Of a stretch of DNA of 58,812 bases, positions 1-58,812 are shown piece by piece. Source of the DNA: Solirubrobacterales bacterium (GTDB lineage Bacteria > Actinomycetota > Thermoleophilia > Solirubrobacterales > Solirubrobacteraceae); contig JAFAWR010000367.1 in the NCBI GenBank assembly GCA_019241635.1, forward strand, positions 1 through 58,812. Direction: 5' to 3'. The position numbers were made by a program, and so were the translations under genes. The notes beneath the pieces were generated by a model. It was not told the origin of the DNA. It saw only the letters and a program-made list of their open reading frames with translations, and made no database searches. The number at the start of each line of letters is the position of its first letter. Positions within the stretch are counted from its first letter, which is position 1.

Positions 1-1
1 C

Positions 2-754
2 GACCAGTTCATCGTCTCGGGCCTGGCCAAGTGGGGCCAGACCTCCCGCCTGACCCTGCTGCTCCCCCACGGCTACGAGGGGTCGGGCCCCGAGCACTCA
101 TCGGCCCGGCTCGAGCGCTTCCTCCAGCTCGCCGCCGAGGGCAACATCCGCGTGGCCAACCCGACCACGCCGGCCCAATACTTCCACCTCCTGCGCCGGC
201 AGGCCCGGGTGGCCAAGCAGCGCCCGCTGGTCGTGATGACGCCGAAGAGCCTGCTGCGCCTGCCTCAGGCCACGAGCTCGCTGCACGAGCTCTGCGAGGG
301 CCGCTTCCAGCCGGTGCTGGCCGAGCCCGGCGGGCACGACCGCGAGCAGGTCAAGCGGCTGATCCTGTGCACGGGCAAGCTCTATTACGAGCTGGCCGGC
401 CATGAGGCGCGGATGGAGAGCCCGAGCGTGGCGATCGGCCGGGTCGAGCTGCTCTATCCGTTCCCCCAGGCCGAGATCCTGGCCCTGGCCGAGAGCTATC
501 CCAACCTGGTCGAGGTCGTGTGGGCCCAGGAGGAGCCGCGGAACATGGGCGCGCGTGCCCACATGGGGCCGCGCCTGATGCAGATCCTCCCCCACCACCT
601 CAAGTTCGGCTACATCGGGCGGCCCGAGCGGGCGGCATCGGGCGAGGGCTATCCGGTGGCGCACGCGGCCGAGCAGAACCGGATCATCACGACCGCGCTG
701 AACGTCGGCGAAGCGGTCTCGCAGTACCCCCGGAAGCTTCCGGGCGAACGCTGA
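2..754 (+). CDS. kgd: 2-oxoglutarate decarboxylase/dehydrogenase E1 (partial, C-terminal 250 aa)
   Basis: The reading frame is open from the window edge and ends at a TGA at 752-754, so only the C-terminal part of the enzyme is present. E1 (SucA/Kgd) uses thiamine diphosphate to decarboxylate 2-oxoglutarate in the TCA cycle. The visible part is the transketolase C-terminal domain of the E1 family: LLLPHGYEGSGPEHSSARLE near the start, then NIRVANPTTPAQYFHLLRRQ, the KPLVVMTPKSLLR-type strand, and WAQEEPRNMGA near the end, all family hallmarks. Actinobacterial homologues often carry an extra E2-like N-terminal domain (multifunctional Kgd). Whether this one does cannot be seen here. The following 270 nt up to mreB hold no gene I can support. 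Confidence 0.93.
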   Translation, partial: DQFIVSGLAKWGQTSRLTLLLPHGYEGSGPEHSSARLERFLQLAAEGNIRVANPTTPAQYFHLLRRQARVAKQRPLVVMTPKSLLRLPQATSSLHELCEGRFQPVLAEPGGHDREQVKRLILCTGKLYYELAGHEARMESPSVAIGRVELLYPFPQAEILALAESYPNLVEVVWAQEEPRNMGARAHMGPRLMQILPHHLKFGYIGRPERAASGEGYPVAHAAEQNRIITTALNVGEAVSQYPRKLPGER

Positions 755-1025
755 GCTTCGGCTGCCGGCCTGTCCGGCGGCACGGCGCTCTTGCTTCCGG
801 GATCAGCGCATAGTTCGAGATGGATTGAGCGCGAGTGCCGCCGGACTCTCCGCGCAGCCTCGCCTCAGGCGACGCCGCCACGCCACCGCGCCATCCAGCT
901 CGTAAATGCACCTTCTCGCCCGGCGAGCTCATCTGTGGCACCCTTGGCACGTGGGCTTCCGCAGAGACGGATCGCGCAGAGACAATTCCCGGCGCCACCT
1001 GACGCCCGCCTTCGGCGTGCACGAC

Positions 1026-2048
1026 ATGGCGATCGACCTCGGGACCGCCAACACGCTCGTGTACGTGGGCGGGCGGGGCATTGTGGTGTCCGAGCCCTCG
1101 GTGGTCGCCTCCGACGTCGACACGGGCCTGGTCCACGCGGTCGGCTCGGACGCCGAGCGGATGATCGGGCGCACTCCGGCGACGATCGCGGCCACCCGGC
1201 CGCTCAGGCACGGGGTGATCGCCGACTTCGACGTCACCGAGCAGATGCTCCGCTACTTCATCCGCAAGGTGCTCGACCGCAAGATGGCCCATCCGCGCCT
1301 CATCGTGTGCGCGCCCTCGGGGGTGACCGAGGTCGAGAAGCGAGCCGTCGAGGAGGCCTCGCTGGCCGCCGGCGCGCGGCGCGTGCACCTGATCGAGGAG
1401 CCGATCGCGGCCGCCATCGGCGCCGGCATGGAGATCGACGAGCCGGTGGGGCGGATGGTCGTCGACGTCGGCGGCGGCACGAGCGAGATGGCAGTGATCT
1501 CGCTCGGCGGGATCGTCGTGTCGCGCTCGGTCCGCGTCGGGGGCTATGAGATGGACGAGGCGATCACCTCGTACCTGCGCGGCGTGCACCAGCTGGCCAT
1601 CGGCTCGCGCACGGCCGAGCGGATCAAGATCGAGATCGGGTCGGTCACGCCGCTGCATCCCGAGGAGACGGTCGAGGTGCGGGGCCGCCATCTGGTCACC
1701 GGGCTGCCCACCGCGGTCGAGCTGCACTCCGAGGAGGTCCGCGCCGCGATCATGGCGCCGGCCCGGGAGATCATGCGGGCGATCCGTGACACGCTCGAGG
1801 AGACGCCGCCGGAGCTGGCGAGCGATATCGCCAAGGACGGCATCCTGCTCGCCGGCGGCGGCACGCTGGTGCGCGGCTTCGAGGAGCTGGTCGGCGAGGA
1901 GACGGGGATGCCGGTCTACTCGGCCGAGTCGCCGCTGACCTGCGTGGCGTTCGGCTCAGGCCAGGCGCTGGCCCATTTCGACCAGCTGACCCGGGCCAGT
2001 CGCCACCGCGTCCCCACGCTCACTCCGGACTGGCGCACGGTCTCCTAG
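1026..2048 (+). CDS. mreB: Rod shape-determining protein MreB
   Basis: Actin-like cytoskeletal ATPase that guides lateral cell-wall synthesis. The actin-fold signature is complete: phosphate-1 motif MAIDLGTANTLVYV at the N-terminus, phosphate-2 motif VVDVGGGTSEMAVISLGG near residue 150, and the adenosine motif LAGGGTLVRGFEEL near residue 280. From the ATG at 1026 the protein is 340 aa, the usual MreB length. The frame stays open upstream to 906, but the residues there are Arg/His-rich and unlike any MreB. A GTG at 1017 (VHDMAIDLG) is an alternative start, and no strong ribosome site decides between them. No mreC or mreD follows. The last 93 nt overlap, on the opposite strand, the 3' end of the glycosyltransferase gene. 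Confidence 0.9.
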   Translation: MAIDLGTANTLVYVGGRGIVVSEPSVVASDVDTGLVHAVGSDAERMIGRTPATIAATRPLRHGVIADFDVTEQMLRYFIRKVLDRKMAHPRLIVCAPSGVTEVEKRAVEEASLAAGARRVHLIEEPIAAAIGAGMEIDEPVGRMVVDVGGGTSEMAVISLGGIVVSRSVRVGGYEMDEAITSYLRGVHQLAIGSRTAERIKIEIGSVTPLHPEETVEVRGRHLVTGLPTAVELHSEEVRAAIMAPAREIMRAIRDTLEETPPELASDIAKDGILLAGGGTLVRGFEELVGEETGMPVYSAESPLTCVAFGSGQALAHFDQLTRASRHRVPTLTPDWRTVS

Positions 2049-3350
2049 CCGGGCTCCGATCCGGTTTACCGCGGCGCTCAGCGCCGCCGCGCCCAGGATG
2101 ACCAGGAACGGGTCGACCGGCGCGCGGAAGCGCGGGGTCTCCACGTTGACCAGCACGACGCTCAGCGCGAGCAGGAACGGGACTACCCAGACCCACTTGG
2201 GGGCGGCTCTCACCGCACGCGAGGACACGCCGGCGAGCGCGAGCAGGCAGATGATCCAGAAGCCGACCACGCCCACCCAGGCGGTGCTCGGCGGCAGCGA
2301 CATGGCCTCGGCCGATGCGTGCCAGGCAAACGTCCCCTCGAGCTCGAACAGCCGCAGCGTGTTGTGGAAGGCCACGAGGATCGGCGCGGTCGGGTGCTGT
2401 GAGATGTAGTGCAGCGCCTGGTGCTGAAGCTTGTCGCCGAGCTGCGGCTCGGTCAGGTGGCTGGCCTCGCGGATGAGCGGCCGCTCGCCGGGGATGCCGT
2501 AGAAGATCCGCCACTTGTACGGGACGACGCGATAGGCCGCCGAGGCCGGGTTGTAGGTTCCGACCAGGGTGATCCCAGTCTCGTCGGAGACCGGAATGAA
2601 GCGATGCATGACCACCTCGTTGCGGATCGTCCAGGGCAGGATGGTCAGGGCGGTGGTGAGGATCAGGAGCGCCGGGGCGGCCAGCGAGCGGACCGTGAAG
2701 CGCGGCCGGCCGGCCCATACCCCCGCGATCAACGGCAGCAGAATGAGCGCGCCGTTCTCATGCGTGAGCGTGGCCAGCCCGGTGAGCACGCCGGCTCCGG
2801 TCACCCATCCATAGGCCGTCGGCGCCCGACCCGCCCGCCGGACGCGCAGGCCGCAGTACACCGCGGCGAGGACCAGCGGGGTCAGCAGGTTCTCGGCCAC
2901 CAGGGTCTCGGCGAGCTCGATCCCCACCGGGTAGACGGCGGCCAGGATCAGCGCGATCAGCCCCGCGGTGGCGCCGAACAGCTCGTAGGCGACCAGCCCG
3001 ATCAGCGCGACCGTGATCGTGCCGAGCACGGCCTGGGCGGTCCGGGCGGGATGGATGACGCCGGCCCGCCGGGCCGTGTGCCCGTCGATCAGATCGACCG
3101 CGGCCAGGAAGTAGGGATAGCCGGGGGCGAAGTACGCGGTTGGGCCACGCGTCCCGCCGGCGCCCCGCCCCGGGGCGTGGCTCAGCGAGTAGTCGCCGGT
3201 GTGGGCAATCTGGCTGGCCAGCGTCAGGTACGAGCCGGCGTCGTTCTTCGGACGGTACGAGGCGTTCGTGCCCTGCACCGCGCCCAACCGCAGCACGAGG
3301 GCCACGATCAGGATCACCGCGATCAGAGCGGCTCTGAGCGCGCGAGGCAT
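1956..3350 (-). CDS. Polytopic membrane glycosyltransferase, GT39/ArnT-like (PMT_2 superfamily)
   Basis: Predicted integral-membrane glycosyltransferase of 464 aa that would use a polyprenyl-phosphate sugar donor at the outer face of the membrane. It opens with a membrane segment (ALIAVILIVALVLRLGAV) and then has KNDAGSYLTLASQIAHTGDY, where the acidic residue in the first extracytoplasmic loop is the usual catalytic site of this superfamily. GPTAYFAPGYPYFLA follows, then about ten more hydrophobic segments. The donor and acceptor cannot be told from sequence. It lies 33 nt downstream of the transglycosylase-like gene on the same strand, so the two may be co-transcribed. The last ~30 codons are hydrophilic (GARLGDRAPVRSERGD) and run antisense through the end of mreB. 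Confidence 0.75.
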   Translation of the reverse strand: MPRALRAALIAVILIVALVLRLGAVQGTNASYRPKNDAGSYLTLASQIAHTGDYSLSHAPGRGAGGTRGPTAYFAPGYPYFLAAVDLIDGHTARRAGVIHPARTAQAVLGTITVALIGLVAYELFGATAGLIALILAAVYPVGIELAETLVAENLLTPLVLAAVYCGLRVRRAGRAPTAYGWVTGAGVLTGLATLTHENGALILLPLIAGVWAGRPRFTVRSLAAPALLILTTALTILPWTIRNEVVMHRFIPVSDETGITLVGTYNPASAAYRVVPYKWRIFYGIPGERPLIREASHLTEPQLGDKLQHQALHYISQHPTAPILVAFHNTLRLFELEGTFAWHASAEAMSLPPSTAWVGVVGFWIICLLALAGVSSRAVRAAPKWVWVVPFLLALSVVLVNVETPRFRAPVDPFLVILGAAALSAAVNRIGARLGDRAPVRSERGDAVATGPGQLVEMGQRLA

Positions 3351-3383
3351 CGCGCGCAGGTTATGACTTGGATCGGGCGACCG

Positions 3384-4478
3384 TCAGTGGATCCCGACGA
3401 TGCCGGCGCACACCCAGTTCGATGCGCCGGCGCCGCCGTTCCAGATCCGGCTGGCCACCGCGTCCTGCTCCGCCTTGCTCGCGAGGTACGCCGCCGGGCC
3501 CGCGCCGCCGAACAGCTTCCAGGTGGCCGGCATGATCTGGTAGTAGCCGGACGCGCCCGCGCTGTTGGGCGTCAGGTTCTGGCCGCCGGACTCGCACAGA
3601 ACGATCGCGTAGGGGATTGCCCAGCCGCCGCTGGCACCGTAGGTCGGACCGACGGGGGTCGGGGTTCCGCCCGCGCTGGACTGTTGCTGCGCCGCCGCCG
3701 CCGCCGCCGCGGCGGCTGCGGCCTGCTCGGCTTCGATGTGGCTGATCTCGGCCTGGAGATGGCTCCCCCGCGCCTGGCTGGCCGCCAGCGCGTTCTGCTG
3801 AACCGAGCGGGCCTGGGCCAGCGCGGACTGCTTGGAGTGCAGGAGCAGGTTCATCCCGGCCAGCGCGCGCACGCGCTGCGCGGTGGCGTAGGTGATCTCT
3901 CGATCGTTGGCCTGCAGCGCGGCTAGGTGCGCGGCGGCGGCGTCGGCGCGTGCCTTGGCCTCGCGAGTGATCGTGATGATCGCCTGCTGCTGTTGCTGTG
4001 CGTCGCGCAGGAAGGTGAGGCGGTCGAGGAGGTCCTTGAAGCCGTTTGCTTCGAGCACGACCGAGACCAGGTTCGGCTTGGCCTGCTCGTAGTTGGTCAG
4101 GAGCTGCCGGCCGAGGAGCATGCGCGCGCGGGCGAGTCGCGCCCGGAGAAGGGCGAGCAGCCGCTGCTCGCGGGTCAGCGCGCTCTGCACCGCCGCGAGC
4201 TGCGCCCGGTCATGGGCCAGGTCGGTCCGCACCGCCGCCTCGCGCGACTCGACCAGCGCGATCTGAGAGCTCAGCGAGCTGATCAGGCCCGACAGGCTGC
4301 TGATGCTGGCCGACAGACTGTGCTGGCGCGACTGCTCGGCACCCAGCTGGGAATTGAGCTGGCCGAGGCTGGGATCGGCGCCCGATTTGACCGGCAGCGC
4401 GACGAGTGCGAGGGCGACGAGGACCGTGGCCGCGCAGGCGACCAGCGGTCGAGGAATCGTGCGCCTTCCAAAGCTCAT
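3384..4478 (-). CDS. Secreted coiled-coil protein with C-terminal transglycosylase-like (Rpf/SLT-like) domain
   Basis: 364 aa. An N-terminal signal peptide or anchor (LVACAATVLVALALVALP) is followed by a long heptad-rich coiled coil, about residues 40-265, of the kind found in CwlO/FtsX-activated hydrolases. Then come an Ala/Gln tract (~11 Ala followed by QQQ), a Pro/Thr linker, and a C-terminal domain: AIPYAIVLCESGGQNLTPNS, ASGYYQIMPATWKLFGG and ending NWVCAGIVGIH. The CESGG...YYQIMPATW pattern is that of transglycosylase-like resuscitation-promoting-factor domains, where the Glu is catalytic. Likely a peptidoglycan-cleaving enzyme acting outside the membrane. The gene leads the glycosyltransferase by 33 nt and diverges from the ATL gene across 168 nt. 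Confidence 0.82.
   Translation of the reverse strand: MSFGRRTIPRPLVACAATVLVALALVALPVKSGADPSLGQLNSQLGAEQSRQHSLSASISSLSGLISSLSSQIALVESREAAVRTDLAHDRAQLAAVQSALTREQRLLALLRARLARARMLLGRQLLTNYEQAKPNLVSVVLEANGFKDLLDRLTFLRDAQQQQQAIITITREAKARADAAAAHLAALQANDREITYATAQRVRALAGMNLLLHSKQSALAQARSVQQNALAASQARGSHLQAEISHIEAEQAAAAAAAAAAAQQQSSAGGTPTPVGPTYGASGGWAIPYAIVLCESGGQNLTPNSAGASGYYQIMPATWKLFGGAGPAAYLASKAEQDAVASRIWNGGAGASNWVCAGIVGIH
3691..3710. repeat. GCC trinucleotide run encoding a poly-Ala tract
   Basis: An uninterrupted (GCC)n tract followed by GCG/GCT codons. On the minus strand it encodes the Ala run between the coiled coil and the catalytic domain of the transglycosylase-like protein. Such tracts can change length by slippage; any length change in units of three would keep the frame. 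Confidence 0.8.
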
Positions 4479-4646
4479 ATTCGTTGCCTACGGGGTTAGC
4501 TGTCGGGCTCGCGCGGCGGCTGCGCTACTCGGTCATCAGACCGCGATTCGCCCCAGGGAACTTGGGTCCCCCGCTTTCCCGCTCCAATTGGCGGAAAACT
4601 CGGCGCCGGCCACGATATCAAGGCGGGTCGGCCATATGCTCAGCGC

Positions 4647-4922
4647 GTGCCCTCCGACCGCCGTCGGCAGATCCTCGCGCGGGTGCGCGCGATCCCGGTC
4701 GGTTTCGTGCGGACCTACGGTGACGTCTCGCCCGGAGCTCCCCGGGTGGCCGGCGCCGTGCTCCACGAGTGCGATGACCCCAGCCTGCCCTGGCACCGGG
4801 TGGTCCGCGCCGACGGAACGCTGGCCAAGGGCGAGCGACAGCGCACGCGGCTCGAGGCGGAGGGAGTCCCGTTCCGCGGTTCGCGGGTCGATCTGCGGGT
4901 AGCGCGGCTCCCCGAAGCATGA
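4647..4922 (+). CDS. Alkyltransferase-like protein (ATL), MGMT-family DNA-binding domain without catalytic Cys
   Basis: 91 aa, matching only the winged-helix DNA-binding half of O6-alkylguanine-DNA alkyltransferases. In MGMT/Ogt the active site reads PCHRV. Here the same position is [11 protein letters not shown], with Trp49 in place of the acceptor Cys. This substitution defines ATL proteins, which bind O6-alkylguanine lesions and recruit nucleotide excision repair instead of repairing the base themselves. FVRTYGDVS corresponds to the helix that enters the minor groove. The start is the ATG at 4647, as no longer ATL-like frame exists. It overlaps yjbQ by 4 nt (ATGA), so the two are translationally coupled. 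Confidence 0.85.
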
Positions 4923-5344
4923 TGTGGGTGCAGCGCGAGATAGGGCTCGAGGCGAGGCCACGCGGGTTCCATCTGGTGACCCGCGAGGTCCTGGGTGCGC
5001 TGCCCGAGCTGAGAGAGGTTTCCGTAGGGCTGCTGCACCTGCTGATCCAGCACACCTCGGCCTCGCTCGCGCTCAACGAGAACGCCTCGCCGGATGTGCG
5101 CCGCGACTTCGAGTCCTACTTCAACGCCGCCGTCCCCGAGGACGCCCCGTACTGGACGCACACCCTCGAGGGAGCCGACGACATGCCGGCGCACATCAAG
5201 GCCTCGCTGCTCGGGCCGTCGCTGACCCTTCCGGTGGCGCGGGGCCGGCTGGCCCTCGGGACCTGGCAGGGGATCTACCTGTGCGAGCACCGCGACCGCG
5301 GCGGGTCGCGGTCGGTGGTGGCCACCCTCTGGGGCGAGCGCTAG
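4919..5344 (+). CDS. yjbQ: YjbQ/UPF0047 family protein
   Basis: 141 aa, the normal length for the YjbQ (UPF0047) family, a compact beta-barrel protein of unsettled physiological role; some members show weak thiamine-phosphate synthase activity. Diagnostic segments are [39 protein letters not shown] and [14 protein letters not shown], containing the conserved His and Glu residues of the family. The first codon overlaps the TGA of the ATL gene. A second ATG directly follows at 4922, so the true start could be either. It is convergent with echA, with a palindromic repeat in between. Confidence 0.88.
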
Positions 5345-5360
5345 CGGCCCCGCTGGCCTT

Positions 5361-5409
5361 GGCCGATGGCGATCTACCTGACAAATACGTGGCTCCAGCG
5401 CCATCGGCC
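5361..5409. repeat. Palindromic intergenic repeat, copy 1 (11-bp perfect arms)
   Basis: GGCCGATGGCG at 5361-5371 is the exact reverse complement of CGCCATCGGCC at 5399-5409, enclosing a 27-nt loop containing CAAATACGTGGCT. It lies between the convergent ends of yjbQ and echA. A second copy with the same loop core and the same right flank lies at 20941-20983, also between convergent genes. It may serve as a bidirectional terminator or be a REP-like element; no T-run follows. Confidence 0.7.
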
Positions 5410-5445
5410 GATCCGCTATGGCTCGTCGCGGGCGAAGCTTGAGCG

Positions 5446-6225
5446 CTAGCGGCCCTTCCAGACCGGGTCGCGGCGCTCGGCGAACGCGGTGGCGCCCTCG
5501 CGGGCGTCCTCGGAGTTGAACACCGGCTCGTAGATCGGCCCCTGCCGCGCGAAGAACTCGGAGTCCGGCCAGTCGACCGCCTCGACCAGGATGCGCTTGG
5601 TCGCGGCCAGCGCCAGCGGCCCGTTCGCGGCGATCGTCTCGGCCAGCTCCAACGCGGCGCCGAGCGCCTGCCCGGGCTCGGCCAGGCGGTTGACCAGCCC
5701 GAGCTCGTGGGCCCTTTCGGCCTCGATCGGATCGCCGGTCAGGGCGAGCTCGTTGGCCACGTTGCGGGGCAGCGCCCGCGGGAGCCGGAGCAGCGCGCCG
5801 CCGGCGGCAACCAGCGAGCGTTTGACCTCGGGTACGCCGAGGCGCGCGCCGCGAGCGGCCACGATCAGATCGCAGGCCAGCGCCACCTCGAGCCCGCCGG
5901 CCACGGCAAACCCCTCGATCGCCGCGATCAGCGGCTTCTCGGCCGAGCGCTGGGTGATCCCGGCGAACCCCCGGCCCTCGACGTGCGGCCGCTCGCCGGC
6001 CACGAACGCCTTCAGGTCCATGCCGGCGCAGAAGCCCTTGCCCGCGCCGGTGAGCACGCCCACGCTCAGCGCCGCGTCGGCGTCGAGCTCGTCCAGCGCG
6101 GCGGCGATCCCCTGCGCGACCGCGGCGTTGACCGCGTTTCGCTGATCGGGTCGGTTGATCGTGATCAGGAGGATGCGCCCGCGCCGCTCTCTCAGCACGG
6201 GCGTCGGGTCGTGTTCGCCGCTCAC
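5446..6225 (-). CDS. Enoyl-CoA hydratase/isomerase (crotonase) family protein
   Basis: 259 aa crotonase-fold protein that would hydrate or isomerise 2-enoyl-CoA thioesters. It shows GAGKGFCAGMDLKAF (oxyanion-hole strand) and IEGFAVAGGLEVALACDLIV with PEVKRSLVAAGGALLRLPR, the second half of the oxyanion hole and the active-site region. At the latter position classical hydratases have a catalytic Glu, which is not obvious here, so the exact reaction is uncertain. The start is the GTG at 6223-6225 (VSGEHDPTPV), which overlaps the TGA of nucS by 4 nt. The frame stays open further upstream, but that is the antisense phase of nucS codons and not part of the protein. Confidence 0.85.
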   Translation of the reverse strand: MSGEHDPTPVLRERRGRILLITINRPDQRNAVNAAVAQGIAAALDELDADAALSVGVLTGAGKGFCAGMDLKAFVAGERPHVEGRGFAGITQRSAEKPLIAAIEGFAVAGGLEVALACDLIVAARGARLGVPEVKRSLVAAGGALLRLPRALPRNVANELALTGDPIEAERAHELGLVNRLAEPGQALGAALELAETIAANGPLALAATKRILVEAVDWPDSEFFARQGPIYEPVFNSEDAREGATAFAERRDPVWKGR

Positions 6226-6905
6226 GCCGCGAACAATCGCAAATCCGGCTCGCGCTCGCCGCGCAGCACGGCCAGATCCACCTCCACGCAGTCGATGCCC
6301 CGGGCCGCGGCCAGCACGCAGGCCTGCGGTTTGATCGTTTGGGCGGCCAGGACGCCGCGGCATGACGCGAAGGCCGGGTCGAGCCGGATTCGCTCCAGAT
6401 AGCGGCTGAGCTGTTCGACCGCTTCGATACCGGCCACCCGCTTGATCTCGACCGCCACCCACTCGTCGTCGCAGTCGCGGCACATCAGGTCGACCGGGCC
6501 GATGTCGGTCGGCCATTCGCGCCGGACCAGGCGAAGGCCCTCGCCGCACCATCCCGGCTGCTCGGCCAGCAGCTCCTGCAGGTGCGCCTCGACGCCGTCC
6601 TTGGTCAGCGCCGCGTCCGGGTCGGGGGACCCCATGTCGTGGGCGACGTCCGAGAGCACCTCGGCGATGTCGATCTCGAGCCGGTCGCCATCGGCTTGCG
6701 CTCGCTTGCGCACCACGATCTGCTCCGGCGACTCCTCGATCACCGTCGGCGGCGTCATCCAATTGAGCGGCTTGTAGCCGCCGGCGTCGGCGTGGACCAG
6801 CACGGACCCGTCGGCCTTGACGATGATCAGGCGCAACGCCTCGGGCAGGAGGGCGTTCAGGCGTCCGCGGTAGCGGACCTCACAGCGAGCGACGATCAAC
6901 CGCAT
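6222..6905 (-). CDS. nucS: Endonuclease NucS (non-canonical mismatch repair)
   Basis: 227 aa, full length for NucS. In Actinobacteria and Archaea that lack MutS/MutL, NucS cleaves DNA at mismatches in cooperation with the beta clamp. The N-terminal DNA-binding domain starts MRLIVARCEVRYRGRL. The RecB-like nuclease core follows, with GPVDLMCRDCDDEWVAVEIK carrying the Asp and Glu-x-Lys metal/catalytic residues. Then come VEQLSRYLERI and the C-terminal DLRLFAA tail resembling a clamp-binding end. The gene overlaps echA by 4 nt (GTGA) and diverges from the GroES-like gene across 39 nt. Confidence 0.93.
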   Translation of the reverse strand: MRLIVARCEVRYRGRLNALLPEALRLIIVKADGSVLVHADAGGYKPLNWMTPPTVIEESPEQIVVRKRAQADGDRLEIDIAEVLSDVAHDMGSPDPDAALTKDGVEAHLQELLAEQPGWCGEGLRLVRREWPTDIGPVDLMCRDCDDEWVAVEIKRVAGIEAVEQLSRYLERIRLDPAFASCRGVLAAQTIKPQACVLAAARGIDCVEVDLAVLRGEREPDLRLFAA

Positions 6906-6944
6906 CGGCGCCCCACCCTATGATCAGATGCGGACGTTTCGCCT

Positions 6945-7328
6945 ATGCGCCAGCAACTTCGCCCCCTCTTCGATCGCGTGGTGATCAAGGAGCTCGACCC
7001 CGATCGGGTCCGCCGCTCCGGACTCATCGTGCCGCCCGGCTCCGAGGAGCCCCCGCCCCAGCACGGCATCGTGCTCGCGGTCGGCCCCGGGCTCGACTGG
7101 TGGGATCACGTCGGCATCGCGATGCCCGTCCGGCCCGGCGATCACGTGGTGTTCCCGGCGTCGGCCGGCGCCTGGATCGAGGTCGAGGAGGAGCGGCTCC
7201 TGGTCTGCCGCGTCGGCGAGCTCCTCGGCGTGCTCGAGTCAGTCGAGAACTGCCCGGGGTGCGGTGGGCGCCCGCTGGCCGCCGGGGAGTCGTGCCCGGT
7301 ATGCGGGCGCGAAGGCTCCCTGGCGTAA
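6945..7328 (+). CDS. GroES-like co-chaperonin domain fused to a C-terminal zinc ribbon
   Basis: 127 aa. Residues 5-98 match the co-chaperonin GroES fold: LRPLFDRVVIKEL, then SGLIVPPGSEEPPPQHGIVL (mobile loop and following strand), PGDHVVFPASAGAWIEVEEE and LLGVLE at the usual end. About 27 residues follow with two CxxC-type pairs (CPGC at 103-106 and CPVC at 117-120) that would bind one zinc ion. Ordinary GroES ends near residue 95-100 and has no metal ribbon. No groEL is adjacent. It may be a specialised chaperonin lid or a protein using the GroES fold for another job. It is divergent from nucS. Confidence 0.75.
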   Translation: MRQQLRPLFDRVVIKELDPDRVRRSGLIVPPGSEEPPPQHGIVLAVGPGLDWWDHVGIAMPVRPGDHVVFPASAGAWIEVEEERLLVCRVGELLGVLESVENCPGCGGRPLAAGESCPVCGREGSLA

Positions 7329-7336
7329 ACGGTCGA

Positions 7337-7519
7337 TCAGAGCGCGCCGGCGGCGCCCGCCGCGCCGGCCTTGCCCAGTCCCTCGGCGGCGCGGCGCAGG
7401 TAGCGAACCGCCCGCTGCCTCGCGCACGGCCCGAGGAAGCGGGCCAGCTCCCGGCCGTCGGTCAGCTGGACGGACCAGCCGTGCCGGATCGGCCTGATCA
7501 TCATTCGAAGCGCGTTCAT
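7337..7519 (-). CDS. Small hypothetical protein (60 aa)
   Basis: MNALRMMIRPIRHGWSVQLT, then DGRELARFLGPCARQRAVRY, then a Gly/Ala tail. The pattern of a short beta strand with Trp-Ser-Val, a DGRE turn and an Arg-rich helix resembles small DUF2188-like proteins, but I cannot assign it. It starts at the ATG at 7517-7519. It lies on the same strand 53 nt downstream of the MMPL gene and 8 nt from the convergent GroES-like gene. No clear ribosome site was seen, so it could also be a chance frame. Confidence 0.45.
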   Translation of the reverse strand: MNALRMMIRPIRHGWSVQLTDGRELARFLGPCARQRAVRYLRRAAEGLGKAGAAGAAGAL

Positions 7520-7572
7520 GTGGCTCCAATCGAATTCATCTGAACTGATCGTAGTTCGGGCGGGTAAGAGGT

Positions 7573-9723
7573 TCAGAAGGCGGGGGCGGGCTCGGGCTCG
7601 GGCTCGATGGCGACGCGCGGAAGCCGTCGGTCGAGCCAGCGCGGCAGCGTCCACGTGGTCCGCCCGAGCAGATGGAGGACCGCGGGGAGCAGGAGCATCC
7701 GGACCACGAGCGCATCGAGGAAGACCGCGCTCGCCATCGCCAGGCCGAACATCGCCAGCACGCGGTCCCCGCTGATCGCGAACGCACCGAACACCGCGAC
7801 CATCACCGCGGCGGCGGCCGTGATGACCCGGCCCGTGCGGGCCAGGCCCTCCTTGATCGCCGCGCGGGCGTCGCCGCGCGCCTGCCACTCCTCGTGCACG
7901 CGCGAGATGAGGAATACCTCGTAGTCCATCGACAGCCCGAAGACGATCGCGAACGCGAACACCGGGATGAACGCGTCGATCGGTCCGGCCTGGGCTCCGA
8001 ACAGCCCACCGAGCCATCCGCGCTCGAACACCGCCTGGACGATCCCGAGCGAGGCGCCGATCGAAAGCAGGTTCATCAGCGCGGCCTGCACTGGGATCAC
8101 CAGCGACCGGAACACGATCAGTAACAGGACGGCGGCCAGGGCGATCACGATCCCGACGAACAGCGGCAGCTTGCTCGAGAGGACGTGAGAGAAGTCGACC
8201 TGCGCGGCGGTGGCGCCGCCCACGTAGACGCGGCTCGCCGTGCTCCGCTCGATCGGCGGGATCACGGAATCGCGGATCCGCGTGACCAGACTTGAGGTCT
8301 GGGCGCTCTGCGGCGAGGTCGCCGGGTAGGCCACCACGGCGGCCGTGGTACCCGTGGCGTTGAGCCGCGGCGGCGCCACCGAGGCGATCCCTGGAGTGCG
8401 GCTGAGCGCGCCGGTCAGCTCGCCGAGCGCGGCCGAGTCGTGCGGCCGGGGGAGAGCCACGGCCAGCTGGAGCGGCCCGTTGACGCCGGGGCCGAAGCCC
8501 TTGGCGAGCAGATCGTAGGCCTTGCGCGTCGTCTGGCCGGCGGGATCGTTGCCGGCGTCGCTCGAGGCCAGCCGGAGTCCGAGTGCAGGCGCGGCGAGCG
8601 CGAGCATCACCGCGGTTGCCGCGATCGCGGTCAAGGCGGGGCGGCGCTGCACGCGCTGCACCCAGCGAAGCCAGAAACCGGGCCTCGAGTCCTCCGCGCC
8701 CGCGGGGCCTCCGCTCCGGCGAGGCCTGGCGATCCGCGGCCCGACCGGGGTGAGCAGCGCCGGCAGCATGGTGAGCGAAGCGGCCAGAACCAGGACCACA
8801 GCGATCGCTGCGGCGACCGCGGCGCCGCTCAGCAGGCTGACGCCGAGCGCCAACATCCCGAGCAGCGCGATCACCACGGTGGCGCCGGCAAACAGCACGG
8901 CCCGGCCGGAGGTGTTGATCGCTGCCTCGATCGCCCGTGGCACCTCGCCGCCGTTGTATCGGAAGTCCTCGCGAAAGCGGCTCACGATGAACAGCGCATA
9001 GTCGACGCCGACGCCCAGCCCGATCATCAGCGCCAGCTCGGAGGCGAAGCTCGGCATGTCGACGACATGGCTGGCCAGATTGATCACTCCGAGCCCGGCC
9101 ACCAGGCCGAGCAGCGCGGTGGCGATCGGCAGCACCATCGCGCTGAACGATCCGAAGCTGATCAGCAGAATCACGATCGCGGCGGCGATGCCGACGACCG
9201 TGGCGAACCCGAGCGGCGCCTGCTGGGCCTGCTCGATCGCCTGACCCCCGAGCTCGACGTCGAGCCTGGCCGAGCGCGCGGACTGCGCGGCGCTGATGAC
9301 GCGGTCGACCGCCGCCTTCGGGAGCGCGTTGGCGCGCTGATCGAAGTTCACGGTGGCGAAGCCGATCGTCCCGTCACGGGAGATCGCGTGCTGACCGGCT
9401 GCGAACGGGCTCGTCACGCTCGTGACGTGCGGCAGGCCCGCCACCCGCGCCACGGCGGCTGCGACCGCCGCACGATCCGCGCGGTCGGTCAGCCTGCCGG
9501 CCTTCGCGTGGAACACGATCTGATCGGCGTCCCCGGCCTGCGCGGGAAACCGCGACTGGAGCAGATCCACGGCCTGCTGCGAGTTCGTTCCCGGGAGCGT
9601 GAAGCTGCTCGCCGTCTTCTTTCCCACCGCGTTCGAGACGACGAAAATCCCGATTGCGGCGACGATCCAGGCGACCACGACGGTCCGCCTGTGCGCCATT
9701 GTCCAGCGAGCGATTCTGACCAC
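7573..9723 (-). CDS. MMPL/RND-family membrane transporter
   Basis: 716 aa, two repeats of an RND fold: one N-terminal helix (TVVVAWIVAAIGIFVVSNAV), a large extracytoplasmic loop, five helices, and the same again. MMPL proteins export lipids or hydrophobic compounds using the proton gradient. The Asp residue in the fourth helix of each half (GLGVGVDYALFIVSRFRED; FGLSMDYEVFLISRVHEEW) is the conserved proton-relay position of this family. The start is GTG at 9721-9723. A strong sigma-70 promoter lies 45 nt upstream, and a TetR regulator is divergently encoded, so ligand-induced export control is likely. Confidence 0.92.
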   Translation of the reverse strand: MVRIARWTMAHRRTVVVAWIVAAIGIFVVSNAVGKKTASSFTLPGTNSQQAVDLLQSRFPAQAGDADQIVFHAKAGRLTDRADRAAVAAAVARVAGLPHVTSVTSPFAAGQHAISRDGTIGFATVNFDQRANALPKAAVDRVISAAQSARSARLDVELGGQAIEQAQQAPLGFATVVGIAAAIVILLISFGSFSAMVLPIATALLGLVAGLGVINLASHVVDMPSFASELALMIGLGVGVDYALFIVSRFREDFRYNGGEVPRAIEAAINTSGRAVLFAGATVVIALLGMLALGVSLLSGAAVAAAIAVVLVLAASLTMLPALLTPVGPRIARPRRSGGPAGAEDSRPGFWLRWVQRVQRRPALTAIAATAVMLALAAPALGLRLASSDAGNDPAGQTTRKAYDLLAKGFGPGVNGPLQLAVALPRPHDSAALGELTGALSRTPGIASVAPPRLNATGTTAAVVAYPATSPQSAQTSSLVTRIRDSVIPPIERSTASRVYVGGATAAQVDFSHVLSSKLPLFVGIVIALAAVLLLIVFRSLVIPVQAALMNLLSIGASLGIVQAVFERGWLGGLFGAQAGPIDAFIPVFAFAIVFGLSMDYEVFLISRVHEEWQARGDARAAIKEGLARTGRVITAAAAVMVAVFGAFAISGDRVLAMFGLAMASAVFLDALVVRMLLLPAVLHLLGRTTWTLPRWLDRRLPRVAIEPEPEPAPAF

Positions 9724-9753
9724 TTTCAGCCCCAGCTTTCATCGATAGCAATT

Positions 9754-9825
9754 TTGCACTCGCTGCAGTTATAGCCAGGCCGGACGCGAAAGTCAACAGT
9801 CGTTGCAAAATTTCTACCTGTGCAA
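9754..9825. promoter_or_regulatory. Candidate TetR operator sites (TTGCA/TGCA dyads)
   Basis: The 127-nt divergent region holds TTGCA-N5-TGCAG at 9754-9768, touching the MMPL -10 element, and TTGCA (9803-9807) with TGCAA (9821-9825) on the TetR side. AATTTTGCA at 9750-9758 and TGCAAAATT at 9804-9812 also form a wide 9-bp inverted pair. Placement over both promoters fits autorepression and repression of the exporter by the adjacent TetR. The assignment is inference. Confidence 0.45.
9768..9796 (-). promoter_or_regulatory. Sigma-70-type promoter of the MMPL gene
   Basis: Reading the minus strand, TTGACT (complement of 9791-9796) and TATAAC (complement of 9768-9773) are separated by exactly 17 nt. 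This is close to the consensus for housekeeping sigma factors and stands out in this GC-rich sequence. The -10 hexamer is 45 nt before the GTG start of the MMPL gene. Confidence 0.75.
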
Positions 9826-9850
9826 GTTCGATGATAGACTTCTCGTCCAA

Positions 9851-10483
9851 ATGAGCTCACTGGACACGCCGGCGGCCAACCTCGGTCTGCGGGAGCGCAA
9901 GAAGCAGCAAACCCGGGAGACGATCGCGCGCGCCGCGTTACGGCTCTTCGCCGAGCGTGGCTATGACGAGACGACCCTCGCGGACATCGCCAACGCGGCG
10001 AACGTCGCGCCGCGCACGATCTTCGCCTACTTCGAAAGCAAGGAGGACATCCTCCTGTGCGAGGAGAACGGTTACCTGACCGCGCTCAAGCGGCGGCTCG
10101 ATGAGCGGCCGGCGGGCAGCACCACGGTCGACGCGATCCGCGGGTTTCTCTCCTCGGTCGAGCATCCCGACGAAGAGGCCAAGCTGCGCAAGCAGGTGAT
10201 CGCCGCCAACCCCGACCTGCAGGTGAAGATGCGCGGCCGTCACGCCCAGCTCGAGCCGATGCTCGCGGAATCGATCGCCCAGGACCTGGGCGCCGAGCCC
10301 GGCGATATACGGTCTCTGCTGATCGCTGCCTCGATGGCAACCGCGTTCACCTCGGTGAGCGATCGCATCTTCGCTGCCGAGGCGGCGGGGGAGCCGCTGC
10401 CTCCTGGTGAAGGGATGGCGATCCTCGACCAGGTGCTCGAGTTCCTGCGCGGCGGGCTCGAGGCTCTACAGCGCGATGGTTGA
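9851..10483 (+). CDS. TetR/AcrR family transcriptional regulator
   Basis: 210 aa from the ATG at 9851 (MSSLDTP). The frame is open upstream to 9803, but that part lies in the promoter region. The helix-turn-helix is textbook TetR: RETIARAALRLFAERGYDET, then TLADIANAANVAPRTIFAYF and ESKEDIL. The C-terminal ~140 residues are a ligand-binding helical domain of the AcrR type (EEAKLRKQVIAANPDLQVKM). Its position divergent from the MMPL exporter suggests that it represses that gene and itself. Its end is 3 nt from the end of the convergent J-domain gene. Confidence 0.9.
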   Translation: MSSLDTPAANLGLRERKKQQTRETIARAALRLFAERGYDETTLADIANAANVAPRTIFAYFESKEDILLCEENGYLTALKRRLDERPAGSTTVDAIRGFLSSVEHPDEEAKLRKQVIAANPDLQVKMRGRHAQLEPMLAESIAQDLGAEPGDIRSLLIAASMATAFTSVSDRIFAAEAAGEPLPPGEGMAILDQVLEFLRGGLEALQRDG

Positions 10484-10486
10484 GCT

Positions 10487-11740
10487 CTACGCGGCGGTGC
10501 GCTCGGACAGAGAGCGGGGCTGGGCGGCCTGGACGCGCTCGAGCAGGTCGGCGACCTCGGCGTTCTCGCCCAGTTCCAGCGCCCGGTGGCAGGCCTCGAT
10601 GCATTCACTCACCCGGTCGGTGCGCGCCAGCGCGTGGGCGTAGGCGTTCCAGGCGCTCTGGGAGTCCGGCTCCAGGCGGGTGGCCGACTCGGCCGTTGAC
10701 ACCTCGGCCCCGACGTCCCCGGCCAGGTGGTAGGCGAGCGCGAGCGACAGCAGGCCCTCGAGCGTCGGGCCGACGAGCCTGGCCCGCTCGAGCGCGGAGA
10801 TCGCGGCGGCGCGGTCCATCATGCGCAGGCGCAGCCGCCCGAGACGCTCCCAGGAGGAGGCGTCGGCAGGCGCCCGGTTCGCCGCGCGCTCGGCCGCCTC
10901 GGCGGCCAGGTCGATCGCGCCCATGTCCTCGTAGATCCGAGCCGCGAAGCGCTCGGGGGTGGGGCGATCGGTCTCCGCCCGCGCCCAGTCGCGTACTGCG
11001 CGGGCCGCGGCCGGAAGGTTGCCGGCCTGCCAGAAGGCGCTGGTGAGCAGCCTGAGCACGACCGGGTTCATCGGGTCCGCGTCCCGGGCATAGACGAGGC
11101 GCTGGGCGGCCAGCTTGGCGTCGCCCTCGGCCAGGGCGTGCTGGGCCGCGGTCATGAAGCGCTGCACCCGGTCGGCGGCGTGGTCGGGCTTGGAGAAGTC
11201 GACGAACTGGAGTGAGCCCGCCGGCACGGTGCGGATGCCGATCGAGAACTTCGCCCGGGCCCACTGCTGGACGTCGTCCCCGTCGCCCGAGAAGTAGATC
11301 CCGGTCACCGTGCCGACGCCCCATTCGGGATAGGACACGCAGCGGGCGTAGCGGTGCACGACCGAGTGGTCGGGGACCCGCGAGCCGAAGGGGTCGTGCT
11401 TGGCACGGTCCGCGGCCGCCGCCCGGGCGCGCTGCTCGGCTTCGTAGGCCCGGCGGCCCTCGTCCTCGCGCGCCTTGCGCGCCGCCGCGGCCGACACCTT
11501 GACCGCGTTGCGGGTCACCCGCCCGCCGCGTGAGGTCTCGGCCAGCTGCTCGAGCTGGTCGGCCGCCTCGTTGATCGCCTGCAGGTGGCGCTGATGCTCG
11601 TGCTGGCGGCCCGGGGGCGCGATGTCCGGGTGCCAGCGCTTGGCCATCCGGCGCCGGGCAAGCTGGACGGCCCGCTGATCGAAGGGCGGTTCGAGCTCCA
11701 GCAGGAGGATGGCCTGCTCGACGTCGAGGATGCGAGGCAT
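10487..11740 (-). CDS. J-domain protein with TPR-like C-terminal repeats
   Basis: 417 aa. The N-terminal ~70 residues form a J-domain with the essential HPD tripeptide at 37-39 (MAKRWHPDIAPPG), preceded by a helix in which LELEPPFDQRAV replaces the usual LGV spacing. Such domains recruit and stimulate DnaK. An Arg/Ala-rich helix (about 85-115) follows, then a ~60-residue segment with a beta-like PEWGVGTVTGIYFSGDGDD stretch. From about residue 190 to the end there are helical 34-residue TPR-type repeats (SSWERLGRLRLRMMDRAAAI; SAWNAYAHALARTDRVSECI). There is no Gly/Phe region and no DnaJ zinc fingers, so it is a specialised class-C J protein with unknown clients. Confidence 0.8.
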   Translation of the reverse strand: MPRILDVEQAILLLELEPPFDQRAVQLARRRMAKRWHPDIAPPGRQHEHQRHLQAINEAADQLEQLAETSRGGRVTRNAVKVSAAAARKAREDEGRRAYEAEQRARAAAADRAKHDPFGSRVPDHSVVHRYARCVSYPEWGVGTVTGIYFSGDGDDVQQWARAKFSIGIRTVPAGSLQFVDFSKPDHAADRVQRFMTAAQHALAEGDAKLAAQRLVYARDADPMNPVVLRLLTSAFWQAGNLPAAARAVRDWARAETDRPTPERFAARIYEDMGAIDLAAEAAERAANRAPADASSWERLGRLRLRMMDRAAAISALERARLVGPTLEGLLSLALAYHLAGDVGAEVSTAESATRLEPDSQSAWNAYAHALARTDRVSECIEACHRALELGENAEVADLLERVQAAQPRSLSERTAA

Positions 11741-11817
11741 GAGGAGTCTAAGTTAGCGGCGCCGCCAAGCCTCGGGTGCAGCAATCGGTCCGATCGGGAG
11801 CCGACCTGCAACAAATT

Positions 11818-11842
11818 AGTCTCATTCATACTCATTGAGACT
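11818..11842. promoter_or_regulatory. Inverted repeat upstream of the NlpC/P60-like gene
   Basis: AGTCTCA (11818-11824) and TGAGACT (11836-11842) are perfect 7-bp complements around an 11-nt AT-rich spacer that also repeats CTCATT. The dyad ends 21 nt before the ATG at 11864, in an unusually AT-rich island. It could be an operator or part of the promoter. No regulator is adjacent. Confidence 0.5.
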
Positions 11843-11863
11843 CAAAGGGCCTAATCTGGCGAC

Positions 11864-13006
11864 ATGCGGACCAGCGGACGAGCCAAACCGAAACGCGGTG
11901 GCGGAGTCCTCTTGCTGGGAGGCGTCGGCGCGTTCTTCGCCGTGGGCCTCGGTGCGGCGGTCCTCGCGCTGCTGACCAGCGTGTTCGGCGGAGCGGGAGG
12001 GCAGTGCGGATCGCCCGCGGGCAGCCTCGCCGCGGGCACCGCGCCCGGCGGGCCAGGCGGCGGGATCGTGCTCGGCCCGCCCGGGACCGGTCAGCTCGTC
12101 GGCGCCACGGAGTACGGCGGCCCCGGCGACCCGAGCAGCGGCGTGCTCGGCTCCTCGGGCGCCAACCTGCTCGACTTCCCCGACAGCTACGCCGAGCTCG
12201 GCGGGATGACGTTTGCCACCGCCACCGCGATGGGCGGTCTGCCCTACCTGACGCCGCTGCGCATCACCTGGGGCCAGCGCTCGGCGATCGCCTACAAGCG
12301 CGACATCGGGCTCGGCGGCGGCCCGATCGACGGCCTGCCCCGGGTGCTCGACCTGTGGTGGCAGCTGGCCGGAGGACTCGGGATCCCCTACGAGGACGGG
12401 CTGTGGTCAGGGCCCGTGCAGGTTTCCCGGCCACCCGCCGCCGGCACGGGCAACCTGCTCGGCCAGGCGGCCGGGACCGCGGACAGCCTGATCGCGCCCA
12501 ACCCGGCCGCCCAGGATCCCGGGGCGTGCGCGCCGGCGAGCGTCGAAGGCGTGCCGATGACCGGCGGCGAGCACGCCCAGCTGCTGTCGGGCGGGCTCGC
12601 CGCCGCGCCGGCCGGCGCGCCCCCCGCCATCGCCCAGATCATCGCGGCCGGGAACCAGATCGTCGGCAAGCCGTACACCGTGGGCGGAAGCCACGGTCTG
12701 CCCCTGTCCGAGATCGGCTCCACCTACGACTGCTCGAGCAGCGTCGAGCACCTCCTGTACGGCGCGCGGCTGCTCCCGGTGACCTACGACGCCGCGTCGG
12801 GCACGCTCGAGTCCTTCGGCGAGCCCGGCCCCGGCCGCTGGGTCACGCTGTACGCCAACGCCGACCACGTGTTCATGTACGTGGCCGGGCTCCGCTGGGA
12901 CACCCACAACGCCGCCGGTTCCGATGACGGCAGCACCGGGATCGGCTGGCATCCGCTGATCCGGAGCTCGGCCGGGTTCGTCGCGCGCCACCCGGCGGGG
13001 CTGTGA
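11864..13006 (+). CDS. Membrane-anchored secreted protein with NlpC/P60-like C-terminal domain
   Basis: 380 aa. Arg/Lys-rich start, then a membrane anchor (VGAFFAVGLGAAVLALLTSVF, about 21-41), a Gly/Pro-rich low-complexity linker to residue 100, an uncharacterised middle domain (about 105-185, with ITWGQRSAIAYKRDIGLGGG), and a C-terminal domain from about 255. The last part has TYDCSSSVEHLLYGA (candidate nucleophile Cys290), DHVFMYVAGLRWDTHN (candidate His335, His348) and the KPYTVGGSHG entry motif, matching the Cys/His layout of NlpC/P60 cysteine peptidases that cut peptidoglycan stems. The TGA overlaps the next start by 4 nt, so the lipoprotein is coupled to it. Confidence 0.75.
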   Translation: MRTSGRAKPKRGGGVLLLGGVGAFFAVGLGAAVLALLTSVFGGAGGQCGSPAGSLAAGTAPGGPGGGIVLGPPGTGQLVGATEYGGPGDPSSGVLGSSGANLLDFPDSYAELGGMTFATATAMGGLPYLTPLRITWGQRSAIAYKRDIGLGGGPIDGLPRVLDLWWQLAGGLGIPYEDGLWSGPVQVSRPPAAGTGNLLGQAAGTADSLIAPNPAAQDPGACAPASVEGVPMTGGEHAQLLSGGLAAAPAGAPPAIAQIIAAGNQIVGKPYTVGGSHGLPLSEIGSTYDCSSSVEHLLYGARLLPVTYDAASGTLESFGEPGPGRWVTLYANADHVFMYVAGLRWDTHNAAGSDDGSTGIGWHPLIRSSAGFVARHPAGL

Positions 13007-13551
13007 TCGTCGTGCGCCGCATAGCCCTGATCGCGGCGTGCGCTCTCGTCCCGGCCGGCTGCGGCGCCACTCCTCATAAAGCCAGGACCGCTCCATCCAA
13101 GCTGGCCCAGGCCGAGGCCACCCACGAGTACCCCTCGCCACCGCCGCCGGCGCAGACCGCGGCGCATCCCGCGAACACCGCCGCACAAGCCGTGCGCGCC
13201 TTCGCGACGGCGTACATCAACTGGACCGCCGCCTCGGTGGCCCGCGACATGGCGTCGCTGGCCGCGCGAAGCGTCGGGCAGGCCCGCTCGGCCATGACCC
13301 TGGCCGCCGCGGAGACGGCCGATGACTACGAGCTCCAGCGCGGCGGGATCGCCAACCAGGGCACGGTCGAGGCGGTGGCGCCGCTGCCCGCGCAGCCCGA
13401 TCAGTACCTCGTGGTCACGCTCGAGTCCACGAGCGCGACCAACACCACCGCCTATCAGGGACTCAGACCGGCCTGGCACGTCGCGCTCGCCACCGTGACC
13501 GAGCAGCGACCCGGCCAGTGGGTGCTCAGCGGCTGGCAGCCCGAGAACTAG
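13003..13551 (+). CDS. Putative lipoprotein of unknown function
   Basis: 182 aa. The N-terminus RRIALIAACALVPAGCGATP has a charged start, a hydrophobic core and a lipobox-like L-V-P-A-G-C, so the mature protein would begin at a lipidated Cys near residue 20. A Pro/Ala linker (EYPSPPPPAQTAAHPANTAA) follows, then a ~110-residue domain (VRAFATAYINWTAASVARDM, ending QWVLSGWQPEN) reminiscent of small NTF2-like conjugation or accessory proteins. I cannot name the family. The GTG start at 13003 overlaps the upstream stop (GTGA); GTG at 13012 is an alternative. Its coupling to the NlpC/P60-like gene suggests a shared envelope role. Confidence 0.65.
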   Translation: MIVVRRIALIAACALVPAGCGATPHKARTAPSKLAQAEATHEYPSPPPPAQTAAHPANTAAQAVRAFATAYINWTAASVARDMASLAARSVGQARSAMTLAAAETADDYELQRGGIANQGTVEAVAPLPAQPDQYLVVTLESTSATNTTAYQGLRPAWHVALATVTEQRPGQWVLSGWQPEN

Positions 13552-13970
13552 ACGGCCTGACCGTTCGCGGTCAGCGTGACCTCTACGTTCCCGCGCGTGG
13601 CGTTCGAATAGGGGCAGATCTCGTGCGCCGCAGCGACGATCTGCTTGGCCTCCTCGGCGTCCTTCACCTGGGGCAGCGAGACGTCGAGTTGCACCGCGAC
13701 GTTGAACCCGCGGTCCTCGGTGGTGATCAGGCTGACCTTGCTGTCGATCGAGGCGTCGCCGACCTCGGCCTTCGCGCGCCGCGCCGCCACGCCGAGCGCA
13801 CCCTCGAAGCACGCCGCGTAGCCGACCGCGAACAGCTGCTCCGGGTTGGTGCCGCCGCCCTCGTTGGGTGGGCGAAGCTGCACATCCAGCTCGCCGTCGG
13901 TGGTCTTGCCGTGACCCTGCTCGCGCCCGCCGGTGACCGTCGCCTCTGCCGTGTACACGACCTTCGCCAT
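13548..13970 (-). CDS. ohr: Organic hydroperoxide resistance protein Ohr (OsmC/Ohr family)
   Basis: 140 aa, the standard Ohr length. Ohr reduces organic and fatty-acid hydroperoxides with two Cys residues. Both are visible: FAVGYAACFEGALG (peroxidatic Cys) and AAHEICPYSNATRGNVEV (resolving Cys). GTNPEQLFAVGYAACF is the family hallmark. The ATG at 13968-13970 has AGGAG 7 nt upstream on the minus strand. No MarR-type OhrR is adjacent. A 55-aa membrane protein lies 35 nt upstream on the same strand and may be co-transcribed. The 3' end overlaps the convergent lipoprotein gene by 4 nt. Confidence 0.95.
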   Translation of the reverse strand: MAKVVYTAEATVTGGREQGHGKTTDGELDVQLRPPNEGGGTNPEQLFAVGYAACFEGALGVAARRAKAEVGDASIDSKVSLITTEDRGFNVAVQLDVSLPQVKDAEEAKQIVAAAHEICPYSNATRGNVEVTLTANGQAV

Positions 13971-14005
13971 GCTCGTTCTCCTTGGTTCTCGTTGAGAGCA
14001 CAAGA

Positions 14006-14173
14006 TTAATGCGCGGCGATGTTCAGCACCACGGCGGTCGCGAAGCACACCACCGCGAGCGCGCGGATCAGCCAGCCGGCGCGGTCGCCGGGACGCCCGG
14101 TGACCATGCCGACGATCGCCACGGTCATGCAGGCGACCGCGACGAGCGCGAACCCCGCGGCAGCAGCGCGCAT
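14006..14173 (-). CDS. Small two-helix membrane protein (55 aa)
   Basis: MRAAAAGFALVAVACMTVAI-VGMVTGRPGD, then RAGWLIRALAVVCFATAVVL-NIAAH: two hydrophobic helices joined by a short charged turn. The ATG at 14171-14173 is preceded on the minus strand by GGAGG with 6 nt spacing, a good ribosome site that supports translation from here. It is divergent from ettA (30 nt) and upstream of ohr. Function unknown. Confidence 0.6.
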   Translation of the reverse strand: MRAAAAGFALVAVACMTVAIVGMVTGRPGDRAGWLIRALAVVCFATAVVLNIAAH

Positions 14174-14203
14174 CGGCGCCCTCCTATCCTCTGAGACCAC
14201 GAC

Positions 14204-15859
<1,656 letters not shown>

Positions 15860-15869
15860 GCTCCCGGCC

Positions 15870-16709
15870 GTGCCGTCCAAGGCCGTCCTGATCACCGGCT
15901 GCTCGAGCGGGATCGGCCACGCCACCGCGGAGCTCCTGGCCCGCGAGGGGTGGACGGTTTACGCCACCGCGCGCAGGCCCGAGACGCTCAGCGATCTCGA
16001 ACGTGCCGGCTGCCGGACGCTCGCCCTCGATGTCACCGACGAGACCTCGATGACCGTCGCGGTGGGCGCGGTGACCGAGGCCGAGGGCGCGGTGGGCGTG
16101 CTCATCAACAACGCCGGCTACAGCCAATCGGGCGCGGTCGAGTCGGTGGCGATGGATCAGGTGCGCCGGCAGTTCGAGACCAACGTTTTCGGCCTGATCC
16201 GGATGTGCCAGCTCGTGCTGCCCGGGATGCGCGCCCAGGGCTGGGGACGGATCGTCAACCTCTCGAGCATGGGCGGCCGGCTGACCTTTCCGGGCGGCGG
16301 CCTGTACCACGCGACCAAGTACTCGGTCGAGGCCATCTCCGACGCGCTGCGCTTCGAGGTGCGCGGTTTCGGCGTGAAGGTGATCGTCGTCGAGCCCGGC
16401 CTGATCGTCACCAACTTCGGCGAGACGGCAGCCGCGTCGGCATCGGTGGGGCCCGATGGGCCGTACGCCACCTTCAACCAGGCCGTCGCGAAGGCCACCG
16501 ACGAGGTGTACCGCGGACCACTGGCCAAGCTCGGCGCCGGTCCGGAGGCGGTCGCCGAGACGATCTCAGCGGCGCTGAAATCCGCCCGTCCAAAGACCCG
16601 TTATCCGGTCACCGCGAGCGCCCGGGTGATGATCGGCCAGCGGCGCCTGATGCCCGATCGGGTGTGGGACCTGCTGATGCGCACCCAGTTCCCGACGCCG
16701 AAGCCCTAG
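15870..16709 (+). CDS. SDR family oxidoreductase
   Basis: 279 aa classical short-chain dehydrogenase. The nucleotide site is TGCSSGIGHATAELLAREGW near the N-terminus, NNAGYSQSGAVE is the structural NNAG motif, and NLSSMGGRLTFPGGGLYHAT-KYSVEAI holds the catalytic Ser and Tyr-x-x-x-Lys. The Arg in the ATARRPETL turn suggests NADP(H) preference. The substrate is unknown. The start is GTG at 15870. It lies between ettA (10 nt) and an MFS gene (11 nt), so it is likely transcribed with them. Confidence 0.9.
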   Translation: MPSKAVLITGCSSGIGHATAELLAREGWTVYATARRPETLSDLERAGCRTLALDVTDETSMTVAVGAVTEAEGAVGVLINNAGYSQSGAVESVAMDQVRRQFETNVFGLIRMCQLVLPGMRAQGWGRIVNLSSMGGRLTFPGGGLYHATKYSVEAISDALRFEVRGFGVKVIVVEPGLIVTNFGETAAASASVGPDGPYATFNQAVAKATDEVYRGPLAKLGAGPEAVAETISAALKSARPKTRYPVTASARVMIGQRRLMPDRVWDLLMRTQFPTPKP

Positions 16710-16720
16710 CCGCCGCTCGC

Positions 16721-18034
16721 TTGCGTCTGCCCAACCTGAGGCCCGACCTCGCGCCGCTGCGCGAGAGCCGCGACCTGCGGCTGGTCGTGCTCGGGAGCTT
16801 CGTGTCCGGCCTCGGCGCGCAGGCCACGCTGGTCGCGCTGCCCTACCAGGTCTACGTGCAGACGCACTCGGCCCTGCTGGTCGGGCTGCTCGGCTCGGTC
16901 GAGCTCGCCCCACTGGTCGCGGCCGCGCTGCTCGGCGGGGCGGCCGCTGATCGGATCGACCGCCGCAGGCTGTTGCTGCTCGATCAGATGGGCCTGGTGG
17001 CGACCGCGGCGGGGCTCGCGGTCGCGGCCTGGCTCGGGCATCCCCCGCTGGGCGTGCTCTACGGGCTGGCCGCGCTGCTCGCCGCATTCACCGCGCTCCA
17101 AAGCGTGACCGTCTCGGCGATCGTGCCGCGACTGGTCGAGCCCGAGCAGCTGCGCAGCGCGATCGCGCTCGAGTACGGGCTGAGCACGCTCACGATGGTG
17201 GTCGGGCCGGCCTTCGGTGGGATCCTGATCGGCGCGCTCGGACTGCAGTGGGCGTACGCGATCGACGCGGTGAGCTGTGCGGCGATGGTGCTGGCCGTGC
17301 TCGGGATAGCGCCACAGCCGCCGGTCCAGGTCGGCCCGCACGAGCGTCTGCGGAGTTCGATCGCCGAAGGGCTCCGCTACGTCCGGAGCAACCAGGCGCT
17401 GCTCGGCTCGTTCGCGATCGACCTCGCCGCGATGGTCTTCGGGATGCCCCGGGCGCTGTTCGCGGTCCTCTCGGTCAGCGTCTTTCACGCGGGCGCGGCG
17501 GGGACCGGCGCGCTCTACTCGGCCGTCGCTGCCGGCGCCACGGTGGCGGCGCTAACCACCGGATGGCTGCGCCACGTGTCACGGCTGGGGCGCGTGGTGG
17601 TGGTCGCGGTGATCGCATGGGGAGTCGCGGTGGCACTGGCCGGACTGGCCGGATCGCTGTGGTTGGCGGCCGTCCTGTTCGCGCTCGCCGGCGCGGCGGA
17701 CTCGATCAGCGCGGTGTGCCGGACCACGATCAACCAGACGGTCACCCAGGAGCACATGCGCGGCCGGATGTCGTCGGTGTTCTCCCTCGTGGTCAGCGGC
17801 GGTCCTCGGCTGGGGGACATCGAGTCGGGTGCGGTGGCCGGCGCGGCCGGCGTGCGCTTTGCCGTCGTCTCCGGCGGGGTGTTGTGCGTGTTCGGCGTGG
17901 CCGCCGTGGTCGCGGCGTTTCCGGCCCTGCTGCGCTACGACGCCGACGAGTGGATCGCCTCGAGCACGTCGCGAAGCTCGGTCGCGTCGCGCGCCACCGC
18001 GTCGGCTCCGGACAGCTCATCGGCCCCGTACTGA
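16721..18034 (+). CDS. MFS transporter, EntS/DHA3-like
   Basis: About 437 aa with 12 hydrophobic segments. It opens LRLPNLRPDLAPLRESRDLR, then LVVLGSFVSGLGAQATLVAL, and has the loop 2-3 signature AAADRIDRRRLLLLDQMGLV seen in enterobactin-exporter-like (DHA3) carriers. The best start is TTG at 16721; no other initiation codon precedes the first helix, and the ribosome site is weak. The substrate is unknown. The C-terminal 33 codons (SSTSRSSVASRATASAPDSS) are Ser/Ala-rich, follow the last helix, and overlap the HAD gene on the opposite strand by 100 nt. Confidence 0.82.
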   Translation: MRLPNLRPDLAPLRESRDLRLVVLGSFVSGLGAQATLVALPYQVYVQTHSALLVGLLGSVELAPLVAAALLGGAAADRIDRRRLLLLDQMGLVATAAGLAVAAWLGHPPLGVLYGLAALLAAFTALQSVTVSAIVPRLVEPEQLRSAIALEYGLSTLTMVVGPAFGGILIGALGLQWAYAIDAVSCAAMVLAVLGIAPQPPVQVGPHERLRSSIAEGLRYVRSNQALLGSFAIDLAAMVFGMPRALFAVLSVSVFHAGAAGTGALYSAVAAGATVAALTTGWLRHVSRLGRVVVVAVIAWGVAVALAGLAGSLWLAAVLFALAGAADSISAVCRTTINQTVTQEHMRGRMSSVFSLVVSGGPRLGDIESGAVAGAAGVRFAVVSGGVLCVFGVAAVVAAFPALLRYDADEWIASSTSRSSVASRATASAPDSSSAPY

Positions 18035-18621
18035 CCGGTGGTCACGGCCACGCAGCGCACACCGTCAGCCCGCGCACAGGCGATGTCGCGCGGGGTGTCG
18101 CCGATCACGATGGTCGCCTCGCGCGGGACATGGCCGGCGCGCCTGCGGGCGATCGCCGGCAGCGCGGCGCGGTCCTCGGAGTCCGAGCCGAACGCGCCGG
18201 GGGCCGAGGCGAACCATTTCCCGATGCCGGCGCGTCTGAGCTTCAGCCGCCCGATCGGCTCGTAGTTGCCGGTCAGCAGGCCGAGCCTCACGCCGTCGCG
18301 CGCGATCAGCCAGGCGAGCAGGTCCGGCATGCCCGTGACGACGTGGTCGCTCAGGTCCGGAGGGCAGATCTGGGCGTAGATGCGGCAGCACGCCTCCTGC
18401 ACGTCGCCGGTCAGCTCGTCGATCCGCCGGGCGGACACGCCGAGGTCGAGCAGGATCAGCCGCGCGATTTCGCCGTCGGTCCGGCCGGCCGGGGCGATCT
18501 GCGTGCGAATCCCCGCCGGATCGACCCGGTGCACCTCGCGGATCGCCCTGTCCAATGCCTCGCTGTGCGCTCGGGTGGCGCCGGTCAGGAGCGTGCCGTC
18601 GATGTCGAACAGCAGCAGCAT
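17935..18621 (-). CDS. HAD-family hydrolase (phosphoglycolate phosphatase-like)
   Basis: 228 aa. HAD motifs in order: MLLLFDIDGTLL (nucleophile and acid/base Asp), RLGLLTGNYEPIGRLKLRRA (motif II Thr, then the motif III Lys/Arg) and IVIGDTPRDIACARADGVRC (motif IV Asp). The helical cap between motifs I and II (residues ~15-95) is the C1 type found in Gph/PGP-like phosphatases. The substrate cannot be told. It starts 19 nt downstream of the M42 peptidase gene on the same strand and probably shares its transcript. Its last 100 nt run antisense to the MFS gene. Confidence 0.88.
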   Translation of the reverse strand: MLLLFDIDGTLLTGATRAHSEALDRAIREVHRVDPAGIRTQIAPAGRTDGEIARLILLDLGVSARRIDELTGDVQEACCRIYAQICPPDLSDHVVTGMPDLLAWLIARDGVRLGLLTGNYEPIGRLKLRRAGIGKWFASAPGAFGSDSEDRAALPAIARRRAGHVPREATIVIGDTPRDIACARADGVRCVAVTTGQYGADELSGADAVARDATELRDVLEAIHSSAS

Positions 18622-18640
18622 CCCGCGGCCTGCGCTCCTC

Positions 18641-19699
18641 TCAGCGATCGAACGAAGCGTCCGGCTCGAGCCGCCGGGCGAACGCGGCGATCAGGCGGGC
18701 GGCGGCGTCGATGTCCGCCACCGAGACCATTTCGACCGGGGAGTGCATGTAGCGGCAGGGAACCGAGACGAGGCCCGTGGCCACCCCAGCCCGGCTGAAG
18801 TGGATTGCATCGGCGTCCGTCCCTGTCCCCTTGCCCAGGGACTCGAGCGTGAACGGGATGCTCTCGGCCTCGGCGGCCTCGTAGAGCCGCTCGAACACCG
18901 CCGGATGCAGCGAGGTCCCTCGCGCGATCACCGGCCCGGAGTCCATCGGATGCCTGGTGATCGGCCCGAGCTCGACCCCGGGCTGATCGGTGGCGAAGGT
19001 CAAATCGACGACCACCGCGATGTCCGGAGCGTGGGCGAATGCGCTGGTCCGCGCCCCGGCGAACGTGGTCTCCTCCTGGGTCACGGCCAGGGCCAGCACG
19101 TCCCCGGGGGCGCCACCGTCCTGCGCGACCAGCCGCGCGACCTCGGCGGCGACATAGCAGCCGACGCGATTGTCGAGCGAGCGCGAGACGATCCGCCCGT
19201 TGCGGAACTCGACCGGCTCGGCGTCGATGACGGCCACGTCCCCGACCCGGACCAGCCCGCGGGCCTCATCGGCGTCCTTGGCCCCGATGTCTATGTGGAG
19301 CTCCTTGAGCTCGGGCACCTTCTTGCGATCGTCGTCCTTGAGCAGGTGAATGGGCTTACGGCCGATCACTCCGGGCACCTCGCCCTCGCGCGTGTGCAGG
19401 CGCACCCGCTGCCCGATCAGCACCCCGGCGTCCCAGCCACCGACCTGGCCGAAGCGCAGGTAGCCGTCGTCGTCGATGTGCGATACGTGCAGCCCGATCT
19501 CGTCGATGTGGCCGACCACGGCGAGGCTCAATCCGCCCGCGGTGCCCGGGACACGCGCGAACGAGGAGCCGACCCGATCGCCGCCCACCTCCTTCGCGAA
19601 GCCTGAGCAGTACTCCCGCCAGACCTGTGCGGGGGCCGACTCGTGCCCTGAAGGACCGGGCGCCCTCAACAGGCGCATGAGCAGTTCCGGCGCACTCAT
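18641..19699 (-). CDS. M42 family metallopeptidase (glutamyl/deblocking aminopeptidase-like)
   Basis: 352 aa from the ATG at 19697-19699 (MSAPELLMRLLRAPGPSGHE). M42 enzymes are cytosolic dinuclear-metal aminopeptidases that form tetrahedral dodecamers and trim peptides. Metal and catalytic residues are visible: VVGHIDEIGLHV (His, Asp), SRSLDNRVGCYVAAEV (bridging Asp), AVTQEETTFAGA (catalytic Glu, metal Glu), VVVDLTFATD (metal Asp) and PCRYMHSPVEMVS (metal His). It is divergent from the sigma factor gene across 90 nt. The frame remains open far upstream, but only as the complement of the sigma gene. Confidence 0.9.
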   Translation of the reverse strand: MSAPELLMRLLRAPGPSGHESAPAQVWREYCSGFAKEVGGDRVGSSFARVPGTAGGLSLAVVGHIDEIGLHVSHIDDDGYLRFGQVGGWDAGVLIGQRVRLHTREGEVPGVIGRKPIHLLKDDDRKKVPELKELHIDIGAKDADEARGLVRVGDVAVIDAEPVEFRNGRIVSRSLDNRVGCYVAAEVARLVAQDGGAPGDVLALAVTQEETTFAGARTSAFAHAPDIAVVVDLTFATDQPGVELGPITRHPMDSGPVIARGTSLHPAVFERLYEAAEAESIPFTLESLGKGTGTDADAIHFSRAGVATGLVSVPCRYMHSPVEMVSVADIDAAARLIAAFARRLEPDASFDR

Positions 19700-19789
19700 C
19701 CACCGAAGGCTATTCACTAACGCGCTCGATTGCGGAGTGTGGGGTCTTGCCGGGTGTGCAGCCCGCCTGCGGTGGGTAGCAATCCAGGC

Positions 19790-20770
19790 ATGCCGTCGGA
19801 CCTGAAGGTAGACGAGCGGGAGTCCGAGCTCGAGTCGCTGCGTGGATTGCTGGCCGATCGCGGCATCCAGCTGCGCGACGATCCCGGCTACGAAGGCGCG
19901 CGCGAACGCAGGTCTGAGCCGGCGATGCGTCCCGACGACGCCGCTGAGCGCACGATGGACTCGATGTCCCTGTTCCTGGCCGAGGTGCGCCGCCACCGGC
20001 TGCTCACCCGGGCCGAGGAGGTGGCCCTGGCCAAGCGAATCGAGCGCGGGGATCTGGCCGCCAAGGAGCGTCTGGTCAACTCCAACCTGCGCCTGGTCAT
20101 CTCCAACGCCCGCAGCTACGAGGGCCTGGATCTGCCGCTGCTCGACCTGATCCAGGAGGGCATGCTCGGCCTGATCCGCGCCGCCGAGAAGTTCGACTGG
20201 CGCAAGGGCTACAAGTTTTCCACCTACGCGACCTTCTGGATCCGTGAGTCGATCCAGCGCGCGATCGCCAACCGCGCCCGGCCGATCCGGGTTCCCGTCC
20301 ACATCGGCCAGCGCGAGCGGCGCATCGGGCGCGCCCGCGCGTCGCTGATCGCCAGCCTCGGCCGTGAGCCCAGTGACGAGGAGATCGCCGAGGCCGCCGA
20401 GCTCGACCTGCGCGAGGTGCTGGCCACCCGGGACATAGCGCGCGTGGTCACCAGCCTCGACCGTCCGGTGGGCGAGGAGGAGGAGACCACGCTCGGCGCG
20501 CTGCTGGCCTCGGACGCCAGCGCGCCCGACGAGGAGGTCGAGCTCGCCGCGCGCGACGCCGCACTGCATAAGGCATTGCAGCGGCTTCCGGAAGCCGAGC
20601 GCAACGTGGTGATTCTGCGCTACGGCATTGCCGGCGCGGACCCGACGCCGCTGCGCGAGGCGGGCCGACGTCTGGGCATCTCCTCCGACGCGGTGCGCAA
20701 GCTCGAGCGCAAGGCGCTCGCCGAGCTGGCCGAGTCCGACGAGCTCGAAGCGCTCCGGCCGGCCGCGTAA
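19790..20770 (+). CDS. RNA polymerase sigma-70 family factor (group 2-like)
   Basis: 326 aa from the ATG at 19790. The N-terminal 45 residues are charged and variable. Region 1.2 (SMSLFLAEVRRHRLLTRAEE) follows, then regions 2.1-2.4 (NSNLRLVISNARSYEGLDLP, LDLIQEGMLGLIRAAEKFDW, YKFSTYATFWIRESIQRAIA), the RPIRVPVHI stretch at the 2.4/3 junction shared with primary sigma factors, region 3, and region 4 (RLPEAERNVVILRYGIAG; LREAGRRLGISSDAVRKLER). All core-binding and promoter-recognition regions are present, so it is a primary-like alternative factor rather than an ECF sigma. There is no long acidic region 1.1. No anti-sigma gene is adjacent. Confidence 0.92.
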   Translation: MPSDLKVDERESELESLRGLLADRGIQLRDDPGYEGARERRSEPAMRPDDAAERTMDSMSLFLAEVRRHRLLTRAEEVALAKRIERGDLAAKERLVNSNLRLVISNARSYEGLDLPLLDLIQEGMLGLIRAAEKFDWRKGYKFSTYATFWIRESIQRAIANRARPIRVPVHIGQRERRIGRARASLIASLGREPSDEEIAEAAELDLREVLATRDIARVVTSLDRPVGEEEETTLGALLASDASAPDEEVELAARDAALHKALQRLPEAERNVVILRYGIAGADPTPLREAGRRLGISSDAVRKLERKALAELAESDELEALRPAA

Positions 20771-20940
20771 GGCCTAGAAGTCCTCGACGCCGTCAGCCGA
20801 GAGGACGGTGATGTGCGCCGGCGGGTGGCTGGGCGAGCCGCCATGCTCGCCGATCTGCCACGCGATCCAACGCACTACATTCCGTATCGCTGTCATTCGA
20901 CGCGTTTTCTACCCGCAAAAGCCCCTGGAAAACCGGACTT

Positions 20941-20983
20941 TGGCGATGCAGCTATCAAATACGTAGCTGAATCGCCATCGGCC
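20941..20983. repeat. Palindromic intergenic repeat, copy 2
   Basis: Arms 20941-20954 and 20964-20977 match at 13 of 14 positions around a 9-nt loop (TCAAATACG), a strong hairpin. The loop core CAAATACGT-GCT and the flank CGCCATCGGCCG are shared with the element at 5361-5410. It sits 170 nt after the sigma gene and 8 nt before the stop of the convergent acnA. The rest of the 220-nt gap (20771-20940) holds no gene. Confidence 0.7.
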
Positions 20984-20990
20984 GGTGTGC

Positions 20991-23792
<2,802 letters not shown>

Positions 23793-23851
23793 GGTTCGTT
23801 CTCCTGGTTCTCTGGGTCCCGCTTACTCTAGGACTCGCCGCTTCACCGGCA

Positions 23852-23883
23852 CTCCTACGCGGGTCTTAGGGACGTCTTCACGC
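23852..23883. promoter_or_regulatory. Phased direct repeats upstream of the microprotein/GT39 operon
   Basis: Three TC-T/C-TA-like half sites (CTCCTACG, TCTTAGG, TCTTCACG) follow each other at about 11-nt steps (TACG at 23856, TAGG at 23867, TCACG at 23878). A longer match, ACGCGGGTCTT against ACGCGGGCTTC, recurs 23-24 nt apart. One-helical-turn direct repeats are typical of OmpR/PhoP-type response-regulator sites. A similar array lies at 27108-27140. No regulator is in the window. Confidence 0.4.
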
Positions 23884-23949
23884 GGGCTTCGTCCGGCCGC
23901 CGATTCTCCTCTGCGACCGACCAGTTCCCGATTTCCGAGGAGACCGACC

Positions 23950-24057
23950 ATGACCTTCCTGCATTGGACCCTCGTCGCCGCGGCGGCGGCCGTGTTCGCG
24001 GCGATGGCCGCAGCCGGCGTGGCGGCCGAGGCGCATCGCGCGCCCGACCAGCCATGA
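23950..24057 (+). CDS. 35-aa single-pass membrane microprotein
   Basis: MTFLHWTLVAAAAAVFAAMA-AAGVAAEAHRAPDQP: one predicted membrane helix with a short polar C-terminus. The ATG at 23950 is preceded by GAGGAG with normal spacing, and its TGA overlaps the ATG of the GT39-like gene (ATGA at 24054-24057), so the pair looks translationally coupled. It may help membrane insertion or assembly of the glycosyltransferase, or act as a leader for its translation. I know no named family. Confidence 0.6.
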   Translation: MTFLHWTLVAAAAAVFAAMAAAGVAAEAHRAPDQP

Positions 24058-26222
24058 GCTGGGGCTCGATCTCCTACCCGGCGCCCGGGGGCGCCTCCGC
24101 GCCCGCGCGCCCGCGCGCCGCCACCGGCCGGGCCGCCCGGCTGCGCACGCTGGTCGCCCGCCCCGAGCTGATCGGCCTGCTCGCGCTCGCCGGCGTGCTC
24201 AACCTGTGGAACCTGAGCATCAACGGCTGGGCCAACACCTACTACGCCGCGGCCGTCCGCTCGATGAGCACGAGCTGGCACGACTTCCTATTCGCCTCGC
24301 TCGACAAGACCGGGCTGATGACCGTCGACAAGCCGCCGCTGGCCTTCTGGGTGCAGGCCCTGTCGGTGCGCGTTTTCGGCTACCACCCGCTGAGCATCCT
24401 CGTCCCCGAGGCGCTCATGGGCGTGGCCGCGGTGGCGCTCGTCTATGACATGACCCGGAGGATGTTCGGCCGCGTCGCCGGAACGGTGGCGGGCCTGGCC
24501 TTCGCGCTCACGCCGATCACGGTGGCGATGGCCCGCCACAACAACCCGGATGAGCTGCTCGTCCTGTGCTCGGTCGCCGCGCTCTGGTGCACGGTGCGCG
24601 CGCTCGAGACCGGGCGCACCAAATGGCTCGTGCTCACCGGCGTGTGCGTCGGCCTCGGCTTCGAGACCAAAATGGGCGTGGCCCTGCTGATCGTGCCGGG
24701 CATCGCCCTGGCCTGGATGTGGAGCCGGTGGGGCGAGACCTGGCGGGGTGGGCGGGGCCGCATTGCCGCGTTCGGTCAGCTCCTGGCCGGCGGTGCCGCG
24801 ATGGTCGCGGTCGGCGGCGCCTGGCCGCTCCTGGTCACGCTCACCCCGGCGGCCGACCGGCCGTGGATCTCCGGGACCTCCGACAACAGCATCTGGTCGC
24901 TGATCTTCGGCTACAACGGCCTGGGCCGGGTGGCCGGCCAGAGCGGAGGCCCCGGCGGCGGTGGTGGCGGCGGCTTCGGCGGCAACAGCCTGTTCGGCGG
25001 CGCCACCGGGCCCTTCCGGCTGATCGGCTCGGCGCTGGGCGACCAGGCCGGCTGGCTGCTCGGCTTTGCCGTGGTGGCCGGCGTGGCCATCGTCGTGGTC
25101 TCCCGTATGCGCCGGCGCGATCTCCGCACCGGCTGGGTGATCGCGATGGGCGGCGCCTTCCTGGCCACCGCGGTCGTGTTCAGCTTCTCGGCCGGGATCT
25201 TCCATCCCTACTACGTCTCGTTCCTCGCCCCGTTCGCCGCCGCGCTGGTCGGCGCCGGCGCCGGCCTGATGCTCCCGCGCTCCCTCGGAGGCACCGCCGA
25301 CCACACCCGGGTCACGCGGATCGTGGCGCCACTGGCCATCGCGGCCGGGGCGGTCACCGAGTTGATCGTCCTGGGTGAGCTGAACGGCTCGCTGTCGTGG
25401 GCCAAGCCGCTGATCATTGGCGTGGCCGGCGCTTCCGCGGTGATCCTCGCCCTCGACCTGCCCCGGCGGGTGCGCGGCGTCGTGGTCGCGGTCGTCCTGG
25501 CTGCCCTGCTGGCCGCTCCGGCCACGTGGGCGGCGGAGACCCTCGGCCACGCGACCAGCAGCACGTTCCCGGCCGGCGGGTCGGCGAGCGCCTCGATGGG
25601 TGGTCCGGGCGGCGGCTTCGGCGGGGGCGGCTCCGCGGGCCGTTCTGGCCGCGGCGGGTTCAGCCGGGGCGCCGGGCGCTTTGCCCCGCCGGGGGCCGGT
25701 GGGTTCACGCCATCGACTTCGGGCGGCTTCTCGCCGTCGGCCGCTGGCGGTTTCGCCCCTCCAAAAGCGGGTAATTCCGGCTCATCGCAGTCAGGCGCCG
25801 GTGTCGCCGCCGGCGGGCCCGGGGGGTTTGGAAATAACACGGAAGGGCTGACGGCGGCGGTACGCTACGCAGAGCAACACGGTGGTGGGGTTATCGGGGT
25901 GTCCAGTCAAAGCAGTGCGGCTGCCGCAATAGTCAGTTCCGACGCTGACGTCGCCGGCCTGGGCGGGTTCTCAGGCCGCGAGAGCTCGGTGACCGCGACC
26001 TGGCTGGCCCAGGAGGTAGCGGCCGGGCGTCTGCGCTGGGTGATCGTCGACGGAACCCAGACCGGCGGGCTCCCGGGGGACACCCGAACCGGCAGCCAAG
26101 CCGCGATGAACATCGTCGCAAGCACCTGCCGCCGCGTCACGTTAAGTACGAGCGGGTCAACAGTGACCATGTACGACTGCCAGGGACGCGCCGCGGCGAT
26201 CCTGGCTGCGGCCAAGGGGTAG
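24054..26222 (+). CDS. GT39-like membrane glycosyltransferase with Gly-rich insert and C-terminal soluble domain
   Basis: 722 aa. After a ~35-residue cytosolic Pro/Arg tail come membrane helices and the superfamily signature: WANTYYAAAVRSMSTSWHDF, then DKTGLMTVDKPPLAFWVQAL in the first outer loop, as in YkcB/ArnT-like enzymes that move sugars from polyprenyl phosphate. MARHNNPDELLVLCSVAALW is also characteristic. A glycine-only insert (PGGGGGGGFGGNSLFGG, about residues 300-317) interrupts one loop. After the last helix comes a long Gly/Ser/Pro-rich stretch (~510-600) and then an alpha/beta domain (GLTAAVRYAEQHGGGVIGVS to AAAILAAAKG) typical of the YkcB type. The G1 peptidase gene starts 4 nt later. 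Confidence 0.85.
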   Translation: MSWGSISYPAPGGASAPARPRAATGRAARLRTLVARPELIGLLALAGVLNLWNLSINGWANTYYAAAVRSMSTSWHDFLFASLDKTGLMTVDKPPLAFWVQALSVRVFGYHPLSILVPEALMGVAAVALVYDMTRRMFGRVAGTVAGLAFALTPITVAMARHNNPDELLVLCSVAALWCTVRALETGRTKWLVLTGVCVGLGFETKMGVALLIVPGIALAWMWSRWGETWRGGRGRIAAFGQLLAGGAAMVAVGGAWPLLVTLTPAADRPWISGTSDNSIWSLIFGYNGLGRVAGQSGGPGGGGGGGFGGNSLFGGATGPFRLIGSALGDQAGWLLGFAVVAGVAIVVVSRMRRRDLRTGWVIAMGGAFLATAVVFSFSAGIFHPYYVSFLAPFAAALVGAGAGLMLPRSLGGTADHTRVTRIVAPLAIAAGAVTELIVLGELNGSLSWAKPLIIGVAGASAVILALDLPRRVRGVVVAVVLAALLAAPATWAAETLGHATSSTFPAGGSASASMGGPGGGFGGGGSAGRSGRGGFSRGAGRFAPPGAGGFTPSTSGGFSPSAAGGFAPPKAGNSGSSQSGAGVAAGGPGGFGNNTEGLTAAVRYAEQHGGGVIGVSSQSSAAAAIVSSDADVAGLGGFSGRESSVTATWLAQEVAAGRLRWVIVDGTQTGGLPGDTRTGSQAAMNIVASTCRRVTLSTSGSTVTMYDCQGRAAAILAAAKG

Positions 26223-26226
26223 GCGA

Positions 26227-27099
26227 TTGCGAGCACGGCTCGGTCGGGAAGTGAAATGTGGGCTCATCGGCGTTCTGGTCATGGCCTTCGGTCTGGCCGC
26301 GGCGCCGGCGGCCCTGGCCAACACGGCTGAGAGCACGAACTGGGCCGGCTATGCCGTCCATCACACCGGCGTGTCGTTTCACCGGGTGTCGGCGAGCTGG
26401 ATCCAGCCGACTGCCGCCTGCACTCCCGGGAGGGCAAGTTATTCGTCGGCCTGGGTCGGGCTGGGCGGCTACAGCCCGACCTCGAGCGCGCTCGAGCAGA
26501 TCGGCACCGAGCTCGACTGCAACGCCTCCGGAAGGGTGGTCTCGAGCGCCTGGTACGAGCTGGTGCCGGCTCCCTCGCGGACGATCGCCCTCGCGGTCGT
26601 GCCGGGTGACGTCATGCACGCCAGCGTGACCGTGGCCGGCCACCGCGTCGTCGTCGAGCTCGACAACCTGACCAGCCACCAGAGGTTCCGCAAGACCCTC
26701 TACTCCGCCGCGATCGACGTCAGCTCGGCCGAATGGATCCTCGAGGCCCCTTCCGAGTGCGTCAGCCAGTTCGCCTGCCAGGCACTCCCGCTGGCCGACT
26801 TCGGCTCGGTGGCGTTCGGCTCGGCGACCGTGGCCACGGCCGACGGCAGGACCGGCACGATCGCCGGCGGTGACTGGACGCGGACCAGGATCAAGCTGAC
26901 TCCCGGCGCCCAGCGGTTGATCGTCTCGCGCGACTCGACCGATGCCGCCGGCACCGCGGTTCCCTCCCCGCTGCGCGGCGGCGGCAGCGCGTTCGATGTC
27001 ACCTTCGCCGCCGGGTCCGCGCAGGCCGCCCAGGCCTCCGCGCGCGAGGCCCGCCTGAGCCGGTTGAGCGCTCTGGGCGCCGGCTACCTGCGCCACTAG
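26227..27099 (+). CDS. Secreted G1-family (glutamic) endopeptidase-like protein
   Basis: 290 aa from TTG at 26227, or 282 aa from GTG at 26251. Both give a signal peptide (CGLIGVLVMAFGLAAAPAAL-A). The mature part matches the peptidase G1 (eqolisin) beta-sandwich: NTAESTNWAGYAV, VSASWIQPTA with candidate catalytic Gln60, SSAWVGLGG, and DVSSAEWILEAPS with candidate catalytic Glu169. Gln and Glu together activate water in this family. It was first known from fungi and works at acid pH; bacterial members are recognised but little studied. It lies 4 nt after the GT39-like gene, so it is likely in the same operon. Confidence 0.78.
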   Translation: MRARLGREVKCGLIGVLVMAFGLAAAPAALANTAESTNWAGYAVHHTGVSFHRVSASWIQPTAACTPGRASYSSAWVGLGGYSPTSSALEQIGTELDCNASGRVVSSAWYELVPAPSRTIALAVVPGDVMHASVTVAGHRVVVELDNLTSHQRFRKTLYSAAIDVSSAEWILEAPSECVSQFACQALPLADFGSVAFGSATVATADGRTGTIAGGDWTRTRIKLTPGAQRLIVSRDSTDAAGTAVPSPLRGGGSAFDVTFAAGSAQAAQASAREARLSRLSALGAGYLRH

Positions 27100-27107
27100 C
27101 AGGCCCC

Positions 27108-27140
27108 TCTTACGAAGCTCGTACGCGCTCCCTACGCGCG
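27108..27140. promoter_or_regulatory. 11-bp phased TACG direct repeats upstream of the ferric-reductase-like gene
   Basis: TACG occurs at 27111, 27122 and 27133, exactly 11 nt apart, each preceded by a C/T-rich trinucleotide (CTCT-TACG, CTCG-TACG, TCCC-TACG). A weaker fourth unit (TCTACC) follows. The array ends ~29 nt before the ATG at 27169. The arrangement suits head-to-tail binding of an OmpR-type regulator and resembles the array at 23852-23883. Confidence 0.5.
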
Positions 27141-27168
27141 TCTACCGCGGCCGGTCGAAGCTTGATAC

Positions 27169-27822
27169 ATGACCGATCCGACTCCCCACCTGTTCTGGAT
27201 AACCAGCCGCGCCGCGGGCTTCGCGGCGCTCGTGCTGGCCAGCCTGGCCGTCTCGGCCGGCCTCCTGATGAGCACCAAGCTGCTCAAGGGCCGGACCAGC
27301 GAACTGCGCGCCGGCCATGACACGCTCGCGCTGGCCACGATCGTGGCCATCGTCGTGCACGGGGTCGCCCTGCTGGGCGACCAGTACCTGAAGCCGTCCG
27401 TCGTCGACATCGCGATTCCGTTCGTCTCGAGCTACAAGACGCTGTGGACGTCGCTGGGCATCGTCGGCGGCTGGGGCCTGATCGTCCTCGGTCTGTCCTA
27501 CTACGCGCGGCGCTGGGTCGGCGCGGTTCGCTGGCGCAAGCTCCATCGCTTCACCGCGCTGGCCTGGCTGCTCGGACTGGTGCATGCCCTGGGTGAGGGC
27601 ACCGACGCCGGCCAGCTGTGGTTCCTGGCCATGACCGCCCTGGTCGTCATCCCGGCACTGGCGCTGCTCTTCACCCGTCTGGCGCGCAGCGGGGCCGGCG
27701 CGGGCGCCGGTGGCGGCGCCCCGTCCCCCTCGCCGGGGCCTCAGATCTCGAAGAGACGTCCGTCCGGGCCGACGTTGACCACCGGCGTGGTACCGATCGC
27801 CGCCTCGGAGCCCCAGCACTGA
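27169..27822 (+). CDS. Ferric-reductase-like transmembrane protein (YedZ/MsrQ-type heme domain)
   Basis: 217 aa, about six membrane helices: FWITSRAAGFAALVLASLAV, TLALATIVAIVVHGVALLGD, KTLWTSLGIVGGWGLIVLGL, KLHRFTALAWLLGLVHALGE and a final AMTALVVIPALALLFTRLAR. His residues in helices 3 and 5 (IVVHGVAL; KLHRFTA and LVHALGE) are at the positions that bind heme b in the ferric-reductase/YedZ superfamily. It would pass electrons across the membrane to a partner that is not in the window. The C-terminal ~45 residues are a Gly/Ala/Pro/Ser linker and polar tail, and the last 82 nt run antisense through the phosphoesterase gene. Confidence 0.8.
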   Translation: MTDPTPHLFWITSRAAGFAALVLASLAVSAGLLMSTKLLKGRTSELRAGHDTLALATIVAIVVHGVALLGDQYLKPSVVDIAIPFVSSYKTLWTSLGIVGGWGLIVLGLSYYARRWVGAVRWRKLHRFTALAWLLGLVHALGEGTDAGQLWFLAMTALVVIPALALLFTRLARSGAGAGAGGGAPSPSPGPQISKRRPSGPTLTTGVVPIAASEPQH

Positions 27823-28334
27823 TGGATGTGGCCGCACACCACGAGCGAGGGCCGCGTGCGCTCGATCGCCTCGAGGATCGCGCGGCTACCCAGATGACGT
27901 CCGTGGGCCCGGTCGACGTAGCCCTTCGGGGGTGAGTGGACGATGAGCACGGCGCCTTCGGGGCAGCTCTCGAGCTTGGCGGCCGCCGCTTCCTCGCTCA
28001 GGTCGAAGCTCCAGGGAAACGGGGTGGGCGGGACGCCCCCGCCCAGCCCGAACAGCTGAAGCCCTTCGACCTGGACCGCCTGGCCGTGGAGCACCTGGGC
28101 GCTCGGCCAGCCCCCGCAGGCCTGCCAGAGCTCGGTGTCGGTCTCGGCGTTGCCGGGGACGAGCACGCTCGGCGTGGCGATCGCGCTGAGCACCTCGATC
28201 GTCTCCTCGAGGCCCCTGCGCATGGTCGCGTAGTCGCCGGCGCCGAGCACCACGTCAGCCTCGCGCGCCAGCTCGACCAGGCGTTCCGCGCGGTCGCGGT
28301 CGCGGTGCAGATCGCTGAAGGCGAGCAGCTTCAT
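27741..28334 (-). CDS. Calcineurin-like metallophosphoesterase
   Basis: 197 aa from the ATG at 28332-28334 (MKLLAFSDLHRDRDRA); a TTG one codon upstream is the alternative. The dimetal phosphoesterase motifs are present: FSDLH (D-x-H), VLGAGDY (GD), LVPGNAETDTE (GN, with Ala-Glu rather than His-Asp/Glu after it), IVHSPPKGY (His) and VVCGHIHQCWG (GHxH). The GNAE variant is common in the small YfcE/Icc-like clade. The substrate is unknown. It is divergent from the large secreted protein across 172 nt. Confidence 0.88.
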   Translation of the reverse strand: MKLLAFSDLHRDRDRAERLVELAREADVVLGAGDYATMRRGLEETIEVLSAIATPSVLVPGNAETDTELWQACGGWPSAQVLHGQAVQVEGLQLFGLGGGVPPTPFPWSFDLSEEAAAAKLESCPEGAVLIVHSPPKGYVDRAHGRHLGSRAILEAIERTRPSLVVCGHIHQCWGSEAAIGTTPVVNVGPDGRLFEI

Positions 28335-28506
28335 CAACCGCTAGCTACGGATGCGCAGGATGGCAAGCGGGCCGGTAGCATGGCGTGCGCGCGACCCTCC
28401 GTGACCGCTCCACGCCTCGAATGATACGGCCGGCGTGGTGGGAGTCGGGGCTGGAGGCCCCCCGCGGAGTGAGTAGCACCACGTTTCTAGAGGAGGTATC
28501 TGCCAA

Positions 28507-30144
28507 GTGTCATCACGACCCAGGCGAGCCATCGTCGGGCTCGCGGTAGCGGTTGCGGCGCTCGTTGGGTTGCCGGCTTCCGCGTTTGCCGCCGGCGAAG
28601 GGCTCACCGTCACCCCGACCAACACCCAGGCGGGTGGCGGCACGAACGTCAGCGCGACGCTGACCTTCGCACCCGGCGACACGCCGAAGACCGTTGTCAC
28701 CTCGCTGGCCCCGGGCATGCTCGGCAATCTAAACGCCAACCCGAGCTGTCTCGCCGCGACGCAGCTGACCCCCGCCTGCCAGATCGGCACGGCAAGCGTG
28801 AGCACCACAGGCGGACCCGTGCCGGGCACCCTGTACCTCGTGCCGGCCGCGCCGAGCTCGGGCGATGCCGCCGGGATCGACCTGGTCACGGTCAGCTCGC
28901 CGACGCCGCAGTACATCGGCGTCTCGCTCAACCCGAGCGCGCCGGGCGGCTTGAACCTGACCACCACGTTCCCGAACCCGGCCCCGGCCCGGATCACCAG
29001 CTTCACGGCGAACTTCACCACGCTGAACGGTCAGGAGTTCACTCGCCTTCCGTCGAGCTGTAGCGCGGCGACGAGCACGATGAGCGCCACCTACTACAAC
29101 GGCACCGCGGCCGGCTCGGCCTCGAGCGCGTTCGCGCCGACGGGCTGCTCGAGCCTCACCTACGCCCCGACGCTGACCGCCGCGATCACGCGGGACGCGA
29201 AGGACAGCGGCGCGGCCCTCAAGCTCAGCATCGACCAGGCGGCCACCGACTCGGCCAGCAAGACGATCGTGTTGCAGTTCCCCAAGGGGCTCAACCCGAA
29301 CCTCCTGCCTGACGCCCCGTGCCTGACCTCGGCCCCGTGCAACGTCGGGTCCGCCACGGCCACCTCACCGCTCGTCCCGAGCGCGGCCCTGGCCAACGGC
29401 ACCGTGACCCTCGGCGGCACGATCAGCGCGCCGACGATCTCGATCGCCTTCCCGGCGCCGTTCGCGATCACCCTCACCGGGGCGGTCAACCTGACCACCG
29501 GGGCGGTCACGTTCTCGAACGTGCCCGACGTGCCGCTGACCGCGCTCAACGTGACCATCACGGGTCCGAACGGCCAGAAGGCATTCACCACCGACTGCGC
29601 GCCGGCCAGTGTCGGCGGCGCGTTCACCGCGCAGAGCGGTGCCACCAAGTCGGTGTCGGCGGCGATCGCGTTCACGGGCTGCGCGGTCAAGCCGACCGTG
29701 TCCGGGTCGACCAGCGGGCTGGCCGGCGGCCATCCCAAGCTGAAGTTCAAGGTCACCCACGGCAAGAGCGCTCCCAAGCTCGCCACCCTGGCCGTCGGTC
29801 TGCCCACCGGGCTGAAGTTCGCCCGCTCGGCGATCGTGTCGCACCAGACGTGCACGGGCACGGGCAAGAAGAAGAAGTGCTCGACGACCACCGTCATCAA
29901 GGGACTGGGGATCGCCGGCGGCAGGGCCAAGTCCGTGGCGATCAAGGGCGGCAAGCTCGTGATCGCGCTGCGGACGCCGGCCAACAGCGTGTCGCTCACG
30001 ATCAGCGGAGCGCTGATCAGCGAGAGCAACTCGCTGCAGACGAGCGTCAAGAAGCACAAGACCAAGACCCTGAAGTTCACGGTCAAGACCACCGACGCCA
30101 AGCGCACGGCGACCACGCTGTCGCTGAAGCTGCGCGCGCATTAG
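28507..30144 (+). CDS. Large secreted protein of unknown function (545 aa)
   Basis: Signal peptide IVGLAVAVAALVGLPASAFA-AGEG, then a mature chain rich in Thr, Ser, Ala and Gly with beta-strand character throughout (LTVTPTNTQAGGGTNVSATL, APTISIAFPAPFAITLTGAV). About a dozen Cys occur, several in NPSCLAATQLTPACQIGTAS-type loops that likely form disulfides; the segment NLLPDAPCLTSAPCNVGSAT repeats that layout ~190 residues later, suggesting an internal duplication. The last ~130 residues are Lys-rich (TGKKKKCSTT, VKKHKTKTLKFTVK). It has the best Shine-Dalgarno in the window (AGGAGG at 28491-28496) before a GTG start, so it is probably made in quantity. Candidate surface or matrix protein; no enzyme motif seen. 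Confidence 0.75.
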   Translation: MSSRPRRAIVGLAVAVAALVGLPASAFAAGEGLTVTPTNTQAGGGTNVSATLTFAPGDTPKTVVTSLAPGMLGNLNANPSCLAATQLTPACQIGTASVSTTGGPVPGTLYLVPAAPSSGDAAGIDLVTVSSPTPQYIGVSLNPSAPGGLNLTTTFPNPAPARITSFTANFTTLNGQEFTRLPSSCSAATSTMSATYYNGTAAGSASSAFAPTGCSSLTYAPTLTAAITRDAKDSGAALKLSIDQAATDSASKTIVLQFPKGLNPNLLPDAPCLTSAPCNVGSATATSPLVPSAALANGTVTLGGTISAPTISIAFPAPFAITLTGAVNLTTGAVTFSNVPDVPLTALNVTITGPNGQKAFTTDCAPASVGGAFTAQSGATKSVSAAIAFTGCAVKPTVSGSTSGLAGGHPKLKFKVTHGKSAPKLATLAVGLPTGLKFARSAIVSHQTCTGTGKKKKCSTTTVIKGLGIAGGRAKSVAIKGGKLVIALRTPANSVSLTISGALISESNSLQTSVKKHKTKTLKFTVKTTDAKRTATTLSLKLRAH

Positions 30145-30289
30145 TCCGCACGCCACGTCCCGCGGCACGGCGCCTCATCGCCGTGTCGCGGGGCCGGCGT
30201 GGGCGTGGTCCACCGGCGGGAGCTTCTCGCCATTCGGCGCGTCACCGAAACGTGAAAGGCAGTTCGATCGCGCATAGCGCAACCGATCC

Positions 30290-30320
30290 GCCACTCGCGG
30301 CGCTGGGCCTCGCGAGTGGC
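30290..30320. terminator. Intergenic hairpin between convergent genes (probable bidirectional terminator)
   Basis: GCCACTCGCG (30290-30299) and CGCGAGTGGC (30311-30320) are perfect 10-bp complements around an 11-nt loop, followed by GCTTTAG. It lies 145 nt after the secreted-protein gene and 52 nt before the stop of the convergent slipin gene. There is no long T-run, as usual in GC-rich actinobacteria. The rest of 30145-30371 has no supported gene. Confidence 0.6.
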
Positions 30321-30371
30321 GCTTTAGTCGCGGTCGCAGCGGCGTCGGGCCGGCGTCGGCGCCGGCCTTGC

Positions 30372-31304
30372 CTAGGTGTCCGGGTCCGGTCGCATCTGCT
30401 CCGTGCTGCCCGTCGATGTCGGGTCGCCGGTCGCCGCCGACCCGCCGCCGGCACCCAACGCCCGTGACGCCCTGGGCTCGAGTGCGCCGTTCTCGGCGCC
30501 GGATGTGACTCCCGGCGCAGCATCAGCCGCAGCGCCAGCGCCACCCTGGCCGATCGCGTCGAGCACTGGCTTGACCAGGTCGATCGGCATCGGGAAGACC
30601 ACGGTCGAGTTCTGGTTGACCCCGATTTCGCGCAGCGTCTGCAGGTAGCGGAGCTGAAGCGTGGTCGGGTTGCGCCCGATGATGTCGGCCGCATCGGCCA
30701 GGCGCGTGGCGGCCTGGGCCTCGCCCTCGGCGTTGATGATCTTCGCGCGGCGCTCGCGCTCGGCCTCGGCCTGGCGCGCGATCGCGTGTTGCATGCGCTC
30801 GGGGATCTCCACGTCCTTGATCTCGACCGTGGTGACCTTGATCCCCCACGGCTCGGTCTGGGCGTCGATGACCTGCTGGAGCGATTCGTTGAGGCTCTCG
30901 CGCTCGCCGAGCAAGTGGTCGAGGTCGACGCCGCCCAGCACGGAGCGGAGCGTGGTCTGCGAAATCTGCAGCGTCGCGTTGTGGTAGTTCTCGACGGCGT
31001 TCACCGCCTTGTTCGGGTCGACCACCCGGTAGTAGGCCACCGCGGTCACGCGCACGGGGATGTTGTCGCGGGTGATGACCTCCTGGGGCGGCACGGTGAG
31101 CGTCACCGTCCGCAGCGAAATCCGGACCATGCGGTCGATCGTCGGCACGAGCAGGATCAGCCCCGGGCCGCGCATGTCCGTCACTCGGCCGAGCCGGAAC
31201 ACAACGCCACGCTCGTACTCCCGGAGCACCCGGACCGAAGCGCCGACCACGGTCACGGCGATCAGCACCAGCACCGCGAGCACAACCAGGATCGCCACGA
31301 TCAT
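30372..31304 (-). CDS. Slipin / SPFH (stomatin-like) domain protein
   Basis: 310 aa from the ATG at 31302-31304, which overlaps the NfeD stop (ATGA) and has GGGAG upstream; an ATG 15 nt earlier is possible. One N-terminal membrane hairpin or helix ([20 protein letters not shown]) is followed by the SPFH domain ([75 protein letters not shown]). Next are a charged coiled coil ([20 protein letters not shown]) and a disordered Ala/Gly/Pro tail. Slipins form large membrane scaffolds and are typically paired with NfeD, exactly as here. Confidence 0.93.
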
Positions 31305-31783
31305 CGCATCAGCTCCCATTCCTCGGCCCGGCGAACCCTGATCGTGAGGCCGTCACGGTGATCGACCACGACCTCGTCGCCCGGGTGTAGCTCGGTTAGA
31401 TCTTCGTCATCCAGGGCGGACCGGCACGCGCGCCACAGGGCGCCATCGACCAGCACGCTTCCGGTCGTCCCATTCCAGTTGCGCACCGTCCCGAGATGTC
31501 CGATCAGGCTCTCCGGGCCCGCGCTGACCCGCTGGCGCCGGACCGCGACGCCCTTGCCCACGGTGATCGCGAGCACGGTGCCGGCGACCCCGGCCAGCAG
31601 CAAGGCCGAGATCACGCCCAAGACGACCCCACCGCCCAGGCCGAGCACCGCCAAGACCGCGCCGGCCCCCAGAGCAATCACTCCCGGGCCCCCGAGCACG
31701 CCCAGGGTCGGCACGTGTGCCTCGAGCAGGATCAGCAGCGCCCCCACGCACAGCAATGACGCGCCTAATGCCGTCATGTTCAC
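31301..31783 (-). CDS. NfeD-like membrane protein
   Basis: 160 aa. Three to four hydrophobic helices ([60 protein letters not shown]) precede a C-terminal OB-fold domain ([60 protein letters not shown]). This is the short NfeD class without the ClpP-like protease. It partners the downstream slipin. The start is GTG at 31781-31783, or ATG two codons in. The stop overlaps the slipin start. Confidence 0.88.
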
Positions 31784-31839
31784 ATCGTACGCCTCGCCCG
31801 GCGGCGCACGACCGGCCGGATCCGAGGATTCATCGCGGA

Positions 31840-32499
31840 TTAACGCCGAGGCCCGTTGCGTGACCGGTCGGGCGGGGCGAGGCGCTCCGAGCGCGCCGCC
31901 TCGGCGATGATCTCGACGCAGGCGTGGAGCTCGAGGCAGGTCGAGTCGAGCACCAGGTGGTAGAGCGTCGAGTCGCGGATGTCGACGCCGTAGAACTGCT
32001 GGAGATAGGCGGCGTGGGTGCGGTCGAACTGGTGCAGGGCGCGCTCGGCTGCCTCGCGGTCGAGGCCCGGGTCGAGCTGCATGGCCTGCTCGATCCGGCG
32101 CTCGGGCGGCCCGTCCAATCGGACGCGCAGCGCGCGCGGATCCTCTCGCAGAAGGACGACCGAACCGCGACCCAGCAGCACTCCCGATCCGGTGGCGGCC
32201 TGCTGGAGCAGGACTTCCTCGGTGACACGCCGGAAGTCCTCGGACGAGACGGTGTCCGCCGGCAGGGGCGCCGGAGCGCCGGTATCGGCGCCCATGAAGC
32301 CCCGGAGAACCCGCTCGAGCCAGCCGGTCGACACATGGTCGTCGTGCGCGGCTGCCTCGTCGTAGGAAACATTGAGGCGGTCGGCCACCGCCAGCGGGAT
32401 GGCCCGATCGACGAACGGGACGTCGAGCCGCTCGGCCACGGCGGGGCCGATCACGCTGCCGCCTGCGCCATACGAGGCCGAGAGCGCCACCAGCGTCAC
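31840..32499 (-). CDS. Cytidylate kinase-like family protein
   Basis: 219 aa from the GTG at 32497-32499, overlapping the MFS stop by 4 nt. The N-terminus VALSASYGAGGSVIGPAVAE is a P-loop-like G-x-x-G-G-S as in the cytidylate-kinase-like family, followed by RLDVPFVDRAIPLAVADRL. GSGVLLGRGSVVLLREDPRA and LRVRLDGPPERRIEQAMQ are the mononucleotide-kinase core and an Arg-rich lid. Family members are probably nucleotide- or nucleoside-binding kinases without a firmly known substrate. It sits in a minus-strand row: MFS, this gene, NfeD, slipin. Confidence 0.82.
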   Translation of the reverse strand: MTLVALSASYGAGGSVIGPAVAERLDVPFVDRAIPLAVADRLNVSYDEAAAHDDHVSTGWLERVLRGFMGADTGAPAPLPADTVSSEDFRRVTEEVLLQQAATGSGVLLGRGSVVLLREDPRALRVRLDGPPERRIEQAMQLDPGLDREAAERALHQFDRTHAAYLQQFYGVDIRDSTLYHLVLDSTCLELHACVEIIAEAARSERLAPPDRSRNGPRR

Positions 32500-34271
32500 A
32501 GCCGGGTCACCGTCCCGGGTCGGCGGGCGCCGTCGCCGGCGCGGGCAGCGGTCGGAGCCGGGGCATCGGGGGCCACGAGGTCTTCCTCGCGATGGTGGTA
32601 CTTGCCGCCGCGCAGCCACGACGCCCAGGCGGCGACCAGACACGCGATGAACGAGAACGTGAACGCCGCGCTCAGCGCGTCCGAGAACGGCGCGCCCATC
32701 AGGTGGGGGAAGAACGAGCGCCCGGTCAGCACGGCGACCTGGCTGGCCGGCAGCGAATGGAGCAACCCCGGCCCGAGCAGCTGCTGAATCGGGTTGTAGC
32801 CCAGGAACGAGGCGAACAGCGTCGCCACCGGCGGCAGGTGTGAGATCCGCACCGCGGCGGCCGCCGGTACGCCATGCGCCCGCAGCCCAGAATTGAGCGA
32901 ATCGGGCAGGTGCGCGGCCAGCCCGATGATCAACAGCGAGAAGAAGATCCCGATCGACAGGACCATGGCCGAGTTCTGGAACGTGGCGTTCATGCCCGCA
33001 CCCGCCCCCCGCTGCCGCGGCGGCAGGCTGTTCATCACGCCGGCCCGGTTCGGAGAGGCAAACAGGCCCATGCCGATCCCGTTCAAGAGCAGCAGCAGCG
33101 CGAACGGCAGATAGTTGAAGTTCACCGGCAGCCCCTCGAGCAGGATGAACGACAGCGCCGCCAGGATCATGCCGCCGGTCGCGAACGGGCGGGCCCCGTA
33201 GCGGTCGGACAGGAACCCCGACGCGGGCCCCGCGATCAGGAAGCCGGCGGTCAGCGGCAGCATGTAGATGCCCGCCCACAGCGGCGTCTGCTCGAAGCTG
33301 TAGCCGTGCTGCGGAAGCCAGATCCCCTGCAGCCAGATGATCAGCACGAACTGCAACCCGCCCCGCCCGATGGCCGACAGAAGCGTGGCCACATTGCCCG
33401 CCGCGAAGGCCCGGATGCGAAACAGGTCGAGGTGGAACATCGGCTGCTCGACGCGCGTCTCGATCACGCAGAACACCGCGAGGACAAGAATCCCGCCGAT
33501 GATCTCGGCCAGCACCTTCGGGCTTCCCCAGCTCATGACATGGTGGCCGTAGGGCTGGATCCCGTAGGTGATCCCGATCATCAGCGAAATCAGCCCCACC
33601 GCGAACGTCACGTTCCCCAGCCAGTCGATCTTCGCGGGGCGGCGTTCTGACAGGTCGACCAGCTTCAGGTACGCCCACACGGTCCCGAACAGGCCGAACG
33701 GGATCGAGACCAGGAACACCAGGCGCCAGTCCAGCGGCCCGAGCACGCCGCCGATGATCAGCCCCAGGAAGGTTCCCGCGATCGCTGCCACGCCGTTGAT
33801 CCCCAGTGCCAGGCCGCGCTGGTTCTCAGGGAAGGCGTCGGTGATGATCGCGCTCGAGTTCGCGAACAGCATCGCGCCGCCAATCCCCTGCCCGACCCGC
33901 ATGCCGATCAGCCACAGCGCGCCCGCCGACCCCTTCAGCGGCGTCGCGAACAGCAGGATCGAGAATGCCGTGAACACGGCGAAGCCCAGGTTGTAGATCC
34001 GCACCCGGCCGTACATGTCGCCGATCCGGCCCAGGCTGACCACCAGCACGGCGGTGACGATCAAGAAGCTGAGGATCATCCACAGCAGGTAGTTGGTGTT
34101 GCCCGGGGCGAGCGGATTGATCTGTATCCCCCGGAAGATGTCGGGCAGCGCGATCAGCAGGATCGAGGCGTTGATCGTGGCCAGGAGCATCCCGATCGTC
34201 GTGTTGGACAGGACGATCCACTTGTAGTTGGCCGGCAGGGTTGGGCCGGCGCCGGGCGAGGCGGCGCTCAC
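32496..34271 (-). CDS. MFS transporter, DHA2 (EmrB/QacA-like) family
   Basis: 591 aa with about 14 hydrophobic helices. The N-terminus has YKWIVLSNTTIGMLLATINA (helix 1 of DHA2 carriers), SLGRIGDMYGRVRIYNLGFA is the loop 2-3 signature, and IGMRVGQGIGGAMLFANSSA contains the helix 4-5 motif. An extended loop before the last helix (HAHGVPAAAAVRISHLPPVA-like, about 470-530) and a cytosolic charged tail follow. Probably a proton-driven multidrug or metabolite exporter. No TetR/MarR regulator is adjacent. The stop overlaps the kinase-like gene. Confidence 0.9.
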   Translation of the reverse strand: MSAASPGAGPTLPANYKWIVLSNTTIGMLLATINASILLIALPDIFRGIQINPLAPGNTNYLLWMILSFLIVTAVLVVSLGRIGDMYGRVRIYNLGFAVFTAFSILLFATPLKGSAGALWLIGMRVGQGIGGAMLFANSSAIITDAFPENQRGLALGINGVAAIAGTFLGLIIGGVLGPLDWRLVFLVSIPFGLFGTVWAYLKLVDLSERRPAKIDWLGNVTFAVGLISLMIGITYGIQPYGHHVMSWGSPKVLAEIIGGILVLAVFCVIETRVEQPMFHLDLFRIRAFAAGNVATLLSAIGRGGLQFVLIIWLQGIWLPQHGYSFEQTPLWAGIYMLPLTAGFLIAGPASGFLSDRYGARPFATGGMILAALSFILLEGLPVNFNYLPFALLLLLNGIGMGLFASPNRAGVMNSLPPRQRGAGAGMNATFQNSAMVLSIGIFFSLLIIGLAAHLPDSLNSGLRAHGVPAAAAVRISHLPPVATLFASFLGYNPIQQLLGPGLLHSLPASQVAVLTGRSFFPHLMGAPFSDALSAAFTFSFIACLVAAWASWLRGGKYHHREEDLVAPDAPAPTAARAGDGARRPGTVTRL

Positions 34272-34313
34272 GCCGTCACTGTTCCCGCAACTACTGAGCG
34301 TGAAAAGCGCCGC

Positions 34314-36422
34314 TCAGCGCCCGCGTGGCGAGTGGACCGCCCCAGCGCCACGCGCGCGCGAGCCGCGCTTGACCGCGAACATCGCCGCGTCGGCGCAGCG
34401 GAGCAGGCCGTCGGCGTCCTCAGCGTCGATCGGGTAGACCGCCCGGCCGATGCTCGCGCCGAGCTGGAGCTGATGGCCGTCGATCATGAACGGCCGGGTG
34501 AGCGCCGCGGCCAGGCGGTCGGAGACCTCCTCGGCGTCCCCGGCGGCGGTCTGCGAGTCGATCAGCACCGCGAACTCATCGCCCCCGAGCCGGGCCACCG
34601 TGTCGTCCGAACGCGTGCAGGAGGCCAGGCGCTTGGCCACCGCCACGAGCAACTGGTCGCCCACGTCGTGCCCGAACTCGTCGTTGACCGGCTTGAAGCC
34701 GTCGAGGTCGATGTACAGGAGCGTGATCGGATGGAGCTGCTGGCGGGCCCGCTCGAGCGCGCCGCGCAGCTGCTCGGTGAACTGCAGCCGGTTGGCCAGT
34801 CCGGTGAGCTGGTCGTGCAGAGCCTGGTGGGTCATCTCGTCGAGCAGGCGACCATTCTGGAGCGCGGTGACGGCTTGGGCGGCCACGCCGGACAAGCGAT
34901 CGCGCAGTTCGTCGGTCGGCTTGAGCCGGGCCGGCTTGTCGAACACCGCGGCCGTGAGCAGCCCGAGGAACGAGTCGGCGGTGACCAGCGGCACGAGCAC
35001 TGTGCCGACGAAGCCCTCGGCGCTGAGGATGCGCCACAGCGCCGGGTCGCCCTCGCTCTCATCGACGAACAGGAAGTCCGGGTTGGGGTCCTTGACGAGC
35101 CGGTCGAGCGCGGCGCCGGGCGTGGGCGTCCAACCCTGGGCCTCGACCTCGAGCCCGTCGGGTGCCTCGCGCGTCGTGACGGCACGGCGCACCAGTTCTC
35201 CGCGTGCCGCATCCCACAGATACACCCCGACTCGATCGCAGTCGACGACGAGCGGCACCGCGTTGGCGATGCGCCGCGCGATCTCGTTGCTGGTTCCCGC
35301 GGCGGCCAGCGCCCGGGCCAGCGACAGCAGCGCATTCGCCTGGTCGCCGCGCTCCTTGGCCTCCGTAAGCGCCGAGGCGCTATCGAGCGCGCTGGCGGCG
35401 TAGCGGCCGTAGACCTCGAACAGCTCGCGTTCCTCTGCGTAGAAGCTCTGTCCCTCTCCGCGCAGGGCCAGCAGGCGCCCGTACTCACGGCGGTTGGAGG
35501 CCACCGGCACGACCAGCCAGGACTCCGGATGGGCCTCCGGGCCCCGCTCCAGCAGTCCGTCAAGGTACTCGGCGACGCCTTCCTCCTCGAAGCCCTTGTG
35601 GTGGGTGTGAAGCTCCCCGTCGGGCTTGACCCGGACCGCGAGCAGATAGCGGATGGCGCGAACCTCGAGCGCGGCGCGGGCGGTGATCCGGGCCAGCACC
35701 GCATCGAGATCGTCGACCGCGATCAGGTCCGAGGCCGTGTCGAACACGCTGCGCAGGCGCTCCTTCATCGCGTCGAGCTGGTGGCGCAGCGCGGTGATCT
35801 GAGCCGGAGTTCCCTCCTGGGCCTCCTCGAGCGCGAGCTCCCAACTTACGTGATAGACGCAGCGATCGGCGCCCATCGCCTGGCATTCCTCGTGCTCGAC
35901 GACCCCCGGCGCGAGCCCGAACAGGACGGGCGGGCAGGTGAGCAATCCGGTCGTCCACGCGCAGTGCTCGATGCTGCGGGGGAACCCTTCGACCGCCGTG
36001 GCGACCACCTCGGCGAACCCCGGGCGCGCCTCGGTCACCTCGAGCCGGGTCACCGTGCTGAACTCGGCCGCGCCCTTGGCCACCGCGCCGTAGGCCCGCT
36101 CTGGGCTTCCCAGCGAGCGCAGCATGGCGGCGATCTGCGAGCTGCCCAGCCGCTCGGCGGCATCGACCCCGACTGCGCGGGCGAACTGAGGATGATGGGT
36201 GAGCCGGGCGCCGGCCTGCCAGAGCGCCACAGCCTCGTCGTAGGCGATCCAGCTCGTGAGGTCGAGCAGATACTCCGGAGTGCGCTGGCTGCCGGCCATG
36301 CTCAGCAGCTCGGCGACCGCCTCGGCGCCACCGTACGCGCGCACGCGCGCGAGCAGGACCGCGCTCATCGAGCACGAGAAGTGGTTCCCGCGGCTGGTCT
36401 GGCTGTGCTCCGGCGTGGTCAT
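34314..36422 (-). CDS. Diguanylate cyclase with V4R-like, GAF and GGDEF domains
   Basis: 702 aa, no membrane segment. Residues ~20-195 form a V4R/4-vinyl-reductase-like small-molecule domain ending EHEECQAMGADRCVYHVSWE, with the Cys spacing typical of that fold. A coiled segment (EEAQEGTPAQITALRHQLDA) and two GAF-like domains (~215-350 and ~365-510) follow, then the GGDEF domain (~530-690). The cyclase signature GGDEF is intact at ~610, and RSDD five residues before it is the allosteric inhibitory I-site, so it should make c-di-GMP with feedback control. LLYIDLDGFKPVNDEFGHDV carries metal and substrate residues. No EAL domain. It stands alone. Confidence 0.88.
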   Translation of the reverse strand: MTTPEHSQTSRGNHFSCSMSAVLLARVRAYGGAEAVAELLSMAGSQRTPEYLLDLTSWIAYDEAVALWQAGARLTHHPQFARAVGVDAAERLGSSQIAAMLRSLGSPERAYGAVAKGAAEFSTVTRLEVTEARPGFAEVVATAVEGFPRSIEHCAWTTGLLTCPPVLFGLAPGVVEHEECQAMGADRCVYHVSWELALEEAQEGTPAQITALRHQLDAMKERLRSVFDTASDLIAVDDLDAVLARITARAALEVRAIRYLLAVRVKPDGELHTHHKGFEEEGVAEYLDGLLERGPEAHPESWLVVPVASNRREYGRLLALRGEGQSFYAEERELFEVYGRYAASALDSASALTEAKERGDQANALLSLARALAAAGTSNEIARRIANAVPLVVDCDRVGVYLWDAARGELVRRAVTTREAPDGLEVEAQGWTPTPGAALDRLVKDPNPDFLFVDESEGDPALWRILSAEGFVGTVLVPLVTADSFLGLLTAAVFDKPARLKPTDELRDRLSGVAAQAVTALQNGRLLDEMTHQALHDQLTGLANRLQFTEQLRGALERARQQLHPITLLYIDLDGFKPVNDEFGHDVGDQLLVAVAKRLASCTRSDDTVARLGGDEFAVLIDSQTAAGDAEEVSDRLAAALTRPFMIDGHQLQLGASIGRAVYPIDAEDADGLLRCADAAMFAVKRGSRARGAGAVHSPRGR

Positions 36423-36424
36423 CA

Positions 36425-36434
36425 GATACGTATC
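36425..36434. promoter_or_regulatory. 10-bp perfect palindrome at the start of the diguanylate cyclase gene
   Basis: GATACGTATC lies only 2 nt upstream of the ATG (36420-36422, minus strand), where the ribosome site would be expected. It could be an operator or simply part of a leader. The remaining 95 nt to the MaoC gene show no other clear signal. Confidence 0.35.
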
Positions 36435-36529
36435 GGTGCCGAGCGCCGGTTAGCCGTCGGAGTCGGTACGGATTGGACGAACGGCTGTTGATAGCGTGCC
36501 GTCCCCGAACCTCGACTTTGGAGCGGCAG

Positions 36530-37006
36530 ATGACCAGCGCGAACACAGACGGCCTGGTGACCGACATCGCGGGACTTCGCGACCGCGCCGGCACCCATGT
36601 CGGCTACACCGAATGGCAGGAGATGACCCAGGAGGTGGTCAACCAGTTCGCCGAGGCGACCAACGACCACCAGTTCATCCACGTCGACCCCGAGCGGGCC
36701 AAGCAGACGCCGTTCGGCGGCACGATCGCCCACGGCTTCCTCACCCTGTCGCTGGTCGCGCCGACCTCCCAGCAGCTGATGAAGGTCACCGATGCGCTGA
36801 TGGGGGTCAACTACGGCCTCGACCGGGTGCGGTTCCCGGCTCCGCTGCCGGTCGGCGCGCAGTGGCGCGGCGGCCTCGAGATCCTCGAGGTGTCCGAGGT
36901 CCCGGGTGGCCTGCAGATCAAGTCCAAGGTCACCATCGAGGTCAAGGACTCCGAGAAGCCGGCCTGCGTGGCCGAGTCGCTCGTTCGCGTCTACGGCGGC
37001 CAGTGA
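36530..37006 (+). CDS. MaoC-family (R)-specific enoyl-CoA hydratase-like protein
   Basis: 158 aa hot-dog-fold hydratase. VVNQFAEATNDHQFIHVDPE-RAKQTPFGGTIAHGFLTLSL is the hydratase-2 motif, with the catalytic Asp/His pair in NDHQFIHVD and the HGF turn. Such enzymes hydrate trans-2-enoyl-CoA to (R)-3-hydroxyacyl-CoA. The start is the ATG at 36530 with GGAG upstream. Its TGA overlaps the GTG of the amidohydrolase gene, so the two are coupled and may act on one acyl-CoA or ring-cleavage route. Confidence 0.9.
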   Translation: MTSANTDGLVTDIAGLRDRAGTHVGYTEWQEMTQEVVNQFAEATNDHQFIHVDPERAKQTPFGGTIAHGFLTLSLVAPTSQQLMKVTDALMGVNYGLDRVRFPAPLPVGAQWRGGLEILEVSEVPGGLQIKSKVTIEVKDSEKPACVAESLVRVYGGQ

Positions 37007-37872
37007 CCGTCGATCTGGAGAGCCTCGCCGCGATCGACGTGCATGTGCACGCCGAGCGCAACGCGGACGAGCCGCAGGATCCGGTGACCGAGGAGCTCCT
37101 AGCCGCGGCTTCGAGCTATTTCGGCTCGGCCCCGAACCAGCCCACCGCGCAGGACGTGGCCGCCTACTACCGGGAGCGGAACATCCTCGCCGTGGTCTTC
37201 ACGGTCGACGACGAGGCCGGGATGGGACGCAAGCGGCTCGGCAACGCCGAGGTCCTCGAGGCCGCGAGGAACAACCCCGACGTGATGATTCCGTTCGCCA
37301 GCGTCGATCCGCACAAGGGAAAGCTCGGGGTCCGCGAGGCCCGCGAATGGATCGAACAGGGCGCCCGCGGATTCAAGTTTCACCCCAACACCCAAGCGTT
37401 CTGGCCCCAGGATCGGGCGTTCTACCCGCTGTATGAGGTGATCGCCGAGGCCGGCCTGATTGCGCTGTTTCACTCGGGCACGACCGGGATCGGCGCCGGC
37501 ATGCCGGGGGGCGGAGGCGTCCATCTGAAGTACTCGAACCCGATGTGCATCGACGACGTCGCCGCCGACTTCCCCGAGCTGAAGATCATCCTCGCCCACC
37601 CGTCCTTCCCGTGGCAGGAGGAGGCCCTCGCGGTCGCCGTACACAAGCCGAACGTGTACATCGACCTCTCGGGCTGGTCGCCCAAGTACTTCCCGGAGAT
37701 CCTGATCCAGTACACGAACACCCGGCTGAAGCACAAGATGCTGTTCGGTTCGGACTTCCCGCTGATCGCACCGGACCGCTGGCTCAAAGACTTCGAAAAG
37801 CTCCCGATCAAGGACGAAGTCCGCCCGCTGGTCCTCAAGGACAACGCCGCCAAGCTCCTGGGGCTGGTTTAG
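37003..37872 (+). CDS. Amidohydrolase-2 family protein (ACMSD-like metal-dependent hydrolase)
   Basis: 289 aa TIM-barrel protein. Metal-site residues follow the family order: AAIDVHVHAERN (H-x-H after strand 1), ARGFKFHPNTQAF, LIALFHSGTTG (His, strand 5), KIILAHPSFPWQEEALAVAV (His, strand 6) and MLFGSDFPLIAPDRW (Asp, strand 8). Relatives include decarboxylases and hydrolases of the ACMSD group, which often act on aromatic breakdown products. The reaction cannot be fixed from sequence. The start is GTG at 37003, overlapping the MaoC stop. Confidence 0.85.
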   Translation: MTVDLESLAAIDVHVHAERNADEPQDPVTEELLAAASSYFGSAPNQPTAQDVAAYYRERNILAVVFTVDDEAGMGRKRLGNAEVLEAARNNPDVMIPFASVDPHKGKLGVREAREWIEQGARGFKFHPNTQAFWPQDRAFYPLYEVIAEAGLIALFHSGTTGIGAGMPGGGGVHLKYSNPMCIDDVAADFPELKIILAHPSFPWQEEALAVAVHKPNVYIDLSGWSPKYFPEILIQYTNTRLKHKMLFGSDFPLIAPDRWLKDFEKLPIKDEVRPLVLKDNAAKLLGLV

Positions 37873-38099
37873 GGGCGCCGACCGCGAGCGGCCGAGAAAA
37901 CCCCGCTGTGTGCAGAAATCCGGCGTATTTGGCGCGCCGCCTTGTGCATCTTCCGTGCACGGCGATTTCGTGAACTTACTCTCGGGTATTGCCGCGGCAG
38001 CCGGTGTGGTCAAAAGCGCCTCGCTTCGTCAGGCGGGACCGGGCCGCACTTGCCTCTCCTCTCCTCCCTCACCTGGCGGCAGTCCTATACGGGCTGTCG
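37873..38099. other. Non-coding gap between convergent genes
   Basis: 227 nt with no supported gene. It contains modest dyads: GAAATC (37915-37920) with GATTTC (37963-37968), the palindrome GGCGCGCC at 37931-37938, and GTGCA-N7-TGCAC at 37944-37960. These may contribute to transcript ends for the genes on both sides, but none is as strong as the hairpins elsewhere in the window. Confidence 0.4.
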
Positions 38100-38579
38100 T
38101 CAGGTGCTGGTATCGGACAGCGCCTCGACGGCGGCCTCGAGCCGCTGGCGCTCGAGGCGCCGGCGCTGCGACCGAGCCCGCTTGATCAGCGTCTGCAGCT
38201 CCGCCTCGGGGATGCCGTGGGTCGCGGCGTGCCTCAGGGCCTGCCACAGGGCCAGCTTGCCCGTCACACCGAGCGCGAGGATCTCGAGTTCCTCCAGGCG
38301 GCTGAGCGGCGAGTAGCCGGTCAGCTGGCCGTTCAGCTTGAGCCGGCCCAGCTTCTCGGCGCTCCAGGCGACCGCGACCTTAGTCCGGTCGGGCCGGATG
38401 TCGAGCCGCTGCATGATCAGCTCGAGGGTTTGGCGATCCTCCTCGATCTCGTCGGCCAGCGTCGCCAGCACCTCGCCGGCGCGGCCTTCGCGGTTGCTGG
38501 CCGCCGCGCGACGCGCGAGTGCGACCGCGGCCACCGACGCCGCGTAGTGATCGCCGAGATAGATGGCGAGCTTGCTCAT
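38100..38579 (-). CDS. Hypothetical all-helical protein (159 aa), ferritin-like layout
   Basis: Starts at the ATG at 38577-38579 (MSKLAIYLGDHYAASVAAVA). It is predicted to be entirely helical, with LARRAAASNREGRAGEVLAT and LADEIEEDRQTLELIMQRLD resembling the first helices of four-helix-bundle proteins. ELEILALGVTGKLALWQALR follows, and the end is Arg-rich (LIKRARSQRRRLERQRLEAA). I do not recognise the family with certainty. It overlaps the upstream membrane-protein gene by 4 nt (ATGA), placing it third in a coupled three-gene unit. Confidence 0.7.
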   Translation of the reverse strand: MSKLAIYLGDHYAASVAAVALARRAAASNREGRAGEVLATLADEIEEDRQTLELIMQRLDIRPDRTKVAVAWSAEKLGRLKLNGQLTGYSPLSRLEELEILALGVTGKLALWQALRHAATHGIPEAELQTLIKRARSQRRRLERQRLEAAVEALSDTST

Positions 38580-38962
38580 CGCCACCACAGTACGACGTAG
38601 CCGAGGACGGCGGCCGTGGCCCACGCGACGCTTGACACTGCGAGCACGACGCCGCCGGGCAGGTGTCCGAAGCTCAGCGCGGCCACGGCAGCGAACAGGG
38701 TGAGCGCGCAGGCGCCCACGATCGCACCCCGCGCATCCTCGCGGGCGTCGGCCACGTCGTCCTCCTCGGCGATCAGGGTCAGGCTGGCCGCCATGATCGC
38801 GGGGAAGCCGAGCAGGATTCCGCCCACCCGGGCGCCGAAGGCCAGCGTCACCGCGCCGGACACGATCGAGGTCGTGGCACCGGCCAGGAACCGGATCAGC
38901 AGCTCTCGCGCCGTTGTCTCCCGGACCTTTGCGACCGAGAATGAGGGCCGAGTCTCGGTCAT
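38576..38962 (-). CDS. Hypothetical membrane protein (DUF3147-associated), 128 aa
   Basis: About four membrane helices (LIRFLAGATTSIVSGAVTLA, GGILLGFPAIMAASLTLIAE, AIVGACALTLFAAVAALSFG, VVLAVSSVAWATAAVLGYVV) with an acidic loop EEDDVADAREDARGA in the middle. It begins at the ATG at 38960-38962, which overlaps the stop of the DUF3147-like gene, and its own stop overlaps the next start. The GxxLGFPAI segment resembles the GLFSAAPAVA segment of its neighbour, so the two may be distant paralogues forming a heteromeric complex. Confidence 0.7.
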   Translation of the reverse strand: MTETRPSFSVAKVRETTARELLIRFLAGATTSIVSGAVTLAFGARVGGILLGFPAIMAASLTLIAEEDDVADAREDARGAIVGACALTLFAAVAALSFGHLPGGVVLAVSSVAWATAAVLGYVVLWWR

Positions 38963-39306
38963 GCCACCAGCAGCGGCACGGCCACGACCGCGGCCACCAC
39001 AGCCCACACGCCGATCGCCGCGACCGACGCCAGCGCCGGCCGGGTCCGCCTGAGCAGCGGGATGACCGCCGCCGCGTACACCGCCATGCCGACGCCGCCG
39101 GCGATCATGCCGGCGGTGGACTGGTGCGCGTCGTGAGCGCCCTTGTCGAGCAGGGTGACGGCCAATCCGGCCAGCGCGACCGCGGGGGCGGCGCTGAACA
39201 GGCCGGCAAAGCGCTTGGGCTCGAGGCCTTGCGAGAGGAGCGCAAAGGCGACCACCAGCGCGCCGCCGGCGAGCCCCTTGATGGCCAGGATCAGCACGTC
39301 GTGCAC
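38959..39306 (-). CDS. DUF3147-like membrane protein, 115 aa
   Basis: Four hydrophobic helices: LILAIKGLAGGALVVAFALL, RFAGLFSAAPAVALAGLAVT, TAGMIAGGVGMAVYAAAVIP and LASVAAIGVWAVVAAVVAVP. The GLEPKRFAGLFSAAPAVALA segment is the one I associate with DUF3147 integral membrane proteins of unknown function. First gene of the coupled three-gene set (39306 down to 38100). It is divergent from the epimerase gene across 53 nt that contain a perfect 14-bp palindrome. Confidence 0.72.
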   Translation of the reverse strand: MHDVLILAIKGLAGGALVVAFALLSQGLEPKRFAGLFSAAPAVALAGLAVTLLDKGAHDAHQSTAGMIAGGVGMAVYAAAVIPLLRRTRPALASVAAIGVWAVVAAVVAVPLLVA

Positions 39307-39321
39307 GGAATGATCTGACTA

Positions 39322-39335
39322 CCCGGTGCACCGGG
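39322..39335. promoter_or_regulatory. 14-bp perfect palindrome in a divergent promoter region
   Basis: CCCGGTGCACCGGG lies midway between the starts of the DUF3147-like gene (39306, minus) and the epimerase gene (39360, plus). Such placement fits an operator controlling both directions. No local regulator gene is present. Confidence 0.45.
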
Positions 39336-39359
39336 GGTCAAGCCGGGTACGAGCAGGCC

Positions 39360-40409
39360 ATGCGAGTAGTCGTGGTCGGGGCCACCGGGAACGTGGGAAC
39401 CAGCGTGCTCGAGTCGCTCGAGCGCGAGTCGCAGGTCGATGAGATCGTCGCGGTGGCTCGCCGCTCGCCCGCCCGGGAGTTCGCCCGCACGCGGTTCGAG
39501 CCCGCCGACATCGTCAGCTCAGATCTGGTTCCGATCCTGCGCGGCGCCGATGCCGTGGTCCACCTGGCCTGGCTGATCCAGCCCGGGCGGACCGAGTCGA
39601 TCACCCACCGGGTCAACGTTGCCGGCAGCGAGCGCGTGTTCGGGGCGGCCGTCGAGGCTGGGGTCCCGGCCGTCGTGTACGCGTCATCGGTCGGCGCCTA
39701 CTCGCCCGGCCCCAAGGATCGGCTGGTCGACGAGTCGTGGCCGACCGAGGGGATCGCGAGCTCGTTCTACTCGCGTCACAAGGTCGCCGTCGAGCGAGCG
39801 CTCGACCGCCTCGAGCACGAGCAGCCTTCTCTGCGCGTCGTGCGCATGCGGCCCGGTCTGATCTTCAAGGCCGACGCGTCGACCGAGATCCGCCGCCTGT
39901 TTGCCGGGCCGTTCCTCCCGCGCGCGCTGCTCCGGCCGCAGCTGATCCCGGTCGTGCCCGATGTGGACCGGCTTCGCTTCCAGGCCGTCCACTCCCACGA
40001 TGTCGGCGACGCCTATCGGCGCGCCTTGCTCTCGGACGTTCGCGGCGCGTTCAACCTGGCGGCCGACCCGCCGATCGGCCCGCCGGAGCTGGCCGACATC
40101 CTCGGCGCGCGCCCGGTCAAGCTGCCGCGCGCCGCGCTCCGCGGGGCTGCCGCGGCGACCTTCGCAATGCGCCTCCAGCCGAGCGAGCCGGGCTGGGTGG
40201 ACATGGCCTTCGCCGTGCCCCTGCTCGACAGCACCCGCGCCCGCACGGAGCTCGGGTGGCAGCCCGCCCACACCGGCACCGAGGCCCTCTCGGAGCTCCT
40301 CAACGCCATGCGCCAAGGCAGCGACTACGCCACGCCGCCACTGGCCCGATCGACCAGCGGCCCCCTCCGCCTCCGCGAGCTTCTGACAAGGATCGGGGGT
40401 CGCCCGTAG
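39360..40409 (+). CDS. NAD-dependent epimerase/dehydratase family protein (extended SDR)
   Basis: 349 aa. The Rossmann motif is MRVVVVGATGNVGTSVLESL, followed by VVHLAWLIQPGRTESITHRV, VYASSVGAYSPGPKDRLVDE and SFYSRHKVAVERALDRLEHE. In the last segment the Tyr-x-x-x-Lys of SDR enzymes is visible as YSRHK. The C-terminal part (FNLAADPPIGPPELADILGA, ELGWQPAHTGTEALSELL) is the substrate domain of extended SDRs. The substrate is unknown, perhaps a nucleotide sugar. The downstream 91-nt gap to the convergent alcohol dehydrogenase gene is occupied by a very large hairpin. Confidence 0.9.
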   Translation: MRVVVVGATGNVGTSVLESLERESQVDEIVAVARRSPAREFARTRFEPADIVSSDLVPILRGADAVVHLAWLIQPGRTESITHRVNVAGSERVFGAAVEAGVPAVVYASSVGAYSPGPKDRLVDESWPTEGIASSFYSRHKVAVERALDRLEHEQPSLRVVRMRPGLIFKADASTEIRRLFAGPFLPRALLRPQLIPVVPDVDRLRFQAVHSHDVGDAYRRALLSDVRGAFNLAADPPIGPPELADILGARPVKLPRAALRGAAAATFAMRLQPSEPGWVDMAFAVPLLDSTRARTELGWQPAHTGTEALSELLNAMRQGSDYATPPLARSTSGPLRLRELLTRIGGRP

Positions 40410-40420
40410 CCATTGAGTGG

Positions 40421-40492
40421 GGGAGCGTGCGACGTCGTTCGTATTGCACTCGAGCGAAGCTCACGTGCAATACGAACGACGCGCACGCTCCC
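40421..40492. terminator. Large intergenic hairpin (27-28 nt arms) between convergent genes
   Basis: Arms 40421-40448 and 40466-40492 pair along almost their full length: a perfect 15-bp inner stem (GTCGTTCGTATTGCA against its complement), then GGGAGCGTGCG against CGCACGCTCCC with small mismatches, around a 17-nt loop. It begins 12 nt after the epimerase stop and ends 9 nt before the convergent dehydrogenase stop. It probably terminates both transcripts, but it is far longer than a normal terminator and has no T-run, so a mobile or REP-like origin is also possible. Confidence 0.7.
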
Positions 40493-40500
40493 GCCAACCC

Positions 40501-41685
40501 TCAAGGCGTCAACAAGACCTTGATCGCGCCGTCCTGCTTTTTCTGGAAGATCTCGTAGGCGTGCGGCGCCTGGTCGAGTGGCAACTTGTGCGTGGCCAGA
40601 TCCTCGACTCCGAGCGGATCTGAGTCTTCCTGCACGAGCGGCAGGATGTCGTCGATCCACCGCTTGACGTTGGCCTGGCCCATGCGGAGCTGGATCTGCT
40701 TGTCGAACAGATCCATCATCGGCATGGGATCGACCATCCCGCCGTACACGCCGCTCAGCGAGATCGTGCCGCCGCGGCGCACCGTGTCGATCGTGGCGTG
40801 GAGCACGCTGAGCCGGTCCACGCCGGCCTTCTCGATCATCTTTTCGGCCAGCACGTCGGGCAGGAATCCGGCCAGCGTCTGAGCCAGCTTGCCGAACGGC
40901 GCACCGTGCGCCTCCATGCCGACCGCGTCGATGACCGAATCGGGTCCTCGCCCGTCGGTCAGCGAACGCAGCGCCTCGGCGATGTCGTCGTGCTCGCGCA
41001 GGTCGACCGCGTGGACGCCGTGCCGCCGGGCCATCTCGAGTCGCTCCGGGACCAGGTCGATCCCGAACACCTCCGACGCCCCGTGGTGCAGCGCGATCCG
41101 GGCGCACATCTGGCCGATCGGGCCGAGGCCGAACACCGCGAGCGTGCCGCCGTCGGGGACCGCCGCATACTCGACGGCCTGCCACGCCGTGGGCAGCACG
41201 TCGGACATGTACACGAAGCGCTCGTCGGGCGGACCCTCCGGAACCTTGATCGGGCCGAAGTGCGCCTGGGGCACGCGCAGGTACTCCGCCTGGCCGCCGG
41301 GCACCTGCCCGTAGAGCTTGGTGTAGCCCAGCAGCGCGGCGCCCTTGCCCTGGTCGCGGACCTGGGTGGTCTCGCACTGCGAGTAGAGCTTCTGGTCGCA
41401 CATGAAGCAGTGCCCGCAGGAGATGTTGAACGGGATCACCACGCGGTCGCCCTTGGCGATGTGGGTGACCTCCGGTCCCACCTCCTCGACGATGCCCATC
41501 GGCTCGTGGCCGAGGATGTCGCCCTCGTCGATGAACGGGCCGAGGACCTCGTAGAGGTGCAGATCCGAGCCGCAGATCCCGCTCGAGGTGATGCGGATGA
41601 TCGCGTCGGTCGGCTGCTCGATCGTGGGATCAGGCACCTGGTCGACGCGGACGTCTCGCTTGCCGTGGAACGCGACCGCCTTCAT
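40501..41685 (-). CDS. Zinc-dependent alcohol dehydrogenase (glutathione-independent formaldehyde dehydrogenase-like)
   Basis: 394 aa medium-chain dehydrogenase. Catalytic zinc ligands are in SSGICGSDLHLYE (Cys38) and LGHEPMGIVEEVGPEV (His60, Glu61); the structural-zinc Cys cluster is SCGHCFMCDQKLYSQC. The NAD(P) fold is LAVFGLGPIGQMCARIALHH. The segment after the Cys cluster and GFLPDVLAEKMIEKAGVDRL match the long-loop formaldehyde-dehydrogenase-like subgroup. Likely oxidises a small alcohol or aldehyde. It is coupled by a 4-nt overlap to the double ferritin-like gene upstream. Confidence 0.92.
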   Translation of the reverse strand: MKAVAFHGKRDVRVDQVPDPTIEQPTDAIIRITSSGICGSDLHLYEVLGPFIDEGDILGHEPMGIVEEVGPEVTHIAKGDRVVIPFNISCGHCFMCDQKLYSQCETTQVRDQGKGAALLGYTKLYGQVPGGQAEYLRVPQAHFGPIKVPEGPPDERFVYMSDVLPTAWQAVEYAAVPDGGTLAVFGLGPIGQMCARIALHHGASEVFGIDLVPERLEMARRHGVHAVDLREHDDIAEALRSLTDGRGPDSVIDAVGMEAHGAPFGKLAQTLAGFLPDVLAEKMIEKAGVDRLSVLHATIDTVRRGGTISLSGVYGGMVDPMPMMDLFDKQIQLRMGQANVKRWIDDILPLVQEDSDPLGVEDLATHKLPLDQAPHAYEIFQKKQDGAIKVLLTP

Positions 41686-42662
41686 CGGGCACCTGCCTTC
41701 TGAGTCTCGAGGGTGGCGTCGAGCGCGTTGTCGAAGCCGCGGTGGATCTTGTCCGCCGCGGCGCGCTCGTCGCCCATGCTCGTGTCGGCCACGGCCTGCG
41801 TCTCCTCGTCGCCGGCGCGGCCGGCCACCCGGCGCAGCAGCTCATAGGCGGCGATCTCCAGGTGCTCGAACGCGTAGGAGAAGGCGGCCAGCTTGGCCGG
41901 GGTGTCGGGCTGCGCGCCGAAGAACATCCCCCAGTTGAGCGCGCCCAGACGCAGGGCCGCGTCCTTGAGCCGTGAGGGCCGTGCCCCGTAGCTGGCCAGA
42001 CGCGTCTCGACGAGCTGCTGGTGCTCCTTGCTCTGGGCCAGGTGCTCCTCGTAGGCGCTCGCCAGTTCGCTCGTCCCGGCCAGGTCCGGCCCCTTGGACA
42101 GGAGCTGGATGGCCTGGGCCTCGATCGCGTGGGCGTCCTCGAGGTACTTGCGTACCTGCTCGCCCATATCGTCGGGGGAAAGGTCGCGCAGCGAGGCCTC
42201 GACGGCGCGGTCAAACAGCCCGGCCACCCGCTCGGCCATCGCCGCCTCCTGCGCTTCGATCCGGCGCGCCATCTGCGCGGTCTCCGCGTCCCCGGCGCGA
42301 TCCGCCACCCGGGCCAGCATGTCGTAGGCCGCGAGCTCCATGTGCTCGTAGGAGAAAGCATGGGCGATCAGCTTGCCGGGCGTGTCCGGCTGCAACTTGG
42401 CGAACAGGCCGAAGCCCATGCCGGTGACCGCACCGGCCGCGTCCTTCAGCTTGTTGGGCGACTCGCCGAGCGCGCTCAGGCGCTCGTCGACGAGCCGTTC
42501 GTGCTCCTCGGTCTCGGTGCAGTGGCGCTCGAACGCGGCGGCGATCTCGGAGTCACCGGCCATGTCGGGCGCGGCCTTCATCTGGACGAGGGCTTGGCGC
42601 TCGATCGAGTGGGCATCGGAGAGGTACTTGGTCAGTTGGGTTGGTAAGTCGTTCGGTGTCAT
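41682..42662 (-). CDS. Protein with two tandem DUF892 (YciE/YciF-like) ferritin-like domains
   Basis: 326 aa from the ATG at 42660-42662. Two copies of the same four-helix domain: residues ~5-160 (LTKYLSDAHSIERQALVQMK ... FSYEHMELAAYDMLARVADR) and ~165-315 (VRKYLEDAHAIEAQAIQLLS ... FSYAFEHLEIAAYELLRRVA). Each keeps the Glu and Glu-x-x-His residues (AHSIERQ/AHAIEAQ; YEHME/FEHLE) that bind a diiron-type centre in ferritin-like folds. DUF892 proteins are stress-linked. The fused double form probably dimerises within one chain. It is co-transcribed with the alcohol dehydrogenase and divergent from the next gene by 75 nt. Confidence 0.85.
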   Translation of the reverse strand: MTPNDLPTQLTKYLSDAHSIERQALVQMKAAPDMAGDSEIAAAFERHCTETEEHERLVDERLSALGESPNKLKDAAGAVTGMGFGLFAKLQPDTPGKLIAHAFSYEHMELAAYDMLARVADRAGDAETAQMARRIEAQEAAMAERVAGLFDRAVEASLRDLSPDDMGEQVRKYLEDAHAIEAQAIQLLSKGPDLAGTSELASAYEEHLAQSKEHQQLVETRLASYGARPSRLKDAALRLGALNWGMFFGAQPDTPAKLAAFSYAFEHLEIAAYELLRRVAGRAGDEETQAVADTSMGDERAAADKIHRGFDNALDATLETQKAGAR

Positions 42663-42737
42663 AGCCGCCACGTACCCCGGCGATGGACCACAAATCCGGC
42701 GGCGTAACGCTTCGGGACTGGGGTAGAGGGCCGATCT

Positions 42738-43616
42738 ATGACCGACGAGACGTGTGTCGCCGTACTCGGCGCCGGAAGCACGATGGGCCTGGGCATGGCC
42801 CGCAACATCGCCCGTGCCGGGATCCGCGTACGGGCCTGGAATCGAACCGTTGAAAAGGCGCGTCCGGTGCAGGACGACGGCGCCGAGGTGTTCGACACGG
42901 CGAAGGAGGCCGCCGACGGAGCCGACGTGATCATGACCATGCTGGCCGACGCCGACGCGGTGATCGGGACGCTTGAGGATGCCGCGCCGAGCGCGGCGGG
43001 CGGCGCCGTCTGGCTCCAGATGAGCACGATCGGCGAGGCCGGCACCGATCGCTGTGCCGAGGTCGCCGAGAAGCATGGGCTCACGCTGATCGACGCTCCG
43101 GTGCTCGGCACCAAGCAACCGGCCGAAGACGGCAAGCTGGTCGTGCTCGCGTCCGGTCCCGAGCAGGCCCGCAAGCGCGTGGAGCCGATCTTCGACGCGG
43201 TCGGACAGAAGACGATCTGGGTCGGAGAGACCGGCGCCGGGACGCGCATGAAAATGGTCGCGAACAGCTGGGTCCTGACCGTGGTGGAGGGCGTGGCCGA
43301 GACGTTCGCGCTCGCCGAGGGCCTCGATCTCGATCCGAGCCTGCTCCTCGACGCGATCGAGGGCGGCACGCTCGATCTGCCCTACCTGCGGATGAAGGGC
43401 CAGACGATCATGGAGCGCAACTTCGAGCCGTCCTTCCGGCTCAAGCTGGCCGCCAAGGACGCGCGGCTAATTGAGGAATCCGCCGCCCGCCACGGGGTCG
43501 ACGTGCCACTGTTCAGTACCATCCGTCGCCGCCTGGCCGAGGGGGCCAAGGAGCACGGGGACGAGGACTTCAGCGCGACCTACTGGACCAGCGCGCCCGC
43601 CCGCAGCGGCGCCTGA
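42738..43616 (+). CDS. NAD(P)-dependent beta-hydroxyacid dehydrogenase (3-hydroxyisobutyrate dehydrogenase-like)
   Basis: 292 aa. The N-terminal Rossmann motif is AVLGAGSTMGLGMARNIARA with AWNRTVEKARP, which suggests NADP(H). The C-terminal helical domain carries the family catalytic Lys in GAGTRMKMVANSWV. IDAPVLGTKQPAEDGKLVVL is the substrate-loop segment. Members reduce or oxidise beta-hydroxyacids or small aldehydes; the precise substrate is unknown. The next 177 nt before the STAS gene hold no supported gene. Confidence 0.9.
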   Translation: MTDETCVAVLGAGSTMGLGMARNIARAGIRVRAWNRTVEKARPVQDDGAEVFDTAKEAADGADVIMTMLADADAVIGTLEDAAPSAAGGAVWLQMSTIGEAGTDRCAEVAEKHGLTLIDAPVLGTKQPAEDGKLVVLASGPEQARKRVEPIFDAVGQKTIWVGETGAGTRMKMVANSWVLTVVEGVAETFALAEGLDLDPSLLLDAIEGGTLDLPYLRMKGQTIMERNFEPSFRLKLAAKDARLIEESAARHGVDVPLFSTIRRRLAEGAKEHGDEDFSATYWTSAPARSGA

Positions 43617-43793
43617 ACGGCGCCTCGGTGCGGGTGCTAGCGTTCTTCCCGCTCACTGCTCCGTGGGGCAGATGGGATGTCTTGTCGCTGGAAACGACGG
43701 CGATCCGCGTGGGACGGGTCATCGCCGGGGCCACCTACATCCAACGCTCACCCACAGTGCCGCCCATCGGGCGGTCGCCGGACGGACAGGAGC

Positions 43794-44156
43794 ATGCCGA
43801 TCGATTTCGCCGTACAGACGCACACCAGGGGGCGGACGGTCACGCTCGCCTTGAACGGCGAGCTCGACCTCGTGTCGAGTCCGACCCTGCAGCGAGTCAT
43901 CGACGACGCCGTGCAGTCGGACGCCGAACTGCTGATCGTCGATTTGCGCGGGCTCGAGTTCATGGACTCGACCGGGCTGCATGTCCTGGTCAAGGCCCAG
44001 CGGCAGGCGCACGACGCCGGCCGGCGCTTCGCCCTGGTCCGAGGGCGCGAACAGGTGCAGCGTCTGTTCGATCTCACCGGGGTGGCCGAGGGGTTCACGG
44101 TCGTCGACTCGCCCGAGCGCCTGCTCGAGGTCGACAGGACGCCGGGGTTGCCCTGA
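43794..44156 (+). CDS. STAS-domain anti-sigma factor antagonist
   Basis: 120 aa, a single STAS domain: RTVTLALNGELDLVSSPTLQ, then LLIVDLRGLEFMDSTGLHVL. Ser59 in the DSTGL loop is the position phosphorylated by the anti-sigma kinase in RsbV/SpoIIAA proteins, which frees or blocks the antagonist. The ATG at 43794 has AGGAG about 4 nt upstream. It converges on the anti-sigma gene with only 3 nt between stops, and sigF lies next, so this is a complete partner-switching set with unusual opposite orientation of the antagonist. Confidence 0.88.
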   Translation: MPIDFAVQTHTRGRTVTLALNGELDLVSSPTLQRVIDDAVQSDAELLIVDLRGLEFMDSTGLHVLVKAQRQAHDAGRRFALVRGREQVQRLFDLTGVAEGFTVVDSPERLLEVDRTPGLP

Positions 44157-44159
44157 CCT

Positions 44160-45023
44160 CTACGCCCGGAGGTGGTCGCGTATCGAGACCCTCAGGGTCT
44201 CGTGGCCATCGCGGGTGACCACGGCCAGCTCCTCGGTCATCGCCGCCAGCACATCGGTGGCGGGCGCGCGGTCGACCTGCTCCAGGTGGGCGCTCATGCC
44301 ACTGCGCAGCGGCGCCAGCGCGAACTCGAGCTGGCGATCCCGGGCTCCCATCGCCACGCTGATCGCCGTGCTGTCGGCGGCCAGCTCGGCATGCGCTCCG
44401 AGCGCGTCGCTGAGCACGAACACGTCATAGCAGCGCTGGAGGGAGAAGCCGGCGCTCGGCGCGAGGGCTCGGCCAATCCGCCCGAGAATCGGCCCCAGCA
44501 ACGCGACCGGCGAGACCGTGAGCACGACGTCGCCGGAAAGGCCGGAGTGGAGCTCCGCCTGCCAGGCCGCGGCACCGTTAGCGGCTCGGTGGCCGCCGGT
44601 CGATGAGATCTCCGGGCTGCCCGTCGAGGGCCGGAATGACAACCGCACCTCGGTCCCGCCGTCCGGGGCGTTGATGAACTCCGCCCGGTCGGCCACCGCG
44701 CTCATCAGGGCAAGCCCGACCTTCAGCCCGTCGCGATCCGGCGCGGTGGTGCGGATGCCACATCCCTGATCGCACACCCTGACCTCGATCGAGTCGGCCC
44801 GACACCGGAGCTCGACCGCCATCGCGCCGGGACCATCCGGATACGCGTGCAGGATCACGTTGTTGCACGCCTCGGTCACCGCGGTGTTCACGTCGCTGAG
44901 CAGCTCCGAATCGAAGCCCAGCGCGTGTCCCGCCGCAGTCGACATGCTGCGAACGATTCGGGCCGACTCGGGCCGGCTGGTCAGCTCCAGCCGGACCCAC
45001 GATGCATCGATCTCTCCACTCAT
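44160..45023 (-). CDS. RsbW-like anti-sigma factor / serine kinase with extra C-terminal domain
   Basis: 287 aa, about twice the length of RsbW/SpoIIAB. The N-terminal half is a GHKL ATPase: DVNTAVTEACNNVILHAYPD (N box), VRVCDQGCGIRTTA (G1 box) and GLKVGLALMSAVADR (G2 region). It should bind SigF and phosphorylate the STAS protein. Residues ~150-287 form a second domain (LTVSPVALLGPILGRIGRAL ... DVLAAMTEELAVVTRDGHET) that looks like a degenerate relative without the ATP boxes; its role is unknown. It lies 87 nt downstream of sigF on the same strand. Confidence 0.85.
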   Translation of the reverse strand: MSGEIDASWVRLELTSRPESARIVRSMSTAAGHALGFDSELLSDVNTAVTEACNNVILHAYPDGPGAMAVELRCRADSIEVRVCDQGCGIRTTAPDRDGLKVGLALMSAVADRAEFINAPDGGTEVRLSFRPSTGSPEISSTGGHRAANGAAAWQAELHSGLSGDVVLTVSPVALLGPILGRIGRALAPSAGFSLQRCYDVFVLSDALGAHAELAADSTAISVAMGARDRQLEFALAPLRSGMSAHLEQVDRAPATDVLAAMTEELAVVTRDGHETLRVSIRDHLRA

Positions 45024-45110
45024 AGCGCTCGTGCGGTTAAGGGGTACCCAAAGGTCCGGAGCGCCACGCGCCCAATGGCCCCGTTTGAGGGTTCGGCGTT
45101 GTTGCGGCGC

Positions 45111-45878
45111 TCAGCTGGCCAGAGCGGTGGTGTCGAGCCGGATCATCGATCGGCGCAACAGCCGCGACACGTGCATCTGCGAACAGCCGATCCGTTGGCT
45201 GATCTCGCGCTGAGTGAGCTCCTGGACCAGCCGCAGGCTGAGGACCTCCCGTTCCACGTCGCTCAGCGTCGACCAGCTCTCAGCCAGAGCCTGGCGATGC
45301 TCGGCCACCTCGAACCCGGAGTCCTCCTGCCCGAGCGTCTCGGCCAGCGCACAACGGTCCTCGCCGTCATGGACCACGGGCGCGTCGAGCGAGGCCGGAT
45401 GGTAGTTGTGAGCGGCGTCGATCGCCTCCATCACCTGCTCGATCGTGCAGTCGACAGCGTCGGCGAGCTCGTCCAGGGTCGGCGAGCGGCCGTGCACGGC
45501 GGACAGACGCTCGGTGTGCCGGCTGACCGCCAGCGCCCGTTCCTGCAGGTCGCGCGGGACGTGGATCGTCCAGCCCTTGTCGCGGAAGTGGCGCTTGAGC
45601 TCGCCCACGATCGTGGGAGCGGCGAAGCTCGTGAATTTCTTGCCGCGACCGGGCTCAAAGCGCTCGATAGCGTTGAGCAGTCCTACGGACGCGACCTGGA
45701 CGAGATCGTCCAGGGGCTCGCGACTGTGCACGTAGCGCAGTGCAAGTTTGCGGGCGAAAGGGAGGAAGCGCTTGACCAGCTGCTCGCGGGCCGCGGGGTC
45801 GCGCTCCTCGTGGTAGAGCTCGAGTAGCTCGTCGTCCGGCAGGCGCGCAAGATCGCGCGGGATGAATAGAACTGCCAT
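45111..45878 (-). CDS. sigF: SigB/SigF-type RNA polymerase sigma factor
   Basis: 255 aa from the ATG at 45876-45878 (MAVLFIPRDLARLPDDELLE), which has GGAGG just upstream. Group 3 sigma: region 2 (KRFLPFARKLALRYVHSREP, DDLVQVASVGLLNAIERFEP, KKFTSFAAPTIVGELKRHFR, DKGWTIHVPRDLQERAL), region 3, and region 4 (TLSDVEREVLSLRLVQELTQ, REISQRIGCSQMHVSRLLRR). RDKGWTIHVPR is the hallmark of the SigB/SigF clade, which directs general stress or stationary-phase genes under anti-sigma control. The 229-nt gap upstream (45879-46107) has no supported gene and no promoter I can call confidently. Confidence 0.93.
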   Translation of the reverse strand: MAVLFIPRDLARLPDDELLELYHEERDPAAREQLVKRFLPFARKLALRYVHSREPLDDLVQVASVGLLNAIERFEPGRGKKFTSFAAPTIVGELKRHFRDKGWTIHVPRDLQERALAVSRHTERLSAVHGRSPTLDELADAVDCTIEQVMEAIDAAHNYHPASLDAPVVHDGEDRCALAETLGQEDSGFEVAEHRQALAESWSTLSDVEREVLSLRLVQELTQREISQRIGCSQMHVSRLLRRSMIRLDTTALAS

Positions 45879-46107
45879 GGGACCTCCGATGTCGTGGATT
45901 CCACGCGAGGTCCGTACGAAGGCCGCCATTTGCGACCGAGTCCGTCCCGAGCTGGTGCTGGACGCTCCCATCGCGATGCGGACTCTGTGCCGTATCGCGG
46001 CGGGCTCCTATCATTCTCTCCCTGCCGTCAACCCGCGAAACGCCTACGACCGGGGTCCGGGCCGGTCATGTGTCGGAAACTAACCAGGCTGGGGGTAGCT
46101 AGTCAGA

Positions 46108-46944
46108 ATGCGGACTGAGCTGCACTTCCATCTGTTGCCCGGAGTCGACGACGGCCCTGCCGACGACGCCGAGTCGATCGCGCTGGCGCGGCTGGCCACC
46201 GAGGACGGAACCGCCCGGGTCGTGGTCACGCCGCACGTCAGACTGGCCGATCTTGATGCGCTGGATCGCATGACCGAGCGCCTTGGGGAGGTGCTGCGTG
46301 AGGCGGGGGTCGCGCTCGAGTTGCGGCCCGGCGGCGAGCTGTCCCCGGACGACGTCGCCTCGCTCGACCAGGAGCGGCTGGAGCGACTCGCCCACGGGCC
46401 GCCCGGTGCTCGTTGGCTGTTGCTCGAGGCGCCGCTGTTCAGTCGCACGAGGAGCCTGGACTCAGCCGCCGACGAGCTTCAGGAACGCGGCTTCGGCGTC
46501 TTGATCGGCCATCCGGAGCGATCCTCGGGCACGCCCGAATCGGTGCTCCGCGGACACGTGGCGCGCGGGGCGGTCCTTCAGCTGAACGCCTCGTCGCTCA
46601 CCGGCGCCCACGGCGGCGAGGCGCGACGCAGGGGCTTTGCCCTGGCCCGGTCGGGTCTGCCGTTCGTGCTCGCCTCGGACGCGCATTCGCCGGCCCGTCC
46701 ACCGTCGCTGACCCCGGCGGCCGCGGCGCTGATCGCGGCCGGTATCCACGAGAGCACGGTGCGGGCGGCGGTCGACGTGCTCCCCGAGGCGATCCTCACC
46801 GCCGGACTGGGCGCCGCGCGCACCTCGCGCCGGCCTGTGCCGGCCGTCCACGGCGGCCGCTCACGGCTGGGGCAGCGCGAACGAGGAACTTCGCCGGTCG
46901 CCCGTGCCGCGCAAATCTTCCTCGATCGCCGCCGCCGTTCGTAG
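46108..46944 (+). CDS. PHP-domain protein, CpsB/CapC-type tyrosine phosphatase-like
   Basis: 278 aa. MRTELHFHLLPGVDDGPADD is the entry motif of the CpsB/CapC/YwqE phosphotyrosine phosphatases (H-x-H metal pair). VVVTPHVRL, LIGHPERSS and FVLASDAHSPARPPSL supply the further His and Asp metal ligands. Such enzymes control bacterial tyrosine kinases in exopolysaccharide synthesis, but no kinase is in the window. Usual members are ~250 aa; the extra C-terminus (RPVPAVHGGRSRLGQRERGT) is basic and runs antisense to the IclR gene for 84 nt. Confidence 0.75.
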   Translation: MRTELHFHLLPGVDDGPADDAESIALARLATEDGTARVVVTPHVRLADLDALDRMTERLGEVLREAGVALELRPGGELSPDDVASLDQERLERLAHGPPGARWLLLEAPLFSRTRSLDSAADELQERGFGVLIGHPERSSGTPESVLRGHVARGAVLQLNASSLTGAHGGEARRRGFALARSGLPFVLASDAHSPARPPSLTPAAAALIAAGIHESTVRAAVDVLPEAILTAGLGAARTSRRPVPAVHGGRSRLGQRERGTSPVARAAQIFLDRRRRS

Positions 46945-47676
46945 GGCCAGCGGCAGGAAATCGCGCCGGAGCACGGCCATCGTCGCCCGGCTGGCGTGCA
47001 CCGATACGTTCAGGGCAGCGGTCACCGACCCGGAGGGGCCGCGCAATGGGACCGCCAGCGAACGCAGTCCTTCCTCGAGCTCCTGGTCGGTCGCCGCGTA
47101 ACCCTGCCGCCGGACCGCGGCCAGCGTGGTTCGCAGGGCGTCCTTGTCCGTGACCGTCCGTGACGTCAGCGGCGTGATCTGAATCCTGCTCAAGCGCTCC
47201 TCGAGCTCGTCGTCGGGCAGGCCGGCCAGCAGCACCCGGCCCATCGAGGTGACGAAGGCCGGCAGGCGAGTTCCCACCGCGAGCGTGATGCTCATGATCC
47301 GCCGGGTCGGCACCCGCGCGACGTATATGACGTCGGTGTCGTCGAGCACCGAGATCGAGCACGACTCGTTGACCTTGGCCACCAGGCTCTCCATGTGCGG
47401 CAGGGCCACCTCGGGCAGGCTGAGGCTCGAGAGGTAGGCGTAGCCCAACTCGAGCACGCGTGGGCGCAGCGAGAAGCGGCCCTGCGAGAAGTTGACGTAG
47501 CCGAGCTTGACCAGCGTGAGCAGGAAGCGCCGCGCGGCGGCCCGGGTCAGCCCGGTCGATCGCGCCACCTCGCTGAGGGCGAGCTCGCGGTGCTCGGCGT
47601 CGAAGGCCCTGATGACCGCCAGGCCCCTCTCCAGGGACTGCACGAAATCCGAGTTCTGTGCTGGTTTGTCCGCCAT
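46861..47676 (-). CDS. IclR-family transcriptional regulator (PcaR/PobR-like)
   Basis: 271 aa from the ATG at 47674-47676 (MADKPAQNSDFVQSLERGLA). The winged helix is SLERGLAVIRAFDAEHRELA, then LSEVARSTGLTRAAARRFLL and TLVKLGYVNF. The C-terminal effector domain has SCSISVLDDTDVIYVARVPT and ITLAVGTRLPAFVTSMGRVL, typical of the PcaR/PobR/CatR group that senses aromatic-pathway intermediates. It is divergent from benzoylformate decarboxylase. A 15-bp dyad lies 10 nt upstream of its start, with related dyads before the CoA-transferase genes, so it likely controls both and itself. Confidence 0.92.
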   Translation of the reverse strand: MADKPAQNSDFVQSLERGLAVIRAFDAEHRELALSEVARSTGLTRAAARRFLLTLVKLGYVNFSQGRFSLRPRVLELGYAYLSSLSLPEVALPHMESLVAKVNESCSISVLDDTDVIYVARVPTRRIMSITLAVGTRLPAFVTSMGRVLLAGLPDDELEERLSRIQITPLTSRTVTDKDALRTTLAAVRRQGYAATDQELEEGLRSLAVPLRGPSGSVTAALNVSVHASRATMAVLRRDFLPLALRTAAAIEEDLRGTGDRRSSSFALPQP

Positions 47677-47685
47677 CGCGCGTTC

Positions 47686-47700
47686 GTTCGGTATGCGAAC
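47686..47700. promoter_or_regulatory. Candidate IclR operator (GTTCG-N5-CGAAC)
   Basis: GTTCGGTATGCGAAC is a perfect dyad with 5-bp arms, centred 17 nt upstream of the IclR start and 74 nt upstream of the decarboxylase start. It matches GTTCACGATGCGAAC at 57439-57453 at 12 of 15 positions. IclR regulators commonly bind 15-bp dyads of this type. That this regulator binds here is inference. Confidence 0.6.
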
Positions 47701-47766
47701 ATTACCGGAGTTTGCGGCGCGGCCGCCGCCGCTCACCCCCACCACCGCCGAGTAGGATCCTCCGGG

Positions 47767-49419
47767 ATGAGCCAGACCACCGGCGTGGATCCCGCGGCTC
47801 GGCAGGGCAACGGGAGGGGCGAGGGGCTGAGCGGGCGAACGGTTCGCGACGCCGCCTTCGAGGTCATGCGCCGGCACGGCCTGACCACGATCTTCGGCAA
47901 CCCGGGCTCGACCGAGATCCCCTTCCTGACCGACCTGCCGGGGGATTTGCAGTTCGTGCTGGGCCTGCACGAAGGGTCCGTGGTAGGGATGGCGTCAGGG
48001 TTTGCCTTGGCCCGCGGCGAGCCCGCCTTCGTCAACCTACACACCGCGGCCGGGTTGGGCAACGCGATCAACGCGATCGCCAACGCGCGCGACTGCCGCG
48101 CCCCCCTGGTCATCGTGGTCGGCCAGCAGGACCGCCGGCAGATCGCCTTCGAGCCGTTTCTGACCGGGCGCGCGTTGGAGCGGTTGGCCGGCGAGTATCC
48201 GGTGTGGCGCGTGCTGCCCAGCCGCGCCCAGGACGTGCCGGGCGCGATCGCCCGCGCCTGGCACGAGGCGATGGCCGCGCGCGGTCCGGCGCTGGTCGTG
48301 GTGCCGATGGGCGATTGGCTCGAGCCGGCCGACGAGTCCGCCGCCGGGTCGCCGGCGCGGGTGGTGCGGCCGGTGTCCGTCGCCGCCTCCGAGGTGGAGG
48401 AGCTGGCCGATCTACTGGCCGACGCCGAGGCGCCGGCGCTCGTGGTCGGCGCGCCCGAGCCCTCTGACTGGGACGCCGTGGTCGCGCTCGCCGAGCGCCT
48501 GGGTTGCCCGGTGTGGCAGGAGCCGTTCAGCCGCCGCGTCGGCTTTCCCCAGGACCACCGCCTGTTCGCCGGGCACATGCCCTGGCAGCGTCGGCTCATG
48601 CACGACACGCTGGCGCGCTATGACCTGGTGCTCGCGGTCGGCACCAATGCCTTCCGCGCCTATCTGTTCGACGAGCCGGTCGGGTTGGTCGAGTCTTCGA
48701 CCCGCGTCGCGGTGCTGACCGCGGATCCGGCCGAGGCGCATCGGAGTCCGTGTGACCTCGCCGTCGTCGCGCCGGTGGGCCCGAGTTGTCGCGCGCTGCT
48801 CGAGATCGTGCCCGAGCGCCGGGCCGGCAATCCGCCCGAGCCGATGCGCCGGGCCGCGCCACTGGCGGCGCCGGCCCCCGGGGAGCCGCTGCGCCCCGGG
48901 CATGTGCTGGACGCGCTGGCCGCGCGTCTGCCCGAGGACGTGTTGCTGATCGAGGAGTGTCCCTCGAGCCAGCCCGAGCTCTACCAGCGCATCCCCGTGC
49001 GCGTGCCGTTCGGGTTCCTGAGCACGGCCAACGGCTGCCTGGGGTTCGGGCTGGCCGGCTCGATCGGCCTGCGCATGGGGCTTCCCGACCGTCCGGTCGT
49101 CGCCGTCCTCGGCGACGGCTCGACCATGTACGCGATCCAGGCGCTGTGGAGCGCCGCCCGGTACGACGTCGGCGTGCTGCTCGTGGTCCTGGCCAACGGC
49201 CGCTACGCGGTCATGGATGGCCTGGCCCGGCGCGCCGGGGCGGCGGCCGCGTGGCCGGGCTTCGATTCGGTCGACATCGGCGCGATCGCCCGTGGGCTGG
49301 GCTGCCCGTCGGTGCGCGTGGAGACGTACTCGCAACTGATGTCCACGCTCGATGATGTGATCCCCGGCCTGGCCGGGCGGGGTGAGCCGTTGCTGCTGGA
49401 AGCGGTGGTCGGGGAGTAG
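47767..49419 (+). CDS. mdlC: Benzoylformate decarboxylase-like ThDP enzyme
   Basis: 550 aa thiamine-diphosphate decarboxylase. GLTTIFGNPGSTEIPFLTDL with VLGLHEGSVVGMASGFALAR supplies the activating Glu, and PAFVNLHTAAGLGNAINAIA holds the His (His70 in the Pseudomonas putida enzyme) that marks benzoylformate decarboxylase rather than other ThDP decarboxylases. VVAVLGDGSTMYAIQALWSA and LVVLANGRYAVMDGLA form the GDG...N cofactor motif. It would turn benzoylformate into benzaldehyde in mandelate or phenylglyoxylate breakdown, although neither mandelate dehydrogenase nor benzaldehyde dehydrogenase is in the window. The dioxygenase gene follows after 5 nt. Confidence 0.82.
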   Translation: MSQTTGVDPAARQGNGRGEGLSGRTVRDAAFEVMRRHGLTTIFGNPGSTEIPFLTDLPGDLQFVLGLHEGSVVGMASGFALARGEPAFVNLHTAAGLGNAINAIANARDCRAPLVIVVGQQDRRQIAFEPFLTGRALERLAGEYPVWRVLPSRAQDVPGAIARAWHEAMAARGPALVVVPMGDWLEPADESAAGSPARVVRPVSVAASEVEELADLLADAEAPALVVGAPEPSDWDAVVALAERLGCPVWQEPFSRRVGFPQDHRLFAGHMPWQRRLMHDTLARYDLVLAVGTNAFRAYLFDEPVGLVESSTRVAVLTADPAEAHRSPCDLAVVAPVGPSCRALLEIVPERRAGNPPEPMRRAAPLAAPAPGEPLRPGHVLDALAARLPEDVLLIEECPSSQPELYQRIPVRVPFGFLSTANGCLGFGLAGSIGLRMGLPDRPVVAVLGDGSTMYAIQALWSAARYDVGVLLVVLANGRYAVMDGLARRAGAAAAWPGFDSVDIGAIARGLGCPSVRVETYSQLMSTLDDVIPGLAGRGEPLLLEAVVGE

Positions 49420-49424
49420 GCCGG

Positions 49425-50351
49425 ATGGCGAGCACCGGCACGCGCAAGACCACGCCGGCCGACATCACCGCCGCCGCGGTGGCCAGCTTCGAGGGCTGTG
49501 CCGATCCGCGCCTGCGCGAGCTCATGCAGTCGCTGGTCCGCCACCTGCATGGCTTCGCGACCGAGGTGGGGCTCACCGAGGAGGAGTGGCGCGAGATGAT
49601 CGTGACGCTCACCGCGACCGGGCACATCACCGACGCGCGCCGGCAGGAGTTCATCCTGTGGTCCGACTCCCTCGGCCTGTCGATGTTGGTCGACGCGCTG
49701 GCCCACGCGCTGCCCCCAGGTGCCACCGAGTCGACCGTGCTGGGTCCGTTCTACGTGCCCGGGGCGCCCCAGCGCTCGTATGGAGAGAGCATGGTCGTGG
49801 AACCCGGCGCCGGTATCCCGGCCTGGGTCTACGGGCGCGTCCTTGACGTCTCGGGCGCGCCGATCGCCGGCGCCGAGCTCGACGTGTGGCAGAACGGAGC
49901 CGACATGCTCTACGCCGTCCAGCGCCCGGAGGCCGAGGAGGACCATCTGCGCGGGCGCTATCTGACCCGGGAGGACGGGTCCTACGCGTTCGTGGCCGTG
50001 CGCCCGGTGCCCTACCCGATCCCGGACGACGGCCCGGTCGGGCGGATGCTCTCCGCCACCGGCCGCCACCCCTGGCGTCCGGCGCACATCCACATGATCG
50101 TGCGCGCGTCGGGCTACAAGACGGTCACCACCCACGTGTTCGACGCGGTGAGCGAGTACCTGGATTCCGATGCGGTGTTCGCGGTCAAGCCCTCCCTGTT
50201 CAGGACCTTCGTCGAGCGCTCACCCGATGATCCCGAGCGCCCGCCCAGCGTCGACGGAGAGTGGGTGTCGCTGGAGAACGACATCGTGCTCGCGCGGGCC
50301 GAGGACGGCGAGGACGGTGGCGCGGTGGTCGACCCCGGCCGTACCGCGTGA
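49425..50351 (+). CDS. Intradiol ring-cleavage dioxygenase, hydroxyquinol/catechol 1,2-dioxygenase type
   Basis: 308 aa. The helical N-terminal dimerisation domain of catechol-type intradiol enzymes is present (RLRELMQSLVRHLHGFATEV, EFILWSDSLGLSMLVDAL). The catalytic beta-sandwich has the Fe(III) ligands in order: DMLYAVQ (Tyr), VPYPIPDDGP (Tyr) and RHPWRPAHIHMIV (two His). ESTVLGPFYVPGAP is closer to hydroxyquinol and chlorocatechol enzymes than to plain catechol 1,2-dioxygenases, so cleavage of hydroxyquinol to maleylacetate is my first guess. Either product would feed 3-oxoadipate and so the CatI/CatJ transferase downstream. Confidence 0.88.
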   Translation: MASTGTRKTTPADITAAAVASFEGCADPRLRELMQSLVRHLHGFATEVGLTEEEWREMIVTLTATGHITDARRQEFILWSDSLGLSMLVDALAHALPPGATESTVLGPFYVPGAPQRSYGESMVVEPGAGIPAWVYGRVLDVSGAPIAGAELDVWQNGADMLYAVQRPEAEEDHLRGRYLTREDGSYAFVAVRPVPYPIPDDGPVGRMLSATGRHPWRPAHIHMIVRASGYKTVTTHVFDAVSEYLDSDAVFAVKPSLFRTFVERSPDDPERPPSVDGEWVSLENDIVLARAEDGEDGGAVVDPGRTA

Positions 50352-50359
50352 CCCGAGCT

Positions 50360-50470
50360 GCATAACGCGTCACGCCCGGCCCCGGTGCGTGGGCGTGACG
50401 ACTTAGCCGCGTGGGGAGCGGATAGCTCGTCACGCGGTTCGCGGATCGCGCGCCGTGACGAGTTATCCGC
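50360..50470. repeat. Tandem intergenic palindromes (four copies of a CGTGACGAGTTATCCGC-like motif)
   Basis: Motif copies alternate in strand: 50360-50374 (minus), 50394-50410 (plus), 50418-50434 (minus), 50454-50470 (plus), with same-strand copies 58 and 60 nt apart. Each adjacent pair folds into a hairpin. The second pair is the stronger one, matching at 16 of 17 positions; in the first, CGTCACGCCC pairs perfectly with GGGCGTGACG. The block fills most of the gap between the dioxygenase stop and the PadR gene. It may be a double terminator, a regulator array or a REP-like doublet. Confidence 0.75.
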
Positions 50471-50545
50471 GTCGGCTTACCCCTGGTCAGCGGTGATCTC
50501 ATCACCCCTTGACAGACCCTTCCGCCACCAGCTACCTTGTGGTGC

Positions 50546-50893
50546 ATGGTAGCGATCGGCGACGGCGTGATCTCCCAGCTACGGCGCGGCGTCCTCGAGT
50601 TCTGCGTGCTCGCGCTGTTGCGAGACGACGAGCGCTACGGCTTCGAGATCGTGCGCACGCTGTCCGAGGCCGACGGCCTGGTGACCACCGAGGGCACGGT
50701 GTATCCGCTGCTCGCCCGGCTGCGCAAGGAGGGCGTGGTCGAGACGACATGGCGGGAATCGTCGTCCGGGCCGCCGCGCCGCTACTACCGGCTCACGCCG
50801 ACGGGTCGCTCGCTCCTGAACGCGTTCGCCGCGGAATGGGTGCGGTTTCGCGACTCGGTTGACACCCTGCTGGAGACGGGAGCGCTGACGTGA
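50546..50893 (+). CDS. PadR-family transcriptional regulator
   Basis: 115 aa from the ATG at 50546; an in-frame TTG at 50537 is less likely. The N-terminal winged helix is LRRGVLEFCVLALLRDDERY-GFEIVRTLSEA, then TVYPLLARLRKEGVVETTW and RRYYRLTPTGRSLL, the PadR signature. PadR proteins repress genes in response to phenolics or other ligands. The stop overlaps the start of the HAAS-domain membrane protein (GTGA). This PadR + membrane-protein pair is a widespread two-gene module, so it need not be tied to the aromatic genes around it. Confidence 0.92.
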   Translation: MVAIGDGVISQLRRGVLEFCVLALLRDDERYGFEIVRTLSEADGLVTTEGTVYPLLARLRKEGVVETTWRESSSGPPRRYYRLTPTGRSLLNAFAAEWVRFRDSVDTLLETGALT

Positions 50894-51471
50894 CGACCAC
50901 GACCCTGCATCCACTCGCGACCGATTACCTGGACCGGCTCGAGCGCGCGGCACACCGGCTCCCGCGCGGCGACCGGCGTGAGCTGCTCGAGGAGATCACC
51001 GCCCACCTCTCCGAGGCAACTCATCCCGGCATGTCCGACGCCGAGATGCTCACCGTCCTCGACCGCCTTGGCGACCCGGAAGACATCGTCGAGGCGCAGC
51101 GGCCGGACCAACCCGTGGCGCGGCGCGGTCCGGGTGCGGTCGAATGGCTGACCATCCTCCTGCTGCTGTTCGGCGGATTCCTCGTCTACGTCGGCTGGAT
51201 CGCCGGCGCGGTGATGCTCTGGGGCTCGCGCGCCTGGGGGGTGCGCGAGAAGCTGATCGGCACGCTCATCGTCCCGGGTGGGCTCGCGACCGCGCTCGTG
51301 TCGACGCTGGTCCTCGGTACGACCCAGAACTGCGTGAGCTCATTCGGTGGTCCGGAGCGGTGCACCGGCGGCCCGAGCTCCGTCCACGCCATCATCACGG
51401 TCGCGGTCTTCGCCTTCCTGGTGATCGGACCGCTGTGCTCCGCGGTGTATCTGGCGCGCCGGGCCAGGTAG
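50890..51471 (+). CDS. HAAS-domain (DUF1700-like) membrane protein paired with PadR
   Basis: 193 aa. The N-terminal ~75 residues form the small helical HAAS-type domain (LATDYLDRLERAAHRLPRGD, RRELLEEITAHLSEATHPGM, VLDRLGDPEDIVEAQR), which in known cases follows PadR genes and is thought to sense or sequester. Three to four membrane helices follow (WLTILLLLFGGFLVYVGWIA, LIGTLIVPGGLATALVSTLV, AIITVAVFAFLVIGPLCSAV). The GTG start at 50890 overlaps the PadR stop, so the proteins are made together. Probably a membrane signalling partner of the PadR protein. Confidence 0.82.
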   Translation: MTTTTLHPLATDYLDRLERAAHRLPRGDRRELLEEITAHLSEATHPGMSDAEMLTVLDRLGDPEDIVEAQRPDQPVARRGPGAVEWLTILLLLFGGFLVYVGWIAGAVMLWGSRAWGVREKLIGTLIVPGGLATALVSTLVLGTTQNCVSSFGGPERCTGGPSSVHAIITVAVFAFLVIGPLCSAVYLARRAR

Positions 51472-51547
51472 CCCGAACGGCCCGAACCGGCCAATCGGTC
51501 CCCCAACGACAAGCACGTCAATCTCCCGCGCGATAAGCTGCGCCACG

Positions 51548-52234
51548 ATGGTTGACGAAATTGTCAACAATCCCACCGCCAACCGCCCGACGACCCCCGA
51601 GGACCGGCTGCGCGAGGCGATCGTCACTGGCCGATTTCAGCCCTCGGAGCGCCTGATCGAGGTCGATGTGGCGCGGGAGCTCGGCGTTGGCCGCTCCGCG
51701 GTCCGGACCGCGCTGGCCCGGCTCGAGCACGAGGGTCTGATCGAGCACGAGCGCCACCGAGGCGCCCGCGTCCGGCTGGTCAGCGCCAAGGAGGCGGTGG
51801 AGATCCTCGAGACCCGTGCCGTGCTCGAGGGCGTGGCCGCCCGCCACGCGGCCAGGAACGCCTCGCCAGACGATGTCGCGCGGCTCCAAGGCATCCTGGA
51901 GGGGATGCGCCAGCGCCTCGACGGCGGGGATCTACTCGGTGCCTCCGATGAGAACGCCGTTCTCCACGGGCGCATCCTGGAGATCTCCCATCACGGCACC
52001 GTGACCCGTCTGATCGCCACGCTCAAGTCACAGCTCAAGTCACAGCTCGTGCGTTTCCAGTACCGCACGATCCTCCTGCCCGGCCGCAGCGAGCACTCGT
52101 TCGGCGAGCACGCGTCGATCGTCGACGCGATCGCCGCCGGTGACGCGCCCGCCGCCGAGGCCGCCATGCGCACTCATCTCTCTCACGTCGCCGAGGCCCT
52201 TCGGGGCGAGGCCGCCGGGGGTCTGTCCCGGTGA
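51548..52234 (+). CDS. GntR-family (FCD subfamily) transcriptional regulator
   Basis: 228 aa. The winged helix is DRLREAIVTGRFQPSERLIE, then VDVARELGVGRSAVRTALAR and LEHEGLIEHERHRGARV. The FCD effector domain covers ~90-220 (ETRAVLEGVAARHAARNASP, SEHSFGEHASIVDAIAAGDA), with metal-binding His and Asp positions typical of FadR-type proteins that sense carboxylates. It is the first gene of a seven-gene coupled unit; its TGA overlaps the next GTG. A dyad, ATTGTCAACAAT, lies inside its own first codons, pointing to autoregulation. KSQLKSQL comes from a 12-bp tandem duplication. Confidence 0.9.
   Translation: MVDEIVNNPTANRPTTPEDRLREAIVTGRFQPSERLIEVDVARELGVGRSAVRTALARLEHEGLIEHERHRGARVRLVSAKEAVEILETRAVLEGVAARHAARNASPDDVARLQGILEGMRQRLDGGDLLGASDENAVLHGRILEISHHGTVTRLIATLKSQLKSQLVRFQYRTILLPGRSEHSFGEHASIVDAIAAGDAPAAEAAMRTHLSHVAEALRGEAAGGLSR
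51560..51571. promoter_or_regulatory. Candidate GntR operator inside the start of its own gene
   Basis: ATTGTCAACAAT is a dyad with 5-bp arms around CA and overlaps the wider pair TTGAC (51552-51556) / GTCAA (51563-51567). It covers codons 5-8 (IVNN). FCD-type GntR sites are often TTGT-N2-ACAA-like, which this matches. Binding here would block early elongation or initiation of the whole operon. Confidence 0.5.
52022..52045 (+). repeat. 12-bp tandem duplication in the GntR gene
   Basis: CTCAAGTCACAG occurs twice head to tail without a single difference, adding four residues (KSQL) to a helix of the effector domain while keeping the frame. Identical copies suggest a recent slippage event. Confidence 0.85.
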
Positions 52235-53154
52235 GCGACGAGCGGCCGTCGGACCGCGCGCGCGAGCTTCTCCGCGGCGCCTACGACACCCACATGCACA
52301 TCTCGCCCGACGTGGTCGAGCGCAAGATCGACGACCTCACGCTGGCTCGCAAGTTCGCCGAGCTCGGGATGGCCGGGTTCGTGCTGAAGTCCCACTACGG
52401 ATCCACCGCCGAGCGCGCCAGCGTCGTCCGCGCCGCCGTTCCGGGCGTCGACGCGCTCGGCGCGATCGCGCTGAACCGCGCCGTCGGTGGGATCAACCCG
52501 CTGGCCGTCGAGATCGCCGCCCGGGAGGGCGCCCGGACCGTCTGGCTGCCCACGGTCGACAGCGTGAACGAGTCCCACGAGCGCGAAGCGCCGCCTGGCG
52601 CCAAGGTCCCGGTGTGGGTCAAGCTCCAGCTCGACCTGCGCGAGCAGGGCATCGAGATCCCCCCGGTACCGGTGATCGATCCCAGCGACGGGACCGTCCT
52701 GCCCGAGCTCAGAGAGGTGCTCGGCCTGATCGCCCGGCACAACATGCTGCTGGCCACCGGCCACCTGAGCCGGGACGAGATCTTCGCCGTGGTCGACGCC
52801 GCGCTCGAGGCCGGGGTCCGCGACATCGTGATCACCCACCCCGAGTTCCCCTCGCAGGACCTGAGCGTCGAGGACCAGCGCGAGCTCGCGCAGCGCGGCG
52901 CGCTGCTCGAGCGCTGCTTCACCACGCCGCACACCGGCAAGGTCACGTGGGAGCAGTGGATCGAGAACATCCGCGCCGCCGGACCCGAGCATTCGGTGCT
53001 GTCCACCGACCTCGGTCAGGTGTTCAACCCGCCGGTCGAGGACGGCATGGCCCTGATGGTCGACCGACTGCTCGCGGCCGGCTTCACCGACGAGGAGGTA
53101 TACGTAATGGCGGTCGTGAACACGCGCATCGTGGCCGGGGCGGAAGCTCTGTGA
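52231..53154 (+). CDS. DUF6282-like amidohydrolase-superfamily protein
   Basis: 307 aa from the GTG at 52231, overlapping the GntR stop. The protein looks like a metal-dependent TIM-barrel hydrolase: GAYDTHMHISPDVVERKI (His21-x-His23), FVLKSHYGSTAER (Lys/His), LATGHLSRDEI (His), RDIVITHPEFPSQDLSVEDQ (His) and HSVLSTDLGQVFNP (Asp). I place it in the DUF6282 family from memory of this pattern. Its job is unknown. In this operon it could hydrolyse a lactone formed from the ring-cleavage product, as LigI does for 2-pyrone-4,6-dicarboxylate; that is inference from position and fold. It is coupled to galB by GTGA. Confidence 0.7.
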   Translation: MSDERPSDRARELLRGAYDTHMHISPDVVERKIDDLTLARKFAELGMAGFVLKSHYGSTAERASVVRAAVPGVDALGAIALNRAVGGINPLAVEIAAREGARTVWLPTVDSVNESHEREAPPGAKVPVWVKLQLDLREQGIEIPPVPVIDPSDGTVLPELREVLGLIARHNMLLATGHLSRDEIFAVVDAALEAGVRDIVITHPEFPSQDLSVEDQRELAQRGALLERCFTTPHTGKVTWEQWIENIRAAGPEHSVLSTDLGQVFNPPVEDGMALMVDRLLAAGFTDEEVYVMAVVNTRIVAGAEAL

Positions 53155-53867
53155 GTGCCCGCAAGCTGATGGTCATCGGTGCCCACTCGGCCGACTTCGT
53201 GTGGCGCGGCGGGGGCGCCTGCGCAGTGACCACGACCAACGGCGGAAGCGCGAAGGTGATCGCCCTCTCCTATGGCGAGCGCGGCGAGTCCGGCGAGCTG
53301 TGGAAAGAGGAAGGCCAGACGATCGAGAACGTCAAGAAGATCCGCCACGGCGAGGCGGCACGCGCCGCCGAAGCGCTCGGCGCATCCTTCGAGTGCCTGG
53401 ACCTGGGCGACTACCCCCTGGACATCGACACCGACGGCCTCAACCTCATCTCGGAGAAGATCCGCGAGTTCGGCCCCGACGTGCTGATCACCCACACCGA
53501 CACCGACCCGTTCAACCCCGACCATCCGATCGCCTACGCCGCGGTCAACCGGGCCCGTGGCCTGGCCGCCGGCGCCGGCGTGTCGAGCGCGTTCAAGACC
53601 ATCGCCCCGCCGGCGTTCTATCTGTTCGAGCCCCACCAGCCCGAGCTGTGCAACTTCACCCCGAACACGTTCCTCGACATCACGCACGTGATGGACGCCA
53701 AGCGCACGGCCATGCAGGAGATGAAGGCGCAGAAGTATCTGCAGACCTATTACGACCAGCGAGCCGATCACCGCGGCAACCACGCTCGCCGTTCGTCGGG
53801 CAATCAGGACATCCGACAGGCTGAGGCCTTCCAGCGGGTAACCCCGAACGTGGTGAGCGCACTGTGA
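53151..53867 (+). CDS. galB: 4-oxalomesaconate hydratase, GalB-type (PIG-L family)
   Basis: 238 aa from the GTG at 53151. GalB adds water to 4-oxalomesaconate to give 4-carboxy-4-hydroxy-2-oxoadipate in the gallate and protocatechuate 4,5-cleavage pathways. It belongs to the zinc PIG-L fold but reads GAHSADFVWRGGG instead of AHPDDE, as in Pseudomonas GalB (His12, Asp15 here). LSYGERGESGELWKEE, CLDLGDYPLDI, HTDTDPFNPDHPIAYA (His125) and FYLFEPHQPELCNFTPNTFL are further segments specific to this enzyme as opposed to GlcNAc deacetylases. It is followed, with a GTGA overlap, by the next enzyme of the pathway. Confidence 0.88.
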   Translation: MSARKLMVIGAHSADFVWRGGGACAVTTTNGGSAKVIALSYGERGESGELWKEEGQTIENVKKIRHGEAARAAEALGASFECLDLGDYPLDIDTDGLNLISEKIREFGPDVLITHTDTDPFNPDHPIAYAAVNRARGLAAGAGVSSAFKTIAPPAFYLFEPHQPELCNFTPNTFLDITHVMDAKRTAMQEMKAQKYLQTYYDQRADHRGNHARRSSGNQDIRQAEAFQRVTPNVVSAL

Positions 53868-54490
53868 GCGCCGAGCAGACTTACGACGAACTGGCGCAGC
53901 TCGGATCCGCCACGGTCTACGAGGCGGGCGGACGCCGGGGCTACATCGACGCGGACCTGACGCAGGTCGTCCCCGGCTCGCGCGTGGCCGGGCCGGCGCG
54001 CACCGTGCGCTGCGGCCAGGACGACAACCTGATGGTCCATGCGGCGATGGCCGCGGTTCAGCAGGGCGACGTGCTGGTGCTGACCATGCCCGAGCCACGG
54101 CCGGTGGCGCTGGTCGGCGACCTCCTCGCCACCCAGGCCAAGGCCCAGGGCGCCGCGGCGATCCTCGTCGACGCGTCGGTGCGCGACGTCGAGGAGCTGG
54201 CCGAGCTGGGGCTGCCGATTTGGGCGCGCTGGGTTCGGGTCAAGGGCGCCGACAAGGAGGCTGTCGGGGCGATCGGTGAGCCGGTCACCGTGGGGGGCGC
54301 CAGGATCCGCACCGGCGACATCCTCGTCCTGGACGCCGACGGCGTTGCCGTGGTCGAGCACGAGCGCGTCTCCGAGGTGCTCGAGGCGTCCCGAGAGCGC
54401 CTGGAGCGCGAGCGCGTCAAGCGCGAGAAGCTCCAGGACGGCGCTCTTTCCTACGACCTCGACGGCCTTCGTGAGAAAGTTGAGGCGTGA
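53864..54490 (+). CDS. galC: 4-carboxy-4-hydroxy-2-oxoadipate aldolase/oxaloacetate decarboxylase (GalC/LigK, RraA fold)
   Basis: 208 aa class II pyruvate aldolase of the RraA/HMG-aldolase family. It splits 4-carboxy-4-hydroxy-2-oxoadipate into pyruvate and oxaloacetate. LAQLGSATVYEAGGRRGYID is the N-terminal signature, VALVGDLLATQAKAQGAAAI is the G-D-x-x-x-x-x-A stretch that binds pyruvate and metal, and LVDASVRDVEELAEL contains the D-x-x-x-R-D metal and Arg site. RraA itself (an RNase E inhibitor) is shorter (~160 aa) and lacks the C-terminal helices present here (ERLERERVKREKLQDGALSY). Placement directly after galB supports the aldolase call. GTG start. Confidence 0.87.
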   Translation: MSAEQTYDELAQLGSATVYEAGGRRGYIDADLTQVVPGSRVAGPARTVRCGQDDNLMVHAAMAAVQQGDVLVLTMPEPRPVALVGDLLATQAKAQGAAAILVDASVRDVEELAELGLPIWARWVRVKGADKEAVGAIGEPVTVGGARIRTGDILVLDADGVAVVEHERVSEVLEASRERLERERVKREKLQDGALSYDLDGLREKVEA

Positions 54491-55503
54491 CCGAGCCGAT
54501 CCTCGACCTCGCCCACATTGCCCACGCCGAGCTGCTCACCCCGTTCCCCGAGGACAGCCTGCGCTTCTTCGTCGAGCTGTTCGGCATGGAGATCGAGCAC
54601 CGCGAGGGACAGTCGGTCTTCCTGCGGGGCTGGGGGGAGTACCAGCCTTACGGCCTGAAGCTGACCGAGTCGGAGCTGCCCGGCCTGGGCCACATGGCGA
54701 TCCGGGCCTGGAGCCCCGAGTCCCTGCAGCGCCGCGTCGATGCGATCGGGCGGACCGGATACGGCATCGGCTGGAACGAGGGAGACCACGGCCACGGACC
54801 CGCCTTCGAGTTCACCGACCCCGACGGGCACCGCTTAGAGATCTTCTTCGAGCAGGATCGCTACGTCCCGCCTGAGCATCTGCGCCCTCGGCTTAAGAAC
54901 GTCCCGCAGCGCCACGTCGATCGGGGTGCGGCGGTCAAGCGGATCGACCACGTCAACGTCCTCGCCTCCGATGTGGCGGCCAACCGCCGCTTCGCCGTCG
55001 AGCAGCTCGGCTACCGCCTCTATGAGCAGATCATCAATGACGACGGGTCCGAGCAGGGGGCGTGGATGAGCCTGTCGATTGCCGCGCACGAGCTGATCTA
55101 CACCGCCGACCACGCCGGCGCGGCCGGTCGCCTGCACCACCTGGCCTGGTTCGTCGACACCCGCGAGGAGATCCTCCGCGCGGCCGACCTGTTCGTCGAC
55201 GCCGACGTCCCGATCGAGGCCGCCCCGTCCAAGCACGCCGTGGCCCAGGGTATGTTCCTCTACGTGTACGAGCCGGGCGGCAACCGCGTCGAGGTGACGA
55301 CCGGCACTCACTTCATCTTCGACCCGGCCTACGAGCCCGTGAGATGGACCCAGGCCGAGCGGGCCCGGGGTCAGGCCTGGGGGGTCAAGACGATCGAGAC
55401 CTTCCACACCTACGGCACCCCGGACGTGAGCGGCCGCCCGCCCGGGCCGCCGATCCCGCCGACCAGCCAGATCCCGGCCATCCCCGACGCCACGGTGGTA
55501 TGA
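54487..55503 (+). CDS. Extradiol ring-cleavage dioxygenase, type I (VOC superfamily)
   Basis: 338 aa, two VOC modules. The N-terminal module (~5-125) has lost the metal set. The C-terminal module (~150-285) keeps it: RIDHVNVLASDVAANRR (His155), GRLHHLAWFVDT (His217/218) and MFLYVYEPGGNRVEVTTG (Glu269). The last stretch fits the extradiol dioxygenase signature from L-Y-x-x-E-P-x-G to the ligand Glu. Type I enzymes such as catechol 2,3-dioxygenase open catechols next to the hydroxyls with Fe(II) or Mn(II). A ~50-residue Pro-rich tail ends the protein. The start is GTG, overlapping galC. The substrate is open; see findings. Confidence 0.85.
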   Translation: MTEPILDLAHIAHAELLTPFPEDSLRFFVELFGMEIEHREGQSVFLRGWGEYQPYGLKLTESELPGLGHMAIRAWSPESLQRRVDAIGRTGYGIGWNEGDHGHGPAFEFTDPDGHRLEIFFEQDRYVPPEHLRPRLKNVPQRHVDRGAAVKRIDHVNVLASDVAANRRFAVEQLGYRLYEQIINDDGSEQGAWMSLSIAAHELIYTADHAGAAGRLHHLAWFVDTREEILRAADLFVDADVPIEAAPSKHAVAQGMFLYVYEPGGNRVEVTTGTHFIFDPAYEPVRWTQAERARGQAWGVKTIETFHTYGTPDVSGRPPGPPIPPTSQIPAIPDATVV

Positions 55504-56174
55504 AGACCACCGAGTCGGTGAGCGGGGACCGGCTGCTCATCCGCGACCTGGTCGAGAACTGGGCGGTTTGGCGCGACGCCGGCGACTGGGAGCGCTTCGC
55601 CACGGTCTGGCACGACGACGGCTTCATGATGGCCACCTGGTTCCAGGGCCCGGCGCGCGAGTTCATCCGGGTCAGCCGCGAGGGATTCGAGCGCGGCGTG
55701 AGCATCCTCCACTTCCTCGGCGGCACCTCGATCGACCTGGCGGCTGAGGCGCCGCCGTCAGGCGCGGCCGACCTTCGCCCTTCCGGCCGCCGCGCGATCG
55801 CCCAGACCAAGATGACCATCTCCCAGCGCGCCGCGGTACACGGCGTGGAGTGCGACGTCCTGTGCACGGGGCGCTTCTACGACTTCCTCGAGCGTCGGAG
55901 CGGGCGCTGGGGCATCGTCCTGCGCCAGCCCATCTACGAGAAGGACCGGCTCGATCCGCTTGACCCGGCGGCGAGCCTCGCCCTCGACGCCGAGCTCCTG
56001 GACAGCCTTCCGGGCGGCTACCGTCACCTGGCCTATGTCCAGTCCCACATCGGGTTCGAGGTCAAGCGCGACATGCCCGGGCTGACCGGCCCGGCCGTCG
56101 AGCGCCTGTACCGTCGCGGCGCCGACTGGCTCGCCGGAGGCGAGCTCGGCGATCCGCTGAAGACGGTCGATTGA
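55500..56174 (+). CDS. NTF2/SnoaL-like protein in the aromatic operon
   Basis: 224 aa from the ATG at 55500 (ATGA overlap). The first ~150 residues show the NTF2-like cone fold: DRLLIRDLVENWAVWRDAGD, WERFATVWHDDGFMMATWFQ, HFLGGTSIDL, AIAQTKMTISQRAAVHGVEC and CTGRFYDFLERRSGRWGIVL. Relatives include SnoaL-type hydratases/cyclases and small subunits of ring-hydroxylating dioxygenases, but no Rieske large subunit is near. The C-terminal ~70 residues (SLPGGYRHLAYVQSHIGFEV, ERLYRRGADWLAGGELGDP) are an extension also found in single-subunit homologues. It may be an isomerase or hydratase for a ring-cleavage product. Confidence 0.72.
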   Translation: MKTTESVSGDRLLIRDLVENWAVWRDAGDWERFATVWHDDGFMMATWFQGPAREFIRVSREGFERGVSILHFLGGTSIDLAAEAPPSGAADLRPSGRRAIAQTKMTISQRAAVHGVECDVLCTGRFYDFLERRSGRWGIVLRQPIYEKDRLDPLDPAASLALDAELLDSLPGGYRHLAYVQSHIGFEVKRDMPGLTGPAVERLYRRGADWLAGGELGDPLKTVD

Positions 56175-57379
56175 GCCGCTTTCACATCCAGCGGCCGCGG
56201 TCCTCGGTGCTGCTGGCCATCGGCATGGTGCTGCTGGCCACCAACCTGCGACCGGCCGCCGCGGCGATCGGCCCGCTGATCGACCGGATCAAATCCGACA
56301 CCGGCCTCTCGGCCACCGGCGCCGGCGCCCTGACCACGCTGCCGGTCCTGTGCTTCGGCGCGCTGGCGCCACTCGCGCCGGCGCTGGCCCGGCGGCTCGG
56401 CGAACGCACCACCGCGGCGCTGGCCCTGGTCGTGCTGTTGACCGGCACGCTGGTGCGGCTCGTGCCCGGGCTCGGCTTCCTGTTCCTCGGCACCGCGCTC
56501 GCCGGCGCGGCGATCGCGGTCGGCAACGTCCTCTTGCCCGTGCTCGTCCGCGGCAACTTCCCCGACCGGATCGGTCCGCTCACCAGCATGTACACCACCG
56601 CGCTCGTGGGCTTCGCGGCGCTCTCCGCGGGGGTGTCGGTGCCGGTGGCCGATGCGCTCGGCGGCGGCTGGCGGCCCGGTCTGGCGATCTGGGCCGTGCC
56701 GGCGGTGATCGCGCTGATCGTCTGGGCACCACAACTCGGGCGCCGGAGCCCCGCGCGCCCGGCGCCCGGAACCCCGGTGGTCAGCGTCCGCTCCCTGCTG
56801 CGCGACCCCGTGGCCTGGGCGGTCACGCTGTTCTTCGCCCTTCAGTCGGCCGGCTTCTACGCCACGCTGGCCTGGCTGCCCAGCGTGTTCCACAGCCACG
56901 GGCTGAGCACCTCTCACGCCGGCTTCCTGCTCAGCCTGTCGCTCATCTTCGGCCTGATTCCCGCCCTGACCGTCCCGTCGCTGGCCGCCCGGGCCAGCCA
57001 CCAGCGGCAGTTCGTCCTGGTGTTCGTTGCGTTCATCGCCGCGGGATGGATCGGGGTGCTCACCGCCCCGACCTCCGTGCCCTATCTGTGGGTGGTGCTG
57101 CTCGGGATCGGGCAGAACGCGATGTTCCCCCTGGCCCTGACCTTGATCGTGCTGCGCGGTGGGTCGGTCACGAGCACGGGCGCGCTGTCCACGATGGTTC
57201 AGACGTTCGGATATCTGATCGCGGCGGCCGGGCCGCTGGTGATCGGGGCCGTGCACGACATCAGTGGCTCCTGGACGCCCCCTTTGCTCGTGCTCCTGGC
57301 CCTGCTCGTGCCCCAGACGGTCATCGGGCTCGAAGCGGCGCGCAACCGCACGGTGAGCCCACCGCACGCGTCCGTTTAA
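56171..57379 (+). CDS. MFS transporter, CynX/NimT-like
   Basis: 402 aa, 12 helices. It starts at TTG (56171, TTGA overlap). VLLAIGMVLLATNLRPAAAA-IGPLIDRIKSDTGLSATGAG is the characteristic N-terminus of CynX/NimT-type carriers (helix 1 with the NLRPA motif). ALAPLAPALARRLGERTTAA is the loop 2-3 motif. Members move cyanate, 2-nitroimidazole or organic anions. As the last gene of the GntR-galB-galC operon it is a good candidate for uptake of the aromatic acid. No other carrier is in the island. Confidence 0.85.
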   Translation: MSRFHIQRPRSSVLLAIGMVLLATNLRPAAAAIGPLIDRIKSDTGLSATGAGALTTLPVLCFGALAPLAPALARRLGERTTAALALVVLLTGTLVRLVPGLGFLFLGTALAGAAIAVGNVLLPVLVRGNFPDRIGPLTSMYTTALVGFAALSAGVSVPVADALGGGWRPGLAIWAVPAVIALIVWAPQLGRRSPARPAPGTPVVSVRSLLRDPVAWAVTLFFALQSAGFYATLAWLPSVFHSHGLSTSHAGFLLSLSLIFGLIPALTVPSLAARASHQRQFVLVFVAFIAAGWIGVLTAPTSVPYLWVVLLGIGQNAMFPLALTLIVLRGGSVTSTGALSTMVQTFGYLIAAAGPLVIGAVHDISGSWTPPLLVLLALLVPQTVIGLEAARNRTVSPPHASV

Positions 57380-57419
57380 GGGCGCGGCCGCGCAAAGTCC
57401 AGACATATTCCCTGGTATG

Positions 57420-57453
57420 GTTCGCGATGTGATCGGACGTTCACGATGCGAAC
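57420..57453. promoter_or_regulatory. Two candidate IclR operators upstream of catI
   Basis: GTTCGCGATGTGATC (57420-57434) and GTTCACGATGCGAAC (57439-57453) start 19 nt apart and agree at 12 of 15 positions. The second has perfect GTTC/GAAC arms and resembles the dyad next to the IclR gene at 47686-47700. They end 15 nt before the catI start, over the likely promoter and leader, so the CoA-transferase genes probably form a separate IclR-controlled transcript. Confidence 0.6.
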
Positions 57454-57468
57454 GATTGCAGGGGCGCC

Positions 57469-58287
57469 TTGGCTGAGCTGATGCCCCTCGGCGACGCCGT
57501 CGCCGAGCTCGTACACGACGGGGACGCGGTCGCGCTCGAGGGCTTCACGCACCTGATCCCGTTCGAAGCGGGGCACGAGATCATCCGGCAGGGCCGCCGC
57601 GATCTCGAGCTGATCCGGATGACCCCTGACCTGCTCTACGACCAGATGATCGGGATGGGGGTGGCCCGCCGGCTGGTCTTCTCCTATGGCGGCAATCCTG
57701 GCGTCGGTGGGCTGCACCGGTTCCGCGACGCGATCGAGAACGACTGGCCCCACCAGGTCGAGATCGAGGAGCACAGCCATGCCGGCATGGCCAACCGGTA
57801 CGCCGCCGGCGCGGCCGACATGCCCTGCGCGATCATGCGCGGCTACGTCGGCACCGACCTGATGGCGAAAACCACCGTGGCGCCGATCACCTGTCCGTTC
57901 ACCGGCGAGACGCTGACCGCCGTGCCCGCCCTGCGTCCCGATGTGGCGATCGTCCACGCCCAGGAAGCCGACCGCGACGGCAACGTGCAGCTATGGGGGA
58001 TACCGGGGGTTCAGAAGGAGGCCGTCCTGGCCGCTCAGCGCTCGCTGGTCACGGTCGAGCGGATCGTCGACGAGCTTCAGCTGAGGCCCGGCGGGATGCT
58101 GATCCCCGAGTGGGTGATCTCGGCGGTGGCCGAAGCCCCCGGCGGTTCCCGTCCCTCCTACAGCCTCGGGATCACCGATCGCGACAACGACTTCTACAAG
58201 TTCTGGGACAAGATGAGCCGCGACCGCGATCAGTTCACCGAGTGGATGAAGGAGAACGTCCTGGGTAAGGAGTTGTCCACCCCATGA
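57469..58287 (+). CDS. catI: 3-oxoadipate CoA-transferase subunit A (CatI-like)
   Basis: 272 aa. Together with subunit B it moves CoA from succinyl-CoA to 3-oxoadipate, the step before thiolysis in the beta-ketoadipate pathway. Segments match CatI: VALEGFTHLIPFEAGHEIIR, RMTPDLLYDQMIGMG, SYGGNPGVGGLHRFRDAIEN, EIEEHSHAGMANRYAAGAAD and CPFTGETLTAVPALRPDVAI. It is the class I transferase alpha subunit and carries no catalytic Glu. The start is TTG at 57469 with AGGGG upstream; ATG at 57481 is an alternative. Related IpdA enzymes act on steroid rings, so the substrate is probable rather than proven. Confidence 0.88.
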   Translation: MAELMPLGDAVAELVHDGDAVALEGFTHLIPFEAGHEIIRQGRRDLELIRMTPDLLYDQMIGMGVARRLVFSYGGNPGVGGLHRFRDAIENDWPHQVEIEEHSHAGMANRYAAGAADMPCAIMRGYVGTDLMAKTTVAPITCPFTGETLTAVPALRPDVAIVHAQEADRDGNVQLWGIPGVQKEAVLAAQRSLVTVERIVDELQLRPGGMLIPEWVISAVAEAPGGSRPSYSLGITDRDNDFYKFWDKMSRDRDQFTEWMKENVLGKELSTP

Positions 58288-58812
58288 CGATGCAGGCGAG
58301 CTCCACGGACGCCGCCGAGGCGACCGCCGGCGAGATCCAGACGATCGTCGCGGCCCGGCGTCTGCGCAACACCAAGACGGTGTTCATCGGCGTCGGTCGC
58401 CCGAGCACGGCGGCGCTGCTGGCCCGCATGGTCCACAACCCCGAGCTGATCCTGGTCTACGAGTCGGGAACCATCGGCGCCAAGCCGTTCCACATCCCGC
58501 TCTCGATCGGCGACGGCGAGCTGGCCGAGACCGCCGACTCGATCGTGTCGGTGCCCGAGATGTTCAACTACTGGATCGGCGCCGGCCGGATCGACGTGGC
58601 CTTCCTGGGTGCGGCGCAGATCGACCGCCACGCGAACCTGAACTCGACCGTGATCGGTTCCTACGAGCATCCCAAGACGCGCCTCCCCGGAGCCGGTGGC
58701 GCGCCCGAGATCGCCGCCAGCTGCGGCGAGGTGATCGTGATCGCGCCCCACGCCAAGCGCACGTTTGTGAAGAAGCTCGACTTCGTGACCACGGTCGGGC
58801 ACGGCGACGGTC
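58284..58812 (+). CDS. catJ: 3-oxoadipate CoA-transferase subunit B (CatJ-like), partial
   Basis: 176 codons are visible and the frame is open at the window edge. It starts at the ATG at 58284, overlapping the catI stop (ATGA). NPELILVYESGTIGAKPFHI holds the catalytic Glu (ESG) that forms the glutamyl-CoA intermediate. GVGRPSTAALLARMVHNPEL, LPGAGGAPEIAASCGEVIVI and KLDFVTTVGHGDG match CatJ closely. The missing part should be about 75-85 residues. Pairing with catI completes the enzyme that the dioxygenase branch of the island needs. Confidence 0.88.
   Translation, partial: MTMQASSTDAAEATAGEIQTIVAARRLRNTKTVFIGVGRPSTAALLARMVHNPELILVYESGTIGAKPFHIPLSIGDGELAETADSIVSVPEMFNYWIGAGRIDVAFLGAAQIDRHANLNSTVIGSYEHPKTRLPGAGGAPEIAASCGEVIVIAPHAKRTFVKKLDFVTTVGHGDG

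What the first reader, a model, noticed from the sequence alone, without database searches (positions are those of the whole stretch)
51548..57379. Seven-gene, fully translationally coupled aromatic operon led by GntR
Seen directly: GntR, DUF6282-like, GalB, GalC, VOC dioxygenase, NTF2-like and MFS genes follow each other with a 4-nt stop/start overlap at every one of six junctions (GTGA four times, ATGA once, TTGA once). GalB and GalC catalyse consecutive steps of the gallate/protocatechuate 4,5-cleavage lower pathway. Such strict coupling implies that the three unassigned proteins work in the same route. I infer a compact, perhaps undescribed, meta-cleavage module in which DUF6282 and NTF2-like proteins supply the tautomerase, lactonase or hydratase steps.
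Basis: partly seen in the sequence, partly recalled or inferred. Interest (0 to 1): 0.72.

Follow-up and report, generated by a model that had tools for sequence, protein, structure and literature searches.

The report
Alternative gallate/protocatechuate ring-cleavage operon
A soil actinobacterium carries a tightly packed seven-gene operon that appears to break down plant-derived aromatic acids with unusual replacement enzymes for the ring-opening and follow-up steps, plus a likely decarboxylase whose characterised relatives are fungal.

Summary
GntR-DUF6282-GalB-GalC-VOC is a recurring module (Solirubrobacterales, Rubrobacter, Thermus/Meiothermus, Thermomicrobium, Armatimonadota). Relatives of the VOC protein lie near 4-oxalomesaconate tautomerase, LigJ, LigK, LigI, 4-hydroxybenzoate hydroxylase, LigM-like O-demethylases and, in Agrobacterium, a tannase. 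I infer that VOC is a type I (VOC-fold) gallate/protocatechuate 4,5-dioxygenase standing where type II LigAB/GalA normally stands, and that DUF6282, a predicted metal-binding TIM barrel, stands in for the lactonase LigI (or tautomerase GalD) upstream of GalB and GalC. The NTF2-like protein is not core (3 of 80 DUF6282 loci): it is a homologue of fungal gallate/protocatechuate decarboxylases (AGDC1/PPP2) that keeps dyad and substrate residues but lacks the essential potassium-site glutamate; elsewhere it mostly lies by hydroxyquinol-pathway genes, and such a dioxygenase lies just upstream here. Counter-evidence: one VOC locus (Roseomonas) and the window's own genome also hold type II dioxygenases. 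Nothing was assayed.

The parts
51548..52234 (+). GntR-family regulator with FCD domain
   Evidence: PF07729 E 2e-27 and PF00392 E 4e-13; GntR relatives within 5 kb of DUF6282 in 40 of 80 loci
51561..51570 (.). candidate GntR operator TTGTCAACAA over the start of its own gene
   Evidence: only TTGT-N(1-3)-ACAA in the window; such a site within 350 nt of a GntR or DUF6282 start in 23 of 87 loci; 24 sites there against 2.2 expected from the density elsewhere in the same loci; the loci are related
52231..53154 (+). DUF6282 protein, predicted metal-dependent hydrolase-type TIM barrel; proposed stand-in for PDC lactonase LigI or tautomerase GalD
   Evidence: PF19799 E 8e-66; AF2 pLDDT 95.8; Foldseek matches amidohydrolase-type barrels incl. 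2ffi at rank 6; H21, H23, K53, H55, H178, H203, E227, D260 invariant in 48 sequences
53151..53867 (+). GalB: PIG-L-type 4-oxalomesaconate hydratase
   Evidence: PDB 5cgz E 2.3e-57 over residues 5-235
53864..54490 (+). GalC: 4-carboxy-4-hydroxy-2-oxoadipate aldolase
   Evidence: NF006731 186.3 bits, cut-off 179; TIGR02798 174, cut-off 304.5 not met
54487..55503 (+). VOC-fold (type I) extradiol dioxygenase, proposed gallate/protocatechuate 4,5-dioxygenase
   Evidence: PDB 9wgj E 2e-107; metal ligands H, H, E and catalytic H, Y kept; below the catechol 2,3-dioxygenase equivalog cut-off
55500..56174 (+). NTF2-like homologue of fungal gallate/protocatechuate decarboxylases AGDC1/PPP2
   Evidence: PDB 7jmr E 1e-25, 6w54 E 3e-23; Foldseek 7jmv TM 0.82
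56171..57379 (+). MFS transporter, CynX/NimT type (TTG start)
   Evidence: TIGR00896 366 bits, below its cut-off 406
49425..50351 (+). hydroxyquinol 1,2-dioxygenase-like intradiol enzyme, possible partner of the NTF2-like protein
   Evidence: PDB 3n9t PnpC E 4e-85, 8r2x E 9e-75, 1tmx E 4e-74; relatives at the same place in L056 and L057, not seen in L061
47395..49419 (+). thiamine-diphosphate enzyme (benzoylformate decarboxylase-like by my reading; true start probably internal)
   Evidence: PF02775, PF02776, PF00205
57469..58287 (+). CoA-transferase subunit A; subunit B follows from about 58296 and is cut by the contig end
   Evidence: PF01144; conserved beside the operon in L056

Best explanation
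The five-gene core GntR-DUF6282-GalB-GalC-VOC is a 4,5- (meta-) cleavage pathway for gallate and/or protocatechuate built from non-orthologous parts. Inferred flow: the VOC-fold dioxygenase opens gallate (or protocatechuate) to 4-oxalomesaconate (OMA) or, through ring closure or a DUF1932 dehydrogenase found in sister loci, to 2-pyrone-4,6-dicarboxylate (PDC); DUF6282 hydrolyses the lactone (LigI slot) or equilibrates OMA tautomers (GalD slot); GalB hydrates OMA; GalC cleaves the product to pyruvate and oxaloacetate. GntR probably acts through a TTGT-N2-ACAA site at its own start. NTF2 and MFS are a lineage-specific addition: NTF2 is probably a cofactor-free hydroxybenzoate decarboxylase that diverts substrate to the adjacent hydroxyquinol branch (intradiol enzyme 49425-50351, CoA-transferase 57469 on). 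Shown: gene content, homology, synteny, conserved active sites, conserved coupling. Inferred: every substrate, product and direction of flow.
For: GalB/GalC identity. Module recurrence: of the best 80 of 198 DUF6282 relatives, 46 have GalB+GalC downstream, 30 also VOC, 25 in the order DUF6282-GalB-GalC-VOC; also six f18 genomes and Thermus oshimai. VOC tied to the OMA route without DUF6282: GntR-GalB-GalC-GalD-VOC-MFS in L146 (family f25); L149 the same without GalB; GalD passes its cut-off in both (494 and 491 bits, cut-off 440); L147 and L148 have the same spacing, GalD not tested. GalB-VOC-GalC-GalD followed by a tannase/feruloyl esterase in A. tumefaciens pAt, same four in A. vitis (94) and Thioclava (98); DUF1932-VOC-MFS-LigJ (2gwg E 3e-189) with ligK about 4 kb on in Methylobacterium. 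DUF6282 in the LigI slot: DUF1932 oxidoreductase within 5 kb of DUF6282 in 34 of 80 loci; in Roseomonas the homologous DUF1932 gene directly follows a true LigI (4d8l E 5e-77). Enzymes that make protocatechuate or demethylate lignin acids lie near some modules: PobA in Thermus/Meiothermus, LigM/DesA-like in Rubrobacter, Thermomicrobium, Armatimonadota (8 and 5 of 80 loci within 5 kb for LigM and PobA; the Rubrobacter protein hits LigM 5x1i at E 3e-138, below both NCBIfam equivalog cut-offs). Gal-linked VOCs group together (94/82) apart from 3lm4, a non-module copy in a f18 genome, XylE and HPCD, with a near-invariant lid arginine R292 (39/40). NTF2.
Against: No substrate was measured. In Roseomonas the VOC gene follows a LigB-type dioxygenase (NF009902 416 bits, cut-off 299) and a PcaD-like hydrolase, so there protocatechuate may be opened by the type II enzyme and VOC may do something else. 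The window's own genome holds one LigB-type protein on another contig (nearest PDB 8k04 E 2e-29, LigB 1b4u E 7e-25; below all NCBIfam cut-offs). Other GalB-GalC plasmid loci opened (R. opacus, Pantoea, Azospirillum) have no VOC gene listed in the stretch; Azospirillum uses LigAB. 16 of 80 DUF6282 loci have GalB+GalC without VOC; in six of those genomes no LigB domain was found either, so what opens the ring there is unknown. HPCD R243 is not conserved, and the H200 position is His in 12 module VOCs incl. the window but Tyr in 28; K at 294 also occurs in the non-module copy. 32 of 80 DUF6282 loci lack a downstream GalB, 24 of them with an ABC-transporter ATPase within 6 kb: DUF6282 has a life outside this route. 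Structure search ranks dipeptidases above 2ffi. Neither DUF1932 (no positive control) nor GalD was found in the 75%-complete own assembly. VOC scores best on catechol 2,3-dioxygenase models.
Confidence: 0.57

Rival explanations
1. One linear route led by decarboxylation: the NTF2-like enzyme converts protocatechuate or gallate to catechol or pyrogallol, the VOC enzyme cleaves that, and GalB/GalC (relaxed in specificity) hydrate and cleave 2-hydroxymuconate to pyruvate and malonate semialdehyde.
For: NTF2 follows VOC in window, L056, L057, L061, with 4-nt overlaps available in all four; VOC is closest to catechol 2,3-dioxygenase models; window-clade VOCs keep the H200 seen in catechol enzymes.
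Against: 27 of the 30 loci with DUF6282, GalB, GalC and VOC show no NTF2 (four of the 27 contigs end within 700 nt after VOC); VOC relatives sit with GalD, LigJ, LigK and tannase, which need the carboxylated intermediate.
Confidence: 0.15
2. DUF6282 is a 4-oxalomesaconate tautomerase analogue (GalD slot), not a lactonase.
For: In f25 genomes, which gave no DUF6282 match, GalD stands with GntR-GalC-VOC, and GalD was not found in the window's assembly; no dehydrogenase that would make PDC was found there either.
Against: DUF6282 is a metal-site TIM barrel of amidohydrolase type, suited to hydrolysis; it pairs with DUF1932, whose homologue pairs with true LigI in Roseomonas.
Confidence: 0.25
3. 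The operon is a packed cluster in which unrelated genes share a promoter; PIG-L is a deacetylase and the RraA-like protein a ribonuclease regulator.
For: PIG-L and RraA folds have such members; BshB1 and RraA models match below cut-off.
Against: GalB 5cgz is the only PDB sequence hit at E up to 0.001 for the PIG-L protein; the RraA-like protein passes only the NF006731 CHA-aldolase cut-off among ten models; the pair recurs with GalD or VOC in several phyla.
Confidence: 0.04
4. The NTF2-like protein is a scytalone-dehydratase-like dehydratase/aromatase that makes hydroxyquinol from a cyclic polyol, not a decarboxylase.
For: HFLGG motif like scytalone dehydratase, K+-site glutamate lost; in Sinorhizobium it lies near a dehydroquinate dehydratase, a xylose-isomerase-like barrel and enolase-superfamily genes.
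Against: Carboxylate anchor R39, tryptophan clamp W35/W61 and Q192 of AGDC1 are all invariant in 15 bacterial sequences; structure matches PPP2/AGDC1 at TM 0.74-0.82 against about 0.5 for dehydratases.
Confidence: 0.2

Closest known systems
gal cluster of Pseudomonas putida (galTAPDBC; gene order recalled)
   Same: GalB- and GalC-type enzymes; a transporter in the run; VOC relatives elsewhere sit with GalD and a tannase
   Different: GalA is a type II (LigB-type) dioxygenase, here a type I VOC enzyme; GalD replaced or missing; GntR/FCD regulator
Protocatechuate 4,5-cleavage operons of Arthrobacter keyseri / Pseudarthrobacter Sphe3 (PMC8431788, passages read) and Azospirillum
   Same: CHA aldolase and OMA hydratase steps, genes together
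   Different: Type II dioxygenase, PDC hydrolase (pcaC/LigI), CHMS dehydrogenase and (Sphe3) LigJ-type hydratase are replaced by VOC, DUF6282, DUF1932 (sister loci only) and PIG-L
Catechol 2,3-dioxygenase / homoprotocatechuate 2,3-dioxygenase (type I extradiol)
   Same: Two-domain VOC fold, H-H-E metal site, catalytic H and Y
   Different: Below the equivalog cut-offs of both; separate group with its own lid arginine; no catechol meta-pathway genes in the operon
AGDC1 (Arxula) and PPP2 (Madurella) non-oxidative decarboxylases (PMC7862292, passages read)
   Same: Fold, H86-D40 dyad, W35/W61 clamp, R39, T60, Y150, Q192
   Different: E88 (K+ site), R87, D124, D126 lost; R at the Y146 position; bacterial, mostly beside hydroxyquinol genes

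Membership tests
GalB / OMA hydratase (PIG-L type) | Full-length homology to characterised GalB | tested here: met
   5cgz E 2.3e-57, residues 5-235
GalB / OMA hydratase (PIG-L type) | OMA hydratase activity | not testable with these tools
   needs assay
GalC / LigK CHA aldolase | Curated CHA aldolase model above cut-off | tested here: inconclusive
   NF006731 186.3 vs 179 met; TIGR02798 174 vs 304.5 not met
Type I (VOC) extradiol dioxygenase | H-H-E metal triad plus catalytic H and Y | tested here: met
   metal triad, H248 and Y257 in 40 of 40 gal-linked sequences incl. window; H200 in 12 of 40 incl. window
Catechol 2,3-dioxygenase equivalog | TIGR03211 cut-off 320.2 | tested here: not met
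   291.4 bits; a f25 relative just passes at 322.8, so the model does not separate the two groups
Type II gallate/protocatechuate dioxygenase (GalA/LigAB/DesB) | LigB fold (PF02900) | tested here: not met
   window protein is PF00903 only
LigI PDC lactonase | Sequence homology to LigI | tested here: not met
   no PDB hit at E up to 1
LigI PDC lactonase | Amidohydrolase-type barrel and position beside the pathway dehydrogenase and OMA hydratase | tested here: met
   works-like evidence only; DUF1932 not beside it in the window
OMA tautomerase GalD (PrpF) | NF033377 match | tested here: not met
   none in the window operon by family scan or own genome
AGDC1/PPP2 decarboxylase group | H86-D40 dyad, W35/W61 clamp, R39, T60, Y150, Q192 | tested here: met
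   8 of 8 identical in window, invariant in 15 sequences
AGDC1/PPP2 decarboxylase group | E88 potassium site, essential in AGDC1 | tested here: not met
   L73 in window and invariant in 15; hence a sister branch, not filed as a member
AGDC1/PPP2 decarboxylase group | Decarboxylase activity | not testable with these tools
   needs assay

The most novel reading that the evidence does not exclude
A second, almost wholly non-orthologous gallate/protocatechuate 4,5-cleavage pathway exists in deep-branching bacteria, led by a VOC-fold dioxygenase clade that does what LigB-type enzymes are known for, with DUF6282 as its lactonase and DUF1932 as its dehydrogenase; in some Solirubrobacterales it is joined to a bacterial, potassium-site-free branch of the fungal AGDC1-type decarboxylases that sets the split between ring cleavage and the hydroxyquinol route.
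Probability: 0.4. Interest if true: 0.72.

Novelty: new variant of a known kind. Interest (0 to 1): 0.58.

Why it matters
If true, it gives functions to DUF6282 and to a dioxygenase clade now often annotated catechol 2,3-dioxygenase, adds a VOC-fold enzyme to a job credited to LigB-type enzymes, adds heat-loving carriers (Thermus, Meiothermus, Thermomicrobium, Rubrobacter) of lignin-aromatic catabolism, and offers cofactor-free bacterial decarboxylase candidates of the kind sought for muconate production. Each step can be tested with one purified protein.

Tried and rejected
Reading all seven genes as one linear route was rejected because NTF2 tracks hydroxyquinol genes elsewhere. A type II dioxygenase in DUF6282-carrying genomes was sought: LigB domains occur in 11 of 23 genomes/records searched (24 asked for, L080 not held); the 12 without include six (behind L083, L085, L090, L093, L095, L126) whose loci have GalB+GalC but no VOC; hits in the other 11 were not mapped against the loci. 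A catechol 2,3-dioxygenase label was rejected on cut-off, tree and context. DUF6282 by PDB sequence search gave nothing; by structure search many amidohydrolase-type barrels without a clear winner. Before the VOC tree 13 tblastn matches were dropped: nine because the match ran past the stop codon at its end (L056, L057, L065, L072, L088, L147, L148, L154, A. vitis L155), four as too short (L059, L074, L135 twice); so those loci are not placed by the tree. Papers: no held full text has DUF6282; OMA tautomerase, VOC, gallate, tannase, C23O and type I extradiol terms: no paper with three or more; 38 papers with two or more of its terms, 20 listed, none by title on a VOC gallate dioxygenase. AromaDeg (PMC4250580, passages) places gallate dioxygenases and protocatechuate 4,5-dioxygenase in the LigB superfamily; the passages seen do not list them under VOC. 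Subscription literature was not searchable, so absence from print is not shown. PMC8671467 (passages): the short Bacillus C23O had no activity on protocatechuate or pyrogallol. PMC9925492 (passages): the same enzyme lowered the phenolic content of a gallic acid solution by 14% in 6 h, a weak hint that a type I enzyme can act on gallate. PMC12220188 (passages) added nothing. HPCD residue roles (R243, H200, R292), scytalone dehydratase motif, OMA-pathway chemistry and the P. putida gal order are recalled. Sigma-70 scan: 0 promoters, uninformative for this host.


Full report
OBSERVATION. The run 51548-57379 contains seven same-strand ORFs with six 4-nt overlaps, GTGA four times, ATGA once, TTGA once. 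A crude gene map of the window upstream gives 3 four-nt overlaps in 17 same-strand neighbour pairs, so overlaps are common in this genome and six in a row is unusual but not astonishing. The stronger argument is conservation: the closest relative holding the whole run, L056 (Solirubrobacterales MAG, DUF6282 89% identical), again has 4-nt overlaps at all six junctions, with start codons exchanged; L057 has four of five; over eleven relatives 36 of 44 junctions offer a 4-nt overlap (recount). The coupling looks maintained by selection in this lineage.

WHAT THE PROTEINS ARE. GntR carries an FCD domain; DUF6282 matches PF19799 and nothing else; PIG-L, RraA-like, glyoxalase-fold, SnoaL_4 and MFS match their families. 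The PIG-L protein hits one PDB sequence, 4-oxalmesaconate hydratase GalB 5cgz (E 2.3e-57). The RraA-like protein passes the curated CHA-aldolase cut-off of NF006731 but not that of TIGR02798. The VOC protein hits type I extradiol enzymes: 9wgj (deposited as catechol 1,2-dioxygenase, E 2e-107), 7q2a and 3lm4 (about 5e-79), XylE (4e-34) and homoprotocatechuate dioxygenases (1e-32 to 6e-28), yet stays below the catechol 2,3-dioxygenase equivalog cut-off (291 vs 320). The NTF2-like protein hits PPP2 7jmr (E 1e-25) and AGDC1 6w54 (E 3e-23), far ahead of scytalone dehydratase (0.02).

THE CORE MODULE IS WIDESPREAD. In 296 genomes of the phylum, DUF6282 over cut-off occurs in 18, the window's included. 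I fetched the surroundings of the other 17: six genomes of family f18 (Rubrobacter by later named matches, e.g. L070) hold DUF6282-GalB-GalC-VOC in that order, and one of family f24 holds GntR-DUF6282-GalB-GalC; none of the ten distant DUF6282 loci (L024, L032-L040, 33-41% identity) held GalB, GalC or VOC at E 1e-5, though four of them are contigs or pieces of 3-6.3 kb. A scan of the named genome collection with a nine-sequence DUF6282 alignment gave 198 relatives, the best 80 kept (59% identity or more). Within 5 kb: GalB downstream on the same strand 48 of 80, GalB+GalC 46, plus VOC on either side 30, in the order DUF6282-GalB-GalC-VOC 25; DUF1932-type oxidoreductase 34; GntR 40; NTF2 3 (L056, L057, L061); MFS 1; intradiol enzyme 4. 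Twelve loci have under 4 kb downstream. At least two loci repeat genomes (L069/L029, L070/L030), and kept loci are biased to near relatives, so these are not frequencies in nature. VOC-bearing modules occur in Actinomycetota, Deinococcota, Thermomicrobiota and Armatimonadota. Thermus oshimai pTHEOS01 shows the set annotated: catechol 2,3-dioxygenase, GntR, DUF6282, PIG-L, CHA aldolase, NAD(P) oxidoreductase, with 4-hydroxybenzoate 3-monooxygenase close by.

REVERSE TEST. In the same 296 genomes GalB relatives (E up to 1e-30) occur in 13: seven (66% identity or more, window included) lie next to DUF6282 and VOC; one next to DUF6282 only; three next to VOC without DUF6282; two (three loci) with neither. 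VOC relatives (E up to 1e-70) occur in 12 genomes: in ten GalB lies beside, in one (G246) GntR, GalC and GalD without GalB, in one (G154) none of these. Two genomes carry a second VOC copy outside the module; the one examined (L153) groups with 3lm4. On plasmids I opened four VOC-anchored records of 74 (A. vitis, A. tumefaciens, Methylobacterium, Roseomonas) and four GalB-anchored ones of 72 (Thioclava, R. opacus, Pantoea, Azospirillum): VOC with GalB, GalC and GalD in three, VOC with LigJ in one, VOC near LigI in one, GalB without VOC in three.

WHAT THE VOC ENZYME CLEAVES (inference). Its neighbours outside the DUF6282 module name the pathway. L146 (family f25) has GntR-GalB-GalC-GalD-VOC-MFS and L149 the same without GalB; GalD passes the OMA tautomerase cut-off in both; the MFS of L149 is nearest to aromatic acid:H+ symporters, below cut-off. 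A. tumefaciens pAt has PIG-L, VOC, CHA aldolase, OMA tautomerase, then a tannase/feruloyl esterase; A. vitis and Thioclava share the first four. Methylobacterium currus has DUF1932, VOC, MFS, a true LigJ (2gwg E 3e-189) and, some 4 kb on, ligK. GalD, LigJ and GalB all act on OMA, which arises from gallate directly or from protocatechuate via PDC (established pathway knowledge). PobA or LigM/DesA-like genes near other modules make protocatechuate or demethylate vanillate/syringate-type acids. Gal-linked VOCs plus 9wgj group together (94/82, moderate; midpoint root) apart from 3lm4, L153, XylE and HPCD, and carry a lid arginine (window R292, 39 of 40) next to the place of HPCD R292/R293. Against: Roseomonas has a LigB-type dioxygenase and a PcaD-like hydrolase directly before its VOC gene; HPCD R243 has no equivalent; H200 is His in 12 but Tyr in 28 of 40, so subclades may differ; the window's genome has a LigB-type protein of its own on another contig, below all family cut-offs. 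AromaDeg places gallate and protocatechuate 4,5-dioxygenases in the LigB superfamily, so a VOC-fold one would be new to that scheme.

WHAT DUF6282 DOES (inference). The AF2 model is confident (pLDDT 95.8, pTM 0.93) and matches amidohydrolase-type TIM barrels: dipeptidases first, 2ffi (putative PDC hydrolase) at rank 6 with E 3e-7, and phosphotriesterase-like lactonases. H21, H23, K53, H55, H178, H203, E227 and D260 are invariant in 48 sequences, the pattern of a metal-dependent hydrolase. Positionally it pairs with a DUF1932 oxidoreductase; homologues of that oxidoreductase (29-37% identity across phyla) lie directly after a true LigI in Roseomonas (4d8l E 5e-77) and near GalB-VOC-GalC-GalD in Agrobacterium and Thioclava. 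So DUF1932 as CHMS dehydrogenase and DUF6282 as PDC lactonase is the simplest reading; a tautomerase role is the main rival, since GalD stands in DUF6282-free VOC modules and neither GalD nor DUF1932 was found in the window's own 75%-complete assembly. DUF6282 also occurs without GalB (32 of 80), 24 of those with an ABC-transporter ATPase within 6 kb, so it serves something else as well.

WHAT NTF2 DOES (inference). In 15 bacterial sequences the residues matching AGDC1 W35, R39, D40, T60, W61, H86, Y150 and Q192 are invariant; E88, whose mutation kills AGDC1 by removing its potassium site, is Leu throughout, and Y146 is Arg throughout. The model (pLDDT 80, five sequences) matches PPP2 and AGDC1 at TM 0.74-0.82 and the next families at about 0.5. 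The structure paper doubted the lactic-acid-bacterial homologues because the histidine seemed absent; here it is present. Of 32 plasmid records with a relative I opened ten, plus two genome loci: intradiol dioxygenase nearby in 8 of 12, maleylacetate reductase in 7 of 12, no DUF6282, GalB, GalC or VOC in any. The window has a hydroxyquinol 1,2-dioxygenase-like gene 1.2 kb upstream of GntR and a CoA-transferase downstream, so a decarboxylase feeding a hydroxyquinol branch is the best guess; L061 has NTF2 in the module without an intradiol gene in reach, and the exact substrate is open.

REGULATION. TTGTCAACAA at 51561 is the only TTGT-N(1-3)-ACAA in 58.8 kb. In 87 loci (1.374 Mb) there are 55 such sites; 24 of them, in 23 loci, lie within 350 nt of a GntR or DUF6282 start (90.5 kb in all), where 2.2 would be expected from the density outside; the loci are related, so the excess is indicative only.

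VERDICT. Confirmed observation; interpretation right about a meta-cleavage module and about DUF6282/VOC belonging to it, wrong about NTF2 supplying a tautomerase, lactonase or hydratase step. The result is a new variant of the gallate/protocatechuate 4,5-cleavage kind, with two proteins (VOC, DUF6282) apparently in roles held elsewhere by unrelated families, and a bacterial sister branch of the AGDC1-type decarboxylases attached. All biochemistry remains to be done.

Noticed in passing
window 47395-50351: A thiamine-diphosphate decarboxylase-like gene and a hydroxyquinol 1,2-dioxygenase-like gene lie 5 nt apart upstream of the operon, synteny kept in L056 and L057.
   Followed up: partly
window 57469-58812: CoA-transferase subunits A and B follow the operon; B is cut by the contig end, so the cluster may go on.
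   Followed up: partly
L158:6243-11614 (A. tumefaciens pAt): GalB-VOC-GalC-GalD followed by a tannase/feruloyl esterase: a possible gallotannin island with a VOC-fold dioxygenase.
   Followed up: partly
gal-linked VOC alignment, HPCD H200 position: The second-shell catalytic His is Tyr in 28 of 40 gal-linked VOCs and His in 12, including the window.
   Followed up: partly
L157:5055-7972 (Roseomonas gilardii pRo-1): A LigB-type dioxygenase, a PcaD-like hydrolase and a VOC dioxygenase in one run, with LigI-DUF1932 upstream: why both dioxygenase types is unexplained.
   Followed up: partly
L078, L080, L082, L092, L096, L100, L118, L130: Close DUF6282 relatives in Actinoplanes, Actinomadura and Streptomyces lack GalB/GalC; some have DUF1932 and GntR; 24 of 32 GalB-less loci have an ABC-transporter ATPase (my label) within 6 kb: another route may exist.
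   Followed up: partly
PDB 9wgj: Deposited as catechol 1,2-dioxygenase but its sequence is of the VOC-fold extradiol type and falls inside the gal-linked group; the name may be wrong.
   Followed up: no
window 50537-51471: PadR regulator and HAAS-domain protein, also overlapping by 4 nt, sit between the hydroxyquinol dioxygenase and the operon.
   Followed up: no
L050, L051, L053-L055, L137, L139: The bacterial NTF2/AGDC1-like gene accompanies maleylacetate reductase and intradiol dioxygenase, and sometimes a xylose-isomerase-like barrel, on plasmids of Sinorhizobium, Shinella, Agrobacterium, Caballeronia, Rhodococcus and Embleya.
   Followed up: partly
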